A stretch of DNA of 64,000 bases, taken from Clostridia bacterium (lineage in GTDB: Bacteria > Bacillota > Clostridia > Oscillospirales > RGIG577). Below, piece after piece: positions 1 through 64,000 of this stretch (the first letter of the stretch is position 1; each line of letters starts with the position of its first letter). The translations under genes and the position numbers were made by a program. Under the pieces are notes generated by a model that saw only the letters and a program-made list of their open reading frames with translations, searched no databases and had not been told where the DNA came from. The DNA is taken from positions 1-64,000 of the forward strand of contig JAFQZS010000036.1 of the NCBI GenBank assembly GCA_017405765.1, in the 5' to 3' direction.

Positions 1-150
1 GCGGCTTTTGTTACTCCGTTCTTCTCTGAATACTTGATTACCTGTTGACGGAAATGCGCGCCAGATGCTAAACTGGTCATGGAAATTCATCTCTTTCATG
101 GTTGATTTGTGTGGTAACTTCATCATACCATGTTCGAGTTGAATTTCCAT
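1..150 (-). pseudogene. Transposase N-terminal fragment, apparently frameshifted, cut by window edge
   Basis: Reading leftwards from an ATG at 148-150, the minus strand encodes a start like MEIQLEHGMMKLPHKSTMKE followed by NFHDQFSIWRA. A second frame then continues as HFRQQVIKYSEKNGVTKAA to the window edge. The two pieces together resemble the N-terminal helix-turn-helix of IS481/IS3-type transposases from memory, with one base change of frame at the junction near position 50. The rest lies outside the window, so it cannot be decided whether this is an intact transposase read wrongly or a dead copy. There is no strong ribosome binding site. It sits back to back with the rpsT promoter and suggests past IS activity at this edge. 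Confidence 0.45.
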
Positions 151-213
151 TCTCTTTTGTCACATATCATTTGTACCATAACAAAAAAAATCAGAATTAT
201 ATGAAAATTTCTC

Positions 214-242
214 TTGATTTTCTAAGAGTATTTTGATATAAT
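214..242 (+). promoter_or_regulatory. Sigma-A type promoter of rpsT
   Basis: TTGATT at 214-219 and a perfect TATAAT at 237-242 are separated by 17 bp. Transcription would start near 249, giving a leader of about 38 bases before the rpsT start codon. No other gene lies between, so this promoter drives rpsT alone. Confidence 0.8.
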
Positions 243-286
243 ATCAATCACTGATTAAAGATACATAGAGAATGGAGGTGGATTTT

Positions 287-559
287 TTGCCTAACATTAA
301 GTCAGCCAAGAAGAGAGTTTTAGTTGCCAAAAAGAAGACGCTCCAGAATCAGATCCTCAAATCTAATCTCAAGACTACGCTCAAAAAGTTTGATGCAACT
401 GTTGCCGATGGCAACATTGATGCAATACATGAAGCTTACAGAGGCACGGTCAAGAAGATCGACCAGTCTGTTACGAAGGGTATTCTCCACAAGAATACGG
501 CTGCAAGAAAGAAGTCTCAGTTAGCCGCAAAGGTTAATGCCGCAACTGCAAATTCGTAA
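287..559 (+). CDS. rpsT: 30S ribosomal protein S20
   Basis: Small basic protein of the 30S subunit that binds 16S rRNA. The start PNIKSAKKRV and the lysine-rich helices (KSNLKTTLKKF, HKNTAARKKSQLAAKVN) are typical of S20. The start is TTG at 287: it stands 8 bases after a GGAGG box at 274-278 and gives 90 residues, the usual length. The ATG at 272 overlaps the ribosome binding site and would add five residues foreign to the family. The gene is monocistronic, between its own promoter and the strong hairpin terminator just after the stop. In E. coli S20 is autoregulated at translation and also uses a rare start codon; a similar control here is inference. Confidence 0.96.
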   Translation: MPNIKSAKKRVLVAKKKTLQNQILKSNLKTTLKKFDATVADGNIDAIHEAYRGTVKKIDQSVTKGILHKNTAARKKSQLAAKVNAATANS

Positions 560-573
560 GTTAATACGATGAT

Positions 574-607
574 AAAACAGCCCCGACTGCGCGTCGGGGC
601 TGTTTTT
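574..607. terminator. Bidirectional terminator between rpsT and the PIN toxin gene
   Basis: A 14-bp stem (AAAACAGCCCCGAC / GTCGGGGCTGTTTT) closes a 5-base loop, with T-rich ends on both strands. It ends rpsT from the left and the toxin-antitoxin operon from the right. A degenerate copy lies at 1428-1461. Confidence 0.9.
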
Positions 608-617
608 GTCGCGGGGG

Positions 618-1031
618 TTATTTTGCTTCCAAAATTTCTATCATTTGCGCGGCAGTAATAACAAACGGTTCATGCGGGAAATGCTTTAGATTCCCTGTCA
701 CAAGATAGGCGTTATCCTCGCGTTTTTCCAAAACAGCTTCATAAAAAGGCAGATCATTCATGTCTGTACGCACGATATCATGCGTATGCGGCTTGACCAT
801 AATACCGTACTTTTCTATTGCTGCAATCAGATAATTTACCGCATCAGCATCGAACCCGAATTTTTTGCGAGTCAATACATCGCAGTATTCGGAAATCATT
901 TCATTTGTATAAACAGGAATTATATCGCCGGAAAGCATTCTTTCCAAAACGCGAACGGTCGCCGCATCTTCTTTGCTTGACAGCAAAGCCGAAACTAAAA
1001 CGTTTGTATCTATTACCGCATAGCAAATCAT
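618..1031 (-). CDS. PIN-domain toxin of a type II toxin-antitoxin system
   Basis: 137-residue PIN-domain protein, the presumed ribonuclease toxin of the pair. The N-terminal AVIDTNVLVSALL carries the first conserved Asp of the metal site. Acidic residues follow at TNEMISEYCDVL and in MNDLPFYEAVLEKREDNAYLVTGN, in the order expected for PIN toxins of the COG1569/TIGR00305 group. PIN toxins cleave RNA with Mg2+ or Mn2+; the RNA target here is unknown. The start codon overlaps the antitoxin stop as ATGA at 1028-1031, so the two are translationally coupled, antitoxin first. Pairing of a RelB-like antitoxin with a PIN toxin rather than a RelE toxin is a known mixed arrangement. Confidence 0.85.
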   Translation of the reverse strand: MICYAVIDTNVLVSALLSSKEDAATVRVLERMLSGDIIPVYTNEMISEYCDVLTRKKFGFDADAVNYLIAAIEKYGIMVKPHTHDIVRTDMNDLPFYEAVLEKREDNAYLVTGNLKHFPHEPFVITAAQMIEILEAK

Positions 1032-1333
1032 CGTTTTGCTTCCCTTCCTTTGCGGGAGAGATTAATTTCATCGTTTATTTCGTCCAATGACATGTCAGAA
1101 ACTCCGTTTGTCTTGGCCTGCGCCCTAAGAGAACGAAACGCCTGCATCGCCCCGTCTCTCGTTATTTCGGCGACGGGAGACGATATCTCAAAGGGGATCC
1201 TTCGCTCTCTTACTACCGCCCTCGCAAATACGTTTATCGCAGTCGAAGCATTCATCCCGAACTCCTGACAAAGCTCGTCGAACTGCTTTTTCAACGCTTC
1301 GTCCATACGGACGCTGAAAGTTGCCTGTGCCAT
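1028..1333 (-). CDS. RelB/DinJ-family antitoxin
   Basis: 101-residue antitoxin. The N-terminal ATFSVRMDEALKKQFDELC and the following GMNASTAINVFARAVV match the ribbon-helix-helix DNA-binding fold of RelB/DinJ. The C-terminal half (ITRDGAMQAFRSLRAQAK, SLDEINDEINLSRKG) would wrap the toxin. The start is ATG 1331-1333, eight bases after AGGAGG; an upstream in-frame ATG lies inside that box and was not chosen. It is the first gene of the operon. An inverted repeat over the -35 box is a plausible site for autorepression. A truncated, diverged copy of its 3' half lies at 1473-1614. Confidence 0.85.
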   Translation of the reverse strand: MAQATFSVRMDEALKKQFDELCQEFGMNASTAINVFARAVVRERRIPFEISSPVAEITRDGAMQAFRSLRAQAKTNGVSDMSLDEINDEINLSRKGREAKR

Positions 1334-1355
1334 ATCATGCACCTCCTGCACCTAT

Positions 1356-1395
1356 ATTATATGCATATCAGGTTCAAAAAGTCAATATTTTGAAC
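1356..1395 (-). promoter_or_regulatory. Promoter and probable operator of the toxin-antitoxin operon
   Basis: TTGACT at 1380-1385 and TATAAT at 1356-1361 (complement strand) are spaced by 18 bp. An inverted repeat GTTCAAAA / TTTTGAAC (1372-1379 and 1388-1395) with an 8-bp centre covers the -35 box. Ribbon-helix-helix antitoxins usually repress their own promoter through such sites; the assignment here is inference. Confidence 0.7.
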
Positions 1396-1427
1396 ACATA
1401 TGGTGCATATTGACATTGCAGCAGAGC

Positions 1428-1461
1428 TAAAACAGCCGCGACTGTGCGTCGGGGCTGTTTT
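1428..1461. repeat. Degenerate second copy of the rpsT terminator
   Basis: The sequence from TAAAACAGCC through GTCGGGGCTGTTTTTGTCGC repeats the terminator region at 573-613 with a few changes, including a G in the stem that breaks one pair. The homology runs on without a gap into the antitoxin remnant. It probably still stops leftward transcription from the secreted-protein gene. Confidence 0.8.
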
Positions 1462-1472
1462 TGTCGCGGGGG

Positions 1473-1614
1473 TTATTTTACTTCCCTGCCTTTGCGGGAG
1501 AGACTTGCTTCATCGTTTATTTCGTCCAATAATATGTCCGATATACCGTTTGCCTTGGCCTGCGCCCTAAGAGAACGAAACGCCTGCGTCGCCCCGTCTC
1601 TCGTTATTTCGGCG
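1473..1614 (-). pseudogene. Truncated duplicate of the RelB-like antitoxin gene (3' half)
   Basis: The complement strand reads EITRDGATQAFRSLRAQAKA, then NGISDILLDEINDE and SLSRKGREVK before a stop at 1473-1475. This aligns residue for residue with the C-terminal half of the antitoxin at 1028-1333, with scattered substitutions. The toxin half and the antitoxin N-terminus are missing. The left junction falls at a TTTTRCTTCC sequence that also occurs at both ends of the toxin gene (621-630 and 1034-1043), so the toxin was probably lost by recombination between these short repeats after a tandem duplication. No start codon or ribosome binding site remains. Confidence 0.88.
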
Positions 1615-1659
1615 GGGGGATGTGTTTATGCGTGGAGTAATATAAAGCAACTTATAATA

Positions 1660-3129
1660 CTACCCTGCTTTGATTTTATAGATAGACACAGTATCCCAAT
1701 TTCCGCCTCTTTCCGTATTTTCAACCTTTCTAAAATAAAGCTTATTGTATGCTTTCTCAGGTGAAATATAAAACCAATTATCATAATCTACAGTAACTTC
1801 TGCTGTTATCCCGCTCTCTTTTCCCCAAACTTTTGACCAATGCACGTTATTATGATCTCCTTGTTTATCTGTTAATTGTGATATTGCCGTATTGTGCCCC
1901 GATTTTGATATGTCATAAACCACATAATCCATATCGCAAATACCTGAATCGGTAATTTGTTGATTTCCGTCGTCAGAAACTCGTTTGACGCATAACATAC
2001 CCAAAAAACCGCCATGCGTACCTGCAACAAGCCATTTATGTCTTTGTTTTATTGCTATTCCATTAGAGTTTATGGTATAATGCCTGAAACATTCTACTAT
2101 TTTTGTTTGTGTGGCCATCTGATAAATATCTCCCCAATACATTATCTCAACTTCTTTGCAAGAGGTAATATCGAAGTCAGACGGCCACCCGGAATAGGCG
2201 CTGTTTATCTCACGCGTCACATCCATTACCGTTTTCCCGTCAAGCAGAACTATACAGCGGTTGAATTTTTCATAACCATGAAACGAACCCACCGCGCTGC
2301 CTTTATTATTCAAATATAAAGCCGCTTCATAAGCGCCGTTTTCTATAATTTCACGTTCTTCTACGAATCCCCCTTCTGTGATACTGCATTCAATGCCGTG
2401 GTTAAGTCTCCATAAATCCCCGTTTTTATACTTCTTATCTGCTCCGGCCACATATTCAGGATAGATATTATGTAAAAACTCTAATTTTAAATACTTGTGT
2501 GCTCCTATAGGTGTATAAATAGAGAATGCGCCTTTAACTGTTGCATCACCGAAGTTTTCGTTTGGATCGAAAGCAACATACTGCAAATAAGGATCTATTA
2601 TTTCCGTTTTTGTATTCTTTTTATCTTCGGGCAAATATTTTGTCTTTAAAGTTGCATAAGGAACATATTCGTTAGGCAAATCGCCCTTAACAAACATAAA
2701 GCCATCTGAAAAACGATTATTATAGCAACTCAGCCTAACAAAACGCACGTTATCTGAAAAGACTTTATTATAGTATGCCGGAGAAACATATGGCTTCATT
2801 CTTTCAATGAATTGCAGATTTTCATCGTATGTAGAGATCAGAAGACCATTTTGCTGGCTCCATGAGTACCTTTCTCCACTTTCGATCGGAATATAATCAT
2901 TTAAAACTTGGCTGTTTTTTTGAGCGACTATTCGCCCATCTCCGAATATATAGCTTCCTGTTTCTACAGCAGAATCGTTAAAAAGATTTTCACTATAATC
3001 AAAAAAGCAAGTCTGATCTTCATAAACAATGTCCGCAGCATATGATGTAACATTGAAATTGTGCAGTAAAGCTATCGTAAAACAGCATATTATACTCCAC
3101 AATATTACCGTACGTCTCCTATTTTTCAT
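1660..3129 (-). CDS. Secreted protein of unknown function
   Basis: 489 residues from the ATG at 3127-3129, which follows a GGAGG-type box; an upstream in-frame start 20 codons earlier falls inside the leader palindrome and is not preferred. The N-terminus is a signal peptide: basic NRRR, hydrophobic VILWSIICCFTIALL, then a likely cut after SYAA. The mature part is rich in Tyr, Asn and aromatic residues, with no motif I recognise and no membrane anchor or LPxTG. It resembles extracellular beta-rich proteins in composition only. It has a strong promoter of its own, lies next to a serine recombinase, and ends 45 bp from the antitoxin remnant, so it looks like an accessory gene. Function unknown. 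Confidence 0.75.
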   Translation of the reverse strand: MKNRRRTVILWSIICCFTIALLHNFNVTSYAADIVYEDQTCFFDYSENLFNDSAVETGSYIFGDGRIVAQKNSQVLNDYIPIESGERYSWSQQNGLLISTYDENLQFIERMKPYVSPAYYNKVFSDNVRFVRLSCYNNRFSDGFMFVKGDLPNEYVPYATLKTKYLPEDKKNTKTEIIDPYLQYVAFDPNENFGDATVKGAFSIYTPIGAHKYLKLEFLHNIYPEYVAGADKKYKNGDLWRLNHGIECSITEGGFVEEREIIENGAYEAALYLNNKGSAVGSFHGYEKFNRCIVLLDGKTVMDVTREINSAYSGWPSDFDITSCKEVEIMYWGDIYQMATQTKIVECFRHYTINSNGIAIKQRHKWLVAGTHGGFLGMLCVKRVSDDGNQQITDSGICDMDYVVYDISKSGHNTAISQLTDKQGDHNNVHWSKVWGKESGITAEVTVDYDNWFYISPEKAYNKLYFRKVENTERGGNWDTVSIYKIKAG

Positions 3130-3152
3130 CCTTTCCTCCCCCTTCGGTTTTG

Positions 3153-3176
3153 TCCGGAAAAGTATACTTTTCCGGA
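3153..3176. repeat. Perfect 24-bp palindrome, copy 1
   Basis: Arms TCCGGAAAAGTA / TACTTTTCCGGA meet at a central TA. It lies in the 5' leader of the secreted-protein gene, between the predicted transcription start and the ribosome binding site. A near copy is 138 bp away at 3291-3314 in the same orientation; both are followed on the plus strand by six T. See findings. Confidence 0.9.
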
Positions 3177-3206
3177 TTTTTTTGTACACAGAAGTTGTAT
3201 GTTGAG

Positions 3207-3236
3207 ATTATAGCATAAACAAGTTGTTCCTGTCTA
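3207..3236 (-). promoter_or_regulatory. Promoter of the secreted-protein gene
   Basis: On the complement, TAGACA (3231-3236), 18 bp, then TATAAT (3207-3212) preceded by TGC, an extended -10. Transcription would start near 3200, giving a leader of about 70 bases that contains palindrome copy 1. The promoter stands between the two palindromes. Confidence 0.75.
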
Positions 3237-3290
3237 TGATATTTAGGCATTTTGTCGAAATTTCCCTCAAACAACTGCCAAAATATGGTG

Positions 3291-3314
3291 TCTGGAAAAG
3301 TATACCTTTCCGGA
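3291..3314. repeat. 24-bp palindrome, copy 2 (two mismatches)
   Basis: It differs from copy 1 at two positions (TCTGG for TCCGG, and ACC for ACT). With flanks, the two copies share a 32-bp direct repeat with only those two differences. It starts 24 bp past the recombinase stop codon. It is not a convincing terminator for the recombinase, since no T-run follows on that strand. Confidence 0.88.
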
Positions 3315-3337
3315 TTTTTTACATTTTATTCCTGGCA

Positions 3338-3931
3338 TCATTCTTCATATTCCTTCGCGCGCTCATAAAACGTCGATCGCGCCATAAAGCACATGCGCGC
3401 CGCTTCGTCAAGGGTCATCTCTTTTTCTTTCCAGCGCATATATACATCAAAAAAATTCGGCGGAAGCTCACGCCTGGGTCTGCCGAAGCGCACTCCGCGA
3501 GCCTTTGCCTCGGCTATGCCCTCCGCCTGGCGCCGCAGTATATTCTCGCGCTCGTTTTCAGCCGCAAACGAAAGGACCTGCAATACGATATCGCTTACAA
3601 AAGTTCCGAGCAGGTCTTTTCCCCGCCGCGTGTCGAGTATGGGCATGTCTATTACGCAGATGTCCGCGTTCTTCTCCTTTGTTATAACGCGCCATTCATG
3701 CTGTATCTCTTCATAATTGCGCCCCAGTCTGTCGATGCTCTTAATATAGATAAGATCGCCGCTTTTAAGTCTTTTTAACAGCTTGATATAACCTTTTCTG
3801 TCAAAATCCTTTCCGCTCTGCTTATCGATATATATTTGTCTCTCGCTTATCCCTTGTTCCCGCATGGCCGTCATCTGCCTGTCCTCGTTTTGTTCCATGG
3901 TGCTCACCCTCACGTAACCGTAAACCGCCAT
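3338..3931 (-). CDS. Serine recombinase of the resolvase/invertase family
   Basis: 197 residues. The N-terminus GYVRVSTMEQNEDRQ carries the catalytic Ser (about residue 10) and the conserved Arg. SIDRLGRNYEEI and the stretch FAAENERENILRRQAEGI match the catalytic core and the long E helix of small serine recombinases. The C-terminal 45 residues (MTLDEAARMCFMARSTFYERAKEY) are a helix-turn-helix like that of Hin and Tn3 resolvase. The size fits a DNA invertase or resolvase rather than a large serine integrase. No transposase or phage gene is adjacent. The paired palindromes 24 bp beyond its stop are candidate crossover sites. The start codon is ATG 3929-3931 with a modest ribosome binding site. 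Confidence 0.92.
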   Translation of the reverse strand: MAVYGYVRVSTMEQNEDRQMTAMREQGISERQIYIDKQSGKDFDRKGYIKLLKRLKSGDLIYIKSIDRLGRNYEEIQHEWRVITKEKNADICVIDMPILDTRRGKDLLGTFVSDIVLQVLSFAAENERENILRRQAEGIAEAKARGVRFGRPRRELPPNFFDVYMRWKEKEMTLDEAARMCFMARSTFYERAKEYEE

Positions 3932-3956
3932 TTATACACACCCTTCTTTTCTGAAT

Positions 3957-3992
3957 AAAAAAGCAGTCGTGTAATCTTACACAACTGCTCTT
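3957..3992 (-). terminator. Terminator after the SLH protein gene
   Basis: Stem GCAGT..GTGTAA / TTACAC..ACTGC with a two-base turn, followed on the minus strand by six T. It lies between the SLH gene stop and the recombinase start. Confidence 0.85.
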
Positions 3993-4029
3993 TTCGATCT
4001 GAAACCGAAGTTTCGTCTTTATTTATCCC

Positions 4030-4818
4030 TCAATCATACAACTCCTGTACCCATATCTCGCGCTTGCCCACATCGTCCCAGTAAATGCGGTGAGAAACGC
4101 AGGCCTCCATCATAGCGTCGTATGCCCAGTGATCCACGGGCAGATCGGGGAATATCTGCTTGAAGTCATACGGCGTTACCACTTGATTCGTTATCGAATT
4201 TATAAGCCTCGTGTTCTGGAGTATTGACGAGCTATCAAGCTCTCTGTTGTATACGCGGTTCATCGTTGCTGCGACCTCGGCGCGCGTAAGTATATTGTCG
4301 GGCTTGAATGTGCCGTCGGGATAGCCCTTCATAAAGCCGCGGATTATCATGGTATTTATCGCGCCCATTGCCCAGTGTCCTTCAATGTCGGGCGCCTTTA
4401 TGGTGGTTATATTCCTTACATACTTCTGCGTGCGAACCACTACTTCCGCAAGCTCGGCGCGCGTAAGCACACCGTCGGGACGAAACGTGCCGTCGGGATA
4501 GCCGGTAAGAAATCCTCTGTATACAAGGAAGTTTATCTGCTTAAAAAACTCGTGATCCTCGGACAGGTCTGAGAAGTTCGTATAATTCTGAATATGCACG
4601 TTCTTCGTATTGCTGTTAAGCAGATTAAAAATAACATTAGCCAATTCTCCGCGCGTTATCGGCTGATCGGGCTTAACGTATGTATCCTTGCCGTCCTTAT
4701 ATACATTCATATATTTATAATGATCAAGGTCGGTGTTCTGCAAATAAGACGCCATTGCCGGAACCATACACGCAAAGGCTAATACAAAACATAAAATCAG
4801 CGCAATTTTTTTCTTCAT
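4030..4818 (-). CDS. SLH-domain surface protein
   Basis: 262 residues: signal peptide (KKKIALILCFVLAFACMVPA, cut near AMA-SY), then three S-layer homology motifs. The first is recognisable by ITRGELANVIFNLL, the second by GYPDGTFRPDGVLTRAELAE, the third by GYPDGTFKPDNILTRAEVAA. SLH motifs hold proteins to pyruvylated secondary wall polymers. There is no further catalytic domain; the last 60 residues have a DLPVDHWAYDAMMEA piece like a partial SLH. It therefore looks like a small wall-bound protein or anchor. It has its own promoter and terminator, so it is monocistronic. Confidence 0.88.
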   Translation of the reverse strand: MKKKIALILCFVLAFACMVPAMASYLQNTDLDHYKYMNVYKDGKDTYVKPDQPITRGELANVIFNLLNSNTKNVHIQNYTNFSDLSEDHEFFKQINFLVYRGFLTGYPDGTFRPDGVLTRAELAEVVVRTQKYVRNITTIKAPDIEGHWAMGAINTMIIRGFMKGYPDGTFKPDNILTRAEVAATMNRVYNRELDSSSILQNTRLINSITNQVVTPYDFKQIFPDLPVDHWAYDAMMEACVSHRIYWDDVGKREIWVQELYD

Positions 4819-4847
4819 TGTTAGATCTCCTTTCGCTTGCTGCTTAT

Positions 4848-4876
4848 ATCATACTACATTGAAAACAGATTGTAAA
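4848..4876 (-). promoter_or_regulatory. Promoter of the SLH gene
   Basis: On the complement, TTTACA (4871-4876), 17 bp, TATGAT (4848-4853), about 30 bp before the start codon; a ribosome binding site AAGGAG follows. Confidence 0.65.
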
Positions 4877-4892
4877 TAATAATAAACTTATT

Positions 4893-5597
4893 TTATGGCC
4901 GCGCCGCCTCACAGAGCGCCGAAAACAGTTTATGCGAGACCTCGTTTTTATGAAAGTCGAGCTCAGGATGCCACTGAACGGCTAGCATAAAACGCGTGTC
5001 CGGTTTTTCTATCGCTTCGACTATGCCGTCGGGCGCGTAAGCTGAGGGCAAAAGCCCGCTGCCCAATTCCCTTATCGCCTGGTGATGATAGCTGTTTACG
5101 GGGATAAGGCTTTCGCCCGCTATCCTGTAAAGGCAAGAGTCTTTTTCTATGCAAACATCATGCGCGCGTCTGTCGTAGGGCGGCTTCATCTGATGCGTAA
5201 GCTTAGACGGGCGCTCCGAAGGTATGTCCTGATAAAGCGTGCCGCCGAAGTATACATTCATAAGCTGCAGTCCGCGGCATATGCCGAGTATCGGCTTGTC
5301 AAGGCGCAAAGCCTCGCCTATTAGCGCATATTCAAGCGCGTCGCGCTCTTTTGACGTTTCGCCGCAAATCGGGGAACGGCGCTTATCATAAAGCTCTGGC
5401 GACACGTCATGCCCGCCCGTTAAGATAAATCCGTGCACGGCGCCCATAACAGCACGCATATCCTCTATGTCGGCGTTAAGGGGCAGTATAACGGGTATTC
5501 CCCCTGCGGCTCTAACGCCGTCCATATAACCCGGTATCATCCACAAGCTGTTTTTTTCATAATCTATAAGCGGCACAAGACCGATGAGAGGTTTCAC
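4893..5597 (-). CDS. Class I glutamine amidotransferase-like gamma-glutamyl hydrolase (peptidase C26)
   Basis: 234 residues of the gamma-glutamyl-gamma-aminobutyrate hydrolase (PuuD-like) family. GILTGGHDV-type residues (ILTGGHDVSPELY) form the oxyanion region, GICRGLQLMNV holds the nucleophile Cys, and VQWHPELDF the catalytic His. Family members release glutamate from gamma-glutamyl compounds such as gamma-glutamyl-GABA; the true substrate is not visible here, and no putrescine pathway gene is adjacent. The start is GTG 5595-5597 with only a weak ribosome binding site; an in-frame stop six codons upstream rules out a longer form. It has its own strong promoter and a hairpin in the leader. 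Confidence 0.88.
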   Translation of the reverse strand: MKPLIGLVPLIDYEKNSLWMIPGYMDGVRAAGGIPVILPLNADIEDMRAVMGAVHGFILTGGHDVSPELYDKRRSPICGETSKERDALEYALIGEALRLDKPILGICRGLQLMNVYFGGTLYQDIPSERPSKLTHQMKPPYDRRAHDVCIEKDSCLYRIAGESLIPVNSYHHQAIRELGSGLLPSAYAPDGIVEAIEKPDTRFMLAVQWHPELDFHKNEVSHKLFSALCEAARP

Positions 5598-5621
5598 GAT
5601 ATCACATCCGTATCAAAAGAT

Positions 5622-5652
5622 AAAGGCGCTCCGAAAGAAACGAAACGCCTTT
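5622..5652 (-). promoter_or_regulatory. Leader hairpin before the peptidase C26 gene
   Basis: AAAGGCG / CGCCTTT arms at 5622-5628 and 5646-5652, with T-rich sequence following on the minus strand. It begins only a few bases after the predicted transcription start, so it could act as an attenuator, or simply as an mRNA-stabilising stem. Confidence 0.45.
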
Positions 5653-5664
5653 GTTACATTGGTG

Positions 5665-5693
5665 ATTTTATCAAATATATGCGCCGTTGTCAA
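5665..5693 (-). promoter_or_regulatory. Promoter of the peptidase C26 gene
   Basis: On the complement, a perfect TTGACA (5688-5693), 17 bp, TAAAAT (5665-5670). The start of transcription would be near 5658. Confidence 0.78.
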
Positions 5694-5712
5694 CAAAAGA
5701 AAGATAATATAA

Positions 5713-5741
5713 AAAGCGTCGGGTTTTATCCCGACGCTTCT
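5713..5741 (-). terminator. Terminator of the PFOR gene
   Basis: AAGCGTCGGG / CCCGACGCTT stem with a six-base loop and a T-run on the minus strand, 18 bp after the PFOR stop. Confidence 0.92.
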
Positions 5742-5758
5742 TTGTGGCTAAATATATC

Positions 5759-8700
5759 TTACTGCGCTGCAAGCTTCTTTAAAGTCTCGTAACGCTCCTT
5801 GGAATCCTGCTCAGCATACTCGAAGAGCACCTTTGCGCGCTCGGGGAAGTTTCTCACGAGCGAAGTATAACGAACCTGCGAACCGATAAAGTCGCGGTAC
5901 GACTTCGTGGGCTCCTTGGAATCGAGCATGAACGGATTCTCGCCTGCCGCCTTCTTTCTCGGATCGTAACGGAAGTTGAACCAGTATCCGGAGTCAACAG
6001 CCGCCTTCGTCTCACGCTGTGCAAAGCCCATGCCTGCGGTCATACCGTGGTTGATGCACGTTGCATATGCAATGATGATGGAGGGGCCTTCGTAGCTTTC
6101 AGCCTCAACCAAAGCCTTTACGCACTGGTTGTAATCAGCGCCCATAGCGATGGAAGCCACGTATACGTTGCCGTAGGACATTGCTATACCTGCAAGGTCC
6201 TTCTTTCTGTTAGCCTTGCCGGCAGCAGCAAACTGAGCAACTGCGCCTCTCGGCGTGGACTTCGAGGACTGGCCGCCGGTGTTGGAGTAAACCTCGGTAT
6301 CGAATACGAGAATGTTTACGTTCTCGCCGGATGCGATAACATGGTCGAGACCGCCGAAGCCGATATCGTATGCCCAGCCGTCGCCGCCGAATATCCACAT
6401 GGACTTCTTAGCCATGTATTCCTTATCCTTTAAGAGCTCTTCCTTCTGAGCCTTTTCGGTGTCGTTCTTGGGAGCGTAAGCCTCTAAAGCCGCAACGAGC
6501 TTAGCCGTTGCATCCATGGAAGCCTTGCTGTTGCCCGATGAAGCGTTCCACTCGGAAACGAGCTTCTTTAAGTTGTCGTCGCCGCAGGTATCACAAAGCG
6601 CGTTAGCAACGCCCGTAAGACGAGCGCGGATATGCTCTGCGCCGGTGTACATGCCGAGACCGTATTCAGCGTTATCCTCAAAGAGAGAGTTGGACCATGC
6701 GGGACCGCGTCCTTCGTAATTTTTAGTGTACGGAGTGGAGGGAGCCGAACCGCCCCAGATGGACGAGCATCCGGTAGCGTTGGCGATATATGCTCTCTCA
6801 CCGAAGAGCTGAGTTACAAGCTTAGCGTAAGGCGTTTCGCCGCAGCCTGCGCATGCGCCGGAGTATTCGAGCAGCGGCTGCGAGAACTGCGAACCCTTAA
6901 CGGTGTCTCTTGCAAACGGAAGCTCCTTAGGCGGAAGCTTTACTGCGTAGTCGTAAGCTGCCTGCTGAGGCATCTGGCTTTCGATGGGCTTCATAACAAG
7001 CGCCTTGCCGCCCTTGTTGCCGGGGCAGATGTTTGCGCAGTTGCCGCATCCGGTGCAGTCGAGCGGAGAAACGGCGATGGAGAACTTGAAGTTATCAACG
7101 CCCTTGCCGACGAACTTCGGAGCGTACTTCGTATCTTCGGGAGCCGACGCTGCCTCGTCTGCGGTGTAAACTATCGGACGGATAGCCGCGTGCGGACAAA
7201 CCATAGCGCAGCGGTTGCACTGTGCGCAGTTTTCAGGTGTCCACTCGGGAACGTCAACGGCGATGCCGCGCTTCTCGTATGCCGAGCTGCCCACTTCGAG
7301 ATGACCGTCCTCACGTCCAATGAACGTGGATACGGGGAGCTTGTCGCCCTTTAATCTGTTTACGGGGATAAGTATCTTCTCGATAAATTCGGGAACGTCC
7401 TTCTTTACTGCAGCCTCTGCCTTTGCGTTCTTCCACGACGCGGGAACGTTTACCTTAACAGCGCTCGATACGCCGCGGTCTATAGCGTCGCAGTTCATCT
7501 TTACGACCTTCTCGCCCTTTGCGCCGTAGGTCTTTTCAACTGCAGCCTTCATATATTTAACTGCGTCGTCGATCGGGATTATGTTTGCAAGCTTGAAGAA
7601 TGCAGCCTGAAGCACCATGTTTATGCGGTTGCCAAGACCGAGCTCTCTTGCTATTTCAACACCGTCAACGATGTAGAAGTTTATGTTGTTGTTAGCGATA
7701 TAAGCCTTCATCTCTCCGGGGAGCTTTTCGTCAAGCTCGCTTTCCTTCCAAACGGTGTTTAAAAGGAAGGTTCCGCCGGGCTTAATGTCGCCTATCATGT
7801 CGTACTTATATACGTAGCTCTGGTTGTGGCATGCAACGAAGTCGGCCTTGTCGATAAGGTACGTGGACTTTATCGGCTTTTTGCCGAAACGAAGATGCGA
7901 CGTGGTGATACCGCCCGACTTCTTCGAGTCGTAGGAGAAGTATGCCTGAGCGTACATATCGGTATTGTCGCCGATTATCTTTATGGAGTTCTTGTTTGCG
8001 CCAACGGTACCGTCGGAGCCGAGTCCCCAGAACTTGCAGGAGATCGTGCCCTCGGGAGCGGTGTCTATATCCTCGGTAACGGGGAGCGAAAGATTCGTAA
8101 CGTCGTCCACGATGGAGATAGTGAACTTCGCCTTGGGCTCGGCTGCCTTTAAGTTCTCATATACGCTTAAAATATGCGAAGGAATGGTATCCTTCGAGCC
8201 TAAACCGTAACGTCCGGCGATGATCATGGGAGCGTCCTTCTTGCCTGCGTATGCAGCGCATACGTCGAGGAATAAGGGCTCGCCCGTTGCGCCGGGCTCC
8301 TTCGTTCTGTCTAAAACCGCGATCCTCTCAACGGTAGCGGGGAGCTCCTTTAAGAAATGCTCAATGGAGAACGGTCTGTAAAGTCTTACCTTGAGAAGGC
8401 CGACTTTTTCGCCCTTTGCGTTCAGATAATCAACGGTCTCTTCTATCGTATCGCATACGGAACCCATAGCAACGATAACGTTCTTTGCGTCGGGCGCGCC
8501 GTAGTAGTTGAACAGCTTGTAGTTAGTGCCGATCTTTGCGTTCACCTTGTTCATGTAGGACTCAACGAGCGCGGGAAGAGCGGCATAGAAGCGGTTGGAC
8601 GCCTCGCTTGCCTGGAAGAATATATCGGGGTTCTGCGCAGTGCCTCTGAGTATCGGGCGTTCGGGGTTCATCGAAGACTTTCTGAATGCGTCAACTGCAT

Positions 8701-9292
8701 CAAAGTCGAGCATATCTCTAAGATCCTCGTCGTCCCAAACTTCTATCTTCGATATTTCATGAGACGTTCTGAAGCCGTCAAAGAAATGAATGAACGGCAC
8801 GCGGCCCTTTATAGCCGAAAGGTGAGCAACGGCGCCGAGGTCCATGACCTCCTGAGCGTCGTTTGAGCAAAGCAGTGCAAAGCCCGTCTGACGGCAGGCC
8901 ATAACGTCCGAATGGTCGCCGAAAATGGAGAGCGCATGAGTTGCTATAGCTCTTGCCGATACGTTGAGTACGGCGGGGAGCATCTCGCCTGCTATTTTGT
9001 ACAGATTCGGTATCATAAGAAGCAGGCCCTGCGAAGCGGTATACGTCGTCGTAAGCGCACCCGATGCAAGCGAACCGTGCAGCGCGCCTGCAGCGCCGCC
9101 CTCCGACTGCATCTCAACGACCTTAACTTCCTGACCGAATAAATTTTTCTTTCCGTTTGCAGCCCACTCATCGGTAAGCTCTGCCATTACTGATGAAGGG
9201 GTGATGGGGAAAATTGCGGCAACCTCAGAAAACGGGTACGACACCCACGCCGCCGCGGTATTGCCGTCCATGGTTTTTTTAGCTCTCGCCAC
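5759..9292 (-). CDS. nifJ: Pyruvate:ferredoxin (flavodoxin) oxidoreductase, single chain
   Basis: Cytoplasmic enzyme that converts pyruvate and CoA to acetyl-CoA and CO2, passing electrons to ferredoxin; central to fermentation in anaerobes. At 1177 residues it has the full one-chain length. The order is the N-terminal pyrimidine-binding and transketolase-like domains, the gamma domain, and two 4Fe-4S motifs near residues 690-760 (CAQCNRCAMVCP and CTGCGNCANICP). A third cluster Cys is in GACAGCGETPY, and the thiamine diphosphate region is GDGWAYDIGFGGLDHV with NTGGQSSKSTPRGAVAQFA. The start is GTG at 9290-9292, eight bases after AGGAGG. It is monocistronic, between its own promoter and terminator, and probably highly expressed. 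Confidence 0.97.
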   Translation of the reverse strand: MARAKKTMDGNTAAAWVSYPFSEVAAIFPITPSSVMAELTDEWAANGKKNLFGQEVKVVEMQSEGGAAGALHGSLASGALTTTYTASQGLLLMIPNLYKIAGEMLPAVLNVSARAIATHALSIFGDHSDVMACRQTGFALLCSNDAQEVMDLGAVAHLSAIKGRVPFIHFFDGFRTSHEISKIEVWDDEDLRDMLDFDAVDAFRKSSMNPERPILRGTAQNPDIFFQASEASNRFYAALPALVESYMNKVNAKIGTNYKLFNYYGAPDAKNVIVAMGSVCDTIEETVDYLNAKGEKVGLLKVRLYRPFSIEHFLKELPATVERIAVLDRTKEPGATGEPLFLDVCAAYAGKKDAPMIIAGRYGLGSKDTIPSHILSVYENLKAAEPKAKFTISIVDDVTNLSLPVTEDIDTAPEGTISCKFWGLGSDGTVGANKNSIKIIGDNTDMYAQAYFSYDSKKSGGITTSHLRFGKKPIKSTYLIDKADFVACHNQSYVYKYDMIGDIKPGGTFLLNTVWKESELDEKLPGEMKAYIANNNINFYIVDGVEIARELGLGNRINMVLQAAFFKLANIIPIDDAVKYMKAAVEKTYGAKGEKVVKMNCDAIDRGVSSAVKVNVPASWKNAKAEAAVKKDVPEFIEKILIPVNRLKGDKLPVSTFIGREDGHLEVGSSAYEKRGIAVDVPEWTPENCAQCNRCAMVCPHAAIRPIVYTADEAASAPEDTKYAPKFVGKGVDNFKFSIAVSPLDCTGCGNCANICPGNKGGKALVMKPIESQMPQQAAYDYAVKLPPKELPFARDTVKGSQFSQPLLEYSGACAGCGETPYAKLVTQLFGERAYIANATGCSSIWGGSAPSTPYTKNYEGRGPAWSNSLFEDNAEYGLGMYTGAEHIRARLTGVANALCDTCGDDNLKKLVSEWNASSGNSKASMDATAKLVAALEAYAPKNDTEKAQKEELLKDKEYMAKKSMWIFGGDGWAYDIGFGGLDHVIASGENVNILVFDTEVYSNTGGQSSKSTPRGAVAQFAAAGKANRKKDLAGIAMSYGNVYVASIAMGADYNQCVKALVEAESYEGPSIIIAYATCINHGMTAGMGFAQRETKAAVDSGYWFNFRYDPRKKAAGENPFMLDSKEPTKSYRDFIGSQVRYTSLVRNFPERAKVLFEYAEQDSKERYETLKKLAAQ

Positions 9293-9355
9293 GTGAAATA
9301 CCTCCTAATTTTTCTGGATACAAAATCCCAGTTTAAAGAATAACATTGTGCCTGT

Positions 9356-9384
9356 ATTTTATCATTTTTATTATCATAAGTAAA
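9356..9384 (-). promoter_or_regulatory. Probable promoter of the PFOR gene
   Basis: On the complement, TTTACT (9379-9384), 17 bp, TAAAAT (9356-9361), in an AT-rich 240-bp gap. It would give a leader of about 60 bases. I saw no Rex-type operator. Confidence 0.55.
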
Positions 9385-9535
9385 TACTTTTTCTGTGGAA
9401 ATTTAATCTTTTGCGCGTTTTTAAGCGTTTTCTTTCATTTTCATCAAAAATCTTCGCTTTTATCACGTATTTTAGGGCAATATTTGCATAAGGCGTATTT
9501 TTTTATATCAAAAAAGTGAAAACGCCCTCAAAATT

Positions 9536-11071
9536 TTACATTCCGGAGAAATATTTTCTGTCAAGGCTTCTGTAGGAAATGGCTTCAAGTATGTGCTTGA
9601 CTTCTATATCGGGCTTGCCGTCAAGGTCGGCTATCGTCCTTGAAACGCGCAGTATCTTGTCATGGGCGCGCGCCGAAAGAGAGAGACGCTCGAAGGCGTT
9701 CTTCATCACCTCGTTCTCTTTTTCGCCAAGGCGGCAGAATTCGCGTATCTGCGAGGATGTAAGCCTGCCGTTGAACTGCGTGGAGGCGCCCTTGAAGCGC
9801 TCCTTTTGTATCTCTCTTGCGCGGTTTACCCGCTCCAAGACCTGCTTTGAAGTTTCGGCCGCTTCTCTTGACGAAAGCGCCTCGTAAGGCACGGGAGTCG
9901 TTTCAAGATGAAGATCTATCCTGTCCAAAAGCGGACCCGATATCTTTGAAAGATACTTCGTTACGGAAAGCTCCGAGCACGTGCATTTTCGGGTGGGATG
10001 ACCTAGGTATCCGCATCTGCACGGATTCATCGCGCATACCAGCATAAAGTCGCACGGATACGTTATCGTACCGCCGACGCGCGTTATCGTCACCTTTCCG
10101 TCCTCCAGCGGCTGGCGGAGTATCTCCAGCGCGTTTTTTTGAAATTCGGGCAGCTCGTCCAAAAACAATACGCCGTGATGAGCAAGCGAAACTTCTCCCG
10201 GATGCGGTATCTTACCGCCTCCCGAAAGTCCCACGGGGGAGATCGTGTGATGAGGCGAACGAAACGGCCTTATATTTACCATCGGAGAATTTTCCGACAG
10301 CATCCCCGCGACGGAATATACCTGAGTTACGTCTATCGCCTCCTCGAAGGTTATCGGCGGCATTATAGTAGGTATGCGCTTTGCAAGCATGCTTTTGCCG
10401 CTTCCCGGCGAACCTATCATAAGCACATTGTGAAAGCCCGAACACGCTATTTCAAGGCCGCGCTTTACGCTTTCCTGTCCCCTCACCTCCGAAAAGTCGC
10501 CCAAGATCTCCGACGGATCGCTTATTTCAAAAGGTACGGACTCGGCGGGAGATATCTTTTCCTGCCCGAGAAGATGCGCGTACAGCTCGTTTAAGTTTTT
10601 CACGCCGTAAACTTCTATGCCCGAAACGGCCGATGCCTCGCGCATATTCTCATACGGCACAAAAAGGCGTTCTATCCCCATCTTCATTGCGCCTATCGTC
10701 ATGGGGAGCACGCCGTCTATGCGGCAGACTCTGCCGTCGAGCGAAAGCTCGCCCACAAAGGCCGCCTTAAAAACGGCGGAGGCGTCAATGCGTCCCTCAA
10801 GCAGCATTATACCTACGGCTATGGGCAGATCGTATATAGGGCCCTCCTTCTTTACTCCTCCCGGAGCAAGGTTTGCCGTAAGCCTTGCTATCGGGAAATA
10901 GAGCCTGCTGTTTCTCAGCGCAAGCTTGACTCTTTCTCTCGACTCCTTCACGGCTGCATCCGGCAGTCCAACTATCTCAAAGGCCGGTATTGCGTTTGCT
11001 GTATCGATCTCAACATTTATTTTTATCGCGTCAATGCCGCTTAAGGCAAGACTCAAAACATTTGAAGGCAT
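9536..11071 (-). CDS. comM: YifB/ComM family Mg-chelatase-like AAA+ ATPase
   Basis: 511 residues, the usual size. The N-terminal ~170 residues are the Lon-protease-S5-like ChlI domain (EIVGLPDAAVKESRERVKLA). Then come the AAA+ core with Walker A IGSPGSGKSMLAKRIP and Walker B LFLDELPEF, and a Cys-rich insertion (CAMNPCRCGYLGHPTRKCTC). The C-terminal Mg-chelatase domain ends in SYRSLDRKY. In Vibrio and Haemophilus ComM is a hexameric helicase for branch migration in natural transformation; YifB proteins are widespread and their role in Clostridia is inferred. The ATG at 11069-11071 follows GAGGGG. It stands alone. Confidence 0.92.
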   Translation of the reverse strand: MPSNVLSLALSGIDAIKINVEIDTANAIPAFEIVGLPDAAVKESRERVKLALRNSRLYFPIARLTANLAPGGVKKEGPIYDLPIAVGIMLLEGRIDASAVFKAAFVGELSLDGRVCRIDGVLPMTIGAMKMGIERLFVPYENMREASAVSGIEVYGVKNLNELYAHLLGQEKISPAESVPFEISDPSEILGDFSEVRGQESVKRGLEIACSGFHNVLMIGSPGSGKSMLAKRIPTIMPPITFEEAIDVTQVYSVAGMLSENSPMVNIRPFRSPHHTISPVGLSGGGKIPHPGEVSLAHHGVLFLDELPEFQKNALEILRQPLEDGKVTITRVGGTITYPCDFMLVCAMNPCRCGYLGHPTRKCTCSELSVTKYLSKISGPLLDRIDLHLETTPVPYEALSSREAAETSKQVLERVNRAREIQKERFKGASTQFNGRLTSSQIREFCRLGEKENEVMKNAFERLSLSARAHDKILRVSRTIADLDGKPDIEVKHILEAISYRSLDRKYFSGM

Positions 11072-11208
11072 AGCGCCACCCCTCAGTATTTATTTCGCTT
11101 ATTATTATAATTTTAAATACAACATGCGATAATTGCAAGACATATTTGGATAAGCGGCGTACGCCCGCTTTTAGGCGCCCTTGTACGCGCCGTTTTTAAC
11201 TTCGGCGC

Positions 11209-11244
11209 AAAAATCCCCGGAAACGCGAACAGTTCCCGGGGATA
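11209..11244 (-). terminator. Terminator of the leucine-rich repeat protein gene
   Basis: TATCCCCGGGAA / TTTCCGGGGAT stem, then TTTTT on the minus strand, about 50 bp after the gene's stop codon. Confidence 0.85.
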
Positions 11245-11290
11245 AAGCCGTATAAGGCGCAGCCTCTTTTTGATCCGTGGGACGCCCGCT

Positions 11291-13375
11291 TTAAAAATCT
11301 CCGGCGGATCCACTGCACAGGGGGATAAAACCGTCTCCCAGCACAAACAGGCAAAAGCGCGAAGCATTCTCATCATCTTTGGTAAACGTAAGCTCGTTTT
11401 CTTCATCGACGGTCAAAGGCCTGTACTCCACGTCTATTACTCTGCCGCTTTGGTCATACACGGCAAACCACGCTCCCGCATCCTCTGTAACGCTCACCGT
11501 GAAGGTGACCGTGCCGCCCTCAACCGCAGGCTCGGAAATCTCAGCGGCAGGTGCGGGCTCATCGCCCGCGTAACGGATCTGAATGTTCGTATGCACCGTT
11601 GCCCCGTCAAGATATTCATTGTATGCATCCGAAATGTTGTCGGCAAACGCGAGCCACTCCTCCTCGGTGCCTTCATAATAGATATCCGTTACGTATCCCA
11701 AGTATACGTGGAACGATTTTTTTATAATATCGGGAACGTCCGTGAACGCGCATCTTCCTATGCCCGTCACGCCGGAGCTTATAACGACTCTTCGGGTCGG
11801 GGGGCTTTGGAATATCCACGTGGGGAAGAAATCGTCGTCACCCACGTTATACACTCCCGTCCGCCTGAAATCGTACGTCGAGCCGGTTCCGTATATAAGG
11901 AGCGTGCCGGAGCTGTCCTTCTGCCAGTAAAGGTCGGGGCCGCACGTGCCTTCTCCAACTGCTTCTCCTATCTCAAAAAATGCCGTTCCCTCACCGGTCG
12001 TGTTGTCGTTGAAATGCATTCTCTTTCCCACGAACGACGTGTCGCCCGCTTCGAGCTGTACCTTGTCCCAATCGGACCGCGTTCCGTCGTAGTATACGTC
12101 CTTAACGGAGGTGCAGTCGTAAAACGCCCAGTAGCCTATCGTTTTAAGACTATGGGGCAGGCGGATCTCGGTAAGTCCCCGGCAGTCCTGAAACGCCTGC
12201 TGCCCGATGGCGCGCACGCCGTCCGGGATGGTCACGCTTTTTAAGTCGTAGGCGGCGAAAAACGCGCCGTTCGCAACGGTCTTTACGCCCTCGGGTATAT
12301 TATAGGACGCGGCGTCCTTCCTGGTGGCATAAAGAATCAGTGTCGTCTTATCGCTGTTAAAAAGCGTGTCGCTTTGGCTTTGGTAGGCCGTGCAGCCCTC
12401 CCCGACGGTTATGGACGAAAAATGGCATTTCATAAAAGCGTCCGTGCCGATGTGCTGAATTGAGGCGGGAAGGGAAAGCTCCCGCACGGAAACACAGGCC
12501 TCGAAGGCATAATCGCCTATCCTTACGAGATCGGGCGAAAACTCAATGTCCTCAATATAGTAGCAGTACGTAAAGGCATAATTGCCCACGCCCGTGACTC
12601 CCGGCTCGATTTTTACGTGCTGTATCCTGTCTGCGGCACCAAACCAGGGCATTGACATTTCGTCCTCGAAGTCCGTCATGTCGCCCGTGCCGGAGATTGT
12701 AAGAACGCCGGAGGCGTCAAGCACCCAGCTTAAGCTTTCACCGCAGGTGCCGGAAAGCTTTCCGTCTTCATCCGTAACCGTACCGGACGCCGCGTCGTAA
12801 TGAATACGTATGCCCTCGGGATAACGGTCGTCGCTGCCCCACGTTATGGTGCCCCACTCACTTCCGGAGCCGCCGTAATATATATCCTCCAGCGCCTCGC
12901 AGCCCTCAAAGACAGTCTCGCCTATCGTCGCGACCGACTTTGGTATATGTATTTCGCGCATCGATTTGCAATGTACGAATGCCCAGTCCCCGATACTCTC
13001 CACGTTGGGCGGCAGCTTGAGCGAGCTTATATTCTCGCAGTACAGAAACGAGGCCTTTCCTATGGAAACGAGACTTTGCGGAAGGCTCACCTGGGTCAGA
13101 TTCTGACAGTCCCAGAACGCGTAATTTGCAATCGACGTGACCCCTCCCTTCACGACGAGGGCCTTTATATCGCCTTTTACAGCGTTCCACTCGGCCTGAC
13201 CGTAGTCGTAGATCTCCTTCATGTCGCCCGTGCCAGAGATCGTAAGAACGCCGTCGGCGTCAAGCTCCCAGCTTAAGTTATCGCCGCACGTGCCGCTTGC
13301 GGCGTGTGCCGTTACGGGGATGAACGCCGCCAAAAGGCAGATGACAAGCGCCATGCCAAGAATCCTTTTCTTCAT
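11291..13375 (-). CDS. BspA-like leucine-rich repeat surface protein
   Basis: 694 residues from ATG 13373-13375, which follows GGAGGG; the open frame extends 41 codons further but without a site. A signal peptide (KKRILGMALVICLLAAFIPV, cut at AHA-AS) leads to three modules. Each begins with a motif of the type GTCGxxLxWxLDxxGVLTI (near residues 27, 228 and 500) and the first two continue into LRR_5 repeats such as LTQVSLPQSLVSIGKASFLYC. Each repeat cluster closes with a VYYDGTRSDW-like block. The C-terminus is a short Ig-like beta domain. BspA proteins of gut and oral bacteria bind host or bacterial surfaces; the ligand here is unknown. No sortase motif is visible. Confidence 0.88.
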   Translation of the reverse strand: MKKRILGMALVICLLAAFIPVTAHAASGTCGDNLSWELDADGVLTISGTGDMKEIYDYGQAEWNAVKGDIKALVVKGGVTSIANYAFWDCQNLTQVSLPQSLVSIGKASFLYCENISSLKLPPNVESIGDWAFVHCKSMREIHIPKSVATIGETVFEGCEALEDIYYGGSGSEWGTITWGSDDRYPEGIRIHYDAASGTVTDEDGKLSGTCGESLSWVLDASGVLTISGTGDMTDFEDEMSMPWFGAADRIQHVKIEPGVTGVGNYAFTYCYYIEDIEFSPDLVRIGDYAFEACVSVRELSLPASIQHIGTDAFMKCHFSSITVGEGCTAYQSQSDTLFNSDKTTLILYATRKDAASYNIPEGVKTVANGAFFAAYDLKSVTIPDGVRAIGQQAFQDCRGLTEIRLPHSLKTIGYWAFYDCTSVKDVYYDGTRSDWDKVQLEAGDTSFVGKRMHFNDNTTGEGTAFFEIGEAVGEGTCGPDLYWQKDSSGTLLIYGTGSTYDFRRTGVYNVGDDDFFPTWIFQSPPTRRVVISSGVTGIGRCAFTDVPDIIKKSFHVYLGYVTDIYYEGTEEEWLAFADNISDAYNEYLDGATVHTNIQIRYAGDEPAPAAEISEPAVEGGTVTFTVSVTEDAGAWFAVYDQSGRVIDVEYRPLTVDEENELTFTKDDENASRFCLFVLGDGFIPLCSGSAGDF

Positions 13376-13626
13376 TTCAATCCCTCCGATACTGATATTT
13401 AGTTGTTCGTGCTTTGAGTGTGCCGTTTTGGGGAAAAAGTATTGCGTGCGTTTTTCACGCCGTTGGTTTGTTTTGAATTCAGAGTGACTCGGAAACATAT
13501 CTTTACTTTTATTTTAATACCGATTTATCGCAAAATTCAAGAGCTTTTTATCGGAAATCTTCATGATGTAACCGTTCGAGGGCGCGGGGCATATATTAAA
13601 GCGACTGTCATTTCGGAAGTGAGCTT

Positions 13627-13869
13627 ATGGATAAAGAAACATTCACCCTTGACGCGCTTCGCGTCGGGGAATGGGCGTATGTGGCGTCGGTGGGCTCGTC
13701 GGGGGCCATGCGCCGCCGTCTTACGGATATAGGGCTCGTGCCGGGGACGCGGGTGGTCTGCGTATGCGCCGCGCCCTTCGGCGACCCTCGGGCATACGTC
13801 ATACACGGCGCTGTCGCGGCCGTAAGGGCGTGCGACGCGCGGGAGGTGATATTATCGAAAACGATATGA
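13627..13869 (+). CDS. feoA: FeoA ferrous iron transport protein
   Basis: 80-residue SH3-like protein. LRVGEWAYVASV, then AMRRRLTDIGLVPGTRVVCV is the FeoA signature, and DAREVILSK closes the barrel. FeoA acts with FeoB in ferrous iron uptake, probably by contacting its cytoplasmic part. The start is ATG at 13627 behind GGAAGTGAG. Its stop overlaps the FeoB start as ATGA. This pair runs on the plus strand between minus-strand blocks and is visibly richer in G+C than its neighbours, which may point to transfer. No clear promoter or Fur box could be picked out in the 128 bp upstream. Confidence 0.9.
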   Translation: MDKETFTLDALRVGEWAYVASVGSSGAMRRRLTDIGLVPGTRVVCVCAAPFGDPRAYVIHGAVAAVRACDAREVILSKTI

Positions 13870-15716
13870 AAAAAGAGGTGCTTGTGGCGCTGGCGGGAAA
13901 CCCCAACGTGGGAAAGTCCACCATATTCAACGCCCTTACGCATGAGCGCCAGCACACGGGCAACTGGGCGGGAAAAACGGTGGCCTCCGCTTCGGGGCGG
14001 TGCGTCCGCGGCGACCGCTCCTTTCTTATAACAGACACTCCCGGGGCATATTCGCTAAAAGGCCCCTCCCGGGACGAAAAGAACGCCGCGGATTTCATCC
14101 TTCACGGCGGCGCGGACGCAACCGTCGTCGTATGCGACGCCACCTGCCTTGAGCGCGGGCTTATTCTTGCGCTTGAGATAATGAGCGCGGCGAAAAACGT
14201 GGTGCTCTGCGTAAACCTCATGGACGAAGCGAAGAAAAAGGGCGTAAGCCCCGACCTTGAGCTGCTCTCGCGGCGGCTTGGCGTGCCCGTCGTCGCCTGC
14301 AGCGCGCGGCGCGGCGAGGGCATTGACGCGCTCATGGCCGCGGTGGAGCGGGCGGCGGCGGGCGGCGTGAATAATCAGCTTCGCCTTACCCTGCCGCCCG
14401 GCGCGTCGGAGGATGAGGAGGCGGCGCTTTACGTCAGGACTGCCGAGGCCATCGCCCGCGAATGCGTAAAAACGGAGGCCGACTCCTCCTTTGACAGAAG
14501 GCTCGACCGCGTCTTTTTAAACCGCGCCGCGGGCTTTCCCATTATGGCGCTGCTTCTTTTTTTCGTGTTCTGGCTTACGGTGTCGGGCGCGAATTACCCG
14601 TCCGAGGCGCTCTCCTTCATTTTCGGGCGGCTGGGGGAGCGTCTTTCGTCATGGGCGCAGGGCTCCTCCCTTCCGCCCATGCTCTCGGGCGCGCTAATCG
14701 ACGGCATGTACCGCGTGCTTACATGGGTCATAGCCGTAATGCTCCCGCCCATGGCCATCTTTTTTCCCATGTTCGCCCTTTTGGAGGACTTCGGCTATCT
14801 GCCCCGCATAGCCTTTAACCTTGACGCCCTCTTTCGGCGCGCCTGCGCCTGCGGGAAGCAGTCGCTCACAATGTGCATGGGCTTCGGGTGCAACGCCGTG
14901 GGAGTTACGGGGTGCCGCATCATCGACTCGCCCCGCGAGCGGCTCATCGCCATGATAACAAACGCCTTCGTGCCATGTAACGGCCGCTTTCCCGCCCTTA
15001 TCGCAATAATTACCATGTTCTTTGCGGGCGACGGGGGCGCGCTCTCAAAAATCACCGCCGCGCTCATACTCTTTTCGGTCATATTGCTCGGCGTAATTCT
15101 TACGCTTCTTGTGTCGAAGCTTCTTTCAAAGACGTGCCTTCGGGGGATTCCCTCCTCCTTCGTCCTTGAGCTGCCGCCGTACCGCGTGCCGCGCATAGGG
15201 CAGGTCATTTTCGACAGCGTAAGAGACAGGATTGTCTTTGTTCTCGGCCGCGCCGCGTCGGTGGCCGCGCCCGCCGGGCTTGTGATATGGGTGCTTGCCA
15301 ACGTCTTTGTGGGCGACAAAAGCCTTATTATGCACATAACGGGCTTTCTTGACCCCTTCGCCCGTCAGTTCGGTCTTGACGGCGTTATACTTACCGCGTT
15401 CATTCTGGGCTTTCCCGCAAACGAGATCGTGCTTCCGCTTATAGTTATGGGATATATGGCAACAGGTTCAATAAGCGACGCCGAAAGCCTTGTTATGATA
15501 CGCGATTTATTCTTGGAAAACGGATGGACCCTTAAAACCGCCGTGTGCTGCCTACTGTTTACGCTTGTACATTGGCCCTGCTCCACGACTGTGCTTACCG
15601 TAAAAAAAGAAAGCGGCAGTCTTAAATGGACTGCCGCGTCAATACTTACCCCTGCCGTCTGCGGCTTTACGATCTGCTTTGCGGCGGCTCGTATAATGGA
15701 ATTATTTGGTCTTTAA
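13866..15716 (+). CDS. feoB: FeoB ferrous iron transporter
   Basis: 616 residues from ATG 13866, overlapping the FeoA stop. The N-terminal G domain has G1 AGNPNVGKSTIFN, G2 region HTGNWAGKTV, G3 TDTPGAYSL and G4 NLMDEAKKKG. The membrane part begins near residue 220 (FPIMALLLFFVFWLTV) and holds two Gate repeats with conserved Cys (GFGCNAVGVTGCR; LVHWPCSTTVLTVKKE) and the FeoB core. G2 reads GNWAGKTV where many FeoB have GNWPGVTV, a mild variant. The length is on the short side for the family, with little after the last membrane segment. It imports Fe2+ across the membrane with GTP hydrolysis. No FeoC is seen. Confidence 0.95.
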   Translation: MKKEVLVALAGNPNVGKSTIFNALTHERQHTGNWAGKTVASASGRCVRGDRSFLITDTPGAYSLKGPSRDEKNAADFILHGGADATVVVCDATCLERGLILALEIMSAAKNVVLCVNLMDEAKKKGVSPDLELLSRRLGVPVVACSARRGEGIDALMAAVERAAAGGVNNQLRLTLPPGASEDEEAALYVRTAEAIARECVKTEADSSFDRRLDRVFLNRAAGFPIMALLLFFVFWLTVSGANYPSEALSFIFGRLGERLSSWAQGSSLPPMLSGALIDGMYRVLTWVIAVMLPPMAIFFPMFALLEDFGYLPRIAFNLDALFRRACACGKQSLTMCMGFGCNAVGVTGCRIIDSPRERLIAMITNAFVPCNGRFPALIAIITMFFAGDGGALSKITAALILFSVILLGVILTLLVSKLLSKTCLRGIPSSFVLELPPYRVPRIGQVIFDSVRDRIVFVLGRAASVAAPAGLVIWVLANVFVGDKSLIMHITGFLDPFARQFGLDGVILTAFILGFPANEIVLPLIVMGYMATGSISDAESLVMIRDLFLENGWTLKTAVCCLLFTLVHWPCSTTVLTVKKESGSLKWTAASILTPAVCGFTICFAAARIMELFGL

Positions 15717-15724
15717 AGCCATAA

Positions 15725-15752
15725 ATAAAGCGGGCATATCGCCCGCTTTATT
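15725..15752. terminator. Bidirectional terminator between feoB and ftsZ
   Basis: ATAAAGCGGGC / GCCCGCTTTAT stem with a short ATATC loop region, T-rich on both strands, placed between the convergent feoB and ftsZ stops. Confidence 0.9.
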
Positions 15753-15761
15753 ATCATATAT

Positions 15762-16835
15762 TTATTTATCGAAGAGGCCGAAAACGTTCCAGTCGTCGTC
15801 AATTCCCTTATCATTACTATTCTGAGGCTTCGGCACATCCTTAAACGCGCTGCCCTGATCCGACTGAGGTATGCTCTCCATATCCTCAAAGCCCGTTGCG
15901 ATAACGGTTACGCAGATCTCGTCCTCAAGCGTATCGTCAAGCGCAACGCCGAAGATAATGTTTGCGTCGGGATGAGCAGCCTTCTGTATCATAGTGGCCG
16001 CAAGCTCTATCTCCGAAAGCTCTACATCGGGCGAGCTGGTGAAGTTTATAAGAACGCGCTTTGCGCCGTTTATGCTCGTCTCGAGTAACGGACTTGCTAT
16101 TGCGTTCTGAGCTGCTTCCTCCGCCTTTTCCTTGCCTTTTGCGCGTCCCATGCCCATGTGAGCATAACCTGCGTCCTTCATTACGGAAGTCACGTCGGCA
16201 AAGTCAAGGTTAATCATAGCCTCCGTCTGGATAAGATCGGATATGCTCTGAAGCGCCTGAAGAAGCACGTCGTCGGCTATCTGGAAAGCGTTCATAAGGG
16301 ATATTTTCTGATCCGTAACGAGCTTCAGTCTTTCATTCGGGATAAGTATAAGCGCGTCTACGTTCTCCTTTAAAAGCTCTATGCCCTTTTCCGCCTGCTC
16401 CATCTTGCGTCTGCCCTCAAACTCAAAGGGCTTTGTTACTATGCCTACCGTGAGAATGCCTCTTTGCTTTGCAAGCGAAGCTACGACGGGAGCTGCTCCC
16501 GTGCCCGTTCCGCCGCCCATGCCGGCGGTGATGAACACCATGTCCACATTCTGCAAAACGGCTTCTATCTCCTCGCGGCTCTCCTCCGCCGCCTTCATTC
16601 CTCTTTCGGGAATGCCGCCTGCGCCCTTGCCGCCTGTGAGCTTTTCGCCGATCGATATTTTATATGTAGCCTGGGAGCGCTTGAGTGCCTGCTTGTCGGT
16701 ATTTACGGCAACATACTCAATGCCGCGCACATTCGCCTTTATCATTCTGTTCAAAGCATTGTTGCCGCCGCCTCCGACGCCTATGACCTTTATTTTTACT
16801 ACGTTCTCAACTTCATTCTGCAGTTCAAAAGGCAT
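15762..16835 (-). CDS. ftsZ: Cell division protein FtsZ, paralog 1 (promoter-distal copy)
   Basis: 357-residue tubulin-like GTPase that forms the Z ring. It has [13 protein letters not shown], the tubulin signature [11 protein letters not shown] and the T7-loop NLDFADV with its catalytic Asp, so it should be active. It is about three-quarters identical by eye to the copy just upstream (14 bp gap); both start PFELQNE. The main differences are in residues 45-90 and in the last 40 residues. Its tail ends [12 protein letters not shown], without the usual basic DIPxFLR peptide that binds FtsA, SepF and EzrA. A duplicated ftsZ in tandem is unusual for a Clostridium-type dcw cluster. The terminator at 15725 ends the pair. 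Confidence 0.95.
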
Positions 16836-16849
16836 TACTTACGCCTCCT

Positions 16850-17941
16850 TTATCTGAATAATTTTTCTATATCGCCGAAATAATTGTCGTCAACGCCGCC
16901 GTCCTTCGGCTTTGACGCCGTGTTAAGTCCAGCAAGGATGTTCTGTGCGGCGGGATCGTTTGCAAGCTGATCGCTTGCCGCGTTCTCATCAAATCCCGTT
17001 GCTATTACCGTTACGCACATCTCGTCTTCAAGAGACTCGTCGAATGCAACGCCGAAAATAATATTGGCGTCGGGATGCGCGGCCTTCTGTACCATTGAAG
17101 ATGCAAGCTCGATCTCGGCAAGCTCAATGTCGGGCGAGCTTGTAAAGTTTATGATAACGCTCTTTGCGCCGTTGATGCTCGTCTCGAGTAACGGGCTTGC
17201 TATTGCGTTCTTTGCGGCTTCCTCCGCCTTGTCCTTGCCCGTTGCGCGTCCCATGCCCATATGAGCGTAGCCCGCGTCTTTAAGTACGGTAGTAACATCG
17301 GCAAAGTCAAGGTTTATTATCGCCTCTGTCTGTATAAGGTCGGATATGCTCTGAAGCGCCTGACGAAGCACATCGTCGGCAATAACAAAAGCGTTTGCCA
17401 TCGTTATCTTGTGCTCTGTAACAAGCTTTAATCTTTCATTGGGGATAACTATAAGCGCGTCTACGTTTTCCTTTAAGCGCTCTATGCCCTCCTGAGCCTG
17501 CGTTATCCTCTTTCTGCCTTCAAAATTAAAAGGCTTCGTTACTATGCCTATCGTAAGTATGCCCATCTGCTGAGCTATGGAAGCGATGACAGGAGCCGCG
17601 CCCGTGCCGGTGCCTCCGCCCATACCTGCGGTGATGAACACCATGTCAGCGCCCGAAAGAAGCGCGCGTATTTCGTCCTTGCTTTCCTCAGCGGCCTTCT
17701 GCCCTCTTTCGGCAACGCCGCCCGCGCCGAGTCCTTTTGTAAGTTTTTCGCCTATCATCAGCTTTTTGGGCGCCTTAGACGTCTTTAAAAGCACCTGCTT
17801 GTCCGTATTTACGGCAATAAGATCGACTCCCTGAACATTAGCTTTAATCATTCTGTCAATGGCGTTGCCTCCGCCGCCGCCTACGCCTATGACCTTGATG
17901 TTAACAATATTATCCATTTCATTCTGCAGCTCAAAGGGCAT
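16850..17941 (-). CDS. ftsZ: Cell division protein FtsZ, paralog 2 (promoter-proximal copy)
   Basis: 363 residues with all FtsZ motifs: [27 protein letters not shown], and NLDFADV in the T7 loop. After a short linker (ANDPAAQNILAGLNTASK) it ends DDNYFGDIEKLFR. The final DIEKLFR is a partial match to the conserved C-terminal peptide DIPxFLR, better than in the other copy. It is first after the ftsZ promoter at 18065-18093, with a GGAAGGGGG ribosome binding site. If one copy is the standard division protein, this one is the more likely; the second may be a partner or a modulator. Both copies probably share one transcript. Confidence 0.96.
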   Translation of the reverse strand: MPFELQNEMDNIVNIKVIGVGGGGGNAIDRMIKANVQGVDLIAVNTDKQVLLKTSKAPKKLMIGEKLTKGLGAGGVAERGQKAAEESKDEIRALLSGADMVFITAGMGGGTGTGAAPVIASIAQQMGILTIGIVTKPFNFEGRKRITQAQEGIERLKENVDALIVIPNERLKLVTEHKITMANAFVIADDVLRQALQSISDLIQTEAIINLDFADVTTVLKDAGYAHMGMGRATGKDKAEEAAKNAIASPLLETSINGAKSVIINFTSSPDIELAEIELASSMVQKAAHPDANIIFGVAFDESLEDEMCVTVIATGFDENAASDQLANDPAAQNILAGLNTASKPKDGGVDDNYFGDIEKLFR

Positions 17942-18022
17942 TTAAAATGGACCCCCTTCCAATATTTATCTTCGCATTCATCCGTAAGGACAAATGACAC
18001 TTTTATACCTGTTTTTTCGTTA

Positions 18023-18046
18023 CAAAACGTATGAATTTACGTTTTG
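18023..18046 (-). promoter_or_regulatory. Inverted repeat in the ftsZ leader
   Basis: CAAAACGTA / TACGTTTTG, perfect 9-bp arms around a 6-base centre, starting about 12 bases after the predicted transcription start. No T-run follows, so it is not a terminator. It could be an operator or an mRNA stem. Confidence 0.6.
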
Positions 18047-18064
18047 CGAATTATTACACATTTC

Positions 18065-18093
18065 ATTGTATCTTTATTTTTATAATTTTTCAA
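18065..18093 (-). promoter_or_regulatory. Promoter of the ftsZ pair
   Basis: On the complement, TTGAAA (18088-18093), 17 bp, TACAAT (18065-18070). It lies in a 270-bp AT-rich gap after ftsQ and would give a leader of about 115 bases with the inverted repeat at 18023-18046. Confidence 0.72.
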
Positions 18094-18214
18094 TAAGTAT
18101 CTGCGGATTTCCATAATATTTTACCGTATTATTTAAAAATAAGGTAGCTTTTTGACTATTTTCTGGCAAAATCTACGTTTCTCATAAATATGCGAAAAAG
18201 TCTTTGCCTCATTT

Positions 18215-19087
18215 TTAGTTCATGGGATTAAAAAAGGCTGTCGTCGTGCTGCGTATATCTATAGTGCCGCTGTCGGTATCGTGTATACGCTCGAGCACTC
18301 CCCCAAGCATGATTATCTTGTCCTCAAGCTCGCTCGGCTCTCCGAGATATATTCTTATCTTCATATTATAATTGAGCCTTATGTCAAACTTATCTTTAAT
18401 ATCTATGAACTTTATATTCGGAATTTCATTTTCCGCAATATACGTCACTATATTGTTTACAATGCCTATCTTGCCCTCGTCGGCTTCTTCGTCGAGAGGC
18501 TGACCAAGCTCATATCGTTCGACATTTGCTCCGACTACTTCCGTTACGTCGTATGCGGGAAGATAATCTACTCGTTCAAGCACCTTTCCCTCATTGTTTA
18601 AAAGAATGCCCGACGCGCCCTCAATGCCTATCTTATACGCTATCTTTTCCTCAAGAACGGTGACTCTCAGCTTGTTGGGGAATCTCCGCGACACCTTTAT
18701 CTCGTCGATATACGGCAGACTAGCGGCGACGCGCGCCGCCTCCGCGTCTGTGTCTATCCTGAACAGATTGTCTCCCGGCGCCACTTCCATAAGAGCTGTT
18801 ATGTCGTCTGCGGCATATATCTCATTTCCGACTACTTCAATATCGTCAAGCAGGAAAAGCACGGTATTGGAAAGCACGAAAATAATGGCGACAAAAATCA
18901 CAGCCAGAATTATAACAAATCTTCTGCGCCTTGCTATCTGCTTTCTGTGCTTTCTCTTATATGCCTGCTTCTGTTGTTTTTTCAGCCTCTTATTACGCTT
19001 CTTTAATATCTTATCTCTTTGCCTATCTCTCTGCTTTTTCCTTCTTTTATCTATACGTCTCTTTTGGGGACTGTTGATAGTAGCCAT
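18215..19087 (-). CDS. ftsQ: Cell division protein FtsQ/DivIB
   Basis: 290-residue bitopic membrane protein of the divisome. The start is ATG 19085-19087, five bases after GGAGGTAAA; the open frame begins 9 codons earlier. The first ~60 residues are extremely basic (DKRRKKQRDRQRDK, LKKQQKQAYKRKHRK), then one membrane segment (FVIILAVIFVAIIFVLS). The POTRA domain follows with DDIEVVGNEIYAADDI and NLFRIDTDAEAARVAASLPY, and a beta domain with FPNKLRVTVLEEK. It is the last gene of the mraZ-driven run, 737 bp from murG's end by way of murA. It bridges FtsW/PBP and the Z ring in other bacteria. Confidence 0.92.
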   Translation of the reverse strand: MATINSPQKRRIDKRRKKQRDRQRDKILKKRNKRLKKQQKQAYKRKHRKQIARRRRFVIILAVIFVAIIFVLSNTVLFLLDDIEVVGNEIYAADDITALMEVAPGDNLFRIDTDAEAARVAASLPYIDEIKVSRRFPNKLRVTVLEEKIAYKIGIEGASGILLNNEGKVLERVDYLPAYDVTEVVGANVERYELGQPLDEEADEGKIGIVNNIVTYIAENEIPNIKFIDIKDKFDIRLNYNMKIRIYLGEPSELEDKIIMLGGVLERIHDTDSGTIDIRSTTTAFFNPMN

Positions 19088-19206
19088 TTTTACCTCCGCC
19101 GAGTTTAAAACCAAGCGTTTTTTACGTTACGACAATATGCGTATCCATAATCAAAATTATTGTATCATACTTTTTTTATCTCATAAATATACTATACATA
19201 ACTTTT

Positions 19207-20469
19207 TTATATTTTTTTCCGAATTATACTCGCGCCCAGTCCGCCGAGTATATCTTCAAAGCGCTCGTATCCGCGTTCTATGTGCTTCGTATTGTCAATA
19301 ACGCTCATGCCGCGCGCAGAAAGAGCGGCTATTACAAGCGCCGCGCCTCCGCGAAGGTCGCACGCACTCATATGCGCGCCCGTAAGCGCATCTACTCCCG
19401 AAACCACGCACACCTTGCCGTTTACCGTAATATCGGCGCCCATGCTTATAAGCTCGTCTGTATGACGATAGCGGCTTTCAAATATATTCTCTACAAATAC
19501 GCTCACGCCGCGTGCGCGCGTAAGATATGCCATAACAATGGCCTGAGCGTCTGTGGGAAATCCGGGATACGGCATGGTGCGTATAAGCTTGACGGGCCGT
19601 ATCATATCCGGCGCGGCAAGTCTTATTGAATTTTCTCCCTCCGATACATCGCATCCCGAGCGCCTCAGCACCTCCGATACGCTTCTTAAATGTTCGGGAA
19701 ACGCTTTGTTTATCGTTATCTCGCCGCCCGTGGCCGCCGCCGCGCACATAAATGTCGCCGCAGCTATCCTGTCGGGTATCACTGTATGCTCGCACCCGAA
19801 AAGGCGGTCTGCGCCCTCTATTGTTATAACGCTGTCTCCCGCGCCCGACACTTTCGCGCCCATCTTATTTAAAAAGCTTCCCAAGTCCTCTATTTCCGGC
19901 TCTCTCGCTGCATTTACTATCGTCACTTTACCTTTCGCACGCGCTGCAAAGAGCATTATATTTTCGGTAGCGCCGACTGACGGAAACGAAAGATTTACCG
20001 TAGTCTCACGAGCGCGCCCGCTCTTACATATGATATGACCGTATTCCTCGGATATTTCGGCGCCCATCTGCCCGAGCGCGCTTATATGAAGGTCTATCGG
20101 CCTGGGACCAAGCTCACAGCCGCCGGGATATGTTATGTCGGCATTGCCCGTGCGCCCCAAAAGCGCGCCTAAGAATATTACGGATGAGCGCATTTCACGC
20201 ATGAGCTCGGCCGGGATATCGGAACGTTTAATGTGCGAGGCGTCTATATCCACCGTATGTCCCGTTCTCACCGTTTTGCATCCGAGATGTTCAAGTATCG
20301 CCTCTGCGGCCCTTAGGTCGGAAAGATCCGGACAGTTATGTATAACGCATTTTCCTTCGGCCAGCACTGCCGCAGCAAGTATGGGAAGCGCACTGTTTTT
20401 TGCGCCCTGAAGCGTTATCTCTCCCGCAAGCCTTTTACCGCCCTCTATAATAAACGATGTGTCCGCCAT
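19207..20469 (-). CDS. murA: UDP-N-acetylglucosamine 1-carboxyvinyltransferase
   Basis: 420 residues from ATG 20467-20469, eight bases after GAGGAG. First committed step of peptidoglycan synthesis: transfer of enolpyruvate from PEP to UDP-GlcNAc. GAKNSALPILAAAVLAEG near the N-terminus binds UDP-GlcNAc. YPGGCELGPRPIDLHI carries the active-site Cys, the residue attacked by fosfomycin, so the enzyme should be fosfomycin-sensitive by that criterion. PDRIAAATFMCAAAATGGEI and FPTDAQAIVMAYLTRARG are the second-domain motifs. It lies between murG and ftsQ; the 150-bp gap to murG holds two inverted repeats. Confidence 0.96.
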   Translation of the reverse strand: MADTSFIIEGGKRLAGEITLQGAKNSALPILAAAVLAEGKCVIHNCPDLSDLRAAEAILEHLGCKTVRTGHTVDIDASHIKRSDIPAELMREMRSSVIFLGALLGRTGNADITYPGGCELGPRPIDLHISALGQMGAEISEEYGHIICKSGRARETTVNLSFPSVGATENIMLFAARAKGKVTIVNAAREPEIEDLGSFLNKMGAKVSGAGDSVITIEGADRLFGCEHTVIPDRIAAATFMCAAAATGGEITINKAFPEHLRSVSEVLRRSGCDVSEGENSIRLAAPDMIRPVKLIRTMPYPGFPTDAQAIVMAYLTRARGVSVFVENIFESRYRHTDELISMGADITVNGKVCVVSGVDALTGAHMSACDLRGGAALVIAALSARGMSVIDNTKHIERGYERFEDILGGLGASIIRKKI

Positions 20470-20483
20470 AATAAAAACTCCTC

Positions 20484-20588
20484 TCACAAAGCCGAAAGAC
20501 CGTCTTTTTAAAACAGGTAATACATTCTATGCGTTTTTTATCTGCTTTGTGAAACCGCGAAGTTGGATGCTTTTTTATAAAAGCATCC
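20484..20588. repeat. Two inverted repeats in the murG-murA gap
   Basis: TCACAAAGC (20484-20492) pairs with GCTTTGTGA (20544-20552), and GGATGCTTTT (20565-20574) with AAAAGCATCC (20579-20588). On the mRNA the second is met first. Neither is followed by a clear T-run in the gene direction, so they may be a weak attenuator, a processing site or mRNA stems before murA. Confidence 0.55.
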
Positions 20589-20619
20589 GGCGTACTGCGT
20601 CGGATATTATTATCTTTTA

Positions 20620-21726
20620 TTATCTGAGTATCGACTTAACTGTTTCGTATATGCGCTCGTTTGAATCAAGCACAGCCAGGGAGCGCGCCTTTTCGCCCAT
20701 TTCGCGTCTCTTTTCGGGATCGTCTAAAAGGGCGTATATCTCTTTTTTTAAAAGCTCGCCCGAAAGGTCGGCCTCGTTGATTATCTTAGCCGCTCCTATA
20801 TCTGAAAATGCGCGGGCGTTATAATTCTGGTGGTCGTTCGTCACATTCGGGGACGGCACAAGTATCGCGCACTTGCCCTGGGCCGCAAGCTCGGACAGCG
20901 TGATCGCGCCCGCTCGGCATACGACCACGTCGGCCGCCGCCAAAAGCTCGGGCATATTGTAAATATATTCCTCAACGTGGACGTCGGGGTAGTCGGCAGC
21001 CTCAAATCCGGCCTCCTTAAGCTTATCCGGCACCCAGAGATACCCTCGCGTGCCCGTCGCATGGATATGGTAGAACTTTCTGTCGGCGCATGTCTTTGTA
21101 ATGAATGAAATGAAGTTTTCATTCATTACCCGCGCGCCCAGACTGCCCGCGAACGACAAAAGTATAGGCTTGTCGGTCATGCCCAGGTTCTCTTTTGCGC
21201 GCTCCTTCGAGCCGAATATTATCTCCTCACGGATCGGATTGCCCGTAAGCTCTATACGTCTGCATTTCTGAAGCTTCGGGCGCACGGCGTCGAAGCTTAT
21301 CATAACAACGTCGACTTCCTTAGATAAAAGGCGCGTCGTAAGCCCCGGAAAAGCATTCTGTTCATGTATCGCCGTAGGTATGCCGCGCTTTGCAGCCGTA
21401 TGAAGAACAGGCCAGCTTACGTATCCTCCCGTGCCTATGACGACGTCGGGCTTAAAGCCGTCTATAAGGTCGGCCGCCTCTTTTTGCGAAGTGAATACTG
21501 CTTTTACAGAGCCCAGATTATATAGCGTAAGCTTTCTTTTGAAGCCTCTTACATCTATAAAATATATCGGGAACCCTGCTTTTTCTACAAGATCCTCCTC
21601 CATGCCGCGATGTGTGCCGACGAAGCGCACGTCGGCTTCGGGATGCTTTGAGCGTATATGCTTAGCTATGGCTATAGCCGGATTTATATGACCTGCGGTG
21701 CCTCCGCCCGCCATAAGTACCTTCAT
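20620..21726 (-). CDS. murG: UDP-GlcNAc:undecaprenyl-PP-MurNAc-pentapeptide GlcNAc transferase
   Basis: 368 residues from ATG 21724-21726 behind GGGGAGA; six upstream codons in frame have no ribosome binding site. Peripheral membrane enzyme that makes lipid II from lipid I. The N-terminal MAGGGTAGHINPAIAIA is the diphosphate-binding loop. IHEQNAFPGLTTRLL and SFAGSLGARVMNENF are standard MurG blocks, and CRAGAITLSELAAQGKCAILVPSPNVTNDHQ is the UDP-GlcNAc site. It follows ftsW by about 60 bp. The order ftsW-murG-murA-ftsQ skips murC and murB. Confidence 0.95.
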   Translation of the reverse strand: MKVLMAGGGTAGHINPAIAIAKHIRSKHPEADVRFVGTHRGMEEDLVEKAGFPIYFIDVRGFKRKLTLYNLGSVKAVFTSQKEAADLIDGFKPDVVIGTGGYVSWPVLHTAAKRGIPTAIHEQNAFPGLTTRLLSKEVDVVMISFDAVRPKLQKCRRIELTGNPIREEIIFGSKERAKENLGMTDKPILLSFAGSLGARVMNENFISFITKTCADRKFYHIHATGTRGYLWVPDKLKEAGFEAADYPDVHVEEYIYNMPELLAAADVVVCRAGAITLSELAAQGKCAILVPSPNVTNDHQNYNARAFSDIGAAKIINEADLSGELLKKEIYALLDDPEKRREMGEKARSLAVLDSNERIYETVKSILR

Positions 21727-21785
21727 CGAAAAGTCTCCCCCCAAAAAAGCAGGCGGCGCGCGCCGCCTTTTGTTTTACGCTTTAG

Positions 21786-22985
21786 CTATTTCACGCAATA
21801 TCTTGAAACATTGAGCACAAGCCCCATTTCGGCAAGCAGGATGATAAGCGCCGTGCCGCCGTATGAAAAGAACGGCAGCGATATGCCCGTTACGGGGATA
21901 AGGTGCGTTACAACGGCAATATTCAAAACGAACTGCAGCGATACAACGGAAACTATGCCTATGACTGTCAGTCGGTGGAATATGTCGTTTACCTTTAGCG
22001 CTATATAAAATCCGCGCCAGATAAGCAGCGCAAAAAGAACTATAACTAAAATTGCGCCCACAACGCCGAGCTCCTCGCAGACTATTGCAAAAATAAAGTC
22101 GTTCTGCGGCTCGGGAAGATACAGATGCTTCTGCACACTGTTTCCCAGTCCCACTCCGAAAAGCCCGCCTGAGCCTATCGCGTACAGCGACTGAACTATC
22201 TGCCATGAGTCGCCCTGCATGTCGGCAAAGGGGTCGAGATATGCATTCCATCGCCTTTGTATGTAATCGTGTCCCACCTGCCAAACTACGCCTACGGCCG
22301 CCGCTATGACGACCGCCAGCTTTACGAACCAATGAAAAGGCACTCCGGCTGCGAAAAGCATTACCAATCCTACGACAACGACGATTATCGTACCGGAATA
22401 GTGCGGCTCAAGAATGATAAGGCCCGCATTCATCGCAAGTATAAAGAGCAGGGCAAGTATTTCGTTGCGCGGTATGATAAAGCGCGCCCAGCGCGATCTC
22501 CTGGGTGAAAGTGGATTTGTTATTGCCTTATAATGACGCGATATGTAATACGCAAAAAACAGCACTATCGCAAGCTTCGTTATCTCCGACGGCTGGAATC
22601 TGAGACCGCCGATCATAAGCCAGCGCTGAGCGCCGCCGCCCACTCGTCCAATGAGAAGCGTTGCCGCGAGAAGGCCCATGTTCAAAACCATGATAAGAGG
22701 CACAAGCTTCTTTATAAGCGACATTCTTATATGCATTATCGCAAACATGACCGCCATTCCCAGCGCCGCGCATAAAAGCTGCTTTTTAAAGTAGAAATAC
22801 ATATCGCCCGTTTTAGCTATTGCCGTAACGTAGCTTGCGGAAAACATCATGATAAGGCCGAATATGAGCAGTATTATTACAAGCACCAAAAAGGGCACGT
22901 CAATAGAGGAGCGCGGCTTTGGGGCGGGCGCGCTCTGCTTTTTTATGTCGGCTCCTTTTGAGCTTTGCTGTCTCTTTCTAGCCAA
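21786..22985 (-). CDS. ftsW: SEDS-family peptidoglycan glycosyltransferase FtsW/SpoVE
   Basis: 399-residue polytopic membrane protein with about ten membrane segments. It polymerises lipid II together with a class B penicillin-binding protein. GGGAQRWLMIGGLRFQPSEI and the region LPEPQNDFIFAIVCEELGV with GISLPFFSYGGTAL are SEDS signatures; the catalytic Asp of the family lies in the former's neighbour loop. The start is TTG 22983-22985, six bases after GGAGG. Position between mraY and murG equals that of spoVE in other Clostridia, so a sporulation role is possible beside division. murD, normally between mraY and this gene, is missing. Confidence 0.93.
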   Translation of the reverse strand: MARKRQQSSKGADIKKQSAPAPKPRSSIDVPFLVLVIILLIFGLIMMFSASYVTAIAKTGDMYFYFKKQLLCAALGMAVMFAIMHIRMSLIKKLVPLIMVLNMGLLAATLLIGRVGGGAQRWLMIGGLRFQPSEITKLAIVLFFAYYISRHYKAITNPLSPRRSRWARFIIPRNEILALLFILAMNAGLIILEPHYSGTIIVVVVGLVMLFAAGVPFHWFVKLAVVIAAAVGVVWQVGHDYIQRRWNAYLDPFADMQGDSWQIVQSLYAIGSGGLFGVGLGNSVQKHLYLPEPQNDFIFAIVCEELGVVGAILVIVLFALLIWRGFYIALKVNDIFHRLTVIGIVSVVSLQFVLNIAVVTHLIPVTGISLPFFSYGGTALIILLAEMGLVLNVSRYCVK

Positions 22986-23006
22986 TTTATGCCTCCAAAA
23001 AAGTGT

Positions 23007-24008
23007 TTATACGGCATACCAAACAGAAATACCGAAATATGCAATGATACACAGGATAACAGTTATCCCCGTAAATACGAAAACTATCTTAGTCTCTTTC
23101 CAGCCGCTCATCTCGAAATGATGGTGTATGGGGCTCATTTTGAAAAGACGCTTCTTCGTTTTCTTAAAATACGCCACCTGAAGCATTACGGAAAGCGCCT
23201 CTATTAGATAAATAAGTCCGGCTATGATAATTATAAGCGGCATATCTAGCGCATATGCAAGCGAGCATACGGCGCCGCCCAAAAACAGCGAGCCCGTGTC
23301 TCCCATGAACACCTTTGCCGGATGGAAGTTGAATACTAAAAAGCCCAAGCATCCTCCCACAAGCGCGCAGGCGTATATGGCGGCGTCTCTTGAGGCGCAC
23401 ATTATCGCCGCGACCGCGAAGAAAAGAAATACCGGAGTTGAAACGCCGGCCGCAAGACCGTCTATGCCGTCGGTAAGATTTACGCTGTTTACTACGCCTA
23501 CTATAAAAATAAAGGACAGTACGTAGTAAACAAATCCAATATCGAACCCGTGGCGAACGAACGGGATGAAAACGACGCTGCTTGTGTTGCCCGTCATAGA
23601 CATAGACCAAAGATACACAGCCGACACGATGAACTGAAGCACGAACTTCTGCTTTACGTTGAGTCCCTGATTATGTTTTCTTACTACTTTGATGTAATCG
23701 TCAATAAACCCGACCGCGCCGAAGCAAAGCGCCATAAGTATAGAAATTATCACTTTTAAGTCGCGGCAGAATATAAGTGAAACGACTATAACGGCAATTA
23801 TGAACATTATACCGCCCATCGTAGGCGTGCCCTGCTTTGACTTATGCCAGTTAGGGCCTATCTCAAGTATACTTTGACCGAATTTAAGCTTTTTTAAAAA
23901 CTGTATCGTCTTTGGCGCAATGGCTACCGTTATGCCAAAAGCTATGATCAGCGCCAAAAAATAATAGAGCAAATCTCCGCCTAACAATCCTTTTCCCCAG
24001 CCTTCCAA
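23007..24008 (-). CDS. mraY: Phospho-N-acetylmuramoyl-pentapeptide transferase
   Basis: Polytopic membrane enzyme that moves phospho-MurNAc-pentapeptide to undecaprenyl phosphate, giving lipid I. KLKFGQSILEIGPNWHKSKQ, GTPTMGGIMF, FIDDYIKVVRKHNQGL (metal-binding Asp pair), NLTDGIDGLAAG, MGDTGSLFLGG and the MSPIHHHFEMSGWKE motif are all present. The start is uncertain: the longest form uses TTG 24008 and overlaps the murF end. Alignment with Bacillus MraY from memory favours a start 7 or more codons later (TTG at 23987 or after). The full form is 333 residues. Confidence 0.95.
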   Translation of the reverse strand: MEGWGKGLLGGDLLYYFLALIIAFGITVAIAPKTIQFLKKLKFGQSILEIGPNWHKSKQGTPTMGGIMFIIAVIVVSLIFCRDLKVIISILMALCFGAVGFIDDYIKVVRKHNQGLNVKQKFVLQFIVSAVYLWSMSMTGNTSSVVFIPFVRHGFDIGFVYYVLSFIFIVGVVNSVNLTDGIDGLAAGVSTPVFLFFAVAAIMCASRDAAIYACALVGGCLGFLVFNFHPAKVFMGDTGSLFLGGAVCSLAYALDMPLIIIIAGLIYLIEALSVMLQVAYFKKTKKRLFKMSPIHHHFEMSGWKETKIVFVFTGITVILCIIAYFGISVWYAV

Positions 24009-25357
24009 AGTTTAAGTATATTCTCCATTCTCATGCCGTGAGAACCCTTTACAAGAATAACGTCTCCGGCTTTCGCGTAACTTCTAAGCGACTCGGTGAG
24101 CGCTTCGTCGCTGTCGAAGAAAAACGCGTCTTTGATCTTACCCGAAACACGCGCCAATGTAAACCTCGTATTTTCCCCTTTAAGAAAAACGGCATTTACG
24201 CCGGCCTCGTTCAATTCGTCTCCCAAGTTCTCATGCGCCTTTGGCGCGTAGCTTCCCAGCTCCAGCATATCTCCCAAAACGACGATCTTTCTTTGTCCCG
24301 CAGACGACATAAGCACCTTTATTGCCGCGCGCATCGAATCGGGGTTTGCATTGTACGTGTCGTCTATCAATGTGATCTCGCCGCTTTTTATAAAATTAAG
24401 CCGCTTTTCTATCTGCTCATACGACAACAGTCCCCGCTTTATCTCTTCGGGCGAAAGCCCCATAACGGATCCCACGCATATGGCGCACAGTGCGTTTTGC
24501 ACGTTGTGAAGCCCCAAAGCAGGTATCCTCGCGTCGATCTCCATAAGTCCGCGCGAATCAAAAGACATGCCGTCATTTTCGCTCTTTACGTTTTTGCCGA
24601 AAAGATCGACGCTTTCGTTTTCAAGGCCGTAGGTATATACCTTTCGTCCCGAAAGCATACCGCTTCGCGCATTCCACAAAAGCGGTTCGTCTCCGTTGAT
24701 CGCTACCGTCCCGCTGTCTTTGAGCCCGCCGAGTATCTCAAGCTTAGCCTTTAAAATATTTTCGCGCGAGCCGAGATGCTCTATATGCGCAACGCCAATA
24801 TTTGTTATAACGGCAACGTCCGGACAAGCTATCCTTGTAAGATAATCTATCTCTCCGAAATGGTTCATGCCCATTTCAAGCACGGCGCATTCACAGTCCG
24901 GCTCAATAGACAGCACCGTAAGCGGAAGGCCTAAGTCGTTATTGTAATTAAGCTGAGTTTTATAGCATTTATACTTCTGTGACAGCACGGCGTATACAAA
25001 TTCCTTTGTAGAAGTCTTGCCAACGCTTCCCGTTATGCCCACGACCTTTATATCAAGCGTGGATCGGTACCACCGCGCGATATCGCCCAGCGCAAGGCGC
25101 GTATCTTTTACCAAAATAAGCGCGCATCCGTCGGGAGGCTCGATCTCTCGCTCGGAAAGCACTATGCCGGCTCCCGCCGAAAACGCCTTATCTATAAAAT
25201 CATGGCCGTCGGCCTTTTCGCCCTTAAGCGCGACAAAAAGCGCGCCGGGGCGCGCCTTTCTTGAGTCTATTGCGACATTGTCGCATAAAGCGCCGTTATC
25301 GCCCAAGACCCTTCCCTGGCACGCCTTAGCAAGTGTTCTTGCGTCTGTTGTTCTCAT
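23981..25357 (-). CDS. murF: UDP-MurNAc-tripeptide D-alanyl-D-alanine ligase
   Basis: 458-residue Mur ligase that adds D-Ala-D-Ala to the UDP-MurNAc tripeptide. The N-terminal domain has the SRKARPGALFVALKGEKADGHDF block. The ATP domain has GITGSVGKTSTKEFV (P-loop) and YNNDLGLPLTVL. The C-terminal domain has LIDDTYNANPDSMRAAI and VVLGDMLELG. The start is ATG 25355-25357, eight bases after GGAGTG and 7 bp after the murE stop. Its 3' end overlaps the longest reading of mraY, so the three genes are tightly coupled. Confidence 0.95.
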   Translation of the reverse strand: MRTTDARTLAKACQGRVLGDNGALCDNVAIDSRKARPGALFVALKGEKADGHDFIDKAFSAGAGIVLSEREIEPPDGCALILVKDTRLALGDIARWYRSTLDIKVVGITGSVGKTSTKEFVYAVLSQKYKCYKTQLNYNNDLGLPLTVLSIEPDCECAVLEMGMNHFGEIDYLTRIACPDVAVITNIGVAHIEHLGSRENILKAKLEILGGLKDSGTVAINGDEPLLWNARSGMLSGRKVYTYGLENESVDLFGKNVKSENDGMSFDSRGLMEIDARIPALGLHNVQNALCAICVGSVMGLSPEEIKRGLLSYEQIEKRLNFIKSGEITLIDDTYNANPDSMRAAIKVLMSSAGQRKIVVLGDMLELGSYAPKAHENLGDELNEAGVNAVFLKGENTRFTLARVSGKIKDAFFFDSDEALTESLRSYAKAGDVILVKGSHGMRMENILKLWKAGEKDC

Positions 25358-25364
25358 TTCGGTA

Positions 25365-26825
25365 TCACTCCAGAGCTTTTAATTTCGCATATTCTTCCGA
25401 AACCACTTCACGCTCGTCAAAATGTATCGTGCCTGTCGAAAGTATCTGATACGGCTCGTGGCCCTTTCCGGCAAGCAGTACTACGTCGTCCTTTTCGGCT
25501 ATCGAAAGCGCATATCTTATGGCTTCTCTGCGGTTTTCTATGACCTTATACGGGCATGCCGGTCTTTTTATGCCCTTCACTATATCCTTGATTATCTTGG
25601 CGGGATCTTCAGTGCGCGGATTATCCGACGTTATTACGCAATAATCCGACATTTTTGTCGCTATTTTTCCCATCTTGGGACGCTTGTCGGGATCTCGGTC
25701 TCCGCCGCATCCGAACAGCGTTATAAGCCGTCCCTTTTTATACTCGTTTATCGTGCTTATTATATTTTCAAGCCCGTCGGGAGTATGCGCGTAATCTATT
25801 ACGACCGAAAAATCGGCGTCTATGCGCACAAGCTCTGCGCGTCCCACTACGCCTGTGAAATTAGTCATTGCATCGCGCACGAGCGGGGCGTCTATACCCA
25901 GGCTCACGGCGGCAGTTACGGCAGCCAGCGAATTGTAAACTGAAAAACGCCCCGGTATTTTAAGCGAAACGCGGCCTATCGTATTGCCGATAAGCAGCTC
26001 GTAATCGACGCCCGTGCTTTTCTGACGAAGGTTCTTTGCGACCGTATCGGCGTCGTTATGCTCTATGGAGTAGGAGAGCACGGGAGTCTTTATAAGCGAC
26101 CGAAGCTCATAATATCTGTCGTCGTCGCGGTTTATAACGGCGGTCTCACACTGAGAGAACAGCTTTGCCTTTGCGTTGAAATAATCATCCATATCCTTAT
26201 GAAAATCAAGATGATCCTGCGTAAGGTTCGTAAATATGCCGACAGCAAATTTTACGCAGTCTACGCGGCTAAGCGCAAGCGAATGAGACGATACCTCCAT
26301 TACAACATAATCCACATGCTCGCACGCCATATCGTAAAAAAGCTTTTGAAGATCCAATGACTCGGGCGTGGTGTGATTCGTGGGTATGACTTTATCGCCT
26401 ATCATATTCTGATTTGTCCCAATAAGTCCCACTTTAAAGCCCGCTTTTTCAAGTATGGCTTTAAGCATATATGTGGTCGAAGTTTTGCCGTTTGTGCCCG
26501 TAACGCCTATTACCTTGAATTTATCGGAAGGATTGCCGTAGAAATTTGAGGCAATGACTGAAAGCGCATGGCGGGTATTGTCGCATATGATATACGGCAG
26601 CGTCTCATCATCCAAAGCATGTGCGCAGACGAAAAACGATGCTCCTGCTTCCCTCGCCTGAGCGATATAATTATGACCGTCCGACTTAAAGCCCTCTATG
26701 CAAACGAACAGGTCGCCCGCCTCGACCTTGCGCGAGTCGAAGCAGACCTTGTTTATTTCGATATCCTTATCAAAATTGAATGCTTTTTCATAGGAAAGTC
26801 CGCAAAGCAGCTTTTCTAGCTTCAT
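25365..26825 (-). CDS. murE: UDP-MurNAc-L-Ala-D-Glu:meso-diaminopimelate ligase
   Basis: 486-residue Mur ligase adding the third stem-peptide residue. GVTGTNGKTSTTYMLKAIL is the P-loop, TNHTTPESLDLQ and YVVMEVSSHSLALSRVD are family blocks, and FGCGGDRDPDKRPKMGKIA is in the C-terminal domain. The DNPRTEDP motif is the meso-DAP specificity signature (lysine enzymes differ here), so the wall is DAP-type. The ATG start follows GGGGGG; 41 bp separate it from the PBP gene. Confidence 0.96.
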   Translation of the reverse strand: MKLEKLLCGLSYEKAFNFDKDIEINKVCFDSRKVEAGDLFVCIEGFKSDGHNYIAQAREAGASFFVCAHALDDETLPYIICDNTRHALSVIASNFYGNPSDKFKVIGVTGTNGKTSTTYMLKAILEKAGFKVGLIGTNQNMIGDKVIPTNHTTPESLDLQKLFYDMACEHVDYVVMEVSSHSLALSRVDCVKFAVGIFTNLTQDHLDFHKDMDDYFNAKAKLFSQCETAVINRDDDRYYELRSLIKTPVLSYSIEHNDADTVAKNLRQKSTGVDYELLIGNTIGRVSLKIPGRFSVYNSLAAVTAAVSLGIDAPLVRDAMTNFTGVVGRAELVRIDADFSVVIDYAHTPDGLENIISTINEYKKGRLITLFGCGGDRDPDKRPKMGKIATKMSDYCVITSDNPRTEDPAKIIKDIVKGIKRPACPYKVIENRREAIRYALSIAEKDDVVLLAGKGHEPYQILSTGTIHFDEREVVSEEYAKLKALE

Positions 26826-26866
26826 TTTTCTGTCCCCCCTTATATCGCATGCGCCTTTAATGAGTA

Positions 26867-29086
26867 TTACTCAACGGTGGAGTTCGGTTCTCTGAATTCA
26901 ACGGTAACTATCGTTCCCAGGGGAACGACCGTACCTGCAGCGGGCGACTGGCTTACTGCAACAACGCCCGATTTATTATATACTCCGGTTGCGGAGAAAT
27001 TAAGCGTTCTGTTCGTTATCATCGCGTTTACGTTCTGAGGTGAATATCCCAGCACGTTCGGTATCTCCGTTTCGCTCATCGCGGCGTCTCCGTTCGTGTA
27101 AATAACTATCGTGCCCTCCTGCGGCATTCTCGTATTGGGACGCGGCATTTGATTTGTTACCGTATCGCCGTTTCCGATAACGCGGCACTTTATGCCGTTA
27201 TCGGAAAGATATGCTCTGGCGTCTGCGGCCGATGCGAAACCGTCTATAAGATTCGGCACCGTTATGTCGAGCGTCTGAAGCTCCGACTCTGTATACTGCG
27301 GCTCAACGCCGAGATACGGAAGCGACTCCTCGATTATCTTGCTCACGACGGGGGCAGCTATCTGTCCGCCGTACGTCTTGCTGCCGTTCGGCTCGTCTAA
27401 AAGAACGAGCACGGCAATTTTGGGATCGTTCGCCGGAGCGTAAGCGCCGAACGATGCGATCCTTAAGTTTTCAAGACCCGTTTTATTCTGCTTGTCGATC
27501 TTCTCCGTCGTACCCGTTTTGCCCGCAACGCGGTAGCCCTTTGCATATGCGTTGCTGCCGGTGCCCTGCGTTACGACAAGTTCAAGTATCTCGCTTAAAG
27601 TATCGCTCGTCGATTTTGAGATTATCTGGCGCTTTTCGGTAGGCGCTATCGTTTTTATAACATTCTGCTCGTTGTCAACATACTGTCTTACGATATACGG
27701 CTGCATAAGCTTGCCGCCGTTTGCAACGGCCGCAATGCCCGAAGCCATCTGTATCGGCGTGACGGAAAAGTTCTGACCGAAGCCCGCCGTTGAAAGCTCA
27801 ACTATATTGAAGTTCTGCTTTGTATGGAATATTCCCACAGCCTCGCCGGGAAGGTCTATGCCCGTCTTTTCAAGAAATCCGAACGCGTCCATATATTTAT
27901 AGAACGTATCCGAGCCCAGTCTCTGCGCCACAGTCATAAATACGGGGTTGCATGAGTTCAAAACGCCCTTTACGAACGTCTCCTGTCCGTGGCCGCGTCT
28001 TACGTGGCAGTGTATCGCCCATTCCTCGACCTGCATAACGCCGCTGCAGTAAAACTGATCGGTAGTCTTTACTACGCCCTCTTCAAGGCCCATGGCCGCA
28101 GTAAATATTTTGAATACCGAGCCGGGATAATATGTATCCGTTACGGCTTTATTGCTCCATATATACTGAAGCGCCTCGTTTCTCGCTTCGTTTCTTGCCG
28201 CTTCGTCTGAAATGGAGTCGATCCTCAGCTGAGTCGATGCGTCGAGCATATAGGGGCTGTTCGGATCGAAGTCCGGTTCTACGGCCATTGCAAGCACGGC
28301 GCCTGTTTCCACCTCTATAACTATCGCAACGCCTCTGTCGGCCACGGCGTTCTCTATCACGGCCGCTTCAAGATATTTCTCCGCAACGTGCTGTATCACC
28401 TCGTCTATCGTAAGAACGATGGACGTGCCGCTCTGCGCCGTTTCATATTCCTCATACTGGAAGGGGAGAGCGTTGCCGGCGGCGTCCTTTGCCGTGACCA
28501 CGCGTCCCTTTGTGCCCGTGAGCACGTCGTCGTACTCAAGCTCAAGCCCGTAAAGTCCCTGATTGTCCGTTCCCGTAAATCCCAGCACCTGCGCCAAAAA
28601 GTCGCCGTAGGGATAATAGCGCTTCGTATCCTCCGCAAGATGCACGCCCTCTATGTTGTATTCGTTCACGAATGCGCGCACCGCGTCGGCGTCTTCTTTT
28701 TCAAGCTTCTTTTTAACTACCTCATATTGATTTGTTTTAAGCGTCTGCTCGTATGTTTTGTTATAATCCACGCCCAGTATCTCAGAGAGCCTCTGCGCTA
28801 CGACTCGCTTTTGGTCCTCCGGTATCGTAAGCGGGGAAAGGTAACATGTTTCCACCGTTGCGCTCTCCGCAAGCGGCTTCATGTTCGTGTCGTATATGGT
28901 GCCGCGCTGAGGGCTTATTACCGTATTTCTCGTCTGCTGCTCCGCGGCGTCCGACTGAAGCGTTTCATGCTGGCGTATGCCTACGTTTACGACCTGGCCC
29001 GTTATAGGTATAAAACCTAAAAGAAGCAAAAAAATCATAAGAAATACTATTCTTTTTTTCATGGAAGCGCGTTTCTTTTTTTTCAC
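26867..29086 (-). CDS. Class B penicillin-binding protein with two PASTA domains (FtsI/SpoVD type)
   Basis: 739-residue transpeptidase of the division or sporulation septum. A basic start and one membrane segment (IVFLMIFLLLLGFIPITG) lead to the PBP dimer domain. The transpeptidase domain has SVFK (active-site Ser, near residue 324), SCN and KTGTT. Two PASTA domains (from about 610 and 672: VPNLIDGFASAADARAYL and IPNVLGYSPQNVNAMI) finish the protein. SpoVD usually has one PASTA domain and PBP2x two, so this single gene may serve both purposes. The start is GTG 29084-29086, eight bases after GGAGG. Position after ftsL is canonical for ftsI. Confidence 0.94.
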   Translation of the reverse strand: MKKKKRASMKKRIVFLMIFLLLLGFIPITGQVVNVGIRQHETLQSDAAEQQTRNTVISPQRGTIYDTNMKPLAESATVETCYLSPLTIPEDQKRVVAQRLSEILGVDYNKTYEQTLKTNQYEVVKKKLEKEDADAVRAFVNEYNIEGVHLAEDTKRYYPYGDFLAQVLGFTGTDNQGLYGLELEYDDVLTGTKGRVVTAKDAAGNALPFQYEEYETAQSGTSIVLTIDEVIQHVAEKYLEAAVIENAVADRGVAIVIEVETGAVLAMAVEPDFDPNSPYMLDASTQLRIDSISDEAARNEARNEALQYIWSNKAVTDTYYPGSVFKIFTAAMGLEEGVVKTTDQFYCSGVMQVEEWAIHCHVRRGHGQETFVKGVLNSCNPVFMTVAQRLGSDTFYKYMDAFGFLEKTGIDLPGEAVGIFHTKQNFNIVELSTAGFGQNFSVTPIQMASGIAAVANGGKLMQPYIVRQYVDNEQNVIKTIAPTEKRQIISKSTSDTLSEILELVVTQGTGSNAYAKGYRVAGKTGTTEKIDKQNKTGLENLRIASFGAYAPANDPKIAVLVLLDEPNGSKTYGGQIAAPVVSKIIEESLPYLGVEPQYTESELQTLDITVPNLIDGFASAADARAYLSDNGIKCRVIGNGDTVTNQMPRPNTRMPQEGTIVIYTNGDAAMSETEIPNVLGYSPQNVNAMITNRTLNFSATGVYNKSGVVAVSQSPAAGTVVPLGTIVTVEFREPNSTVE

Positions 29087-29146
29087 GCTTTTTTCCTCCG
29101 TATAATAAGTTCTGCGCCAAAGCGCGCGCTTTTGGTATAATATATA

Positions 29147-29776
29147 TTACTCTCCGGTATTTATATATTCTTCCGAAGCCTCTGTATATTCCTGCATATC
29201 CTGGGGGATCTCCTCTGCGGCGTAATCTTCTGCAGCGTAAGCTTCCGTAGCTTGCTCCGTCTCGGTCTGGGCTTCGTCCGTCTGCGTCTTTTCTGCGGGG
29301 GTCAGATACTCCTTAAGTCCCCCGAACAGCGTCTGCGTCTTGGAAGTAATATCGCTTACGGGCGAAGAATTTACTATCTCGGCTTTGTCGCTTCTTTTCA
29401 TATCTATGTATTCGCGCTGATAATCCTGCACCTTTACCATTCCGAAGGTGTTCATCGCTATATATTCTATATCTTTAAGCGTCGTCTTCTTATCTATGTC
29501 TACCGTTATGCGGGCTTCCTCTTCCTTAAGGCGGGCAAGCTCTCGCGTAAGCTCCGATTCTTCCATCGAAAGCTCTGTAAGCTTTGCGTAATTTGCCAAT
29601 ACGGAAAGAAGCAAAAAAATGCATATCACAGCTATCAGAGCATAAACGACAACTCTTGCCGCCGCCCTTCCTTTGGAGCGTGCGGCAGTCTTCTTCTTTT
29701 TGACCGGTGCGGGAGTTATCTGCTCGTAAAACTCAAATTCCTCTCTCACCTGCGGCCTTGAATATTGAAGTGCCAT
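29147..29776 (-). CDS. ftsL: FtsL-like septum protein
   Basis: 209 residues: a basic cytoplasmic N-terminus (VKKKKTAARSKGRAAAR), one membrane segment (VVVYALIAVICIFLLLSVLA), then a coiled coil (KLTELSMEESELTRELARLKEE) and the conserved IEYIAMNTFGMVK. The last ~60 residues are acidic and low in complexity, which makes it longer than usual FtsL (about 110-130). FtsL pairs with DivIC/FtsB in the divisome. The call rests on topology and on its place between rsmH and the PBP gene, since FtsL sequences are poorly conserved. Confidence 0.85.
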   Translation of the reverse strand: MALQYSRPQVREEFEFYEQITPAPVKKKKTAARSKGRAAARVVVYALIAVICIFLLLSVLANYAKLTELSMEESELTRELARLKEEEARITVDIDKKTTLKDIEYIAMNTFGMVKVQDYQREYIDMKRSDKAEIVNSSPVSDITSKTQTLFGGLKEYLTPAEKTQTDEAQTETEQATEAYAAEDYAAEEIPQDMQEYTEASEEYINTGE

Positions 29777-29794
29777 CTCTATCTCCTCATATTC

Positions 29795-30730
29795 CTATAA
29801 AATGCGCCGCGCCGCGCGAAGTCTTGCGCTCTTTGAGCGATTGTTCTTAAAAGTCTCCTCTTTCGACGGAGTAGCCGACCTGCCGCGCATAAGCTCCAGC
29901 TTAGGCTTGTTTCCGCATACGCATACGGGAAAGCTTTTAGGACAGGTGCAGCCTTCGGACATCTTTTTGAAATACTGCTTCACCATCCTGTCCTCAAGCG
30001 AATGGAAGGTGATTATCGCGGCTGTCCCGCCCAAATTAAGGCAATCGTATATGTCCTCAAGCGTTTTTTTTAGTCCGTCAAGTTCGCCGTTCACCTCGAT
30101 GCGTATCGCCTGAAAAACGCGCTTTGCAGGGTGCCCCTTTTCAGAGAGCGCCCTCCCCGGCATCGCGCTTTTGATTATGTAAACAAGCTCGTGCGTTGTG
30201 TCGATAGGTTTTTCTTCGCGGCGTTTTACTATCATTTCAGCTATGCGCTTTGAATATCGTTCCTCACCGTATGTGAAAAATATACGCGCAAGCTCTTTTT
30301 CGTCATACGTATTTACAACTTTCCAGGCGTCAAGCTCCGCCGTCCGGTCCATTCTCATATCGAGCCGCGCATCGTTCTGATAAGAAAAGCCGCGCTCCGG
30401 CTCGTCAAGCTGATACGAAGATACTCCGAGATCAATAAGAATGCCGTCGGCTCCGTCTACGCCGTTATTTTTAAGTATCTCTTTTAAGTCTTTAAAATTG
30501 CCGTGTACTAGCGTCACCCTGTCGCCGTATTTTTTCAGGCGTTCGCCCGCATGGCGTATCGCGTCCATATCTCTGTCTATCGCAATGAGCCTGCCCGTAT
30601 CGAGCCGCTTTGCAATTTCCTCAGAGTGTCCCCCTCCGCCCGCCGTGCAGTCAACATATATGCCGTCGGGACGTATATTGAGCGCCTCAATACATTCATT
30701 AAGCATTACAGGTATATGAGAAAATTCCAT
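29795..30730 (-). CDS. rsmH: 16S rRNA (cytosine1402-N4)-methyltransferase
   Basis: 311-residue SAM-dependent methyltransferase acting on C1402 of 16S rRNA. IPVMLNECIEALNIRPDGIYVDCTAGGGGHS-type start (VDCTAGGGGHSEEI is the SAM loop), LIDLGVSSYQLDEPERGFSY and AIITFHSLEDRMVKQYFK are hallmark blocks. The usual length is about 310. It lies 16 bp after mraZ in the standard position. Confidence 0.96.
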   Translation of the reverse strand: MEFSHIPVMLNECIEALNIRPDGIYVDCTAGGGGHSEEIAKRLDTGRLIAIDRDMDAIRHAGERLKKYGDRVTLVHGNFKDLKEILKNNGVDGADGILIDLGVSSYQLDEPERGFSYQNDARLDMRMDRTAELDAWKVVNTYDEKELARIFFTYGEERYSKRIAEMIVKRREEKPIDTTHELVYIIKSAMPGRALSEKGHPAKRVFQAIRIEVNGELDGLKKTLEDIYDCLNLGGTAAIITFHSLEDRMVKQYFKKMSEGCTCPKSFPVCVCGNKPKLELMRGRSATPSKEETFKNNRSKSARLRAARRIL

Positions 30731-30746
30731 AAGCGTCTACGACCTC

Positions 30747-31166
30747 TTAAAAGCCCATCTCTTCCATTGCAGTCATTATCATGTCGGGCGTAAGCGTTGC
30801 GCATTTCTTCTGCCATGCTTCCATATCCCATATTTCAACGTGATTTGACGCGCCTATCACCATAACGGTCTTCGAAAGCTTTGCAAAACGTCTCAGATTC
30901 TGAGGCACCAGCGCCCTGCCCTGTTTGTCAGCTTCAGAAAGGCTTCCGCTTGAAAAGAAGTAAAGCTGCAAGCTTCGCGATTTGCTCATCGGAAGCTCCT
31001 TTATCTGGCGTTCCAGGCGCGCCCATTCATGCAGGGAATATATAAAGAGGCATTCGTCAGGCCCCTTTGTTATCACAAACTGTTCTCCAAGATCTTCGCG
31101 AAAACGAGCGGGTATTATGATACGCCCTTTTTGATCTATATTATGTTCAAATTCGCCTATAAGCAT
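30747..31166 (-). CDS. mraZ: Transcriptional regulator MraZ
   Basis: 139 residues with two SpoVT/AbrB-like halves. The start MLIGEFEHNIDQKGRIIIPA, then the DxxxR-type motif in each half (DQKGR; EADKQGRALVPQNL), is diagnostic. MraZ binds short direct repeats before its own gene and controls the dcw operon. Here three such repeats, in exact 10-bp steps, lie on the promoter. The ribosome binding site GGGGTGAG precedes ATG 31164-31166. Confidence 0.96.
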   Translation of the reverse strand: MLIGEFEHNIDQKGRIIIPARFREDLGEQFVITKGPDECLFIYSLHEWARLERQIKELPMSKSRSLQLYFFSSGSLSEADKQGRALVPQNLRRFAKLSKTVMVIGASNHVEIWDMEAWQKKCATLTPDMIMTAMEEMGF

Positions 31167-31200
31167 ATCATGCTCACCCCTTTTCTTGCGTTCTATTCAC

Positions 31201-31226
31201 CACTTTATTGCACTTTGTGCCACTTT
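31201..31226 (-). promoter_or_regulatory. MraZ operator: three AAAGTG boxes at 10-bp spacing
   Basis: On the complement, AAAGTGG, AAAGTGC and AAAGTGG begin at exact 10-bp steps (plus-strand CACTTT at 31201, 31211 and 31221). This matches the repeated box and helical phasing described for MraZ in Mollicutes and other Firmicutes. The boxes cover roughly +1 to +26 of the predicted transcript. Confidence 0.9.
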
Positions 31227-31233
31227 ATACTCT

Positions 31234-31262
31234 ATTATATAATGCAAGCGCAAATAAATCAA
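31234..31262 (-). promoter_or_regulatory. Promoter of the dcw operon
   Basis: On the complement, TTGATT (31257-31262), 17 bp, TATAAT (31234-31239). Transcription would start near 31227, at the edge of the MraZ boxes. Confidence 0.85.
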
Positions 31263-31347
31263 TACTAAAATTCAAAAGATGCGCTGCCAAATTATTCTAA
31301 GCACCCAAAGCGTCTTCACAAAAGCGTACTCGATATATAAAAGAACA

Positions 31348-31381
31348 GACGCGAAAGCCGTAATGCTTTCGCGTCCTTTTC
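31348..31381 (-). terminator. Terminator of the hybrid kinase gene
   Basis: GACGCGAAAGC / GCTTTCGCGTC stem with a 6-base loop, pyrimidine-rich on both sides; it sits 20 bp after the kinase stop and is probably bidirectional. Confidence 0.8.
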
Positions 31382-31399
31382 GTATAAATCATTCTGTCT

Positions 31400-34300
31400 T
31401 TAATCCTTTATAAGTATCTCGAGAGTGTCAAACAATTCCTCCGGCTCAACGGGCTTTGAAAGATGCGCGTTAAGTCCCGCCTGCATGGAGCGCTGTACAT
31501 CCTCGTCGAAGGCGTTCGCCGTAAGCGCGATTATCGGGATCTCTTTTGCATCTTTGCGCTCCATTGAGCGAATGGTTCTTGTGGCTTCCAGACCGTCCAT
31601 CTCCGGCATTCTCATGTCCATCAGTATTGCGTCGTAATATCCGGCGGGATGTTCCGAAAACTTTTCTACGGCAATACGGCCGTTTTCGGCCAGATCCGCT
31701 TCGATCTCGCGCATACTCAGCACCATAATTATTATCTCCGCGTTTACGGGCATGTCCTCTGCAAGAAGTACGCGGCGTCCCTTTAGATCTGCGCGCTTTT
31801 GGACCTTTGTCCGGCTCTTTTGCTTGAACGCTTCTATGAACTCGTCCATAACGCTTTCGGCAAAGAGAGGCTTTGATACAAAGGAGTCAACGCCGGCCCT
31901 TATCGCCTCATTCGCCACATCGTCCCAATTATACGCGGTAAGGATAATAATCGGCGTTTCGTTTCCGACAACGGCGCGCATCTGCCTTGCCGTCTCTACG
32001 CCGTCCATATTCGGCATCTTCCAGTCGATAAGAAGAAGGTCATAATCAGCCATGCGGCCATGACGAAGCTTAACAAGCTCTATGCCCTTTTCTCCGGAGG
32101 CTGCGACGTCACAGCCTATGCCTACTTGTCCCAATACGATCTGCGCATGCTCAAGAGCGACAGGATCGTCGTCGATCACAAGAACATTAAGCGTTTTTAA
32201 ATTGATATCGCTATTAGAATCGTCCCGCTTGCTTTCCGTTTTGCCCAGAGTTACTGTCACGGTGAAGGTCGTTCCCACTCCCTTTTCGCTTTCCACTTCG
32301 ATCTGTCCGTTCATCAGGTCTATAATACTTTTTGTGATAGGCATTCCCAATCCCGTACTGCCGTATTTGTTCGTTGATGATACATTCTCCTGACTGAATG
32401 TGTCAAATACGTGCGGCAGATATTCCTTGCTCATTCCTATTCCCGTATCGCTGAATGTAAGCCTCAGCGTCGCTTTATTGTCGTACTGTCTTATCTCTTC
32501 GATAATGAATGTCACTTTGCCGCCCTTAGGAGTGAACTTCACGGCATTGCCCAGGATATTGATCATGACCTGCTTTAACTTCATGCCGTCGCCTATATAT
32601 GTATCGTCCACTTTGCCCAAGATGCGGCAATCATATATAAGACCCTTATCCGAACATTGTCCGCCGATTATTGTATTTACCTGTTCCAGATACTTGGCAA
32701 ATGAAAACTCCTCGTTTTTTATAGACATGCGTCCCGATTCGATGCGCGACATATCGAGAATATCGTTTATAATGCTCAAGAGATGCTGTGCCGAGGCGCC
32801 CATCTTCAAAAGATATTCCCGTATCTTCGGAGGCAGGGAGGGCTCATTCAACGCTATATTGTTAAGGCCGATAATGGCGTTCATCGGCGTACGTATCTCA
32901 TGGCTCATATTGGAGAGAAAAGCCGTCTTTGCAACGTTTGCCTGCTCTGCGGCAGTCAGCGCCTCCGTAAGCGCCTCCTTCTGCGAAAGCTCGCTTCTCG
33001 TCTCTGCGTCAACGTCCGCGAAGCACGCGCCGACGCTGTCGCTCCCATGATCGCCAGCTTCGTCACTGCGGCGTACTCGCGCAAAGCGTACCGCCTCGTA
33101 TGATTCTTTCCCGTCTATGCTTATCATATAGCGGTACGATATAAGAGCGCTTTTTTTAAGCCCCTCTCTTACGGCTTCGGGACGTATGAAGCTTAAGAAT
33201 TCCTCACGGTACGCAGGCAGAATATACTTATTGCAATACGCCGTCACGGCCTCTAAGTAATTGAATCTGTCGCCCACCTTGAATCCCGGCAGATCGCTTC
33301 GCGCCTGATAGCAAACACCGCGGTCTTTGTCAAGCTCAATAAAATATACGCTGCGGTAATCGGCTGACAGCGCCGCTATCATATTTTTCTGCTGCTCCTG
33401 CTGAGTCCTTTGAGCAAGTATTTGCTCCTGAAGAGCTATCCTCTGCTCGAGCTCCTCATTCTTTACTCTGTTCTCAATGTCGGATGTCTCCTTTTCCAAA
33501 CGGAGCTTCGTGTTCTTTCTCATCTGCACGAGGACAAAGGCAAACATCACACCCATCAGCACGGTCGTGAGAACAGTCTGTATAAGGCTTCTTCTGATTA
33601 TTTCGTCGGAAACGGCGTTTATTTGTTCGCTTATAACGCTTTCGCGTACCATATAAGTTAAAAACCAGTCGGTACCCGTTACCGGCACGTAGCTCAGCGT
33701 CATATAAATGCCGTTATAGCAGAATGACGTGATGCCTTTATTCCCTTTGCTGAAGTCGTCTTTAACGCCTTCCAGGGAATATCCTTCTTCAAACTGCGCC
33801 ATTTGAAGCGCGGCAAAAAGGTTGTCCTCTGCGGCAAAACTGCCCAAAACCATATTGCTTAAAGGTATCCCGCCGCTTGTGTAAATGTTGCTGAAGGTAG
33901 TGCTGCTGCTTTGTGACTGCATTGAAACGCCTTGAAGCATGACGGTCATATCCATTTCCATAAAGCACACAACGAGATGCTTCCCGTCAATGAATTTCTC
34001 TCTGTCGCGCATGGGGACGGCAATGACGATCTTCCTGTTCTCGCTCTCTAAATTCTTTATTGAAATATCAGCCTTTGACATCGAGGAGTAGTCAAACGAG
34101 TATTGGTCGATTTCGTTCGTGATCCCTTCGTCCGCCGTATAAATAAGGCCGTCCTCGTCAACGAAAGCGAAGCGTTCGAGATTAAAAAGGTGCTTCATTC
34201 TGCGTTGATAGGTACGCATATGCTCAAGGTCGTTTAAGTCTTCGTCCGTCATTATTTCAAGCGCTATATTTATAACGTTTATGTTTCCCGCAAGACTGTC

Positions 34301-34489
34301 TTCCACGACCTGCTCACGTCTTCCGGCAAGCTCGCCGAGATAAAGCACACTTACAGAGCGCACGGCGTCTTTAGTATTTCTCTGCGCGTTTTTGCCCGTC
34401 GATAAGGTGCCAAAGATAAGGATAATCAAAATAAGAACGCCGCATATTGCGACAATTCGAGGTATCATATTGCTCCGTTTTTGATCCAC
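31400..34489 (-). CDS. Hybrid sensor histidine kinase with two receiver domains
   Basis: 1029 residues. A membrane segment at about 10-28, an extracellular sensor of about 270 residues (Cache-like by topology), a second membrane segment near 300-322, a coiled coil, then a PAS-like stretch. The HisKA box is NMSHEIRTPMNAIIGL (phospho-His near 540), and the ATPase has NILGNAVKFTP, DTGIGMS and STGLGMPI. Two receivers follow with Asp in LLIDWKMPNMDG and ILMDMRMPEMDG. There is no Hpt domain and no partner regulator nearby, so it is an orphan whose output and ligand are unknown. The start is GTG 34487-34489 after GGAGG. Confidence 0.93.
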   Translation of the reverse strand: MDQKRSNMIPRIVAICGVLILIILIFGTLSTGKNAQRNTKDAVRSVSVLYLGELAGRREQVVEDSLAGNINVINIALEIMTDEDLNDLEHMRTYQRRMKHLFNLERFAFVDEDGLIYTADEGITNEIDQYSFDYSSMSKADISIKNLESENRKIVIAVPMRDREKFIDGKHLVVCFMEMDMTVMLQGVSMQSQSSSTTFSNIYTSGGIPLSNMVLGSFAAEDNLFAALQMAQFEEGYSLEGVKDDFSKGNKGITSFCYNGIYMTLSYVPVTGTDWFLTYMVRESVISEQINAVSDEIIRRSLIQTVLTTVLMGVMFAFVLVQMRKNTKLRLEKETSDIENRVKNEELEQRIALQEQILAQRTQQEQQKNMIAALSADYRSVYFIELDKDRGVCYQARSDLPGFKVGDRFNYLEAVTAYCNKYILPAYREEFLSFIRPEAVREGLKKSALISYRYMISIDGKESYEAVRFARVRRSDEAGDHGSDSVGACFADVDAETRSELSQKEALTEALTAAEQANVAKTAFLSNMSHEIRTPMNAIIGLNNIALNEPSLPPKIREYLLKMGASAQHLLSIINDILDMSRIESGRMSIKNEEFSFAKYLEQVNTIIGGQCSDKGLIYDCRILGKVDDTYIGDGMKLKQVMINILGNAVKFTPKGGKVTFIIEEIRQYDNKATLRLTFSDTGIGMSKEYLPHVFDTFSQENVSSTNKYGSTGLGMPITKSIIDLMNGQIEVESEKGVGTTFTVTVTLGKTESKRDDSNSDINLKTLNVLVIDDDPVALEHAQIVLGQVGIGCDVAASGEKGIELVKLRHGRMADYDLLLIDWKMPNMDGVETARQMRAVVGNETPIIILTAYNWDDVANEAIRAGVDSFVSKPLFAESVMDEFIEAFKQKSRTKVQKRADLKGRRVLLAEDMPVNAEIIIMVLSMREIEADLAENGRIAVEKFSEHPAGYYDAILMDMRMPEMDGLEATRTIRSMERKDAKEIPIIALTANAFDEDVQRSMQAGLNAHLSKPVEPEELFDTLEILIKD

Positions 34490-34725
34490 AAAGATTCCTC
34501 CCTCCTCGTTTTCCCGAGCAGTGCTCTTATCCGTTTTAAAATGGGGCGTTTCGGTCGGCTCTGCTTTAAACTTTTTAGACGCCGCCCGAATGCGCTTCGT
34601 ATTTCCTGCTTTTATCGAGTATGATCAATTCTCATAATTATATCTTATTATATCACGATGTGCGCCTTTCGTCTATAAAAAATGCTCCTTGCGGGCGCAT
34701 TCGCATCTTTTGTGCCTTTTAATCA
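34490..34725 (-). promoter_or_regulatory. Leader and probable promoter of the hybrid kinase gene
   Basis: This gap has no gene. On the complement, TAGACG (34670-34675), 17 bp, TATAAT (34647-34652) forms a likely promoter; a second TATAAT lies 10 bp further on. It would give a leader of about 150 bases with no riboswitch fold that I recognise. Confidence 0.5.
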
Positions 34726-34767
34726 TAAAAAACGCACAGATGCCCCAAAACGAAGCGGTCTGTGCGG
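34726..34767 (-). terminator. Second terminator after the coiled-coil/coaD operon
   Basis: GCACAGA / TCTGTGC arms with an 18-base loop, followed by six T on the minus strand. Confidence 0.65.
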
Positions 34768-34787
34768 TTCATTTGTCTTTATAGAGA

Positions 34788-34822
34788 AGAAAAACGCCTA
34801 AACAAACCGCGCTTAGGCAGTT
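34788..34822 (-). terminator. First terminator after the coiled-coil protein gene
   Basis: TGCCTAA / TTAGGCG stem with an 11-base loop and TTTTT on the minus strand, 45 bp after the stop at 34866. Together with the next hairpin it forms a tandem terminator. Confidence 0.65.
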
Positions 34823-34865
34823 CAGTGCAGCAGCCGTTTCTCGGATAACGGTGTTTTTCTCATGC

Positions 34866-35366
34866 TTAGCCTTCCTGCTGCTGCGTTTCCTCGCCGCTTT
34901 CTTGCGGTCTGCCCTTTTGCGCCACGTTTTTCAGTCTGCTGCGGCTCTGGCGAATCTCTGCCAAATTTTTAGCAAGAGTCTCTTCCATAGCGCCAAGGAC
35001 CGTATTAGCATATTCCGCGGTATTGCGCTTGATCTCGTTTGAGCGGTTCTGAGTAAGCGTTACTATCTCGTTTGCGCGCTGCGCCGCTTGACGCACTATC
35101 TCCTCCTGAGATATAAGCTTCTTTGCATGCGTTTCGGCTCGCTTCATAAGATCTGCGGCCTCTTTGTTTGCTCTCTCCAAAATATTGTTCCTGTCCTCAA
35201 CTACAGACTGCGCCTGATGCATCTCCACGGGGAAATTGAGCTTGATCTCCTGAATAAGTTCTCTTGCGCGTTCCTTGTCAATAACGCATTTTCCGCTTGA
35301 CAGCGGAAGCGGCGTACTCTCCTGTATAAGATTGTCAAGTTCGTCTATAAGCTTTTCAACGCCCAT
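34866..35366 (-). CDS. Coiled-coil protein, ATP-synthase-subunit-H/DivIVA-like, unknown role
   Basis: 166 residues, almost all helix: KLIDELDNLIQES at the start, then a long coiled coil (HQAQSVVEDRNNILERANKE, RAETHAKKLISQEEIV) and a Gln/Glu-rich tail. No signal peptide, membrane segment or catalytic motif. Proteins like this sit next to coaD in many Clostridia and are often labelled ATPase or DivIVA-like only because of the coiled coil. It ends the uvrC-rsmD-coaD run. Its function is unknown; a role at the division site would be inference. Confidence 0.75.
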   Translation of the reverse strand: MGVEKLIDELDNLIQESTPLPLSSGKCVIDKERARELIQEIKLNFPVEMHQAQSVVEDRNNILERANKEAADLMKRAETHAKKLISQEEIVRQAAQRANEIVTLTQNRSNEIKRNTAEYANTVLGAMEETLAKNLAEIRQSRSRLKNVAQKGRPQESGEETQQQEG

Positions 35367-35403
35367 ATATCACACCTCTTTTTAAGATTTTCTTTTATCT
35401 TTA

Positions 35404-35886
35404 TTATTTTTTATGCATTGCCTTATTTACATCGTCAAGTATCTCCGACGGAATAAACATGGAAATATCGCCGCCCAAACGTCCTATCTCGCGCACAACG
35501 CTGGAGCTCAAATAAGTAAATTTCTCGCTGCTTGAAAGAAACACCGTTTCGACCTCGGGGCAAAGCTGCTTATTTACGAGAGCCATCTGGAATTCATATT
35601 CAAAGTCAGATGTGGCCCTTAAGCCCTTAACTATGACCTTGGCGTTCTCTTTTCTTAAAAAATCTACCAAAAGCCCCTCGAAAAATGCAACTTCTACGTT
35701 TCCCAGATCGGCCGTCGAGCGCCTAATAAAATCGGCGCGCTGTGATTTTCCAAACATGGGCTGCTTCGATGTGTTCGTAAGCACGCCCACGACCACCTTA
35801 TCATAGAGCTTGGACGCCCGTCTTATTATATCAAGATGCCCGTTCGTTATCGGGTCAAAGCTTCCTGGATAAACCGCTATGTTCAT
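35404..35886 (-). CDS. coaD: Phosphopantetheine adenylyltransferase
   Basis: 160 residues. Fourth step of coenzyme A synthesis: 4'-phosphopantetheine and ATP to dephospho-CoA. PGSFDPITNGHLDIIRRA holds the nucleotidyltransferase HxGH-type motif (as NGHLD), and FLSSSEKFTYLSSSVVREI the C-terminal ISSTxVR-type motif. Usual length. The start overlaps the rsmD stop as ATGA, so it is coupled to rsmD, a very common pair. Confidence 0.96.
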   Translation of the reverse strand: MNIAVYPGSFDPITNGHLDIIRRASKLYDKVVVGVLTNTSKQPMFGKSQRADFIRRSTADLGNVEVAFFEGLLVDFLRKENAKVIVKGLRATSDFEYEFQMALVNKQLCPEVETVFLSSSEKFTYLSSSVVREIGRLGGDISMFIPSEILDDVNKAMHKK

Positions 35887-36467
35887 TGTAAAGATTCCTC
35901 CAAATCGCTAACGGTCTTTTCAGCTTTATCTGCCGTATACACCGTGACGTTAATATTGCCGTAAACATACTTTTTAAGGCGCGAAAACATCCCTACACGA
36001 TCCGGCAGAGCTTCGCGTCTCGTTTCACACAATATTATAGCAGTATCAGACAGCATATTACAAGTACATAATTCATTAAAAACATTTTTTACTTCTTCTC
36101 TGTCGTAAGGCGGATCTAAAAACACTATGTCAAACGGCTCTCCTTTGTATGTTTTTATATACTTATAACAGTCTCCCGTTACTATCTGCGCATTTTTCTC
36201 AAGCTTCGCCGCAATAAGATTTTTCTTTATCATTCCCGCAGCCGCACGGTTTTTTTCTATGAAAACGGCCCAGCTTGCGCCGCGCGAAAGCGCCTCTATG
36301 CCAAGCGCGCCGCTGCCCGCGAACGCATCTAAAACGCGCGCTCCCGCTATATCAAACTGTATTACGTTGAACATCGCCTCTTTTACCTTATCGGTAGTCG
36401 GGCGAGTATTTTCGCCCTCTATCGTTTTAAGCGGCGTTCCCCGTGCGCTGCCCGATATTACTCTCAC
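35883..36467 (-). CDS. rsmD: 16S rRNA (guanine966-N2)-methyltransferase
   Basis: 194-residue SAM methyltransferase. RVISGSARGTPLKTIEG at the start, RPTTDKVKEAMFN, the SAM loop DAFAGSGALGIEALSRGA and the catalytic DIVFLDPPYDR (NPPY-type) are typical. The start is GTG 36465-36467, overlapping the uvrC stop as GTGA, with GGTGAT just before as part of a ribosome binding site. Confidence 0.95.
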   Translation of the reverse strand: MRVISGSARGTPLKTIEGENTRPTTDKVKEAMFNVIQFDIAGARVLDAFAGSGALGIEALSRGASWAVFIEKNRAAAGMIKKNLIAAKLEKNAQIVTGDCYKYIKTYKGEPFDIVFLDPPYDREEVKNVFNELCTCNMLSDTAIILCETRREALPDRVGMFSRLKKYVYGNINVTVYTADKAEKTVSDLEESLQ

Positions 36468-38302
36468 TTCGTATCACCGCCCTCAAGTTCTCGCTTTATG
36501 CGCTGGGCAAGCGCCTCGTTTATGCCCTTGACCTTTGCGATTTCCGATACTTCGGCCTCACGTATCTTTTTTACGCTGCCGAAATGGGAAATAAGCGCCG
36601 CACGCTTCACCTCTCCCACGCCTTTAATGTCGTCGAGCGCGCTTTTCATCGTTTTTTTCGAGCGTGCGCTCCTGTGATAGCTTATCGCAAAGCGATGGAC
36701 CTCTTCGGATATCCTGCCGAGCAGCGTGTAAACGTCGCCCACGCCTTTAAAAGTAATCTCTCCGTCTTTTGAAACGAGGCCCCTTATGCGGTGGCTTTTA
36801 TTCTTTACCATGCCGAACACGGGCACGTCTATGCCAAGCTCATAAAGCATCTGTGTCACGGCATTTACATGGCCTGCTCCGCCGTCTAAAAGTATGAGAT
36901 CCGGCCTTTCGCAAAATCCCTTTTCGCCGGCTTCAAGCGATTCAAAGCGTCTGTATATTACCTCTTTTGTCGCGCTGTAATCATCGGGCGCGTCGAGCGT
37001 GCGTATTTTAAAGCGCTTATAGTCGCCCTTTGAGGGCGCGCCGTCCTTGAACACCACCATAGCGCCCACCATCGAATCGGATCCGAGGTTTGAAATGTCG
37101 TATGACTCTATGCGCACCGGTATATCGTTAAGATCCAGCACGCGTTTAAGCTCCAAAAGAAGCCCGCGCGAACGCTCCATGCCGAGAATATCGTTTCTTA
37201 CCTCCTCGCGGGCATTTGAAAGCGAAAGCTTCAAAAGATTGAGCGGCTGACCGCTCTTCGGGGCCGAAATACGCACCTTACGACCCGACAGCTTTGAAAA
37301 ATGCTCCTCCAAAAGCGCATCGTCCTCCGCCTCCGCGCTTAAATATATATCCTTCGGTATAACGGAGTTTTCATCGTAGAACTGCTTTAGAAATTGAGAA
37401 AGCGCCTCCTGCTCGTCAAAAGCTGCGCTTACGCGCTGCTTTATCACCTTCTTGTCAATAAGCCGTCCGAAGCGCACCATAAGCACCGAAAAGCAGAGTA
37501 TATCTCCCTCGACATAGTAGCTTATAACATCGCATTCGCGGCCCGATGAAAGCACCATCTTCTGCTTTTGACCCAGCCGCTCTACAGAGCGTATACGATC
37601 GCGGTAAACTCGGGCGCGCTCGTATTCCATATTCTCCGACGCCTCGTACATCTTTGCCTCAAGCTCTTTCGTCACGTTCTCGTAATCGCCCTCTATGAAC
37701 GATATTATATCGTCGAATATCTCATGATACTGCTCTTTTGATACTCCGCCCATGCACGGACCTATGCATCGTTTAATATGATAATTCAGGCACGGGCGCA
37801 CCTTGCCGATGTCGCGCGGGAACGACAGTTTACATGTCGCTATCATAAATGTGCGCTTAAGCGTCCATATCGTATCGTTTATCGTCTTTGCCGAAAGATA
37901 CGGCCCGTAGTATTTCGCTCCGTCGGAAAGCTTTTTCCGTGCGAGGCTTATCTTCGGATAGTCGTCGTTCATAGTGATTTTAAGATACGGAAAGTTTTTA
38001 TCGTCCTTTAAAAGGATATTATACTTCGGCTTGTGAAGCTTTATAAGATTGCATTCGAGCACGAGCGCCTCAAGCTCGCTGTCGGTCACTATATAGTCGA
38101 AATCGTGAATATTCGAGACCATCTGCTCCGTTTTCATATTGTCTTTGGGCGCGTCGTGAAAATACTGGCTTACACGGTTTTTAAGCACCTTCGCCTTGCC
38201 GATATATATTATTTGCCCCGACTTATCCTTCATTATATATACGCCCGGTTTTTGCGACAGGTTTTTTATTTTTGCCGAAAGATGCTCATGCTGCTTTCGC
38301 AT
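36464..38302 (-). CDS. uvrC: UvrABC system protein C, excinuclease subunit
   Basis: 612 residues. It makes both cuts in nucleotide excision repair. The GIY-YIG nuclease domain is at 10-90 (KPGVYIMKDKSGQIIYIGKAK), the UVR motif near 200-235 (LEAKMYEASENMEYERARVY), the RNase H-like domain around 370-490 (RIESYDISNLGSDSMVGAMV, LILLDGGAGHVNAV), and tandem helix-hairpin-helix at the end (IKGVGEVKRAALISHFGS). It is the first gene of an overlapping run with rsmD and coaD. Confidence 0.96.
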   Translation of the reverse strand: MRKQHEHLSAKIKNLSQKPGVYIMKDKSGQIIYIGKAKVLKNRVSQYFHDAPKDNMKTEQMVSNIHDFDYIVTDSELEALVLECNLIKLHKPKYNILLKDDKNFPYLKITMNDDYPKISLARKKLSDGAKYYGPYLSAKTINDTIWTLKRTFMIATCKLSFPRDIGKVRPCLNYHIKRCIGPCMGGVSKEQYHEIFDDIISFIEGDYENVTKELEAKMYEASENMEYERARVYRDRIRSVERLGQKQKMVLSSGRECDVISYYVEGDILCFSVLMVRFGRLIDKKVIKQRVSAAFDEQEALSQFLKQFYDENSVIPKDIYLSAEAEDDALLEEHFSKLSGRKVRISAPKSGQPLNLLKLSLSNAREEVRNDILGMERSRGLLLELKRVLDLNDIPVRIESYDISNLGSDSMVGAMVVFKDGAPSKGDYKRFKIRTLDAPDDYSATKEVIYRRFESLEAGEKGFCERPDLILLDGGAGHVNAVTQMLYELGIDVPVFGMVKNKSHRIRGLVSKDGEITFKGVGDVYTLLGRISEEVHRFAISYHRSARSKKTMKSALDDIKGVGEVKRAALISHFGSVKKIREAEVSEIAKVKGINEALAQRIKRELEGGDTK

Positions 38303-38332
38303 AATATCCCTCCCTTCGATATTTTAATAAAA

Positions 38333-38364
38333 AGAAAAGGACGCATGTTTTAATTTGCGTCCTT
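38333..38364 (-). terminator. Terminator of the HPr gene
   Basis: GGACGCA / TGCGTCC stem with a 12-base AT-rich loop and a T-run on the minus strand, between the HPr stop and the uvrC start. Confidence 0.85.
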
Positions 38365-38429
38365 ACGAGATTACACATATGTTTTTTTAACAAAAAGCTA
38401 TGACGCAAAAGTATGCGGCATTTTAAAGC

Positions 38430-38696
38430 TTAAATGCTGGAAAAATTCTTGGAAACAAGCTCCTGCAAGCTCTTTGCCGCCAGCTCTTCGTCAGGACCTT
38501 CGGCAATGATCTCTATCTCCATACCCTTGCTTATACCTAAAGAAAGTACGCCAAGCAGGCTCTTTGCGTTCACTCTTCGTCCCGCTTTTTCAACCCAAAT
38601 GCTGGACTTATACTCATTAGCCTTTTGTATGAAAAATGTCGCCGGTCTGGCATGTAACCCTACTTCATTTTCTACAATTACTTTAGCTGACTGCAT
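38430..38696 (-). CDS. ptsH: Phosphocarrier protein HPr (PTS)
   Basis: 88 residues from ATG 38694-38696 behind GGGTGGG; twelve upstream codons in frame have no site. VGLHARPATFF holds the His that takes phosphate from enzyme I, so this is HPr rather than the His-lacking Crh. KSLLGVLSLGI holds the Ser phosphorylated by HPr kinase in Firmicutes, used in carbon catabolite control. The gene is monocistronic; ptsI is not adjacent. Confidence 0.9.
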   Translation of the reverse strand: MQSAKVIVENEVGLHARPATFFIQKANEYKSSIWVEKAGRRVNAKSLLGVLSLGISKGMEIEIIAEGPDEELAAKSLQELVSKNFSSI

Positions 38697-38749
38697 AAAT
38701 ACCCACCCATTCTTATACTTATTACAAAACACTTAAACACTTTAAAAAT

Positions 38750-38778
38750 AGGATAAACTAAAACAAAACAATAGTCAA
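38750..38778 (-). promoter_or_regulatory. Promoter of the HPr gene
   Basis: On the complement, TTGACT (38773-38778), 17 bp, TATCCT (38750-38755). Confidence 0.6.
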
Positions 38779-38851
38779 TAGGTAATCTGTATATCTTTAA
38801 AGGCGCGCGTTTTACGTTTTTTGGTGTTTTCTCTAAACAAAATTTTGGAAA

Positions 38852-39334
38852 TTATTTGCGTTCGACCTCGTACACTTCCGCGTTGCAGTTGAGCTTTGCA
38901 GATTTGAGTTTTATATCCATTCCGCTTGCCACCTGCTTCGTGCCGCCTATATAAAACCCTTCCGAGTCTTCTTTTCCTTCGCAGAGCATCGTTATATATA
39001 CGGTATATCTTTCAACAGACGGCGACTGCATCGACGTGCCGTCCTCAAGCGTTACTATTTCCATATAAGGCTCGCTTGCCACGCCCGTTACGGAGCCTAA
39101 GCGCGCCGCGTTCTTTTCATAGAAGATATCTCCTTCCGATACCGCGTTCACCGTATAATCGCGCACGTTCTCTACCTTGAAGGTAACATAGAACTGCGTG
39201 TCGCTCTTGACCTGCGCGCTCGAACCGGCGTTCATGGTTTTAAGACCGACGGCGCATACTGCGGCTATGATGATTATGATAAGTATTATGTCAATGACGC
39301 TTACTTTGCCGAAAAGCTTTCCCTTCTTATCCAT
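38852..39334 (-). CDS. DUF4330-type membrane protein, copy A
   Basis: 160 residues: short cytoplasmic start KKGKLFGKVSVID, one membrane segment (IILIIIIIAAVCAVGL), then about 125 outside residues with paired beta strands. LFGKVxVxD before the membrane segment is shared with the next gene upstream and fits the DUF4330 family. The two proteins look like diverged paralogs. Start and the previous stop overlap by one base (TGATG). The function is unknown; linkage to a glycosyltransferase and a polymerase-like protein suggests a part in exopolysaccharide or wall-glycan assembly. Confidence 0.75.
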   Translation of the reverse strand: MDKKGKLFGKVSVIDIILIIIIIAAVCAVGLKTMNAGSSAQVKSDTQFYVTFKVENVRDYTVNAVSEGDIFYEKNAARLGSVTGVASEPYMEIVTLEDGTSMQSPSVERYTVYITMLCEGKEDSEGFYIGGTKQVASGMDIKLKSAKLNCNAEVYEVERK

Positions 39335-39828
39335 CAGCCCTCACCTCCGACTTCAAGAGTAACGCAGTATCCGCCCGAAGCGAACGTCTTCGTTCGAAGA
39401 TACATTTCCTTGCCCACGGCAACCTCGTAACTTCCTACGGCAGTAGTCGCCTCCGAGATATCGGCCGACGCGCTTATAACTATTATATAATTATAATATC
39501 CCGAGACCTCGCTTTTTACCATTTCGCCCGTTATTATATTAGGCTGTATCGTGCTGTACGGTTCCACCTCGTACGACGCTATCGTGCCTATCTTCGATCC
39601 CTTCAGGGAATCGTAGACGTTCATGCCTATCTCTATTTTATCCTCGAATGCGGCGTCCTTCTTCGTAAGATAAACGCCGTATTCTATCGGCTTCTGGCCG
39701 TTTGCCGCTGAAACGTCCATATTGACCGCGTATGAAAAAGCGGCGTAAAGGCCCAATATGACCAATACCACGATGATTATATCGAGCACTCCCACTTTTC
39801 CGAAGAGTCTGTACTGTCTTTCTCTCAT
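39334..39828 (-). CDS. DUF4330-type membrane protein, copy B
   Basis: 164 residues with the same layout as copy A: RLFGKVGVLD, membrane segment (IIIVVLVILGLYAAFSYAV), and an outside beta-rich domain (VYLTKKDAAFEDKIEIGMNV, KGSKIGTIASYEVEPY). It starts directly after the glycosyltransferase stop, so translation is coupled through the operon. Two paralogs in a row imply either a hetero-oligomer or division of labour; both are inference. Confidence 0.75.
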   Translation of the reverse strand: MRERQYRLFGKVGVLDIIIVVLVILGLYAAFSYAVNMDVSAANGQKPIEYGVYLTKKDAAFEDKIEIGMNVYDSLKGSKIGTIASYEVEPYSTIQPNIITGEMVKSEVSGYYNYIIVISASADISEATTAVGSYEVAVGKEMYLRTKTFASGGYCVTLEVGGEG

Positions 39829-40959
39829 TTATTTTGCGCCTCCCTTTTGTGCCGAAAGCTCGGTGTAGACCTGTTCTATCTGCCTCGTCATCGACTCGAC
39901 CGTGAATTTTTTTGAAAATACTTTTTTTGCGCCCTCGGAGCACTGTTTATAAAGCTCTTTATCGCTCTTTATCTTTATTATCGCATCATAAAGAGCGTTC
40001 TCGTCGCGTTTCGGCACGACTATGCCGTTTACTCCCGTCTCTATAACGTAAGGATTTCCGCCGAAGTCTGAAACTATCGCGGGCACTCCGAGGCTCATGC
40101 CCTCAAGAAGCGAAAGCGACGTCGCCTCCGTGCCGTACGAGGCGTTCAACTGAACGTCCATGATATTTTCTATCTCGTGTATCTCTCGGATAAAGCCCGT
40201 GAATATCACGTTCGTAAGCTTCATCTCTTTGGCCGTTGCTTTTAGCTTGTTCTCGATGGAGCCGTTTCCGGCTATGATCACCTTTACGTTCTCGCCTGCG
40301 TCCAAAAGCTTCCTCGCCGCCTTTAAAACGTATTCGTGACCCTTTACCTCCTCGAGACGCGCGATTATCGCGCATACGAAATCGTCCTCGGCCACTCCCC
40401 ACTTCGCTCTTACGCGTGATTTTTCTTCGTCGGACAATCTTACCGCTTCGGCCACGCCGTTGAAGATGACCTGTATCTTTTCGGGATCCACGCCCACCTC
40501 AACTATATTCTCCTTTGCCGCGGGCGACACCGCTATGACGCGGTCGGCCAGCGAATTGTTCACGTGTCCGTTTATCTGCTTGAAAGGAAAGCTCTTTTTC
40601 CACGACGGCTGGTCGAATACGCTGTGGCGCGTATATACTATCGCGCACTTTCCGTATTTTTTCGCCGCGCGGCGCGCTCCGAGCGACGCGTGCGTATGCA
40701 CGACGTCGGGCTTCTCGCTCTTGAATATCTTAAGCAGCGTATCCTCGGCCGCCTTGCCCTTGGAATCGTCGGCCATGCCGTCGATCTCTATGGCGGGCAC
40801 ACAAAGCGCCTCTATGCGCTCTTTAAGCTGACTGTTTTTCGGTATGACCACTTTAACGTCGAACTTCTCTCTGTCGTATTTCTCAAGAAAGCTGAGAAGT
40901 ATCTTTCCCGCGCCGCCTATATTCGTATCGGATATTACGTTTATCGCTTTTATCATCAT
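39829..40959 (-). CDS. GT4-family glycosyltransferase
   Basis: 376 residues, GT-B fold. The N-terminal half opens with VISDTNIGGAGKILLSFLEKYD, and the C-terminal half has VIARLEEVKGHEYVLKAARKLL. The retaining-GT4 E-x7-E region is NASYGTEATSLSLLEGMSLG, followed by VPAIVSDFGGNPYVIE. It would transfer a sugar from a nucleotide donor onto a lipid-linked or polymer acceptor in the cytoplasm; donor and acceptor are unknown. Its start overlaps the polymerase-like gene as ATGA. The ribosome binding site GGGAGG is five bases before ATG 40957-40959. Confidence 0.9.
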   Translation of the reverse strand: MMIKAINVISDTNIGGAGKILLSFLEKYDREKFDVKVVIPKNSQLKERIEALCVPAIEIDGMADDSKGKAAEDTLLKIFKSEKPDVVHTHASLGARRAAKKYGKCAIVYTRHSVFDQPSWKKSFPFKQINGHVNNSLADRVIAVSPAAKENIVEVGVDPEKIQVIFNGVAEAVRLSDEEKSRVRAKWGVAEDDFVCAIIARLEEVKGHEYVLKAARKLLDAGENVKVIIAGNGSIENKLKATAKEMKLTNVIFTGFIREIHEIENIMDVQLNASYGTEATSLSLLEGMSLGVPAIVSDFGGNPYVIETGVNGIVVPKRDENALYDAIIKIKSDKELYKQCSEGAKKVFSKKFTVESMTRQIEQVYTELSAQKGGAK

Positions 40960-42545
40960 GTCGCCTCCCGCCTTATAATGCCGTTGTACGCCGTAAGAAG
41001 TCCCAGCGTCATAAAGAAGATGAGATATACTCTGTAATTATAGAACACATAGTCGAAAAGCCCTTGGAACAAAAAGCCCAAGACCGCCGCGACGCCCGCC
41101 GCTATCATTACGCGGCTCGCCGTCGCCGTCTGCTTCTTTATCGTAGATACGCTGTCGTTGAAAAACGAGAACATGACCAAAAGGAAGACTATAAGTCCCC
41201 ATATGCCCATCTCGATGGTAAGCTGCAGATAAAGATTATGCGAATGAGGCGCAACTATCGAATTCAGCGAATAATACGGATATACGCTGTTGAACGCCTC
41301 CGTGCCGTGGCCTATTCCCATATACCAAAAGTCGCTTATCATCTTAAGGCTGCCCTCCCAGATATTAAGACGGTAGCTTGTGGACGAGTCGGCAAGATTT
41401 GTGATGCTCGCAAATCTGTTTATTATCGACGCGGGCAGCGCGAACGGCACGAAAAGCATAAGCACGGCGCAGATCGCGAGAAGCCTTCTCGAAACGTAAA
41501 AAAGAAACACCGCGAGCGCAAGTATCAGCGCAAGGTAGCATCCGCGCGAATACGTAAGAGCAAGCGCGCACAAAAGCACTAACGTCGATAAGAGATAATA
41601 AAGCCTGCCGATAAGGCGCTTCGTATTAAACGTCATCGCAAACGTGAGCGGCACCGCCAAAAGCAGATATTCGCCGTAAACGTTGGGATTCTCAAACGTC
41701 GAATATACTCTGAGGCCAAGCTCCTCGAAAAGCTCCTTGTCGACCCACGTCATATCGAACTGACCGCTTACGTACTGGAACAGTCCGTAAAGGCCGGTAA
41801 AGAGCGCCGCCGTGCAGAATATGAACATCGCCCAGTGAAACTTCTCTTTCGTGTCGATGAGCGATATCACAAGGAAATACGAAATAACGAACATCGACCA
41901 TAAGAGCGCGATATTTACGCTGCTTGACGGAGTGAACGAATTTACGCCGTACACCGCGAGAAGTATTATATAGAAGATAAGGAAAAGCCCCGTGCGGTTC
42001 GTCTTTATCTTATATCTCGTTCCGAATAGCACCTGAAGAAGGAACGCGACCAGCGTAAATCCCAAAAGGCCGGCCGCCGCCATCGTAGGAATGAACGGCG
42101 CAAGGCCCGCAACGGCTATTATGCCCACCTCCGGACGGCATATCACGATAAATACGAACACTATTGCGACGTATGCGGCCGCGATAAGGTATATGCCCGT
42201 AAAATATGAAACAGCCCCGAAAACGATGAGCAGCACGAGAAATACCGTAAGATTGAATTTTGATATCACGAATTTAAAAAAGCCGAGTATCGCGCTGTTT
42301 TGCGCCATTACGCAAAGGTGAGCGTTGGCGCGCGCAAACAGGCCAAAGAACCAATTTACAAAGCGCGCTATAAAGCTTCGTTCATACATGCGCTCGAAGT
42401 TCTCGCTCGAAAAGGCCCGCACGATGGCGCTGTCTGCAAAAAGCTGCTTCACGAAACGTCCTATCGCATTAAGTATCGTGCCAATGACGCTTGCGTTGAA
42501 CCATATAAGGAACTTGTCAAAGCCTCGGTTGAATGCCTTTATCAA
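40956..42545 (-). CDS. O-antigen ligase/polymerase-like (Wzy/WaaL) membrane protein
   Basis: 529 residues with about ten or more membrane segments. After an unusual ~90-residue amphipathic N-terminus (FLIWFNASVIGTILNAIGRF) come paired hydrophobic helices. The large outside loop has GSLKMISDFWYMGIGHGTEAF and APHSHNLYLQLTIEMG, the Wzy_C/O-antigen ligase signature with the conserved His. Such proteins polymerise or attach lipid-linked glycans outside the cell. The start is TTG 42543-42545 with a distant GGG box, so it is not certain. It lies between a GT4 gene and murJ. Confidence 0.85.
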   Translation of the reverse strand: MIKAFNRGFDKFLIWFNASVIGTILNAIGRFVKQLFADSAIVRAFSSENFERMYERSFIARFVNWFFGLFARANAHLCVMAQNSAILGFFKFVISKFNLTVFLVLLIVFGAVSYFTGIYLIAAAYVAIVFVFIVICRPEVGIIAVAGLAPFIPTMAAAGLLGFTLVAFLLQVLFGTRYKIKTNRTGLFLIFYIILLAVYGVNSFTPSSSVNIALLWSMFVISYFLVISLIDTKEKFHWAMFIFCTAALFTGLYGLFQYVSGQFDMTWVDKELFEELGLRVYSTFENPNVYGEYLLLAVPLTFAMTFNTKRLIGRLYYLLSTLVLLCALALTYSRGCYLALILALAVFLFYVSRRLLAICAVLMLFVPFALPASIINRFASITNLADSSTSYRLNIWEGSLKMISDFWYMGIGHGTEAFNSVYPYYSLNSIVAPHSHNLYLQLTIEMGIWGLIVFLLVMFSFFNDSVSTIKKQTATASRVMIAAGVAAVLGFLFQGLFDYVFYNYRVYLIFFMTLGLLTAYNGIIRREAT

Positions 42546-42584
42546 TATCGATCACATCCCTTCTGTAAAAATAATTAAAAAATT

Positions 42585-44165
42585 CTAGTCGTTTTCTTTA
42601 TCTTCATCGCCGCTTTTTCCCTTCAGCCTGCCGAAAAGCGAGGATAATATATCGTTTACCTCGCCGATCCGCATAGCCTTCGACGCGCCCAGATAGACCG
42701 CGCCGGAAACGACAAAGCAGACAACGAGCGCTATAAGCGTTGTAAAGCGGCCCAGCGAAAGCTTATTCATAAAATAAGAAAGTACGCACATCACCGCGCA
42801 CGATATAACGAACAGCGCCGCGCTCTTACCTATAAATACGCCCATGCGTCCGTCCGCTTTTCTGCCGTCGCGCCTGTTCTGAAGCGCGTAGAGCGCCGCG
42901 CCCGCGTAAGTTATCGAAACGGCCGAAGCAAGCGCAATGCCGTATATGCCCATAGGCGTTCTCGACAGAAGGAGCGCCAGCGCAAGGTTTATGACTATCG
43001 AGCCTATCGCCACCTTCATCGGCGTTTTCGAGTCTCCGGAGGAGTAGAAGTATTTATTGAGTATCTCCTGCCATGAAAAGCCGAACATACCTATCGTATA
43101 CATCATAAGCGCAAACGCCGTCATCTGCGCGTCGCCCGAAGTAAACGAGCCGCTCTCGTACACTACGCGAACGACGCCGCGCGCAAAAACGATGAAAAAG
43201 GCCGCGACCGGCACAACTATCAGAGTCACGCTCTTTATCATCGTATAGAGCATATCGCGCGCGCCCTCGCGGTCTCCCGCCGCCTGCATGCGCGAAAGGC
43301 TCGGAAAATACAGATTCGTCATCGCATAAGAGAACACGCCCGCAACGATAAAATAAAGCTTGTACGAATAATCAAGCACCGTAACGCCCCACGAAGCATA
43401 GTAGGATGCAATATTAAGAGTGATAAGGTTGTTAAGCGGCATGACCCATGACGATATCAATACGGGGCCCGCCATTTTTACGGACGATCTTAATCCCTCG
43501 TCCCCAAAATCTATGCCTAGTCTGAAGCGGTAGCCGAATTTGTAAAGCGGTGGCAGCAGAATAAGAAGCTGAAGCACCCAGCCTATAACGAGCGCCGCCG
43601 CAAGGCCGCCGATACCGAAGCGTCCGTTGAGCGTTACGAAATACAGGACCATAAGCGCATTCGACAAAAGGCTCATTATCGCCGGTATCTTAAAGCTGCC
43701 GAACGACTGAAGAACGCCCACGAACGTATAGCTCATCGCAGCGAGCAGTATTATCGGCGTAAATACCATAAGAAGCTTTGCACAGAGCGAGAACGTATCG
43801 CCCGAAAAGCCGGACGCGAGAAGGTTTACTACCGCTCCCGGGAATATGCATATGAGCGCGGCTATGACAAGAGCAACTAGCAGCACCGCGTTCAAAAAAT
43901 TATTTACGAATTTAAAGGCGCGCTCTTTTCCGTCGTTCTGAAGAAACCTGTTCATAACAGGTATGAACGCCGCCGCCACAGCCGTTCCGAGCGTAATGTC
44001 GAATATGGTGAGCGGTATGCGGCTGGCCGCCGAAAACGCCGCCGCCTCCATCCCAGTGCCGTAAAAGTACGCCATAAGCGAATCGCGCACGAGACCTAGA
44101 AGCTTTGACGCCAGTATGGCGAACACTATAAAGCCGTAAGTTTTTATCGCTGTTTTACTCTGCAT
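42585..44165 (-). CDS. murJ: Lipid II flippase MurJ (MOP superfamily)
   Basis: 526 residues from ATG 44163-44165, overlapping the trmD end by 11 bases; an in-frame GTG four codons earlier is also possible. About 14 membrane segments. KLLGLVRDSLMAYFYGTGMEAAAF and RIPLTIFDITLGTAVAAAFIP at the start, and SWQEILNKYFYSSGDSKTPM further on, are MurJ blocks. It flips lipid II, but in a glycan operon it could also flip another lipid-linked sugar. Bacillus has the redundant Amj, so essentiality cannot be inferred. Confidence 0.9.
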   Translation of the reverse strand: MQSKTAIKTYGFIVFAILASKLLGLVRDSLMAYFYGTGMEAAAFSAASRIPLTIFDITLGTAVAAAFIPVMNRFLQNDGKERAFKFVNNFLNAVLLVALVIAALICIFPGAVVNLLASGFSGDTFSLCAKLLMVFTPIILLAAMSYTFVGVLQSFGSFKIPAIMSLLSNALMVLYFVTLNGRFGIGGLAAALVIGWVLQLLILLPPLYKFGYRFRLGIDFGDEGLRSSVKMAGPVLISSWVMPLNNLITLNIASYYASWGVTVLDYSYKLYFIVAGVFSYAMTNLYFPSLSRMQAAGDREGARDMLYTMIKSVTLIVVPVAAFFIVFARGVVRVVYESGSFTSGDAQMTAFALMMYTIGMFGFSWQEILNKYFYSSGDSKTPMKVAIGSIVINLALALLLSRTPMGIYGIALASAVSITYAGAALYALQNRRDGRKADGRMGVFIGKSAALFVISCAVMCVLSYFMNKLSLGRFTTLIALVVCFVVSGAVYLGASKAMRIGEVNDILSSLFGRLKGKSGDEDKEND

Positions 44166-44859
44166 CTTTACTGTCACCCACGTATTTTTCGTAAAGGTCG
44201 GGGCGCTTCGTCCGCGTACGTTCAACGCTCTTTGAAAGCCGCCATTTTTCGATATTCGCATGGTGGCCGCTTATGAGCACGTCCGGCACCCTCAGTCCCA
44301 TATATTCCTCGGGACGCGTGTACTGCGGATATTCCAAAAGCCCGTTCTGATGGCTCTCCTTCAAAAAGCTCTCGTCGTCCTTTAAAACGCCCGGCACGAG
44401 GCGGCATACGGTATCGCACAGAACGAGCGCGGGCAGCTCGCCGCCCGTAAGCACGTAATCGCCTATCGATATCTCTTTTGCGTCCGTAAGAATAAGCGCG
44501 CGCTCGTCCACGCCCTCGTAATGACCGCAAAGCACCACTATATGCTCCTCTTTTGAAAGCTCGCCCGCAAGCTTTTGCGTAAGCGGCCGTCCCTGCGGCG
44601 ACATATATATAAAGCAGGGCTTTTCGCCGTCGCCGCAAACGCTTTTATACGCTTCGTATATCGGTTCGGCCTGCATGAGCATACCGCGCCCGCCGCCGTA
44701 GGGATAATCGTCCACGCGGCGGTGCTTGTCTTGCGTAAAGTCGCGTATGTTCACGCAGTTTATCGAAATAACCCCGGCGCGTCTCGCGCGGCCTATGATG
44801 CTCTCGGAGAGCACCGTCTCCATCATGTCGGGAAAGAGAGTAAGTATATCAATCTTCAT
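44155..44859 (-). CDS. trmD: tRNA (guanine37-N1)-methyltransferase
   Basis: 234 residues from ATG 44857-44859, set inside the last codons of rimM; six upstream in-frame codons are not preferred. It makes m1G37, which prevents frameshifting. KIDILTLFPDMMETVLSESI, DDYPYGGGRGMLMQ, LCGHYEGVDERA and the trefoil-knot SAM site IGDYVLTGGELPALVL are all present. The Asp of KDDESF and the conserved GLLEYPQYTRP are also there. rplS, which usually follows trmD, is replaced by murJ. Confidence 0.97.
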   Translation of the reverse strand: MKIDILTLFPDMMETVLSESIIGRARRAGVISINCVNIRDFTQDKHRRVDDYPYGGGRGMLMQAEPIYEAYKSVCGDGEKPCFIYMSPQGRPLTQKLAGELSKEEHIVVLCGHYEGVDERALILTDAKEISIGDYVLTGGELPALVLCDTVCRLVPGVLKDDESFLKESHQNGLLEYPQYTRPEEYMGLRVPDVLISGHHANIEKWRLSKSVERTRTKRPDLYEKYVGDSKDAE

Positions 44860-45373
44860 CGTCCAAAAGCCCCGCAATAGGCGTTATCCGCATAACGCCT
44901 CCCTCTATATCCACGCTGTCGATGACGTCGGGTATGGCGGGTATGAGATACTGCTTCTTCTTTTTGCCCCCGCCGTCCTTTTCGTCAACAACGTAAACGT
45001 CGTTCGCTCCTGTCTGAAGCACCTCGGTTATCCTGCCGAGCGTACGCCCGCCCGGCACGGTGACTACGCTCAGTCCCATGAGATCGGATATGTAGTAAAC
45101 TCCCTTGGGCAGCTTCGGCAGATCTGCCTTATCAATATATAATAACTCGTTTTTTATTAAAAGTCCATCGTTGGCGCTGTCCACGCCGCGAAACTTTATT
45201 CTCGCCGTATTTTTCTGAAAGCTCATGCGCTCGACCGTAAGCGCGCGCCCGCTTTCAAGATAAAATTCGCCGTAGTTCTCCAGATCATACACGCTGTCGC
45301 AGTAGTGGATACACTTTACCGCGCCGCGCACTCCGTTAGTATTTACTATTTTGGCTATTACCGTTCTTTTCAT
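44849..45373 (-). CDS. rimM: 16S rRNA processing protein RimM
   Basis: 174 residues: N-terminal beta-barrel (IAKIVNTNGVRGAVKCIHY) and C-terminal PRC barrel (LMGLSVVTVPGGRTLGRITE, YLIPAIPDVIDSVDIEGGVM). It helps mature the 30S head with S19 and S13. An Lys-rich insertion (DEKDGGGKKKKQ) lies in the PRC part. ATG 45371-45373 follows GGAGATG. A 165-bp gap with two inverted repeats separates it from khpA. Confidence 0.94.
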   Translation of the reverse strand: MKRTVIAKIVNTNGVRGAVKCIHYCDSVYDLENYGEFYLESGRALTVERMSFQKNTARIKFRGVDSANDGLLIKNELLYIDKADLPKLPKGVYYISDLMGLSVVTVPGGRTLGRITEVLQTGANDVYVVDEKDGGGKKKKQYLIPAIPDVIDSVDIEGGVMRITPIAGLLDDED

Positions 45374-45399
45374 AACGCATCTCCGTATATGATTTGAGC

Positions 45400-45467
45400 G
45401 TGCTTCAAAACGCGCGGAAAATCATCCGTCCAAAATCGGCGCGCCGCGCCGCTGCGTTTTGAAACAC
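45400..45467 (-). repeat. Long inverted repeat between khpA and rimM
   Basis: Left arm GTGCTTCAAAACGCGCGG (45400-45417) pairs with right arm CCGCTGCGTTTTGAAACAC (45449-45467) through about 15 bp with small interruptions; the loop is about 32 bases and includes GGCGCGCCGCGCC. There is no T-run, so it is not a standard terminator. Confidence 0.7.
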
Positions 45468-45504
45468 GCCCCTGTTCCCCCCGAAAATACCCGAATCCGA
45501 GGCC

Positions 45505-45537
45505 TCGCACGACGCGCGTGTTACATGCGCGCGTGCG
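45505..45537 (-). repeat. GC-rich inverted repeat just after khpA
   Basis: GCACGACGCGCGT and ATGCGCGCGTGC form a stem of about 11 bp with one bulged base, directly after the khpA stop. It lacks a T-run; it may slow or protect the transcript between khpA and rimM. Confidence 0.55.
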
Positions 45538-45538
45538 C

Positions 45539-45769
45539 CTAATCCATTATATCAACAACGGCTTTCTTATTCGGGTCATGATTGCTTGCCTTGATAACGG
45601 TGCGTATCGCCTTTGCGATACGTCCCTGTTTGCCTATCACCTTGCCCATATCTTCCTTAGCGACGCGAAGCTCCAATATGATCTCGGTGTCAGTCTCTCT
45701 TTCTTCTACAGAGACTTCATCGGCGTTGTCCACAAGCATTTTCGCTATAAAGGTCAGTAAATCTTTCAT
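45539..45769 (-). CDS. khpA: KH-domain RNA-binding protein KhpA
   Basis: 76-residue single KH domain with the GKQG loop in VIGKQGRIAKAIRTVIKA. The family (YlqC/KhpA) binds RNA as a dimer, alone or with KhpB, and affects cell length in streptococci. Its place between rpsP and rimM is the standard one. The ribosome binding site GGAGGGG precedes ATG 45767-45769. Confidence 0.94.
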   Translation of the reverse strand: MKDLLTFIAKMLVDNADEVSVEERETDTEIILELRVAKEDMGKVIGKQGRIAKAIRTVIKASNHDPNKKAVVDIMD

Positions 45770-45787
45770 TCTTTACCCCTCCGCAGC

Positions 45788-46027
45788 TTATATTACGCCG
45801 CTCTTTTTGAGTAATGCCTTAACGGTATCGGTCGGCTTTGCGCCGTTTCTTAACCACTTCTGAACCTTCTCTGCGTCAACAGTTATCGAAGCGGGTTCTA
45901 CGAGCGGATTGTAAGTACCGATCTCTTCAATGAATCTGCCGTCGCGCGGATATCTCGAATCTGCTACGACGATCCTGTAAAAAGGAGCTTTCTTTGCACC
46001 CATTCTCTTAAGTCTTATCTTTACCAT
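45788..46027 (-). CDS. rpsP: 30S ribosomal protein S16
   Basis: 79 residues: [24 protein letters not shown] at the start is diagnostic, followed by [12 protein letters not shown] and [15 protein letters not shown]. It aids 30S assembly. AGGAGGTGACA precedes ATG 46025-46027. Confidence 0.97.
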
Positions 46028-46071
46028 TTACATGTCACCTCCTTAAAAATCATGCTGTCTATAAAACATCG

Positions 46072-47415
46072 CTACATTGGAAAAGGCAGTCTGCCCATGC
46101 CGCGAAGCTTTTTCTTGCCCTGTTTGCCCGACATCTGCTTCACCATGCGCTTCATCTGATCGAATTGGCGCAAAAGTCTGTTTATATCCTCTATCTTCGT
46201 GCCGCTGCCCTGCGCTATGCGGCGCTTTCTCGAGGAGTTTATTATCTCGGGATTCTGCCGCTCGTAAGGCGTCATCGACTGTATTATAGCGGCTATCCTG
46301 TCAAGCTGTCTGTCGTCTAAATTAGCCCCCGCAAGCGCCTTTTTGTTCACGCCGGGCATCATTCCCAAAATATCGGAAAGCGAACCCATCTGCTTCATCT
46401 GCTGTATGTTGTCAAAAAAGTCCTCAAGATCGAATTTGTTCTCGCGAAGCTTTTTATCCATCTCGGCGAGCTTTTTTTCATCGAAGTTCTTCTGCGCCTT
46501 TTCGATAAGGCTCAAAACGTCGCCCATGCCCAAAATACGCGAGGCCATTCTGTCGGGATAGAACGGCTCGATATCCGTAAGCTTCTCGCCCATGCCGACG
46601 TACTTTATCGGCTTATTCGTTACGGCGCGCACCGAAAGCGCCGCGCCTCCGCGCGTATCGCCGTCAAGCTTTGTCATTACCACGCCGTCGATGCCCAGGG
46701 CGTTGTTAAAGCCCTCGGCCACGTTCACGGCGTCCTGACCCGTCATCGCGTCAACTACCAAAAGTATCTCATGAGGCTCGACCTCGGCCTTTATGTTCTT
46801 TAACTCGTCCATGAGCGTTTCGTCTATATGAAGACGACCGGCCGTGTCTATGAACACCATGTCGTTGCCGTTTTTCTTCGCCTGCTCCACGGCGGCGCGA
46901 GCTATTTTCACCGGCTCCTTTGAGCCGTCTATCTTAAACACCGGCACGCCGACCTGCGAGCCTACGACCTCAAGCTGCTTTATTGCTGCGGGGCGGTACA
47001 CGTCGCACGCGGCGAGCAGAGGCCGCTTGCCTTGATTTTTGAAGCTCAGCGCTATTTTTGCGGCCTGCGTCGTTTTGCCCGCGCCCTGAAGGCCCACCAT
47101 CATGATTATCGTGGGCGGCTTTGAGGCTATCTCGATCTTCGACTGAGACGAGCCCATAAGCGCGGTCATTTCCTCATTTACTATCTTTATTACCTGCTGC
47201 GCCGGAGTAAGGCTTTCCATAACCTCGGCGCCGACGGCGCGTTCAGATACTGTTTTTACGAAGTCGCGCACTACCTTGTAGTTTACGTCGGCCTCCAAAA
47301 GTGCGAGACGTATTTCGCGCATTACTTCTTTTATATCCGATTCGCTCAGCTTGCCTTTGCCGCGAAGCTTTTTAAAGACTGCCTGAAGCTTATCCGACAG
47401 GCTTTCAAACGCCAT
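46072..47415 (-). CDS. ffh: Signal recognition particle protein Ffh
   Basis: 447-residue SRP54 GTPase that targets signal-bearing nascent chains to the membrane with 4.5S RNA and FtsY. N domain at 1-90, G domain with GLQGAGKTTQAAKIA, DTAGRLHIDE and TKLDGDTRGGAALSV, then the Met-rich M domain (IQQMKQMGSLSDILGMMPGV; IINSSRKRRIAQGSGT). It ends GMGRLPFPM, a usual tail. It directly follows ylxM, its common regulator-like partner. Confidence 0.97.
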   Translation of the reverse strand: MAFESLSDKLQAVFKKLRGKGKLSESDIKEVMREIRLALLEADVNYKVVRDFVKTVSERAVGAEVMESLTPAQQVIKIVNEEMTALMGSSQSKIEIASKPPTIIMMVGLQGAGKTTQAAKIALSFKNQGKRPLLAACDVYRPAAIKQLEVVGSQVGVPVFKIDGSKEPVKIARAAVEQAKKNGNDMVFIDTAGRLHIDETLMDELKNIKAEVEPHEILLVVDAMTGQDAVNVAEGFNNALGIDGVVMTKLDGDTRGGAALSVRAVTNKPIKYVGMGEKLTDIEPFYPDRMASRILGMGDVLSLIEKAQKNFDEKKLAEMDKKLRENKFDLEDFFDNIQQMKQMGSLSDILGMMPGVNKKALAGANLDDRQLDRIAAIIQSMTPYERQNPEIINSSRKRRIAQGSGTKIEDINRLLRQFDQMKRMVKQMSGKQGKKKLRGMGRLPFPM

Positions 47416-47430
47416 ATCTCACACCTCCGT

Positions 47431-47784
47431 TTATTCTTGTCTTAAGATCGAAAGCGCAGACCTTATTTTATCGGCCCAAGAAAGCGCGTTTTCGTTCGTT
47501 GAGCCGCGTATTTCGCGCTCCGCCTCTTCAAGAATATCGGCGGCGCGGCGTATCTGTACGAATCGCTCGACAAAGCCGAGCTTTTCGTCAAGCTCCAAAA
47601 GCGCGTTTTCCGAACGCTTTATAAGGTCGTGTACCCCCTGGCGCGTCACGCCCACATGCTCGGATATCTCAAAAAGCGACATATCCTCGTTATAGTAAAG
47701 ATCCATCACTTCGCGCTGTCTCTCTGTCAGCGTTTCGCCGTAATAGTCGAGCAGCAGATTTATTCTAAGATCTTTTCCGTGCAT
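47431..47784 (-). CDS. ylxM: YlxM/p13-like putative DNA-binding protein
   Basis: 117 residues with a sigma-70 region-4-type helix-turn-helix: LTERQREVMDLYYNEDMSLF and ISEHVGVTRQGVHDLIKRSE. It belongs to the YlxM family found before ffh in Firmicutes; in Streptococcus it modulates the SRP pathway. ATG 47782-47784 stands eight bases after AGGAGG; the GTG three codons earlier lies inside that box. Confidence 0.93.
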   Translation of the reverse strand: MHGKDLRINLLLDYYGETLTERQREVMDLYYNEDMSLFEISEHVGVTRQGVHDLIKRSENALLELDEKLGFVERFVQIRRAADILEEAEREIRGSTNENALSWADKIRSALSILRQE

Positions 47785-47800
47785 AGGGGCCACCTCCTAT

Positions 47801-47861
47801 GTAAAGATATGTTCTTTACAATGCGGAATTTATTTTATAATAAGCGTGCGCCGTTTGTCAA
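47801..47861 (-). promoter_or_regulatory. Promoter and leader repeat of the ylxM-ffh operon
   Basis: On the complement, a perfect TTGACA (47856-47861), then TATAAA at 16 bp (47834-47839) or TAAAAT at 18 bp. An inverted repeat GTAAAGA / TCTTTAC (47801-47807, 47813-47819) lies in the leader, just before the ribosome binding site, and might be an operator. Confidence 0.7.
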
Positions 47862-47926
47862 GTAAAAATACTGTAAAGATAAGAAAAAATAAAATTTTTT
47901 TGCATCTGCCGCTTTCAAAGCGGCGA

Positions 47927-47969
47927 TAAAAAGCGGCCGAGACGCCCGATCGGCGCGCCCCGGCCGTTT
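47927..47969 (-). terminator. Terminator after the pyridoxamine kinase gene
   Basis: CGGCCG arms enclosing a GC-rich loop, then TTTTTA on the minus strand, shortly after the stop at 47982. A further GCCGCTTT / AAAGCGGC hairpin follows at 47908-47924. Confidence 0.65.
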
Positions 47970-47981
47970 TCTGTTTTTTTA

Positions 47982-48827
47982 TTACCTCAGCTTCCCCATA
48001 AGCTCATAAAGCCCCGCTTCAAAGTTTACGCCGAAGCGCACGTCCGTGCCTGCCGCCTTTGTGCGCTTTATGCTGTCCGCCGTAAAGCCCACGGCTATAT
48101 CTGCGGCCTCGGGGAGCGATTTTGCGCGCAAGAGCGCCGCAAGCAGCACGCTTGCGAATACGTCGCCCGTGCCGTGGTAAAATCCCTCCACTCTGTCGCG
48201 GCAGACATAATGCATTTCGGTTGAACCCGCTTCGATGCAGGCCGCGCCGAGCGTATCTCGGTCAAAGCTTACGCCGGTAAGCACAGCCGCCTTTACGCCC
48301 AGCGAAAGAAGACCGCGCATTATATCTCCGATGAACTTTTCGTCGTGGGGCGGCTTTTTATAAGGCATATCGAGCATAAAGCACGCTTCCGTTATATTAG
48401 GCGTTATTATATCGGCCTTTTTGCAAAGGCCGCGCATACCGGCAACGAAATTGCGCGAAAACACCTTGTACATCTCGCCGTGGTCTGCCATTACGGGATC
48501 GACGAGTATCAGCGTATCGTCGCATCTCAGCTCGTCGAATATCTCCGACACTATGTCAAGCTGGCGAAACGAGCCCAAAAATCCCGAATATATCGCGTCG
48601 AAAGTAAGGCCGAGCGACTTCCAATGGTCTGCGAACGGCTTTAAGTCCTCGGTAAGATCGCGGTACGTATAGCCCGAAAGGCCGCCCGTATGCGTTGAAA
48701 GCACCGCCGTCGGTATGACGCTCGTCTCAACGCCCGCCGCCGAGATTATCGGCAGCGCGACCGTAAGCGAGCAGCGTCCGAAGCCCGATATGTCGTGTAT
48801 GGCCGCAGCTCTTTTCTGTCTTTCCAT
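47982..48827 (-). CDS. pdxY: Pyridoxamine/pyridoxal kinase (PdxY-like)
   Basis: 281 residues, ribokinase fold. IHDISGFGRCSLTVALPIISAAG at the start, LVDPVMADHGEMY and ITPNITEACFMLD in the middle, and the anion-hole/catalytic motif GTGDVFASVLLAALL near the end. It phosphorylates vitamin B6 vitamers with ATP in salvage to pyridoxal 5'-phosphate. The exact vitamer preference cannot be read from sequence. It is followed by a terminator and lies just after galE, probably in the same transcript (24-bp gap). Confidence 0.88.
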   Translation of the reverse strand: MERQKRAAAIHDISGFGRCSLTVALPIISAAGVETSVIPTAVLSTHTGGLSGYTYRDLTEDLKPFADHWKSLGLTFDAIYSGFLGSFRQLDIVSEIFDELRCDDTLILVDPVMADHGEMYKVFSRNFVAGMRGLCKKADIITPNITEACFMLDMPYKKPPHDEKFIGDIMRGLLSLGVKAAVLTGVSFDRDTLGAACIEAGSTEMHYVCRDRVEGFYHGTGDVFASVLLAALLRAKSLPEAADIAVGFTADSIKRTKAAGTDVRFGVNFEAGLYELMGKLR

Positions 48828-48851
48828 TCGTATTCACTCCAAGTGCTTTTT

Positions 48852-49829
48852 TCAGAATCCGTTCGGGTGCGAGCTGTGCCAGCGCCATGCCGAAGCGACG
48901 ATCTTCTCGATATCGTCGAATTCCGGTTTAAAGCCCAATATTTTTTTCGCCTTTTCGGGCGAAGCTACGAGCAGGGCGGGGTCGCCCGCGCGTCTTTTGC
49001 CTATTTCTACCTTGAAATCGACGCCGCTTACTTTTTTCGTGACCTCGATTATCTCGCGCACGCTGAATCCCGTGCCGTAGCCCAAGTTGAACGCCTCAGA
49101 CTCGCCTCCCGCACCGAGATAATCAAGCGCAAGTATATGCGCGTTCGCAAGATCGCGCACGTCAATATAGTCGCGTATGCAGGTGCCGTCCTTTGTTTTG
49201 TAGTCGTCTCCGAATATCATTATCTTGTCGCGCTTTCCCATAGCCGCCTGTATAACGAGCGGGATAAGGTGCGTTTCGGGCGAATGGTCTTCGCCTATGT
49301 TTATATCGTCGCGCGCGCCCGCCACGTTGAAATAGCGGAGAGCCGCGTACTTTATACCATAAGCCCTGTCGCACCATTTCAAAAGGCGCTCGATGGCAAG
49401 CTTCGTCTCGCCGTAGGGATTCGTCGGGTCTTTCCTGTCGTCCTCCAAAATGGGCACTCTCTCCGGCTCGCCGTACACGGCGGCCGACGACGAGAAAACT
49501 ATATTTTTGACGTTGTGCCTAACCATCGCGCCGACTAAGGATATCGCGCCGCCCATATTGTTCTCATAATACTTGAGCGGGTTTTCCACGCTCTCGCCGA
49601 CTAAAGAATTCGCGGCGAAATGTATTATCGCGTCTATCTTCTCCGTTTCAAATACCTTATCCAAAAAGGCCGCGTCTCTGAGGTCGCCCTGATAGAGCTT
49701 CATGCCGCGCGCCGCCTCCTTATGGCCGCAGGCGAGATTGTCTATTATCACGGCCTCTCTGCCTATATCGGAAAGCTTCGCCGCTATATGGCTTCCAACG
49801 TAGCCTGCTCCTCCCGTTACAAGTATCAT
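48852..49829 (-). CDS. galE: UDP-glucose 4-epimerase
   Basis: 325 residues, extended SDR. VTGGAGYVGSHIAAKL is the NAD+ site, FSSSAAVYG and the catalytic NPYGETKLAIE (Tyr-x3-Lys) follow, and RDYIDVRDLANAHILAL is the usual C-terminal block. It interconverts UDP-glucose and UDP-galactose, for galactose use or glycan precursors. It is placed between mutS2 and the B6 kinase, not in a gal operon, so a supply role for surface glycans is plausible. Confidence 0.95.
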   Translation of the reverse strand: MILVTGGAGYVGSHIAAKLSDIGREAVIIDNLACGHKEAARGMKLYQGDLRDAAFLDKVFETEKIDAIIHFAANSLVGESVENPLKYYENNMGGAISLVGAMVRHNVKNIVFSSSAAVYGEPERVPILEDDRKDPTNPYGETKLAIERLLKWCDRAYGIKYAALRYFNVAGARDDINIGEDHSPETHLIPLVIQAAMGKRDKIMIFGDDYKTKDGTCIRDYIDVRDLANAHILALDYLGAGGESEAFNLGYGTGFSVREIIEVTKKVSGVDFKVEIGKRRAGDPALLVASPEKAKKILGFKPEFDDIEKIVASAWRWHSSHPNGF

Positions 49830-49850
49830 TGTTCGTCCTCCTTTTATCCT

Positions 49851-52250
49851 CTATTTAAGCTCCACTATCGTAACGCCGTCCTCGCCCTCGCCGTATCTGC
49901 CGAGACGGAATGACGCTACCGTGCCTAGCGTTCTAAGATGCGTATGAACGCCGCTTCTTAAGGCTCCCGTGCCCTTGCCGTGGATTATCTGCACTTTTTT
50001 AATGCCCAAAAGCACCGCGTCGTCAATAAGCTTATCGACGTCGTACATGGCCTCCTCCACAGTCATGCCGCGTATGTCTATCTCCGTATTTACCTTTCGC
50101 GTCGCCACGTTTATATTCTTTCTTACGCCGGGCGACGCTTTTTTCTTCGCCGCGCGCCTTCCCCGCGCGTCAACGAGCTCCAGCTCGTCAAGCCCGACGG
50201 TCACGCGCATTATGCCCGCCTGAAGCACGACCTTTCCGCCCTCGGGCGGCTCGACTACCACAGCCTCGCGGTCAAGCTTGATTATACGCACCATGTCGCC
50301 GGGATTTAAGGGCACGTCAATGCCGCCCTTTTTTTCTTTGTTCTCCTCTTTTGCGTCTATATCCTTTTCGGCGGCGCGAAGCTTTCCGCGAAGTGCCGCA
50401 CGGTTCTCCATGAGCTTAATGTCGGCAAGCTCGCGCGCGTTCTTCTTCTTTAAGGCTTCAAGCTCGCCCATAACGCTGTCGGACGTCTCCCTCGCTCTGT
50501 TCAAAATGCGCGCCGCTTCGTCGCGCGCCTCGCTTAATATCCTGTTTTTATCGCGCTGCAGATTTTTCTGTGAAAGCTCGGCGCTTCTTTTAATCGCCTC
50601 CGTCTCCTTTAAAAGCTCCTGCGCCATATCGCGCTTTTGCTCCATTTCCATGCGGTTTTTTTCAAGATCGCGTATAACGTCCTCAAATTTTAAGCTCTCC
50701 TGACCTATGCGCTTTTTTGCGTTCTCGATAAGACTTTTTGAAAGCCCCAGCCGCTCCGATATGGCAAAAGCATTGCTTCGTCCCGGTATGCCTATGAGCA
50801 GCTTATACGTCGGACGAAGCGTCTCAACGTCAAATTCGCAGCTCGCGTTCTGTACGCCTTCGGCAGAAAGCGCATATATTTTTAACTCGCTGTAATGCGT
50901 TGTCGCGGCTATGTGCGCGCCCAGCCGCCGTGTGCGTTCAAGTATCTCTATTGCAAGCGCCGCTCCCTCGACGGGGTCGGTGCCTGCGCCTATCTCATCG
51001 AACAGTACCATCGTGCGCGGCGCGCATGCGTCCAAAATGGCCACGATATTTTTCATATGCGCCGAAAACGTGGAAAGCGACTGCTCTATCGACTGCTCGT
51101 CGCCTATGTCGGAAAAGATATATTCATAAACGCCGACCGCGCTGCCCTCGGCGGCGGGGATAGAAAGCCCCGACAGCGCCATGGCGCATAAAAGCCCCAG
51201 CGTCTTTAAGGCGACAGTTTTGCCGCCCGTGTTCGGGCCCGTTATAACAAGCGTATCGAAGTGTTCGCCGAGCTCTATATCTATCGGCACGACAGTTTTT
51301 GCGTCTATAAGCGGGTGACGCGCACGCTTTAAAACTATTTTCGCATCACGCGAAATGTCAGGCGTTACGGCTTTCATGTCGAGCGCCAGCTTCGCTTTTG
51401 CGAAAATGAAATCAAGGCGCACAATGTGATAATAATTATTCTCTATTTCATGACGCCTTTCGGCGACCTCGGCCGAAAGTTCATAAAGTATCCTCTCCAT
51501 CTCCTCTTTTTCCTCGGCGTAGAGCATCTTTATCCTGTTGTTCGCGTCAACGACGCTCGAGGGCTCTACGAAAAGAGTCGCTCCCGAAGCCGACATATCG
51601 TGAACAAGGCCGTGAAGCTCGCTTCTGTATTCGGCCTTGACCGGCACGACGAACCTGTCGTTTCGCACGGTGATTATCGGCTCTTGAAGCACCTTCTGAT
51701 AGCGCTGCGAATGGATTATATCCTGCAAAAGATCGCGCACCTTGGCATGAAGGCGCGCCGTCCTTCTGCGTATATCATAAAGCGCCGGACTTGCCGTATC
51801 GGCCATCTCCTCCGGCGATATCACGGCTTCGTTTATTCGCCTTTCAACGGAAGAAACGGGCGATAACTGTGAAAAATGCTTTGACAAGAGTCTCTCATCC
51901 TCAAAGCTGTCAAAATAGCCCGAAAGCTTTCTCGCCGTTGTTAAAAGCGAGGCTATTTTTAAAAGCTCTCCCATTGAAAGAGCGCTGCCCACCTCGGCGC
52001 GCTTTAAAGACGCCGTTATATCGTGCGCCGCCGCGATAGGCGGAGTGCCGCGCCTTTGTATCATTATCTTTGCCTCGTCCGTCTCGCCGAGCGCTTCTCT
52101 CACCGCGTCGGTACGATCAAACGGGAAAAGGCTTTCGGCCATGCTTTTTGCCTCGTCCGACAGGCAATGAGCCGAAAGCTTTCCCTTTATCTTATTAAAT
52201 TCCAGCGTGATAAGCGATTTCTTATAAATATCTTCGGATGTATACTTCAT
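49851..52250 (-). CDS. mutS2: Endonuclease MutS2
   Basis: 799 residues from ATG 52248-52250, five bases after GGAGG; the frame opens six codons earlier. Core domain, then ATPase with GPNTGGKTVALKTLGLLCAM-type Walker A and DEIGAGTDPVEGAALAIE Walker B. A long coiled coil (about 500-630) and a C-terminal Smr domain (IDIRGMTVEEAMYDVDKL; HGKGTGALRSGVHTHLRTL) complete it. MutS2 limits recombination and, in Bacillus, rescues collided ribosomes through Smr. It lacks the mismatch-binding domain of MutS. Confidence 0.95.
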   Translation of the reverse strand: MKYTSEDIYKKSLITLEFNKIKGKLSAHCLSDEAKSMAESLFPFDRTDAVREALGETDEAKIMIQRRGTPPIAAAHDITASLKRAEVGSALSMGELLKIASLLTTARKLSGYFDSFEDERLLSKHFSQLSPVSSVERRINEAVISPEEMADTASPALYDIRRRTARLHAKVRDLLQDIIHSQRYQKVLQEPIITVRNDRFVVPVKAEYRSELHGLVHDMSASGATLFVEPSSVVDANNRIKMLYAEEKEEMERILYELSAEVAERRHEIENNYYHIVRLDFIFAKAKLALDMKAVTPDISRDAKIVLKRARHPLIDAKTVVPIDIELGEHFDTLVITGPNTGGKTVALKTLGLLCAMALSGLSIPAAEGSAVGVYEYIFSDIGDEQSIEQSLSTFSAHMKNIVAILDACAPRTMVLFDEIGAGTDPVEGAALAIEILERTRRLGAHIAATTHYSELKIYALSAEGVQNASCEFDVETLRPTYKLLIGIPGRSNAFAISERLGLSKSLIENAKKRIGQESLKFEDVIRDLEKNRMEMEQKRDMAQELLKETEAIKRSAELSQKNLQRDKNRILSEARDEAARILNRARETSDSVMGELEALKKKNARELADIKLMENRAALRGKLRAAEKDIDAKEENKEKKGGIDVPLNPGDMVRIIKLDREAVVVEPPEGGKVVLQAGIMRVTVGLDELELVDARGRRAAKKKASPGVRKNINVATRKVNTEIDIRGMTVEEAMYDVDKLIDDAVLLGIKKVQIIHGKGTGALRSGVHTHLRTLGTVASFRLGRYGEGEDGVTIVELK

Positions 52251-52264
52251 TTTTCCTCCGCATG

Positions 52265-53002
52265 TCAAAGCGTATTGTAAAAATCGAGCGTTTTTAAATT
52301 TATGTTAAGTTGGGTCAACATAAATCCTTGCGCGGCCTTTGAAAGTATGCGTTCGGACTCCGCGTCAAGTTTAAATGAGAAGATCTTCTTCGCGTCGGAG
52401 CTTATTATGTGGTTCATCGCATCGTATACAGCGCGGTTAACGGGATACGCTCCGGCGTACTTGCCGCCGCGCGCGCATGACGAACATATTACGTTTCCCG
52501 CATTCATGTCGAAAAACATCTCGTCGGAAACGCCTCCGCATACCGCGCACTGTGAGATCTCGGGACGAAAGCCTATAACGGACATGAGCCTAAGCTCAAA
52601 AACCGCCTTTACGTGAGCTTCTTTTTCGCCTCTGCATAAAAGGTAGAGTGAATTAAGAATAAGCGACAGTATCTCTTCGCACTCGCGCCCGTCAGCCGAA
52701 GCTCGGTCGGCAAGCTCGCAGAAATACTGTGCCAGCGAAAGCCGCTCAAGCGATTCTCGTATCTCGAAAAACAGATTGTTTGTTTCGCCGCCCGCAAGAT
52801 AAAACGATCCCGCGTTTTTTCTCAGTCTTATGCGCGAATAAGATAAAAGCTGGCAAAGCGAAAGAAGCGGGCTCTTCGGCGATCGCGCTCCTTTGGCCCA
52901 TACTGATATCCTGCCCATATCGGGCGTGAGAAGTATTAAAAGCTTGTCCCTCTCTCCCTTTGGATATTCGCGTATCACAAGGCCATGCGTTTCTATATCC
53001 AT
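52265..53002 (-). CDS. recO: DNA repair protein RecO
   Basis: 245 residues from ATG 53000-53002. The OB-fold start ETHGLVIREYPKGERDKLL and the Arg/Lys-rich KGARSPKSPL are typical, as is the C-terminal zinc site CAVCGG...CSSCARG. RecO loads RecA with RecR. The open frame runs another 41 codons into era, but these codons have no family match. The start follows the era stop by one base without a clear ribosome binding site, so it is probably coupled to era. Confidence 0.9.
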   Translation of the reverse strand: MDIETHGLVIREYPKGERDKLLILLTPDMGRISVWAKGARSPKSPLLSLCQLLSYSRIRLRKNAGSFYLAGGETNNLFFEIRESLERLSLAQYFCELADRASADGRECEEILSLILNSLYLLCRGEKEAHVKAVFELRLMSVIGFRPEISQCAVCGGVSDEMFFDMNAGNVICSSCARGGKYAGAYPVNRAVYDAMNHIISSDAKKIFSFKLDAESERILSKAAQGFMLTQLNINLKTLDFYNTL

Positions 53003-53003
53003 A

Positions 53004-53903
53004 TCAATATTCGCGCGAATAGCCGAATTCACGAAGCGAGCCCGCCTTGTTGCGCCAGCCTGCGTCCACCTTAACGAAAACGTCCAAAAACACCTTGCAC
53101 TCAAACATACGCTCAAGCTCCTCACGCGCGTATGTGCCTATTTTTTTGAGCATTTTTCCGTTCTTTCCTATGATTATGCCCTTGTGCGAATCCTTCTCGC
53201 AGTATATGCACGCGCCTATCTTTATAAGGTCGCCCTGGCTCTCGTCAAAGCTCTCTATAGCGACTGCCACGCCGTGCGGTATCTCGTCGGAAAGAAGGCG
53301 CAGCATTTTTTCGCGGATTATCTCGCCCACTACGGCGCGCTCCGGCTGATCCGTCACCATGTCCTGAGGATAAAACTCCGGCCCCGGCTGCATATAGTCG
53401 CCTATTTCGCTTTCAAGCTCCGCTATCCCGTCGCCCGTGCGCGCGCTTATCGGCATTATGGCCTTAAACTCCATAAGCGGCGCATACGCCGCCATCGCCA
53501 TAAGTATAGAAGGTTTCGGCACGGTATCTATTTTATTTATAACGAGTATAACGGGGATATCTCGCCCGCTCATCTTCTCGATAAGCCTTTTTTCGTCCTC
53601 AGTGGGCGCGTTCTTCGGCTCAACGACGAGAAGGATGCATTCAACATCTGCCAGCGACTCGTGAACTATGTCCTCCATATATTCGCCGAGACGGTTCTTC
53701 GGCCTGTGAAAGCCCGGCGTATCAAGAAAGATCATCTGTGTGTCGCCTTTATTGAGTATTGCTATGATGCGGTTCCTCGTTGTCTGAGGACGCTGAGACA
53801 CTATGGCCACCTTCTGTCCCACCAGCTTGTTTATAAGCGTAGATTTGCCCACGTTGGGGCGTCCCACTATGGCTATAAAGCCCGATTTAGTTATTTCTGC
53901 CAA
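53004..53903 (-). CDS. era: GTPase Era
   Basis: 299 residues. GTPase motifs GRPNVGKSTLIN, LDTPGFHRPKNRLGEYM and NKIDT, then the KH domain with IIGKNGKMLKKIGTYARE. It binds the 3' end of 16S rRNA and helps 30S assembly. The start is TTG 53901-53903, nine bases after AAGGAG; the usual length supports it. It lies in the standard dgkA-era-recO order. Confidence 0.97.
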   Translation of the reverse strand: MAEITKSGFIAIVGRPNVGKSTLINKLVGQKVAIVSQRPQTTRNRIIAILNKGDTQMIFLDTPGFHRPKNRLGEYMEDIVHESLADVECILLVVEPKNAPTEDEKRLIEKMSGRDIPVILVINKIDTVPKPSILMAMAAYAPLMEFKAIMPISARTGDGIAELESEIGDYMQPGPEFYPQDMVTDQPERAVVGEIIREKMLRLLSDEIPHGVAVAIESFDESQGDLIKIGACIYCEKDSHKGIIIGKNGKMLKKIGTYAREELERMFECKVFLDVFVKVDAGWRNKAGSLREFGYSREY

Positions 53904-53933
53904 TTTATATTGCTCCTTTTTTTCAACGTATCG

Positions 53934-54392
53934 TCATATCTTCTTTCTGTGCAGGCCGAATCTTATGAAAAGCACGGCGAGCACCACCGACAGAATAAAG
54001 CCCACAAGCTTTACCGGGTGCGTCAGCGTATCGAAAAAGATGGTCCTTATTATCTCGGTATCGAAAAAGAATAAAAACCCGGCAATTATCGCAAATATTG
54101 CGCAGATCAATACGGCTCCCGCAGCGATATCCTTTGCGGCCTTTGCCTTGAAATTAAAGCCCTCCGAATTTATGTCGACCAACTCTTCGATCGCGGTGTT
54201 CACCATTTCGGCAAAAAACACGAGCGCGAAAAACGCGCATAATACCGCGTATTGAACGCGGGTAAAGTCATAGTAAGCGGAAAAATACAGCGTGTAAAGC
54301 GCCAAAACGAGATGTATGCGCATATTCCGCTCGTTCTCAAAACAGCGCCCAATGCCTAAAAACGCATATTTAAACGACCTTAAAAGAGACAT
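53934..54392 (-). CDS. dgkA: Diacylglycerol/undecaprenol kinase family protein
   Basis: 152 residues with three membrane segments. The family motifs ENERNMRIHLVLAL and AEMVNTAIEELVDI are present. In Gram-positive bacteria this family mainly phosphorylates undecaprenol, feeding the lipid carrier of wall synthesis. It follows ybeY by 2 bp and precedes era. A C-terminal extra helix (LVGFILSVVLAVLFI) makes it a little longer than the Bacillus protein. Confidence 0.92.
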   Translation of the reverse strand: MSLLRSFKYAFLGIGRCFENERNMRIHLVLALYTLYFSAYYDFTRVQYAVLCAFFALVFFAEMVNTAIEELVDINSEGFNFKAKAAKDIAAGAVLICAIFAIIAGFLFFFDTEIIRTIFFDTLTHPVKLVGFILSVVLAVLFIRFGLHRKKI

Positions 54393-54394
54393 TT

Positions 54395-54886
54395 CTATCT
54401 TGCAAGCCCCACTTTTTTAAGGACTGCTTCCTCCTTTTTACGCATCGTTTTACGGCTTTCCTCGTCATCCTCGTGGTCGTAGCCCACGAGATGGAGCACG
54501 GAATGAGTACATAAAAAGCCCGCCTCGCGCATGAACGAATGGCCGTATTCTTCGGCTTGGGCCCAGGCGTGTTCAAGCGATATGACGATATCGCCCAAAA
54601 AGAGAACGCCGTCCTCATCGCGCTCGCCGCCCAGATCGCACACGGGCTTTCCTTCAGAGAACTCGACCATAGGGAATGACAGCACGTCCGTGGCCGCGTC
54701 CTTTTGTCTGTATTCGCGATTTATCTCACGTATCCTTTTATCGGATACGAACGTAACGTCGATATGCGCTCCGTCGTCTATGCCTTCGGTTTTCAACGCC
54801 GTATCGACGCATAAGGCGAGCATGTCCTTTAATTCTTTCGTGACCTTAACTTTTCTTTGCCTGTTTATAAACTCCGTTTTGTTCAT
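54395..54886 (-). CDS. ybeY: Endoribonuclease YbeY (16S rRNA maturation)
   Basis: 163 residues. The zinc motif THSVLHLVGYDHEDDEE (H-x3-H-x5-H) is the family hallmark; ATDVLSFPM and LGDIVISLEHAWAQAEEYGH precede it. It matures the 16S 3' end and takes part in ribosome quality control. The start overlaps the phoH stop as ATGA. Confidence 0.96.
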   Translation of the reverse strand: MNKTEFINRQRKVKVTKELKDMLALCVDTALKTEGIDDGAHIDVTFVSDKRIREINREYRQKDAATDVLSFPMVEFSEGKPVCDLGGERDEDGVLFLGDIVISLEHAWAQAEEYGHSFMREAGFLCTHSVLHLVGYDHEDDEESRKTMRKKEEAVLKKVGLAR

Positions 54887-55890
54887 CTTTTGTCTTCCGC
54901 CGTTCTTCTCGTTATTCGGCGCGTCTCTTTTCGGCGGACGCGCCCGTCGCGTTTTTCATACGCGTTTATTATTTTCTGCACTATCGGGTTTCTCACTACG
55001 TCCTTATGCGTAAGCTCGCTTATCCCAATGCCTTCAATGTTTTTTAAGACCTTCATCGCGTCTATAAGGCCGGACTGCTTTCCGAAGGGCAGATCGACCT
55101 GCGTTATATCTCCCGTTATGACCGCCTTTGAGTTAAAGCCAAGGCGCGTCAAAAACATCTTCATCTGCTCTTTCGTAGAGTTCTGCGCCTCGTCTAAGAT
55201 TATAAAGCTGTCGTCAAGCGTACGGCCGCGCATATACGCGAGCGGCGCAATTTCTATTATGCCCTTCTCGGCGTATTTCGCATAAGTCTCAAATCCGAGC
55301 ATATCGTAAAGCGCGTCGTAGAGCGGTCTTAAATACGGGTCTATCTTCTGCTGAAGGTCTCCCGGCAGAAAGCCCAGCTTTTCGCCTGCCTCAACGGCGG
55401 GGCGCGTGAGTATTATCTTGCTTATCTCCTTGCTTCTGAGCGCCGACACAGCCATCGACACGGCGAGATATGTTTTTCCCGTTCCGGCGGGGCCTACGCC
55501 CAATACGACCGTATTCTTCCGTATGGAATCGACGTATTTTTTCTGACCTATCGTTTTCGGGCGTATGGGGCGTCCCTTTGCGCTTACTGCAATGCAGTCG
55601 TCGCCCAGGTCGGCTATCTCTGTTTCCCTGTCCTCTTCGACCATTGACATGGCGTATCGCACATTCTGCTCCGATATGGTCTGGTGCTTATCCGAAAGCT
55701 CCTTTAAAACGGCCAGCGCGCGGCGGCAATGCTCAACGCTTTTTTCGCTCCCCGTTATCTTCACCTCGGAACCTCGGCACACTATGCTCACGCCGTATTC
55801 GTTCTCCAAAAGCTTTATATTCTCGTCCAGATTTCCGAATATATTGAACATGTCCGTTTCGTTTTCAAGCAGTAAAACTTCCGTTGACAT
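54883..55890 (-). CDS. phoH: PhoH-like ATPase (YbeZ)
   Basis: 335 residues. Walker A GVGPAGTGKTYLAVSMAV, Walker B FIILDEAQNSTKEQMKMF and VITGDITQVDLP define the PhoH/YbeZ helicase-like family; an N-terminal KH-like part precedes. It acts with YbeY in RNA processing. ATG 55888-55890 follows the yqfD stop without a gap, with GGAGG inside the last yqfD codons. Confidence 0.95.
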   Translation of the reverse strand: MSTEVLLLENETDMFNIFGNLDENIKLLENEYGVSIVCRGSEVKITGSEKSVEHCRRALAVLKELSDKHQTISEQNVRYAMSMVEEDRETEIADLGDDCIAVSAKGRPIRPKTIGQKKYVDSIRKNTVVLGVGPAGTGKTYLAVSMAVSALRSKEISKIILTRPAVEAGEKLGFLPGDLQQKIDPYLRPLYDALYDMLGFETYAKYAEKGIIEIAPLAYMRGRTLDDSFIILDEAQNSTKEQMKMFLTRLGFNSKAVITGDITQVDLPFGKQSGLIDAMKVLKNIEGIGISELTHKDVVRNPIVQKIINAYEKRDGRVRRKETRRITRRTAEDKR

Positions 55891-57090
55891 CTATTCCTCC
55901 GTTGCTTTATCATGCATTATCTCTATGCTTACAGCTATCGGCATAACGCATTCATACTCGGCGTCCATTATATACGAATCCCCGGTCTTTGTAAATGTTA
56001 TATTCCTGTTTAAAACAGCAGCCTCGGGATAAAGAGAACGAAGCTCCAAAAAACATTCAAGCTCCAGTTTATCGCGCGCTTCGTCCCATAACAGCGGATA
56101 CGTTTCTTCCTCATACTCGCGTATATCGGCGGTAAGATAAGTTGCAGGAAGCTCAAAGACGCCTATTTTCATCTCTTCTTCTCTTATGATTTTATCATAC
56201 TTATCATACGGAATACTACTGTTTATAAATAAATTTATTTTTACTCCCGCGGCCTTCACGGCACGTTTTTTTAATGTCTCTCCCGTGTATATCTTTTTTA
56301 TGCCGTAAAACGGAATGCTTTTATGCATGCTTATCCACACGCGGCCGTAAACTTCGGCCTCAGAATGAAGAAATCGCGTGCCGCCCTCCTCAAGATCCAC
56401 TACTCCGCTTACTAAAAGCTGACCTTTTGTCACCGCCTCTCCTTTTTTTACGGCGGCCTCGCCCTCGTATACCTGTATGCTCTCCACTACTGCGTCAAAA
56501 TCGGATACGAGATTTCTTGCCGCGTCGTCCTTCGGCGTTTCGGGCGGCAAAGTACGCGGCTCCACCTTTACATATGCTTTCGTGCCCTTTATGTTTATTC
56601 CTATCCACGCTATATCCTCATGGCGCATAAGTATCTCGTTCTGTATGGCCGGTATATCCAAGCTGCCTATAGGCGCGCCCGAGCGCAGTCCGGCCTCGCT
56701 CAAGCTCTCCAAAAGCGCGGCCCTGTCGGTGAATTCGGCTCCTTCAAGCTCCACTCCCCATATGAGCGTTGAAAGAAAACATACAAGCGCGAAAAACAAA
56801 ACGGCGCTTATAAGAAACGCCTTGCGCTTTCTGTGTTTGAACATTATGAATCTAAGACCTGTTCTGTCTGTGATACGCACTCTGCAGGACGCCCGGCGCG
56901 CAACGCCCTGTATCCTTTTAAAATCGCCGACGCGCACGCACATGGAAAGCTTTGTTTCGTCCTCTCTTTTTACGTTCCATACATGTATGCCTTCGCTGCC
57001 GGCCAAATTTAAAAAACGCTCCGAAAAAGCGCCCTGTGCGCTTATCGTTATATAGCTTATTATCCAGCGTACTATTTTAAGAATGAACAT
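55891..57090 (-). CDS. yqfD: Sporulation protein YqfD
   Basis: 399 residues with an N-terminal domain of about 85 residues, one membrane segment (AFLISAVLFFALVCFLSTL) and a large outside part. MRHEDIAWIGINIKGTKAYVKVEP is the conserved family block. YqfD is made under sigma-E in the mother cell and is needed for spore formation in Bacillus. It directly follows yqfC. This gene marks the organism as able, or descended from ancestors able, to sporulate. Confidence 0.92.
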   Translation of the reverse strand: MFILKIVRWIISYITISAQGAFSERFLNLAGSEGIHVWNVKREDETKLSMCVRVGDFKRIQGVARRASCRVRITDRTGLRFIMFKHRKRKAFLISAVLFFALVCFLSTLIWGVELEGAEFTDRAALLESLSEAGLRSGAPIGSLDIPAIQNEILMRHEDIAWIGINIKGTKAYVKVEPRTLPPETPKDDAARNLVSDFDAVVESIQVYEGEAAVKKGEAVTKGQLLVSGVVDLEEGGTRFLHSEAEVYGRVWISMHKSIPFYGIKKIYTGETLKKRAVKAAGVKINLFINSSIPYDKYDKIIREEEMKIGVFELPATYLTADIREYEEETYPLLWDEARDKLELECFLELRSLYPEAAVLNRNITFTKTGDSYIMDAEYECVMPIAVSIEIMHDKATEE

Positions 57091-57387
57091 CTACGCCTCC
57101 AAAAACTCAACCGAACGCATACGCCCCTCAATATATATGCCGTCTGCCGACAGCGCTTTAATGATAAGACCGTCCCCTTTTATTGTTATCACTCCGCCTT
57201 TTACGGCGACTCTTACACACTCCTCGGAGTATTCGAGTATACCTTTGGTATTTTCTATCGTAAGCTCGCGGCCCCCTATGCTCTCCAGCCTGAAAACGCC
57301 CGTTACCGTATCAAGCGGTATTTCAAACGCCCGGCTTATGACCTCAAGCGCGCCGCGCCGTTCTTTTTTCTCTCTGCTGTCGGCCAC
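57091..57387 (-). CDS. yqfC: Sporulation protein YqfC (YabP/YqfC family)
   Basis: 98 residues from GTG 57385-57387, seven bases after AGGAGG; the ATG six codons earlier lies before the box. FEIPLDTVTGVFRLESIGGRE and LEYSEECVRVAVKGGVITIKG match the family. It is the first gene of the run to recO and is divergent from ylbJ across about 108 bp. In Bacillus it is transcribed by sigma-E. Confidence 0.92.
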   Translation of the reverse strand: MADSREKKERRGALEVISRAFEIPLDTVTGVFRLESIGGRELTIENTKGILEYSEECVRVAVKGGVITIKGDGLIIKALSADGIYIEGRMRSVEFLEA

Positions 57388-57495
57388 GATGGCGCCTCCT
57401 AACATTTGTTATGCTTAAATTTATGCCGATTATCATACTAAAATGAATAAGCGTCGGAATATAATTTTTAAAGAAGCCAAGAGAGGAGACGGCGC

Positions 57496-58602
57496 ATGAA
57501 AAAGTATTTAAAAAAAGTGGCGCTTTATTTTGCGATAGCGACATTTATACTTCTGTATTTTCTTTTTCCGAAAAGCGCCGGCGAAGCCGTTTCAAACGCG
57601 CTGGCACTTTGCGGCGGCATTGTGATACCGTCGCTTTTTATTTTCTTTATAATTTCCGATCTTTTTGTGAAAAGCGGTATGTGCGAAGATATGGGGCGAC
57701 TGGTCTCTCCCTTGCTTTCTCCTCTCCTAAAGCTTTCTGGCGGCGCCTGCGTTTCGTTTATCGTCTCTCTTATTTCGGGATATCCTGCCGGAGGTATTGG
57801 GGCGGTGACGCTTTATAAAAAAGGCGGCGTCGGCCGCGCCGAATGCGAACGTCTTTTGATGTTTTCAAACAACTGCGGTCCCGCATTTCTCATAACGGCT
57901 GTAGGCTCTTCAATGCTCGGCAGCGTGCGCGCCGGAGCATTTCTTTATATCGTTCATATCATATCGGCCGCGCTTATTGCCGCGCTGTCAGGGCGCATAT
58001 ATCCGTCAATGCGCGAAAAAAGCACGTCTGTTCCTCCCCGCGAAGAAAAATCGGCCCTCTTGCTCTTAAGCGACGCCATAAGCTCTTCGGCGCTCATTAT
58101 GCTCAACGTCTGCGCCTCGATAGTCGTCTTTTCAGCCGTTATAGGGCTTTTAAACGAAAGCGGCGCGGCCGATATTATTTCAGGGATACTTAAACTTTTC
58201 GACATTCCCGAAAATATCACACGGGCGTCTTTGGGATCTCTCCTTGAGCTTACTGCCGGTACGTCGATGATATGCTCTTCGGTAACCGACGCGCGACTTA
58301 TGCTCACGCTTATATCGGCGTTCACCGGCTTCGGCGGCTTCTGCGTACATATGCAGCTTCTGCCGCACGTCTATGAGGCGGGACTTCGTGCCGGGAAGTA
58401 TTTTTTGGGTAAGACGGCTCACGCCGTTATCGCTGCGGCGATAACGTATTTTACGGCGGATGATTTTCTTGAAACGGCTGTCGTTTTTTCGCCTGCTTAC
58501 GCCGAAAAAGCGGCCGCATTTGCCTTTGGCGGATCTTTGCCCCTGCTTTTATGCGCGGGCGCGGGCATATTAAGTTTTATTCTTTTTAAGAAAAGAAGCT
58601 GA
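57496..58602 (+). CDS. ylbJ: Sporulation integral membrane protein YlbJ
   Basis: 368 residues with about eight to ten membrane segments. SLFIFFIISDLFVKSGMCEDM, SLISGYPAGGIGAVTLYKKG and FSNNCGPAFLITAVGSSML are YlbJ blocks of the nucleoside-recognition (Gate) fold. In Bacillus ylbJ belongs to the sigma-E regulon and affects heat-resistant spore formation. The start ATG follows GAGAGGAGAC. It faces yqfC, and the divergent pair suggests shared sigma-E timing, though I could not assign the sigma-E boxes with confidence. Confidence 0.92.
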   Translation: MKKYLKKVALYFAIATFILLYFLFPKSAGEAVSNALALCGGIVIPSLFIFFIISDLFVKSGMCEDMGRLVSPLLSPLLKLSGGACVSFIVSLISGYPAGGIGAVTLYKKGGVGRAECERLLMFSNNCGPAFLITAVGSSMLGSVRAGAFLYIVHIISAALIAALSGRIYPSMREKSTSVPPREEKSALLLLSDAISSSALIMLNVCASIVVFSAVIGLLNESGAADIISGILKLFDIPENITRASLGSLLELTAGTSMICSSVTDARLMLTLISAFTGFGGFCVHMQLLPHVYEAGLRAGKYFLGKTAHAVIAAAITYFTADDFLETAVVFSPAYAEKAAAFAFGGSLPLLLCAGAGILSFILFKKRS

Positions 58603-58657
58603 GATCCGATTGAATACGACAAATATCAGTAATATAATAAAAGGCGAGGTGAGAACG

Positions 58658-58864
58658 ATGTTTTCAAAAGAAATAAGGCCGATGTGCCTTTACTGCTTCA
58701 ATTCGACTAAGATCTTCGACGACGGAAAGCAATGCCTTTGTCCGAAGGCCGGAGTAGTATCTGCGGATCATTCGTGCCGCAGATATAAATACGATCCCAC
58801 AAAAAGAATACCTCCCCGCCGCAAGGTCTTTTCGGGCGGAGATATCAAGATAAGCGAGATATGA
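58658..58864 (+). CDS. Small four-cysteine protein, unknown function
   Basis: 68 residues from ATG 58658, behind GAGGTGAG; the 16 upstream codons in frame are unlikely. RPMCLYCFNST has a CxxC pair, KQCLCPKAG a CxC pair and HSCRRYKYDPTKRIPP one more Cys, so a small metal-binding site is possible. It lies 55 bp after ylbJ on the same strand and is followed at once by a strong terminator, so the two are probably cotranscribed. I know similar short Cys proteins from Clostridia but no function for them. Confidence 0.75.
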   Translation: MFSKEIRPMCLYCFNSTKIFDDGKQCLCPKAGVVSADHSCRRYKYDPTKRIPPRRKVFSGGDIKISEI

Positions 58865-58895
58865 AAAAAGCGGCCGTATCCGGCCGCCTTTTTTA
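58865..58895 (+). terminator. Terminator after the ylbJ operon
   Basis: GCGGCCG / CGGCCGC stem with a TATC loop, then six T; it begins a few bases after the stop codon. Confidence 0.95.
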
Positions 58896-58942
58896 TTGAG
58901 CGGGAAATAGAGGCTGTTTATAAAAAAACTTTGCAGTGCGCT

Positions 58943-58961
58943 AAAAGACGCAAGCGTTTTC
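58943..58961 (+). repeat. 19-bp direct repeat, left copy, flanking the structured element
   Basis: AAAAGACGCAAGCGTTTTC, identical to 59859-59877 in the same orientation. Together they bracket the whole palindrome-rich region. They might be a target duplication, attachment sites, or a short host repeat. Confidence 0.85.
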
Positions 58962-59817
58962 AGAACCTAGGTTCTAAGACTCCTTTTTCTTGCTTCCCTT
59001 GCTTTGAAAGCAAGAACAAAATTTTAGAACCGAGGTTCTAATACTCCTGATCCCCCTGCCGGGGGGCGTACTTTTGTGACCTCAGACCACCCCAAAAAAT
59101 CCGCTCCGCGTATTTTTAGGGGACCCCGGCGTACCAAAAGTCCCGAGAGGCTGCCGCCTCTCGGACTCTTCGCTCCCTCGCTCCAACACCGCCTATCGGC
59201 GGCGCCAGCCGCTCGGCGTTACTCAAATATGACTTATGTCTCGCCATCTACTGGCGATAAGCGCAATTTGCTTTATAGCTTGGAGTCTTTTCGCCATGAG
59301 GGCGCATTCTATTAGCTTCCTTCCCCACTGGTGTTCCGCGGCCGAGCCGCTCCAAGTCCCCGGTGCCCGTTAGAAGAAGGCGATATTTAACAAGTTGCCT
59401 TTTAGAAAAAGCCTGCTTCTAACGGGAACCGGAGTGTTGGGCGCGTGCGACGCGCCCGTCAACTTTGAGGAGAAGATATCTTGAATCGGCCCTCACCTCG
59501 AGGAAGGCTGGAAGTATTAATTGAGATTACATCATTCTGTTCGAAGATTGTGGGGCATAAATTAGCTGTAAGTAGCGCAGTATGGGTCTGTGGGTTTCCC
59601 CTCGTGAGGGGGCGGGGGAGCAAAGTGCCCCGGAAATTTTGGTTCGCGCCGGGGCCCCCTAAAAATACGCGAAGCGGATCCCGGGGCCTCAAAAAATGTA
59701 TGCATTTTTTGGAGTGATTGATGGGGTGGTCTGAGTTTGCAAAAGAACCGCCCGCCGCGCAGGCGAATAAAGTCTTTAGAACCGAGGTTCTAAAAATTTA
59801 TGCTTGCTTTTAAGCAA
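58962..59817. mobile_element. Non-coding nested inverted-repeat element with structured core (candidate novel element)
   Basis: About 850 bp between convergent genes, with no credible protein gene. Palindromes AGAACC(T/G)AGGTTCT occur at 58962, 59026 and 59778. Outer arms of about 47 bp (58999-59045 and 59771-59817) are inverted copies, each with a TTGCTT..AAGCAA hairpin, an AT stretch and the palindrome. Inner arms begin CTCAGACCACCCC (59081-59093) and end GGGGTGGTCTGAG (59723-59735). They continue with CGCGTATTTTTAGGGG pairing across the core. Between them are many GC-rich hairpins, the best at 59366-59426. No transposase is inside, so it would be non-autonomous, or it may encode a large structured RNA. 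The function is unknown. Confidence 0.6.
59366..59426. ncRNA. Very stable stem-loop in the core of the element, possible structured RNA
   Basis: CCCGTTAGAAG (59366-59376) pairs perfectly with CTTCTAACGGG (59416-59426). AGGC/GCCT (59378-59381, 59411-59414) extends it inward and CCGG/CCGG (59360-59363, 59429-59432) outward. Next to it GGGCGCGT / ACGCGCCC (59439-59457) forms an 8-bp stem with a three-base loop. Such conserved pairing suggests an RNA role, but transcription is not shown. Confidence 0.45.
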
Positions 59818-59858
59818 AAAAAAAGAAAACTTAAAAGGGATTCGTGGGACGGAGTTAA

Positions 59859-59877
59859 AAAAGACGCAAGCGTTTTC
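59859..59877 (+). repeat. 19-bp direct repeat, right copy
   Basis: Identical to 58943-58961, 916 bp away. It lies just downstream of the MATE gene on the minus strand, next to an AT-rich hairpin (GTGCTTTTT / AAAAAGCAC, 59878-59899) that may serve that gene as a terminator. Confidence 0.85.
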
Positions 59878-59905
59878 GTGCTTTTTTCGTAAAAAGCACG
59901 CGCGC

Positions 59906-61261
59906 TTACGTCTTCGTAAGATTTTTTATCCACCGCTTCGAGCGGTATCTTATTATGTAAGGTATAAACTTCAGCGTATCCTCGGCGTTGACGGTAACGA
60001 ACACCACCCATACGGGGAGCTTCAGCACAAGCCCCAAAATCGCCGCGAGCGGCACGCCGAAGCCCCATATGCCTATAAGGTCAACGAGCAGGCAGAAGCG
60101 AGAGTCGCCTCCCGAACGCAGCACCCCGATGCACGAAACGTACGAAAGAGCTCTCACCGTAAAGAAGCCCGCAAATATATTCATGAGCATAAGCGCCGTG
60201 TCCACGCTTTGCGGCAGCAAATTGAAAAGCTTTAAAACATGCGGATTTATCAAAAAGAGGATCCCGCTTATTATAAGCGCTACCACCGTAGTGTACTGCA
60301 TTATGCGCCTGCCGTAAGCGTAGGCGGTATCCGACTCGCCTTCTCCTATCTTTTTGCCTATCATTATAGAAGCGGAGCTTCCGAGACCGAACACGGCTAT
60401 CCACGCCATTCGCTCCACGGTGCCGCTTATATTCACGGCCGCCGCCACGTTAGTGCCTATATGACCGTACACCACCGTGTACATCGACGTACCGATCGAC
60501 CAAAGACACTCGTTCAAGAATACGGGCAGCGCCGTTTTGACCACCTTTTTCACAAACGCGCCGTCGAAAGAAAACATCTCCCGCGGTGTGGACGCGGCAG
60601 CGAATTTCTTTTTATAAACTATGCTCACTATTATAACGGCCTCAACGAGCCTCGATATTAGCGTGGCTATGGCCGCGCCCCGAACTCCCATCGGTTCAAT
60701 ACCGAAATGCCCGAATATCAACACCCAGTTAAGGAACGTATTAAGACTGAGCGCAAAAAAGCTGGCCGCAGTCGGTATCACCACGTTTTCAATGCTTCTA
60801 AGCACAGCCGTATAAGACAGCGACACCGCCGTTGCGATATAGCTTATCCCCACTATGCGAAGATAATCGGCGCCGAGCGCTATCGGCTCTGGATCCGTCG
60901 TAAATATATGCATAAGGTCTTCGGGGAATATTAAGGCCGCCGCCGCAAACAGCGACGAAAGCACAAGACCCGTCATAAGACCTATCCCCTGAACGTGCTT
61001 GATGCGCTTTATATCCTTTGCTCCCCAGAACTGAGCCATGAATACCTGCGTACCGCTCGCTATTCCGAAAAGGGCTATCATTATGAGAAAATATATGATA
61101 TTGCAAAAGCCGACTGCCGCAATGGACGCCTCGCCCATCGAACCTATCATGACGGTATCCACGAGATTCAGCGAAGAATTGATAAGATACTGTATCATTA
61201 TCGGTATCGCAAGCGTTATCAGCGTTTTGTTGAACGGGTCGCCGGCCATTCGTTTAAACAT
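59906..61261 (-). CDS. MATE-family multidrug efflux transporter
   Basis: 451 residues with twelve membrane segments in two similar halves. DPFNKTLITLAIPIMIQYLINS at the start and LINPHVLKLFNLLP in the second half fit the NorM/DinF branch of MATE. ALYIVGISYIATAVSLSYTAVLRSI-like repeats mark the half junctions. It would export cationic compounds in exchange for Na+ or H+; the substrate is unknown. ATG 61259-61261 follows GGAGG. It seems to be a single gene, 55 bp after the stop of the gene at 61317. Confidence 0.92.
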   Translation of the reverse strand: MFKRMAGDPFNKTLITLAIPIMIQYLINSSLNLVDTVMIGSMGEASIAAVGFCNIIYFLIMIALFGIASGTQVFMAQFWGAKDIKRIKHVQGIGLMTGLVLSSLFAAAALIFPEDLMHIFTTDPEPIALGADYLRIVGISYIATAVSLSYTAVLRSIENVVIPTAASFFALSLNTFLNWVLIFGHFGIEPMGVRGAAIATLISRLVEAVIIVSIVYKKKFAAASTPREMFSFDGAFVKKVVKTALPVFLNECLWSIGTSMYTVVYGHIGTNVAAAVNISGTVERMAWIAVFGLGSSASIMIGKKIGEGESDTAYAYGRRIMQYTTVVALIISGILFLINPHVLKLFNLLPQSVDTALMLMNIFAGFFTVRALSYVSCIGVLRSGGDSRFCLLVDLIGIWGFGVPLAAILGLVLKLPVWVVFVTVNAEDTLKFIPYIIRYRSKRWIKNLTKT

Positions 61262-61280
61262 TTACTTCCTCCGAAAAACC

Positions 61281-61311
61281 GCATGAAGGGAAGCTTTCTC
61301 CCTTCATGCAC
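61281..61311 (-). terminator. Terminator after the unknown membrane protein gene
   Basis: GCATGAAGGG / CCCTTCATGC stem, then GGTTTTT on the minus strand. It falls between the stop at 61317 and the MATE start. Confidence 0.88.
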
Positions 61312-61316
61312 TTGTT

Positions 61317-63161
61317 TTAATCTTCACCCGACTGGTCGTCCTCGAACGTGTACCAATCATCGCTGCCGCCCGACAGGTCCCCGTTCTGCGGCACGACTGT
61401 CACAGTCTGCGGCTTTGGTGCGTCCGGATCCGGCAGCTCGTAATTCGCCGCCGCGCGCTCCTCTTCGTCCATATCCAAAAGCATTCCCTCAAGCTCGCTT
61501 TCATCGGTGATAATATTGTCGGCGCGCGTTATCGTCTGTATATCGTATATGCCCGTGTCAGACGGCACGTAAGTTATCTCTACCGTATCGCCCGGGTCTA
61601 AGGTCACCACAAATTCGTCGGCGGAGGCCGATGTGCGATAGAATATGCTCTCTCCCTCAAGCCTTATATAGAAATACGTGTTGCCCTCGATCACGGCGCT
61701 TCTTATCTCGGCTATGCGCCCCAGGCTTTCGTTTATCATGCCAACGCTTACGTCAACATCGTCGCCGTGACGCTTCAGAAGCTGAACGTAGTTTTTCTCG
61801 CATTCCGCGACTGACGCGCCTGTCGCAACTATTTGATAACGCTCGACGTTTACCATCGCGTACTGCTTTACAAGCTGGGCGTTGTCCTTAAGCGCTATAA
61901 AATACGTCGGCTGACCCGCCACGTTCAAAAGCAGCGGGAAGGTCGCCTCGTATTTGAGGTGCTGCACTACGCCCTCGGCTGAGCGCATCGCAGAATACTC
62001 CGCCGCGCCGGGCACCGAATAGTAGCGCGCGTCCTTCGTGCGCTGGTTACAGAGGATAAAGCCTATATTCGAATCGTCGCCTCCCGACGAAGTGATGCCC
62101 GTATATACGTAAATATCGTCGTTCAAAGCCAGGTAATTATATCCCGCCGTAGTCTGCGTTACGTCCTTTTGGCCGAATATGGAGTTTATAAAGCCCTTTA
62201 TATACAGACCGTGATAATTATACTGCTCTACTATAAGCTCTGCCGGGAATACTCCGTCTATCCACTGGGGTATGTCCTCGATATCGTAATACGTACACTC
62301 CGCAGTTATCGCATCGACGAGCACTATGCCCACGACGTCGCGCCCGCCGAAAAGACCTATGGTCTTCTTTATATGCGGCGCTATCCAATAGGGGCGTCCT
62401 TCGTCGTCTATCTCGAACGTGGTTTCCGCGAATATATACGTCGGATATCTGAATCTTAAAAAGCGCTCCAAAAGCTCGTTGAAATGCTCGTAAGGCGACA
62501 CCTTCATGCAGGCGCCGAACTCGTCCTCAAGACGCACCACCTCGACCTCCTGCGTTATCATATTGAGACGCATATACGCCGGAAGTCCTTTTTTAGTATT
62601 GTTTATCCATTTCCATACGTCGCCGTAATAAAGAGACGTCACGCGGTATGGCATATTCCGAAAGTTTATCTGCGCGTACTCGCCCGAAACCTCGAACTGC
62701 GATACCATGTCGGCAAGCTCGCCTAACTTTCTGTCGCCCAGCTTCTGAGCCGACGCCTTATCGAGGAGCGGTATCTGATTATACGTTATTTCCGCCACGT
62801 CATCTGTAAAGCTGCCGTCCTCCACCTGTATCAGCTCACGATATGAGGACGCCCGAAAAATCGGTACGCTCACTATCGTGCCAACGATGAACACGGCCAC
62901 TATAACGCCTATTATAATGCCGAGCGGCTTTACTACAGACATCGTTCTGTACGTGCTGCGGTCAAATATAACGTCGGCCGCCCGCCGCCTGCCGAATGAG
63001 AATATTACATATGCTATAAAGAAAACAACCACAAGTACGACAAGGAAAAAATAAAAGCCCTCGTCCTGAAGGTTTATCGGCGGGAAAACCGCATAAAAAT
63101 AAAGCGCGCCGAAGATGACAGTCGCAATAAGGGCTTTTAGAATTATCATACGTTTTTTCAT
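61317..63161 (-). CDS. Membrane protein with large outside domain, not recognised
   Basis: 614 residues from ATG 63159-63161, after AAGGA; eleven upstream codons have no site. Three membrane segments in the first 105 residues (ILKALIATVIFGALYFYAVF; YFFLVVLVVVFFIAYVIF; IIIGVIVAVFIVGTIVSV) are followed by about 500 residues without another. That part is rich in Tyr, Asp and Glu, with an acidic end (WYTFEDDQSGED). I do not recognise a family motif. It could be a cell-surface sensor or an assembly factor; this is open. It has its own terminator and is 74 bp downstream of thiN. Confidence 0.8.
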   Translation of the reverse strand: MKKRMIILKALIATVIFGALYFYAVFPPINLQDEGFYFFLVVLVVVFFIAYVIFSFGRRRAADVIFDRSTYRTMSVVKPLGIIIGVIVAVFIVGTIVSVPIFRASSYRELIQVEDGSFTDDVAEITYNQIPLLDKASAQKLGDRKLGELADMVSQFEVSGEYAQINFRNMPYRVTSLYYGDVWKWINNTKKGLPAYMRLNMITQEVEVVRLEDEFGACMKVSPYEHFNELLERFLRFRYPTYIFAETTFEIDDEGRPYWIAPHIKKTIGLFGGRDVVGIVLVDAITAECTYYDIEDIPQWIDGVFPAELIVEQYNYHGLYIKGFINSIFGQKDVTQTTAGYNYLALNDDIYVYTGITSSGGDDSNIGFILCNQRTKDARYYSVPGAAEYSAMRSAEGVVQHLKYEATFPLLLNVAGQPTYFIALKDNAQLVKQYAMVNVERYQIVATGASVAECEKNYVQLLKRHGDDVDVSVGMINESLGRIAEIRSAVIEGNTYFYIRLEGESIFYRTSASADEFVVTLDPGDTVEITYVPSDTGIYDIQTITRADNIITDESELEGMLLDMDEEERAAANYELPDPDAPKPQTVTVVPQNGDLSGGSDDWYTFEDDQSGED

Positions 63162-63234
63162 ATCTTTATTCCTTGGGCGCCGCCGGAGGCGCAATGTCCG
63201 CTTCCCTTACCGGCCGTTTTTAAGGGGCGGCACG

Positions 63235-63867
63235 TTACTGTTTCTTAAAAAACTCCACCACGAAAAGGCGTCCGTCCGTCGTCTCTATGCTTGCATCGTC
63301 GCCTGTTATCACGTTGCTTATGCCGAGCGAAACATCGGTCGCCATATCGTAATTATTCAGCGGATATTCAAATCCGTGAAGCGTTATGCCTTTTACGGGC
63401 TTGTCGATCGCAAAAAGCGACACCGTGCGCCTGCCCTCCTTGGGGAAAACGTATTTCTTTCCGATAAAGAAATATCTTGCCTCATCGTCGATCATCATCG
63501 CCTTAAAGCCCTGCTTCTCTATCCATAAAAGAAGAAGCACGTTTGCGAACATATGGTCGAAGCGGCCTCCCGTCGCGGCGTAAAAAAGAAACTCTGTGCA
63601 TCCGCGCGCCATGCCCTCTTTTACGGCGATCATCGTGTCGGTGTCATCCTTGTGCGTGTCAAAGGTAAAAAGCTCAAAATCGCCCTTCGGCGCGCCGTCC
63701 TTCGCGGAATCAAAATCTCCCACTACTATATCCGGCTTTATGCCGGCCGCGCGCGCGTATTCATATCCTCCGTCGGCGCATATGATAATGTCACCCTCGC
63801 CCTTTTTTATCTTTTTTATCGGCTCTATACTTGCATCAGGCGCGGAGCATATTATATAGCATTTCAT
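63235..63867 (-). CDS. thiN: Thiamine pyrophosphokinase
   Basis: 210 residues from ATG 63865-63867 behind GGGAGTGA. ICADGGYEYARAAGIKPDIVVGDFDS holds the substrate Asp residues, THKDDTDTMIAVKEG the second, and YAATGGRFDHMFANVLLL the third block; LHGFEYPLNNYDM is the thiamine-binding part. It makes thiamine diphosphate from thiamine and ATP, the cofactor also of PFOR in this window. It follows rsgA by 15 bp, a common Firmicutes pair, with rpe absent between. Confidence 0.94.
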   Translation of the reverse strand: MKCYIICSAPDASIEPIKKIKKGEGDIIICADGGYEYARAAGIKPDIVVGDFDSAKDGAPKGDFELFTFDTHKDDTDTMIAVKEGMARGCTEFLFYAATGGRFDHMFANVLLLLWIEKQGFKAMMIDDEARYFFIGKKYVFPKEGRRTVSLFAIDKPVKGITLHGFEYPLNNYDMATDVSLGISNVITGDDASIETTDGRLFVVEFFKKQ

Positions 63868-63882
63868 AAATGTCACTCCCTT

Positions 63883-64000
63883 TTAATCCCAAGGCTTTAT
63901 ATCCTTTATCTGTTCATAAAGCGTACAGTACGACGCATGACGCGTTTTTTCTATCCTGCCCGCCTCTGCTGCCGCGATAACGGCGCATCCCTTCTCCTTA
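63883..64000 (-). CDS. rsgA: Ribosome small-subunit GTPase RsgA, C-terminal end (partial)
   Basis: The complement strand reads KEKGCAVIAAAEAGRIEKTR then HASYCTLYEQIKDIKPWD and a stop at 63883-63885. This matches the end of RsgA (EPGCAVxxAVExGxI, then YxxYxxLxEE). The gene runs off the right edge, so about 38 residues are visible. RsgA checks 30S maturation. Its place before thiN is the usual one in Firmicutes. Confidence 0.85.
   Translation of the reverse strand, partial: KEKGCAVIAAAEAGRIEKTRHASYCTLYEQIKDIKPWD

Follow-up and report, generated by a model that had tools for sequence, protein, structure and literature searches.

A probable promoter inversion switch beside a small serine recombinase in a Clostridia genome, and a family of recombinase-linked site pairs in its relatives

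Organization of the locus

Within the stretch of Clostridia DNA analysed here (the window, 64,000 nucleotides), two near-identical 24-bp palindromes were found to flank a strong promoter, the target-side site (S2) lying next to the gene of a 489-aa protein with a signal-like N-terminal segment and the recombinase-side site (S1) next to the gene of a small serine recombinase (Table 1). This confirmed the arrangement described in an earlier note on the same DNA. That note had read the central dinucleotide of both palindromes as TA; it is AT, with GTA and TAC meeting at the midpoint. Its placement of the recombinase end 24 bp away was right as to closeness, the figure being an end-to-end count, with 23 bp intervening between stop codon and site. 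The two sites lie in a 32-bp direct repeat starting at 3151 and 3289 (spacing 138) and were the only ones in the 64 kb at up to three mismatches, with 0 expected from 100 shuffles. The promoter between them scored 11/12 and carries an extended -10 element. As a T-run directly follows each site on the plus strand, both sites are also terminator-like.

Table 1. Features of the proposed switch and its neighbouring genes in the window.
Feature	Position	Strand	Remarks
S2, target-side recombination site	3153-3176	.	Perfect palindrome, TCCGGAAAAGTA followed by TACTTTTCCGGA; same site twice on contig C50
S2, proposed crossover dinucleotide AT	3164-3165	.	
S1, recombinase-side recombination site	3291-3314	.	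22/24 like S2 (two mismatches)
S1, proposed crossover dinucleotide AT	3302-3303	.	
Putative invertible segment between crossover points	3165-3302	.	Inner part 3177-3290 is 96/114 identical to the inverted C50 segment
Promoter TAGACA-18-TATAAT, TG ahead of -10	3207-3236	minus	Faces the secreted-protein gene (proposed ON state)
Inner T7 run	3177-3183	plus	After inversion would adjoin S1, as terminator for reading from recombinase to target
Outer T6 run beyond S1	3315-3320	plus	Candidate terminator tail for reading toward the recombinase, the OFF-state promoter direction
Small serine recombinase, 197 aa, PF00239	3338-3931	minus	Proposed cognate invertase
Proposed controlled gene, 489-aa protein	1660-3129	minus	Signal-like N-terminal segment

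The 489-aa protein had no match in Pfam or NCBIfam, and its residues 45-168 matched phrog_11541, a family of unknown function. Directly upstream of the recombinase, an S-layer-homology protein gene (4030-4818) is 83-85% conserved in both congeners. At the orthologous S-layer gene of congener G002 the neighbours differ and neither a recombinase, a switch nor a 489-aa gene was found, which suggests a local gain or loss of the switch module at this locus. Elsewhere in the window, positions 1-188 recur in 11 further copies in the genome at 97-99% identity, often at contig ends, and probably represent one end of a repetitive mobile element. Positions 618-1351 carry a PIN-domain/RelB toxin-antitoxin-like pair, and after it, at about 1440-1620, the end of the antitoxin gene, terminator included, seems by eye to be partly duplicated. 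In a Eubacterium MAG, a RelB-like/PIN-like pair that resembles it by eye (L010:62-803) lies beside a switch (L010:963-1112), a resemblance to the window that is perhaps due to chance.

A second copy in the opposite orientation

The genome to which the window belongs contains exactly one further pair of sites, on contig C50 at 80179 and 80317, with a spacing again of 138 and no recombinase adjacent. The inner 114 bp of this copy (L007) aligned with the window only when inverted and without gaps, scoring 156, where the best of 1000 shuffles reached 4. The outer flanks, in contrast, run the same way round in both copies, CCCTTCGGTTTTG (13 bp) on the left and TTTTTTACA (9 bp) on the right, and a separate BLAST comparison placed the segment on the opposite strand (88%) and the flanks on the same strand (100%). 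The promoter is kept on C50 as TAGACA-18-TATACT and points away from a gene pair encoding 312-aa and 808-aa proteins, the latter with a DUF6273 domain, whereas the window promoter points at its target. An inverted segment between constant flanks indicates one element in two orientations within one genome. The two orientations were seen between sister copies (the window and L007, and likewise L040 and L042 in the genome G004 described below) and not as one locus in two states. Neither of the two other members of the genus carried the exact site, and a family-level search covered the same three genomes.

The proposal that inversion switches the promoter is thus strongly supported by the inverted C50 copy, together with the recombinase-linked family below. 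The direct-repeat flanks had earlier been taken to favour deletion or a paired operator; this argument is not borne out, since the flank bases re-sort on inversion and those of the sister copy form longer inverted palindromes. By themselves, the AT centre and the 32-bp direct repeat do not favour inversion over deletion.

Recombinase-linked site pairs across Clostridia

Of 391 genomes of the class, 50 contained relatives of the recombinase (E <=1e-50). From 62 of the 66 matches of this search and eight of the 10 in a second set, 70 oriented loci were assembled and the 700 bp on the 3' side of each recombinase gene were searched. A pair of sites with the core AARGT-NN-ACYTT lay within this distance at 24 of the 70 loci, compared with 1/70 upstream, 0/700 shuffles and 0/525 background stretches. 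Among loci picked by protein similarity alone the count was 21/60, or 22 with L101/L064, which stands outside the 24 because its ORF runs on past the site. The site test gave no pair at the other 46 of 70 loci, some of which are at contig ends and some perhaps diverged. A candidate pair at L087 (centre TT) was rejected as false. In congener G002, one of three loci examined had a pair (spacing 126) beside a 65%-identical recombinase, and this switch precedes a protein with a signal-like start.

The layout of the 24 pairs was regular, with a spacing of 117-209 bp (median 137), a site within 25 bp of the recombinase stop codon in 21 and a first ORF past the switch that runs away from it in 20. 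Nine pairs have an AT centre in both copies, as in the window, and 15 have an asymmetric central dinucleotide. In all 15 of the latter the copies are inverted (14 GT/AC, one AG/CT), which, with palindromic sites surrounding an 11/12 promoter in the window, is what would be expected of promoter invertons. Promoter-like sequence within the segments exceeded that in shuffles (combined p 2e-16, 27 elements); the better promoter faced the target in six elements (ON), the recombinase in 11 (OFF) and was unclear in 10, the mixture that sampling of a two-state switch should give. Pfam searches of the targets examined identified SLH, VWA and Ig-like surface proteins, several targets having no match, and other targets do not look secreted. 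The presence of a third site at L107 (G153) allows a further pairing (AC/AC, spacing 147) in overlap with the usual one, and this locus may therefore carry a nested or alternative switch. Literature searches covering the main texts of openly available papers turned up no account of this recombinase-site family.

Searches by site sequence gave a narrower distribution. An exact 21-mer scan of genome contigs returned five stretches in three MAGs, and a search of viral contigs for the site returned 0. A class-wide pattern search (up to one mismatch) matched 4/391 genomes, with pairs only in the window's own genome, and was therefore near background. One of the three MAGs, G004, labelled Candidatus Faecalibacterium faecipullorum, contained 24 sites at up to three mismatches against 0 in a reversed-pattern control; G003 gave a weaker result (10 sites against six in the control, two pairs included) and G005 had seven against five. 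Palindromes before many unrelated genes had been named in advance as a sign of a regulator site, and half of this was seen: sites are numerous in G004, but 16 of the 24 form eight pairs 105-226 bp apart, and a ninth pair includes one weaker site. Two of the G004 loci, L040 and L042, repeat the relationship between the window and C50, their inner segments being inverted (91/99 identical) and the right flank, ribosome-binding site and target start being in the same sense (52/60). In G004, one end of contig C35 shares exactly 131 bp, including a site, with an end of contig C156; this shared end could be an assembly fork from mixed orientations, and we attach little weight to it.

Assignment of the recombinase

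The window recombinase matched the PF00239 catalytic domain over residues 3-147 at 92 bits (cut-off 23.3), and its residues 1-190 of 197 align with gamma-delta resolvase, consistent with a short C-terminal DNA-binding domain. Its YGYVRVST stretch aligns with FGYARVST of the resolvase, which we take to be the catalytic Arg8/Ser10 motif. Across the family, the outer six bases of the site arms correlated with recombinase identity (r 0.49, 0/5000 permutations), a covariation to which common descent contributes along with specificity. The correlation was strongest with the C-terminal, DNA-binding end of the protein (r 0.52, 0/5000) and lower with its N-terminal part (r 0.41, 3/5000).

A genuine promoter inverton might instead be flipped by a recombinase other than the neighbour, the candidate being a 56%-identical paralogue (C50:48290) that shares the contig of the C50 switch at a distance of about 31 kb. 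We consider this unlikely, since no site pair was found in the 700 bp 3' of the paralogue, its branch of the recombinase tree has 0/12 linked pairs, and the window recombinase adjoins its switch in the layout typical of the family. On that tree the presence of a pair was clustered, requiring 14 changes against 20.1 when labels were shuffled (1/500 as low).

Deletion and fixed-promoter alternatives

Because the central AT is symmetric and gives the sites no direction, deletion between them is chemically possible, and recombination could then act as a one-way off switch that removes the promoter and leaves a single site. The note may have been right to allow for deletion between symmetric sites, given that four loci in G004 (L048, L051, L052 and L053) have a single site joining a flank of the recombinase-side type to the ribosome-binding site of a target, with no promoter segment and no second site in view. 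These four look like deletion scars. A fifth single site in that genome (L049) does not clearly follow the scar pattern, and a further two are located at contig edges. Also in favour of deletion, a half-site remnant and a lipoprotein-like gene come after the recombinase L057 of G004. As the main function of the locus, however, such a module is improbable: the asymmetric centres of relatives are inverted without exception (15/15), a geometry that leads to inversion and not to deletion, sister copies have remained intact in inverted orientation (C50; L040/L042), and single-site loci could have other origins. Occasional deletion between AT-centred sites may nevertheless accompany inversion.

That the palindromes merely bind a regulator or form hairpins round a fixed promoter, with the recombinase a bystander, is very improbable, for although the perfect palindromes with T-runs and the 24 sites in G004 would suit a paired operator or terminator, such a reading leaves unexplained the inverted inner segments between constant flanks, the linkage to the recombinase 3' end and the inverted asymmetric centres.

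A proposed inversion switch with terminator-like sites

Two orientations with constant flanks, linkage to a recombinase and inverted centres in relatives, each read from sequence comparison, argue that the window very probably contains a promoter inverton, a phase-variation switch in which the neighbouring serine recombinase would invert a 138-bp promoter segment at the palindromes. In the proposed mechanism, the recombinase would bind both palindromes, cut at the central AT and invert the promoter-bearing segment. As oriented in the window, the promoter would drive transcription across S2 and on into the gene for the secreted protein (ON). Once inverted, it would point at the 3' end of the recombinase gene, and its transcripts would terminate at S1, which would by then consist of A-run, hairpin and T-run (OFF). 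The same recombinase would most likely act in trans on the C50 switch, apparently caught in the OFF state before the 312-aa/808-aa pair, although the C50:48290 paralogue might be responsible at that switch instead. Catalysis by the window recombinase, present-day flipping and an effect on transcription are what we infer from these comparisons.

The palindromes may also take part in termination. In the window form, the S1 hairpin was calculated at -7.7 kcal/mol in one reading direction and -9.8 kcal/mol in the other, compared with -19.4 and -16.7 kcal/mol in the flipped form, where it becomes A6-hairpin-T7. Inversion would thus make the window S1 a two-way terminator, and in the OFF form it could halt transcripts of the misdirected promoter as well as those reading through from the recombinase gene. 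Read toward the target, S2 has no T-run in either form, so nothing would block the target in the ON form. Across the family, the S1 hairpin was stabler in the OFF form in 14/17 elements (p 0.0056), falling to 10/13 (p 0.068) when the four loci that had suggested the idea were left out, and flank complementarity went from p 0.031 to 0.32 on the same omission. The mean T-run count was 3.7 beyond S1 in the recombinase direction and 2.0 beyond S2 in the target direction (p 0.001), with the L040 and L042 rows of these counts off by one. With significance lost once the four prompting loci are removed, a family-wide terminator role of S1 is only suggestive.

Relation to known systems and implications

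In Bacteroides fragilis, the serine recombinase Mpi flips many promoters in trans, with surface molecules as targets. The present family resembles that system in having a recombinase of the small serine type, a promoter flanked by short repeats, more than one locus in a single genome and surface targets; it differs in its AARGT-NN-ACYTT core, its position at the recombinase 3' end and its occurrence in Clostridia, and the window recombinase scored 46.5 bits against a cut-off of 272 for the Mpi master DNA invertase model (NCBIfam NF009949). The Salmonella Hin/hix system likewise places a small serine invertase beside an invertible promoter segment, but there the Hin gene lies inside the segment and a Fis enhancer is needed, whereas here the recombinase gene is outside the 138-bp segment. 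Within Clostridia, the cwpV switch of Clostridioides difficile has 21-bp repeats around 195 bp and its promoter outside the inverted segment, and a proposed intrinsic terminator at the repeat is assembled or disrupted depending on orientation (PMC2784873). A comparable proposed terminator logic and a surface protein target are shared, but the window promoter lies inside its segment. Group 139 of the hCom2 catalogue similarly links Clostridia invertons to a nearby recombinase family, there of the tyrosine type and here serine; the word 'serine' is absent from the main text of the paper (PMC11892184).

Taken more broadly, and only tentatively, these loci may belong to a class of promoter switches linked to recombinases that is widespread in Clostridia and apparently undescribed. 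Each site would then be a half-terminator as well, and inversion would both turn the promoter and assemble a two-way terminator at the recombinase side. With AT centres, one recombinase might govern a multi-gene regulon of surface proteins, and rare deletions might leave promoterless, permanently silent scars. The resulting rule, that a pair of AARGT-NN-ACYTT sites with a spacing of about 137 bp, placed immediately 3' of a PF00239 recombinase, marks a switch, would predict phase-variable genes across Clostridia, and the SLH and VWA-domain surface proteins among the targets are of the kind that meets hosts and phages. As some centres encode orientation (GT/AC) and others are symmetric (AT), the variation present in the family could be used to learn how serine invertases guard against deletion.

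Follow-up and report, generated by a model that had tools for sequence, protein, structure and literature searches.

A dispersed, two-lobed palindromic repeat of about 900 bp with nested mini-elements in a ruminant-gut genus of Clostridia

Within the stretch of DNA analyzed here (64,000 nt from a Clostridia bacterium contig, in the following called the window), we delineated a highly palindromic, non-coding element of about 900 bp at 58943-59877, located between two convergent genes. It is one copy of a dispersed family that is confined, within the scope of our searches, to one ruminant-gut genus. The element follows the plan arm, lobe B/lobe A head-to-head, arm, and thus forms a near-complete inverted repeat of ~900 bp. 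It has taken up smaller palindromic modules, frequently in the loops of hairpins, and some of these modules carry others in turn. The element is probably a non-autonomous, protein-free mobile DNA of the MITE/BIME-like kind, and it resembles a passive DNA parasite more than a gene or a known RNA. Literature searches returned no description of this repeat family, and its two-lobe plan, its size and its Russian-doll nesting are new here.

The neighboring genes are a small open reading frame on the plus strand (58610-58864) with its own terminator at 58870-58887, and a MATE transporter gene on the minus strand (59906-61261; PF01554), in the convergent arrangement described by the first-pass annotation of this DNA. 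The element is bounded by an exact 19-bp direct repeat at 58943-58961 (AAAAGACGCAAGCGTTTTC) and 59859-59877, a putative target-site duplication. At fewer than three mismatches, only these two end copies were found across the 2.17-Mb assembly of the same genome, and none of 100 shuffled windows held two matches to the 19-mer, even at three mismatches. The flanking repeats reported from the letters alone are therefore exact and restricted to both ends, and the inverted arms reported with them are likewise present (I1, 38 nt, 84%; I4, 37 nt, 78%; I2, 33 nt, 94%). No open reading frame within the element matched Pfam or PHROGs, in agreement with the earlier judgment that it holds no credible protein gene. 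Searches of Rfam 15 at gathering and relaxed thresholds gave nothing above chance, just as the annotation had been unable to match any of the known large RNAs, and searches of phages, plasmids and viral contigs gave no match. The whole element folds more stably than shuffled sequence, both as DNA (-229.5 kcal/mol compared to a shuffled mean of -141, z -13) and as minus-strand RNA (-430 compared to -299, z -17), an excess that merely restates the long imperfect palindrome.

Both arms are chains of hairpins, assigned from repeat and arm-profile matches and with stems that covary among copies. The left arm (58960-59079) contains an outer hairpin at 58960-58977, hairpins at 58998-59014 and 59024-59041 and a GC hairpin at 59051-59066. 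The right arm (59740-59858) contains hairpins at 59748-59766, 59776-59793 and 59804-59817 and a degenerate outer one at 59840-59858. Between them lie lobe A (59131-59351, minus strand; ~30 aligned copies from three species), which ends in a hairpin with a 9-bp stem and a T-rich tract, a long central hairpin (59352-59440, inverted repeat I3), which is common to the 5' ends of both lobes and crossed by both lobe profiles, and lobe B (59441-59645, plus strand), a diverged homolog of lobe A in opposite orientation. A 43-bp palindromic mini-element, here called M, sits in the loop of an arm hairpin at 59087-59129 (plus strand). A second M on the minus strand (59649-59729) is interrupted by another one in the same orientation (59680-59719).

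The relationship between the lobes follows from a profile built on lobe A, the core as read on the minus strand from 59440 to 59131. This profile also matched the plus strand from 59352 to ~59646 with an E-value of 2e-53; searches starting from lobe B recover lobe A. The core therefore consists of two homologous head-to-head lobes of ~300 nt each, one per strand, that share the central hairpin. The core of GC-rich hairpins proposed earlier does not stand as such but resolves into these two inverted lobes with their common center. The inner inverted arms of that proposal do exist, but I2 and I4 mostly belong to separate, later-inserted 43-bp modules. In the following, G000 denotes the window's own genome, and G001 and G002 denote two genomes of the same genus. 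In G001, the second lobe belongs to another type that is distantly related. Within lobe A, several stretches of sequence have stayed unchanged in all three species, and indel lengths in the lobes are not multiples of three.

The arm stems stay perfect via compensatory changes. Arm hairpin b, for example, occurs with the stem halves TTAGAACC/GGTTCTAA, TTTAGAAC/GTTCTAAA, CTTAAAAC/GTTTTAAG and TTAAAAGC/GCTTTTAA, in addition to other forms. Over 41 copies, 319 of 328 stem cells are Watson-Crick paired in a count that picks the best stem (shuffled partners average 224, maximum 258), and a looser count with mismatches allowed gives 332 of 344. Several positions show two to three pair types, and G:U intermediates occur in 2 of the 344 cells. 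Terminal inverted repeats are formed by I1 and I4 in the window element, and reproducible ones are present in the G001 copies.

The nesting of M can be read from copies in the uninterrupted state. The copy on contig C17 has an intact arm hairpin, GGTACTTTTGtttgCAAAAGTACGCC, at the place where the window copy carries the 43-bp palindrome CCACCCCAAAAAATCC...GGGGACCCCGG, and it is uninterrupted at the second M as well (GGTACTTTTCCCGTGAAAAGTACC). The insertion of M into M recurs in copies of G000 and G001. Using a strict pattern on selected loci of the three genomes, we collected 28 M modules. Their sites are arms, lobe-B loops and unique DNA between genes, and also the loop of a different hairpin repeat; five of the 28 lie within another M. 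Positions in hairpin loops were seen repeatedly, as individual cases; a few target bases are replaced, and there is no clear duplication. The junction between the left arm and M is common to copies on the contigs C36, C28, C16, C17 and C29, and because it recurs on different contigs, the composite itself has spread.

Further hairpin repeats accompany the family. In G001, two of them flank nearly every element copy (L060 1880-2100, L062, L066, L071), namely CCTTCCCC..GGGGAAGGTGGC...GACGGATGAGG and GGCTCCC..GGGAGCTGTC...GACTGAGGGATTGTC, both carrying the 43-bp module in a hairpin loop. A second dispersed repeat of G000, GTCATTGTCGAGGAGCGAAGCGACGAAGAATCTTATTGC...TCAGGATGACAA (L034 3500-3640; L035 200-400; L033 4530-4560), is fused to the center of several lobe-A copies at a nearly identical position.

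The search for copies suggested by the first-pass annotation was successful in G000 and in both other genomes of the genus. G000 contains 94 matching pieces; about ten of these are long copies of 400-760 bp with 80-91% identity, and dozens consist of arm sequence alone. G001 and G002 contain tens of element copies each. All of these are minimum numbers, since the assemblies break at the repeats; in G000, at least a dozen contig ends lie inside them. Besides G001 and G002, the 59 sampled relatives yielded only one 32-bp match (E-value 9e-4). When 394 genomes of the order were searched with a covariance model of the 3' part of lobe A (R1), scores of 81-118 bits were confined to G000, G001 and G002; the single match elsewhere, at 26 bits, is at chance level. 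Of 84,980 species genomes scanned with a pattern, only two matched, both of them MAGs named "Clostridia bacterium", from cattle and sheep duodenum. In a phylogenetic tree of lobe A, the copies cluster by species without exception (support 0.996 for G000 and 0.999 for G002), and their mean identity is 86% within G000 and within G001, 82% within G002 and 60-64% between species. This clustering implies amplification, or homogenization, after the species split. Neighboring genes vary by copy, none being constant across copies, and no tRNA genes were found beside the copies. The 25 scorable sites comprise 9 convergent, 13 tandem and 3 divergent gene arrangements. Since the copies sit in gene ends and spacers, the genes are undisturbed.

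In G002, the orthologous spacer between the small gene and the MATE gene measures ~230 bp and lacks the element, compared to ~1,040 bp in the window; the same region of G001 has another repeat arrangement. The proposed check for empty sites succeeded in part: it yielded a locus that lacks the element, although this is not an exact empty site. Most of the other copies are flanked by further repeats and showed no clean target duplication; at the G001 copies, such duplications are unresolvable for this reason. Two copies have hairpins on both sides: at L013 (1376/1990) these are identical 27-bp terminator hairpins, and at L039 (2309/2550) two 15-bp terminator stem arms with different loops. They look like paired terminators of neighboring genes or duplicated target hairpins. 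The orthologous spacer of G001 also contains, by reading, a gene for an IS200-like (Y1) transposase (L124 860-1320, minus strand).

Searching G000 for four transposase and reverse transcriptase families, we did not find an autonomous transposon with the same ends. PF01797 (Y1/RAYT) gave no match, while controls did match, PF00078 (reverse transcriptase) and PF01609 (DDE_Tnp_1) were absent, and PF00665 (rve) was represented by one gene only, an integrase-type transposase at G000:C6:46330-46641 (L145) with no element arms nearby. As these are only four families in a 54-contig assembly, the absence of an enzyme is provisional, and the mobilizing enzyme may have been missed or lost.

The non-autonomous mobile element that the first-pass annotation had considered gains support from the dispersed copies, the nested insertions with their uninterrupted states, the G002 locus without the element, the unique 19-mer and the species-specific amplification. 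In the mechanism we envisage, an enzyme acting in trans would recognize the hairpin-rich arms and mobilize the DNA, which would insert into intergenic palindromes or terminators, with a 19-bp duplication at least at the window copy. The stems might stay perfect because hairpins must be recognized, because template switching corrects quasipalindromes, or both. A more specific proposal is that the repeats form a self-nesting system: palindromic mini-elements of several kinds would favor hairpins of other palindromes or of terminators as insertion sites, often within the loop, and would duplicate or replace part of the target hairpin. Such hairpin-targeted mobility would act on cruciform or single-stranded DNA and would depend on an as yet unrecognized enzyme, possibly guided by the RNA of the two lobes; we regard it as a tentative and rather unlikely scheme.

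The same lobes could instead encode structured non-coding RNAs, one per lobe and directed outward from the center, with a role in the cell or in mobility and with the arms as closing stem and terminator. The two 3' hairpins of lobe A have 95% of their cells paired compared to 85% after shuffling, and 32 compared to 9 double-change cells; on the lobe's own strand, G:T outnumber A:C cells by 28:2, as RNA on that strand would leave. The invariant blocks and the terminator-like hairpin at the lobe end also agree with such an RNA. However, the G:T excess stems from three base pairs, and what lobe A carries is a weak G:U bias. The energy difference between the strands equals the dinucleotide-shuffle expectation (mean z_diff -0.4 for lobe A, 0.1 for lobe B and +0.7 for lobe B of G001), and base composition accounts for the raw difference of -13 kcal/mol, considered as a strand preference. 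For the full lobe, RNAalifold found support for few pairs, and there is no promoter-like site. Neither lobe strand folds beyond composition; most of the evidence therefore favors DNA palindromes over an RNA gene. The arms of DNA quasipalindromes can gain compensatory changes by template switching, as described for E. coli (PMC7202029), and because DNA palindromes also acquire such changes, the covariation seen here is not proof of RNA. We consider the RNA reading improbable. The large structured RNA raised by the first-pass annotation is mostly unsupported; the 28:2 ratio in lobe A speaks in its favor, against the missing Rfam match, the lack of a strand-specific fold, the scarcity of G:U pairs in the arms and the absence of a shared neighbor. 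That annotation had also staked its proposal against a match to a known Rfam family, or a lack of both copies and compensatory changes; copies and compensatory changes were found, and an Rfam match was not. A hammerhead-like core noticed by eye in the lobe (ATGATGCC...GCGAAA) was discarded, its conserved positions misfitting and Rfam returning nothing.

A decayed insertion sequence, with lobes as remnants of a transposase gene and arms as terminal inverted repeats, would match the overall inverted-repeat plan, the flanking duplication and the multi-copy family. We judge it very improbable, because the lobe reading frames lack Pfam and PHROG matches and three species have retained the lobes as structured sequence, in which indels are out of step with codons; among the copies examined, there also appears to be no longer, coding one. 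Least of all do we expect host DNA that spread because it is useful, for instance as a bidirectional terminator, a protector of mRNA 3' ends or a site for nucleoid proteins. Such a role would suit the avoidance of coding regions, the few divergent spacers (3 of 25) and the enrichment of terminator-like hairpins (6 compared to 1.9 expected), but the position bias comes from a small sample and is not significant, the orthologous spacer of G002 does without the element, the flanking small gene already has a terminator, and the family is confined to one genus.

As a mobile DNA, the element resembles MITEs in being non-coding and multi-copy, with inverted-repeat ends and a flanking duplication at the window copy. 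It differs from typical ones in its greater length, in arms that are hairpin chains instead of simple terminal repeats, and in that a parental transposon was not found. A target duplication of 19 bp is unusually long for bacterial MITEs, whose size is usually below 600 bp, a convention and not a strict criterion. The element measures ~900 bp in the window (~790 bp without the nested M modules) and ~700 bp in the G001 copies, above this usual limit, and we therefore file it as MITE-like and not as a typical MITE. The REP/BIME sequences of enterobacteria, associated with RAYT transposases, are intergenic mosaics of palindromic units of alternating orientation, a feature that the element shares; however, REP units are only ~20-40 nt long, and G000 lacks a gene with a Y1/RAYT domain. 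Like the GOLLD, ROOL, OLE and HEARO RNAs, the element has a long closing stem and a multi-hairpin core, but unlike them it has no Rfam match even at relaxed thresholds and no strand-specific fold.

The closest analogs are the pneumococcal BOX, RUP and SPRITE repeats (Croucher et al. 2011, PMC3049150), which are likewise dispersed, intergenic and palindromic in a Bacillota genome. These repeats are structured, modular and lineage-restricted. BOX elements measure 67-637 bp, and both BOX and RUP show terminal inverted repeats as well as target duplications (PMC3049150). Whereas BOX repeats one internal module, the element described here has homologous lobes placed head-to-head, unrelated palindromes nested in loops and a length of ~900 bp. 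It has no known sequence relationship to the three families and is similar in its working, but not a member by sequence.

The family illustrates what size the non-coding palindromic repeats of a bacterial genome can reach through nesting. Its natural series of interrupted and uninterrupted hairpins offers a lead to an enzyme that inserts DNA into hairpin loops. It also advises caution about deducing an RNA gene from deep covariation in intergenic repeats of bacteria, given that DNA palindromes covary too.

Elsewhere in the window, long tandem-like direct repeats occur at 1047-1620 and 16072-17900, with periods of 442 and ~1103-1106, which are probably duplicated gene segments.
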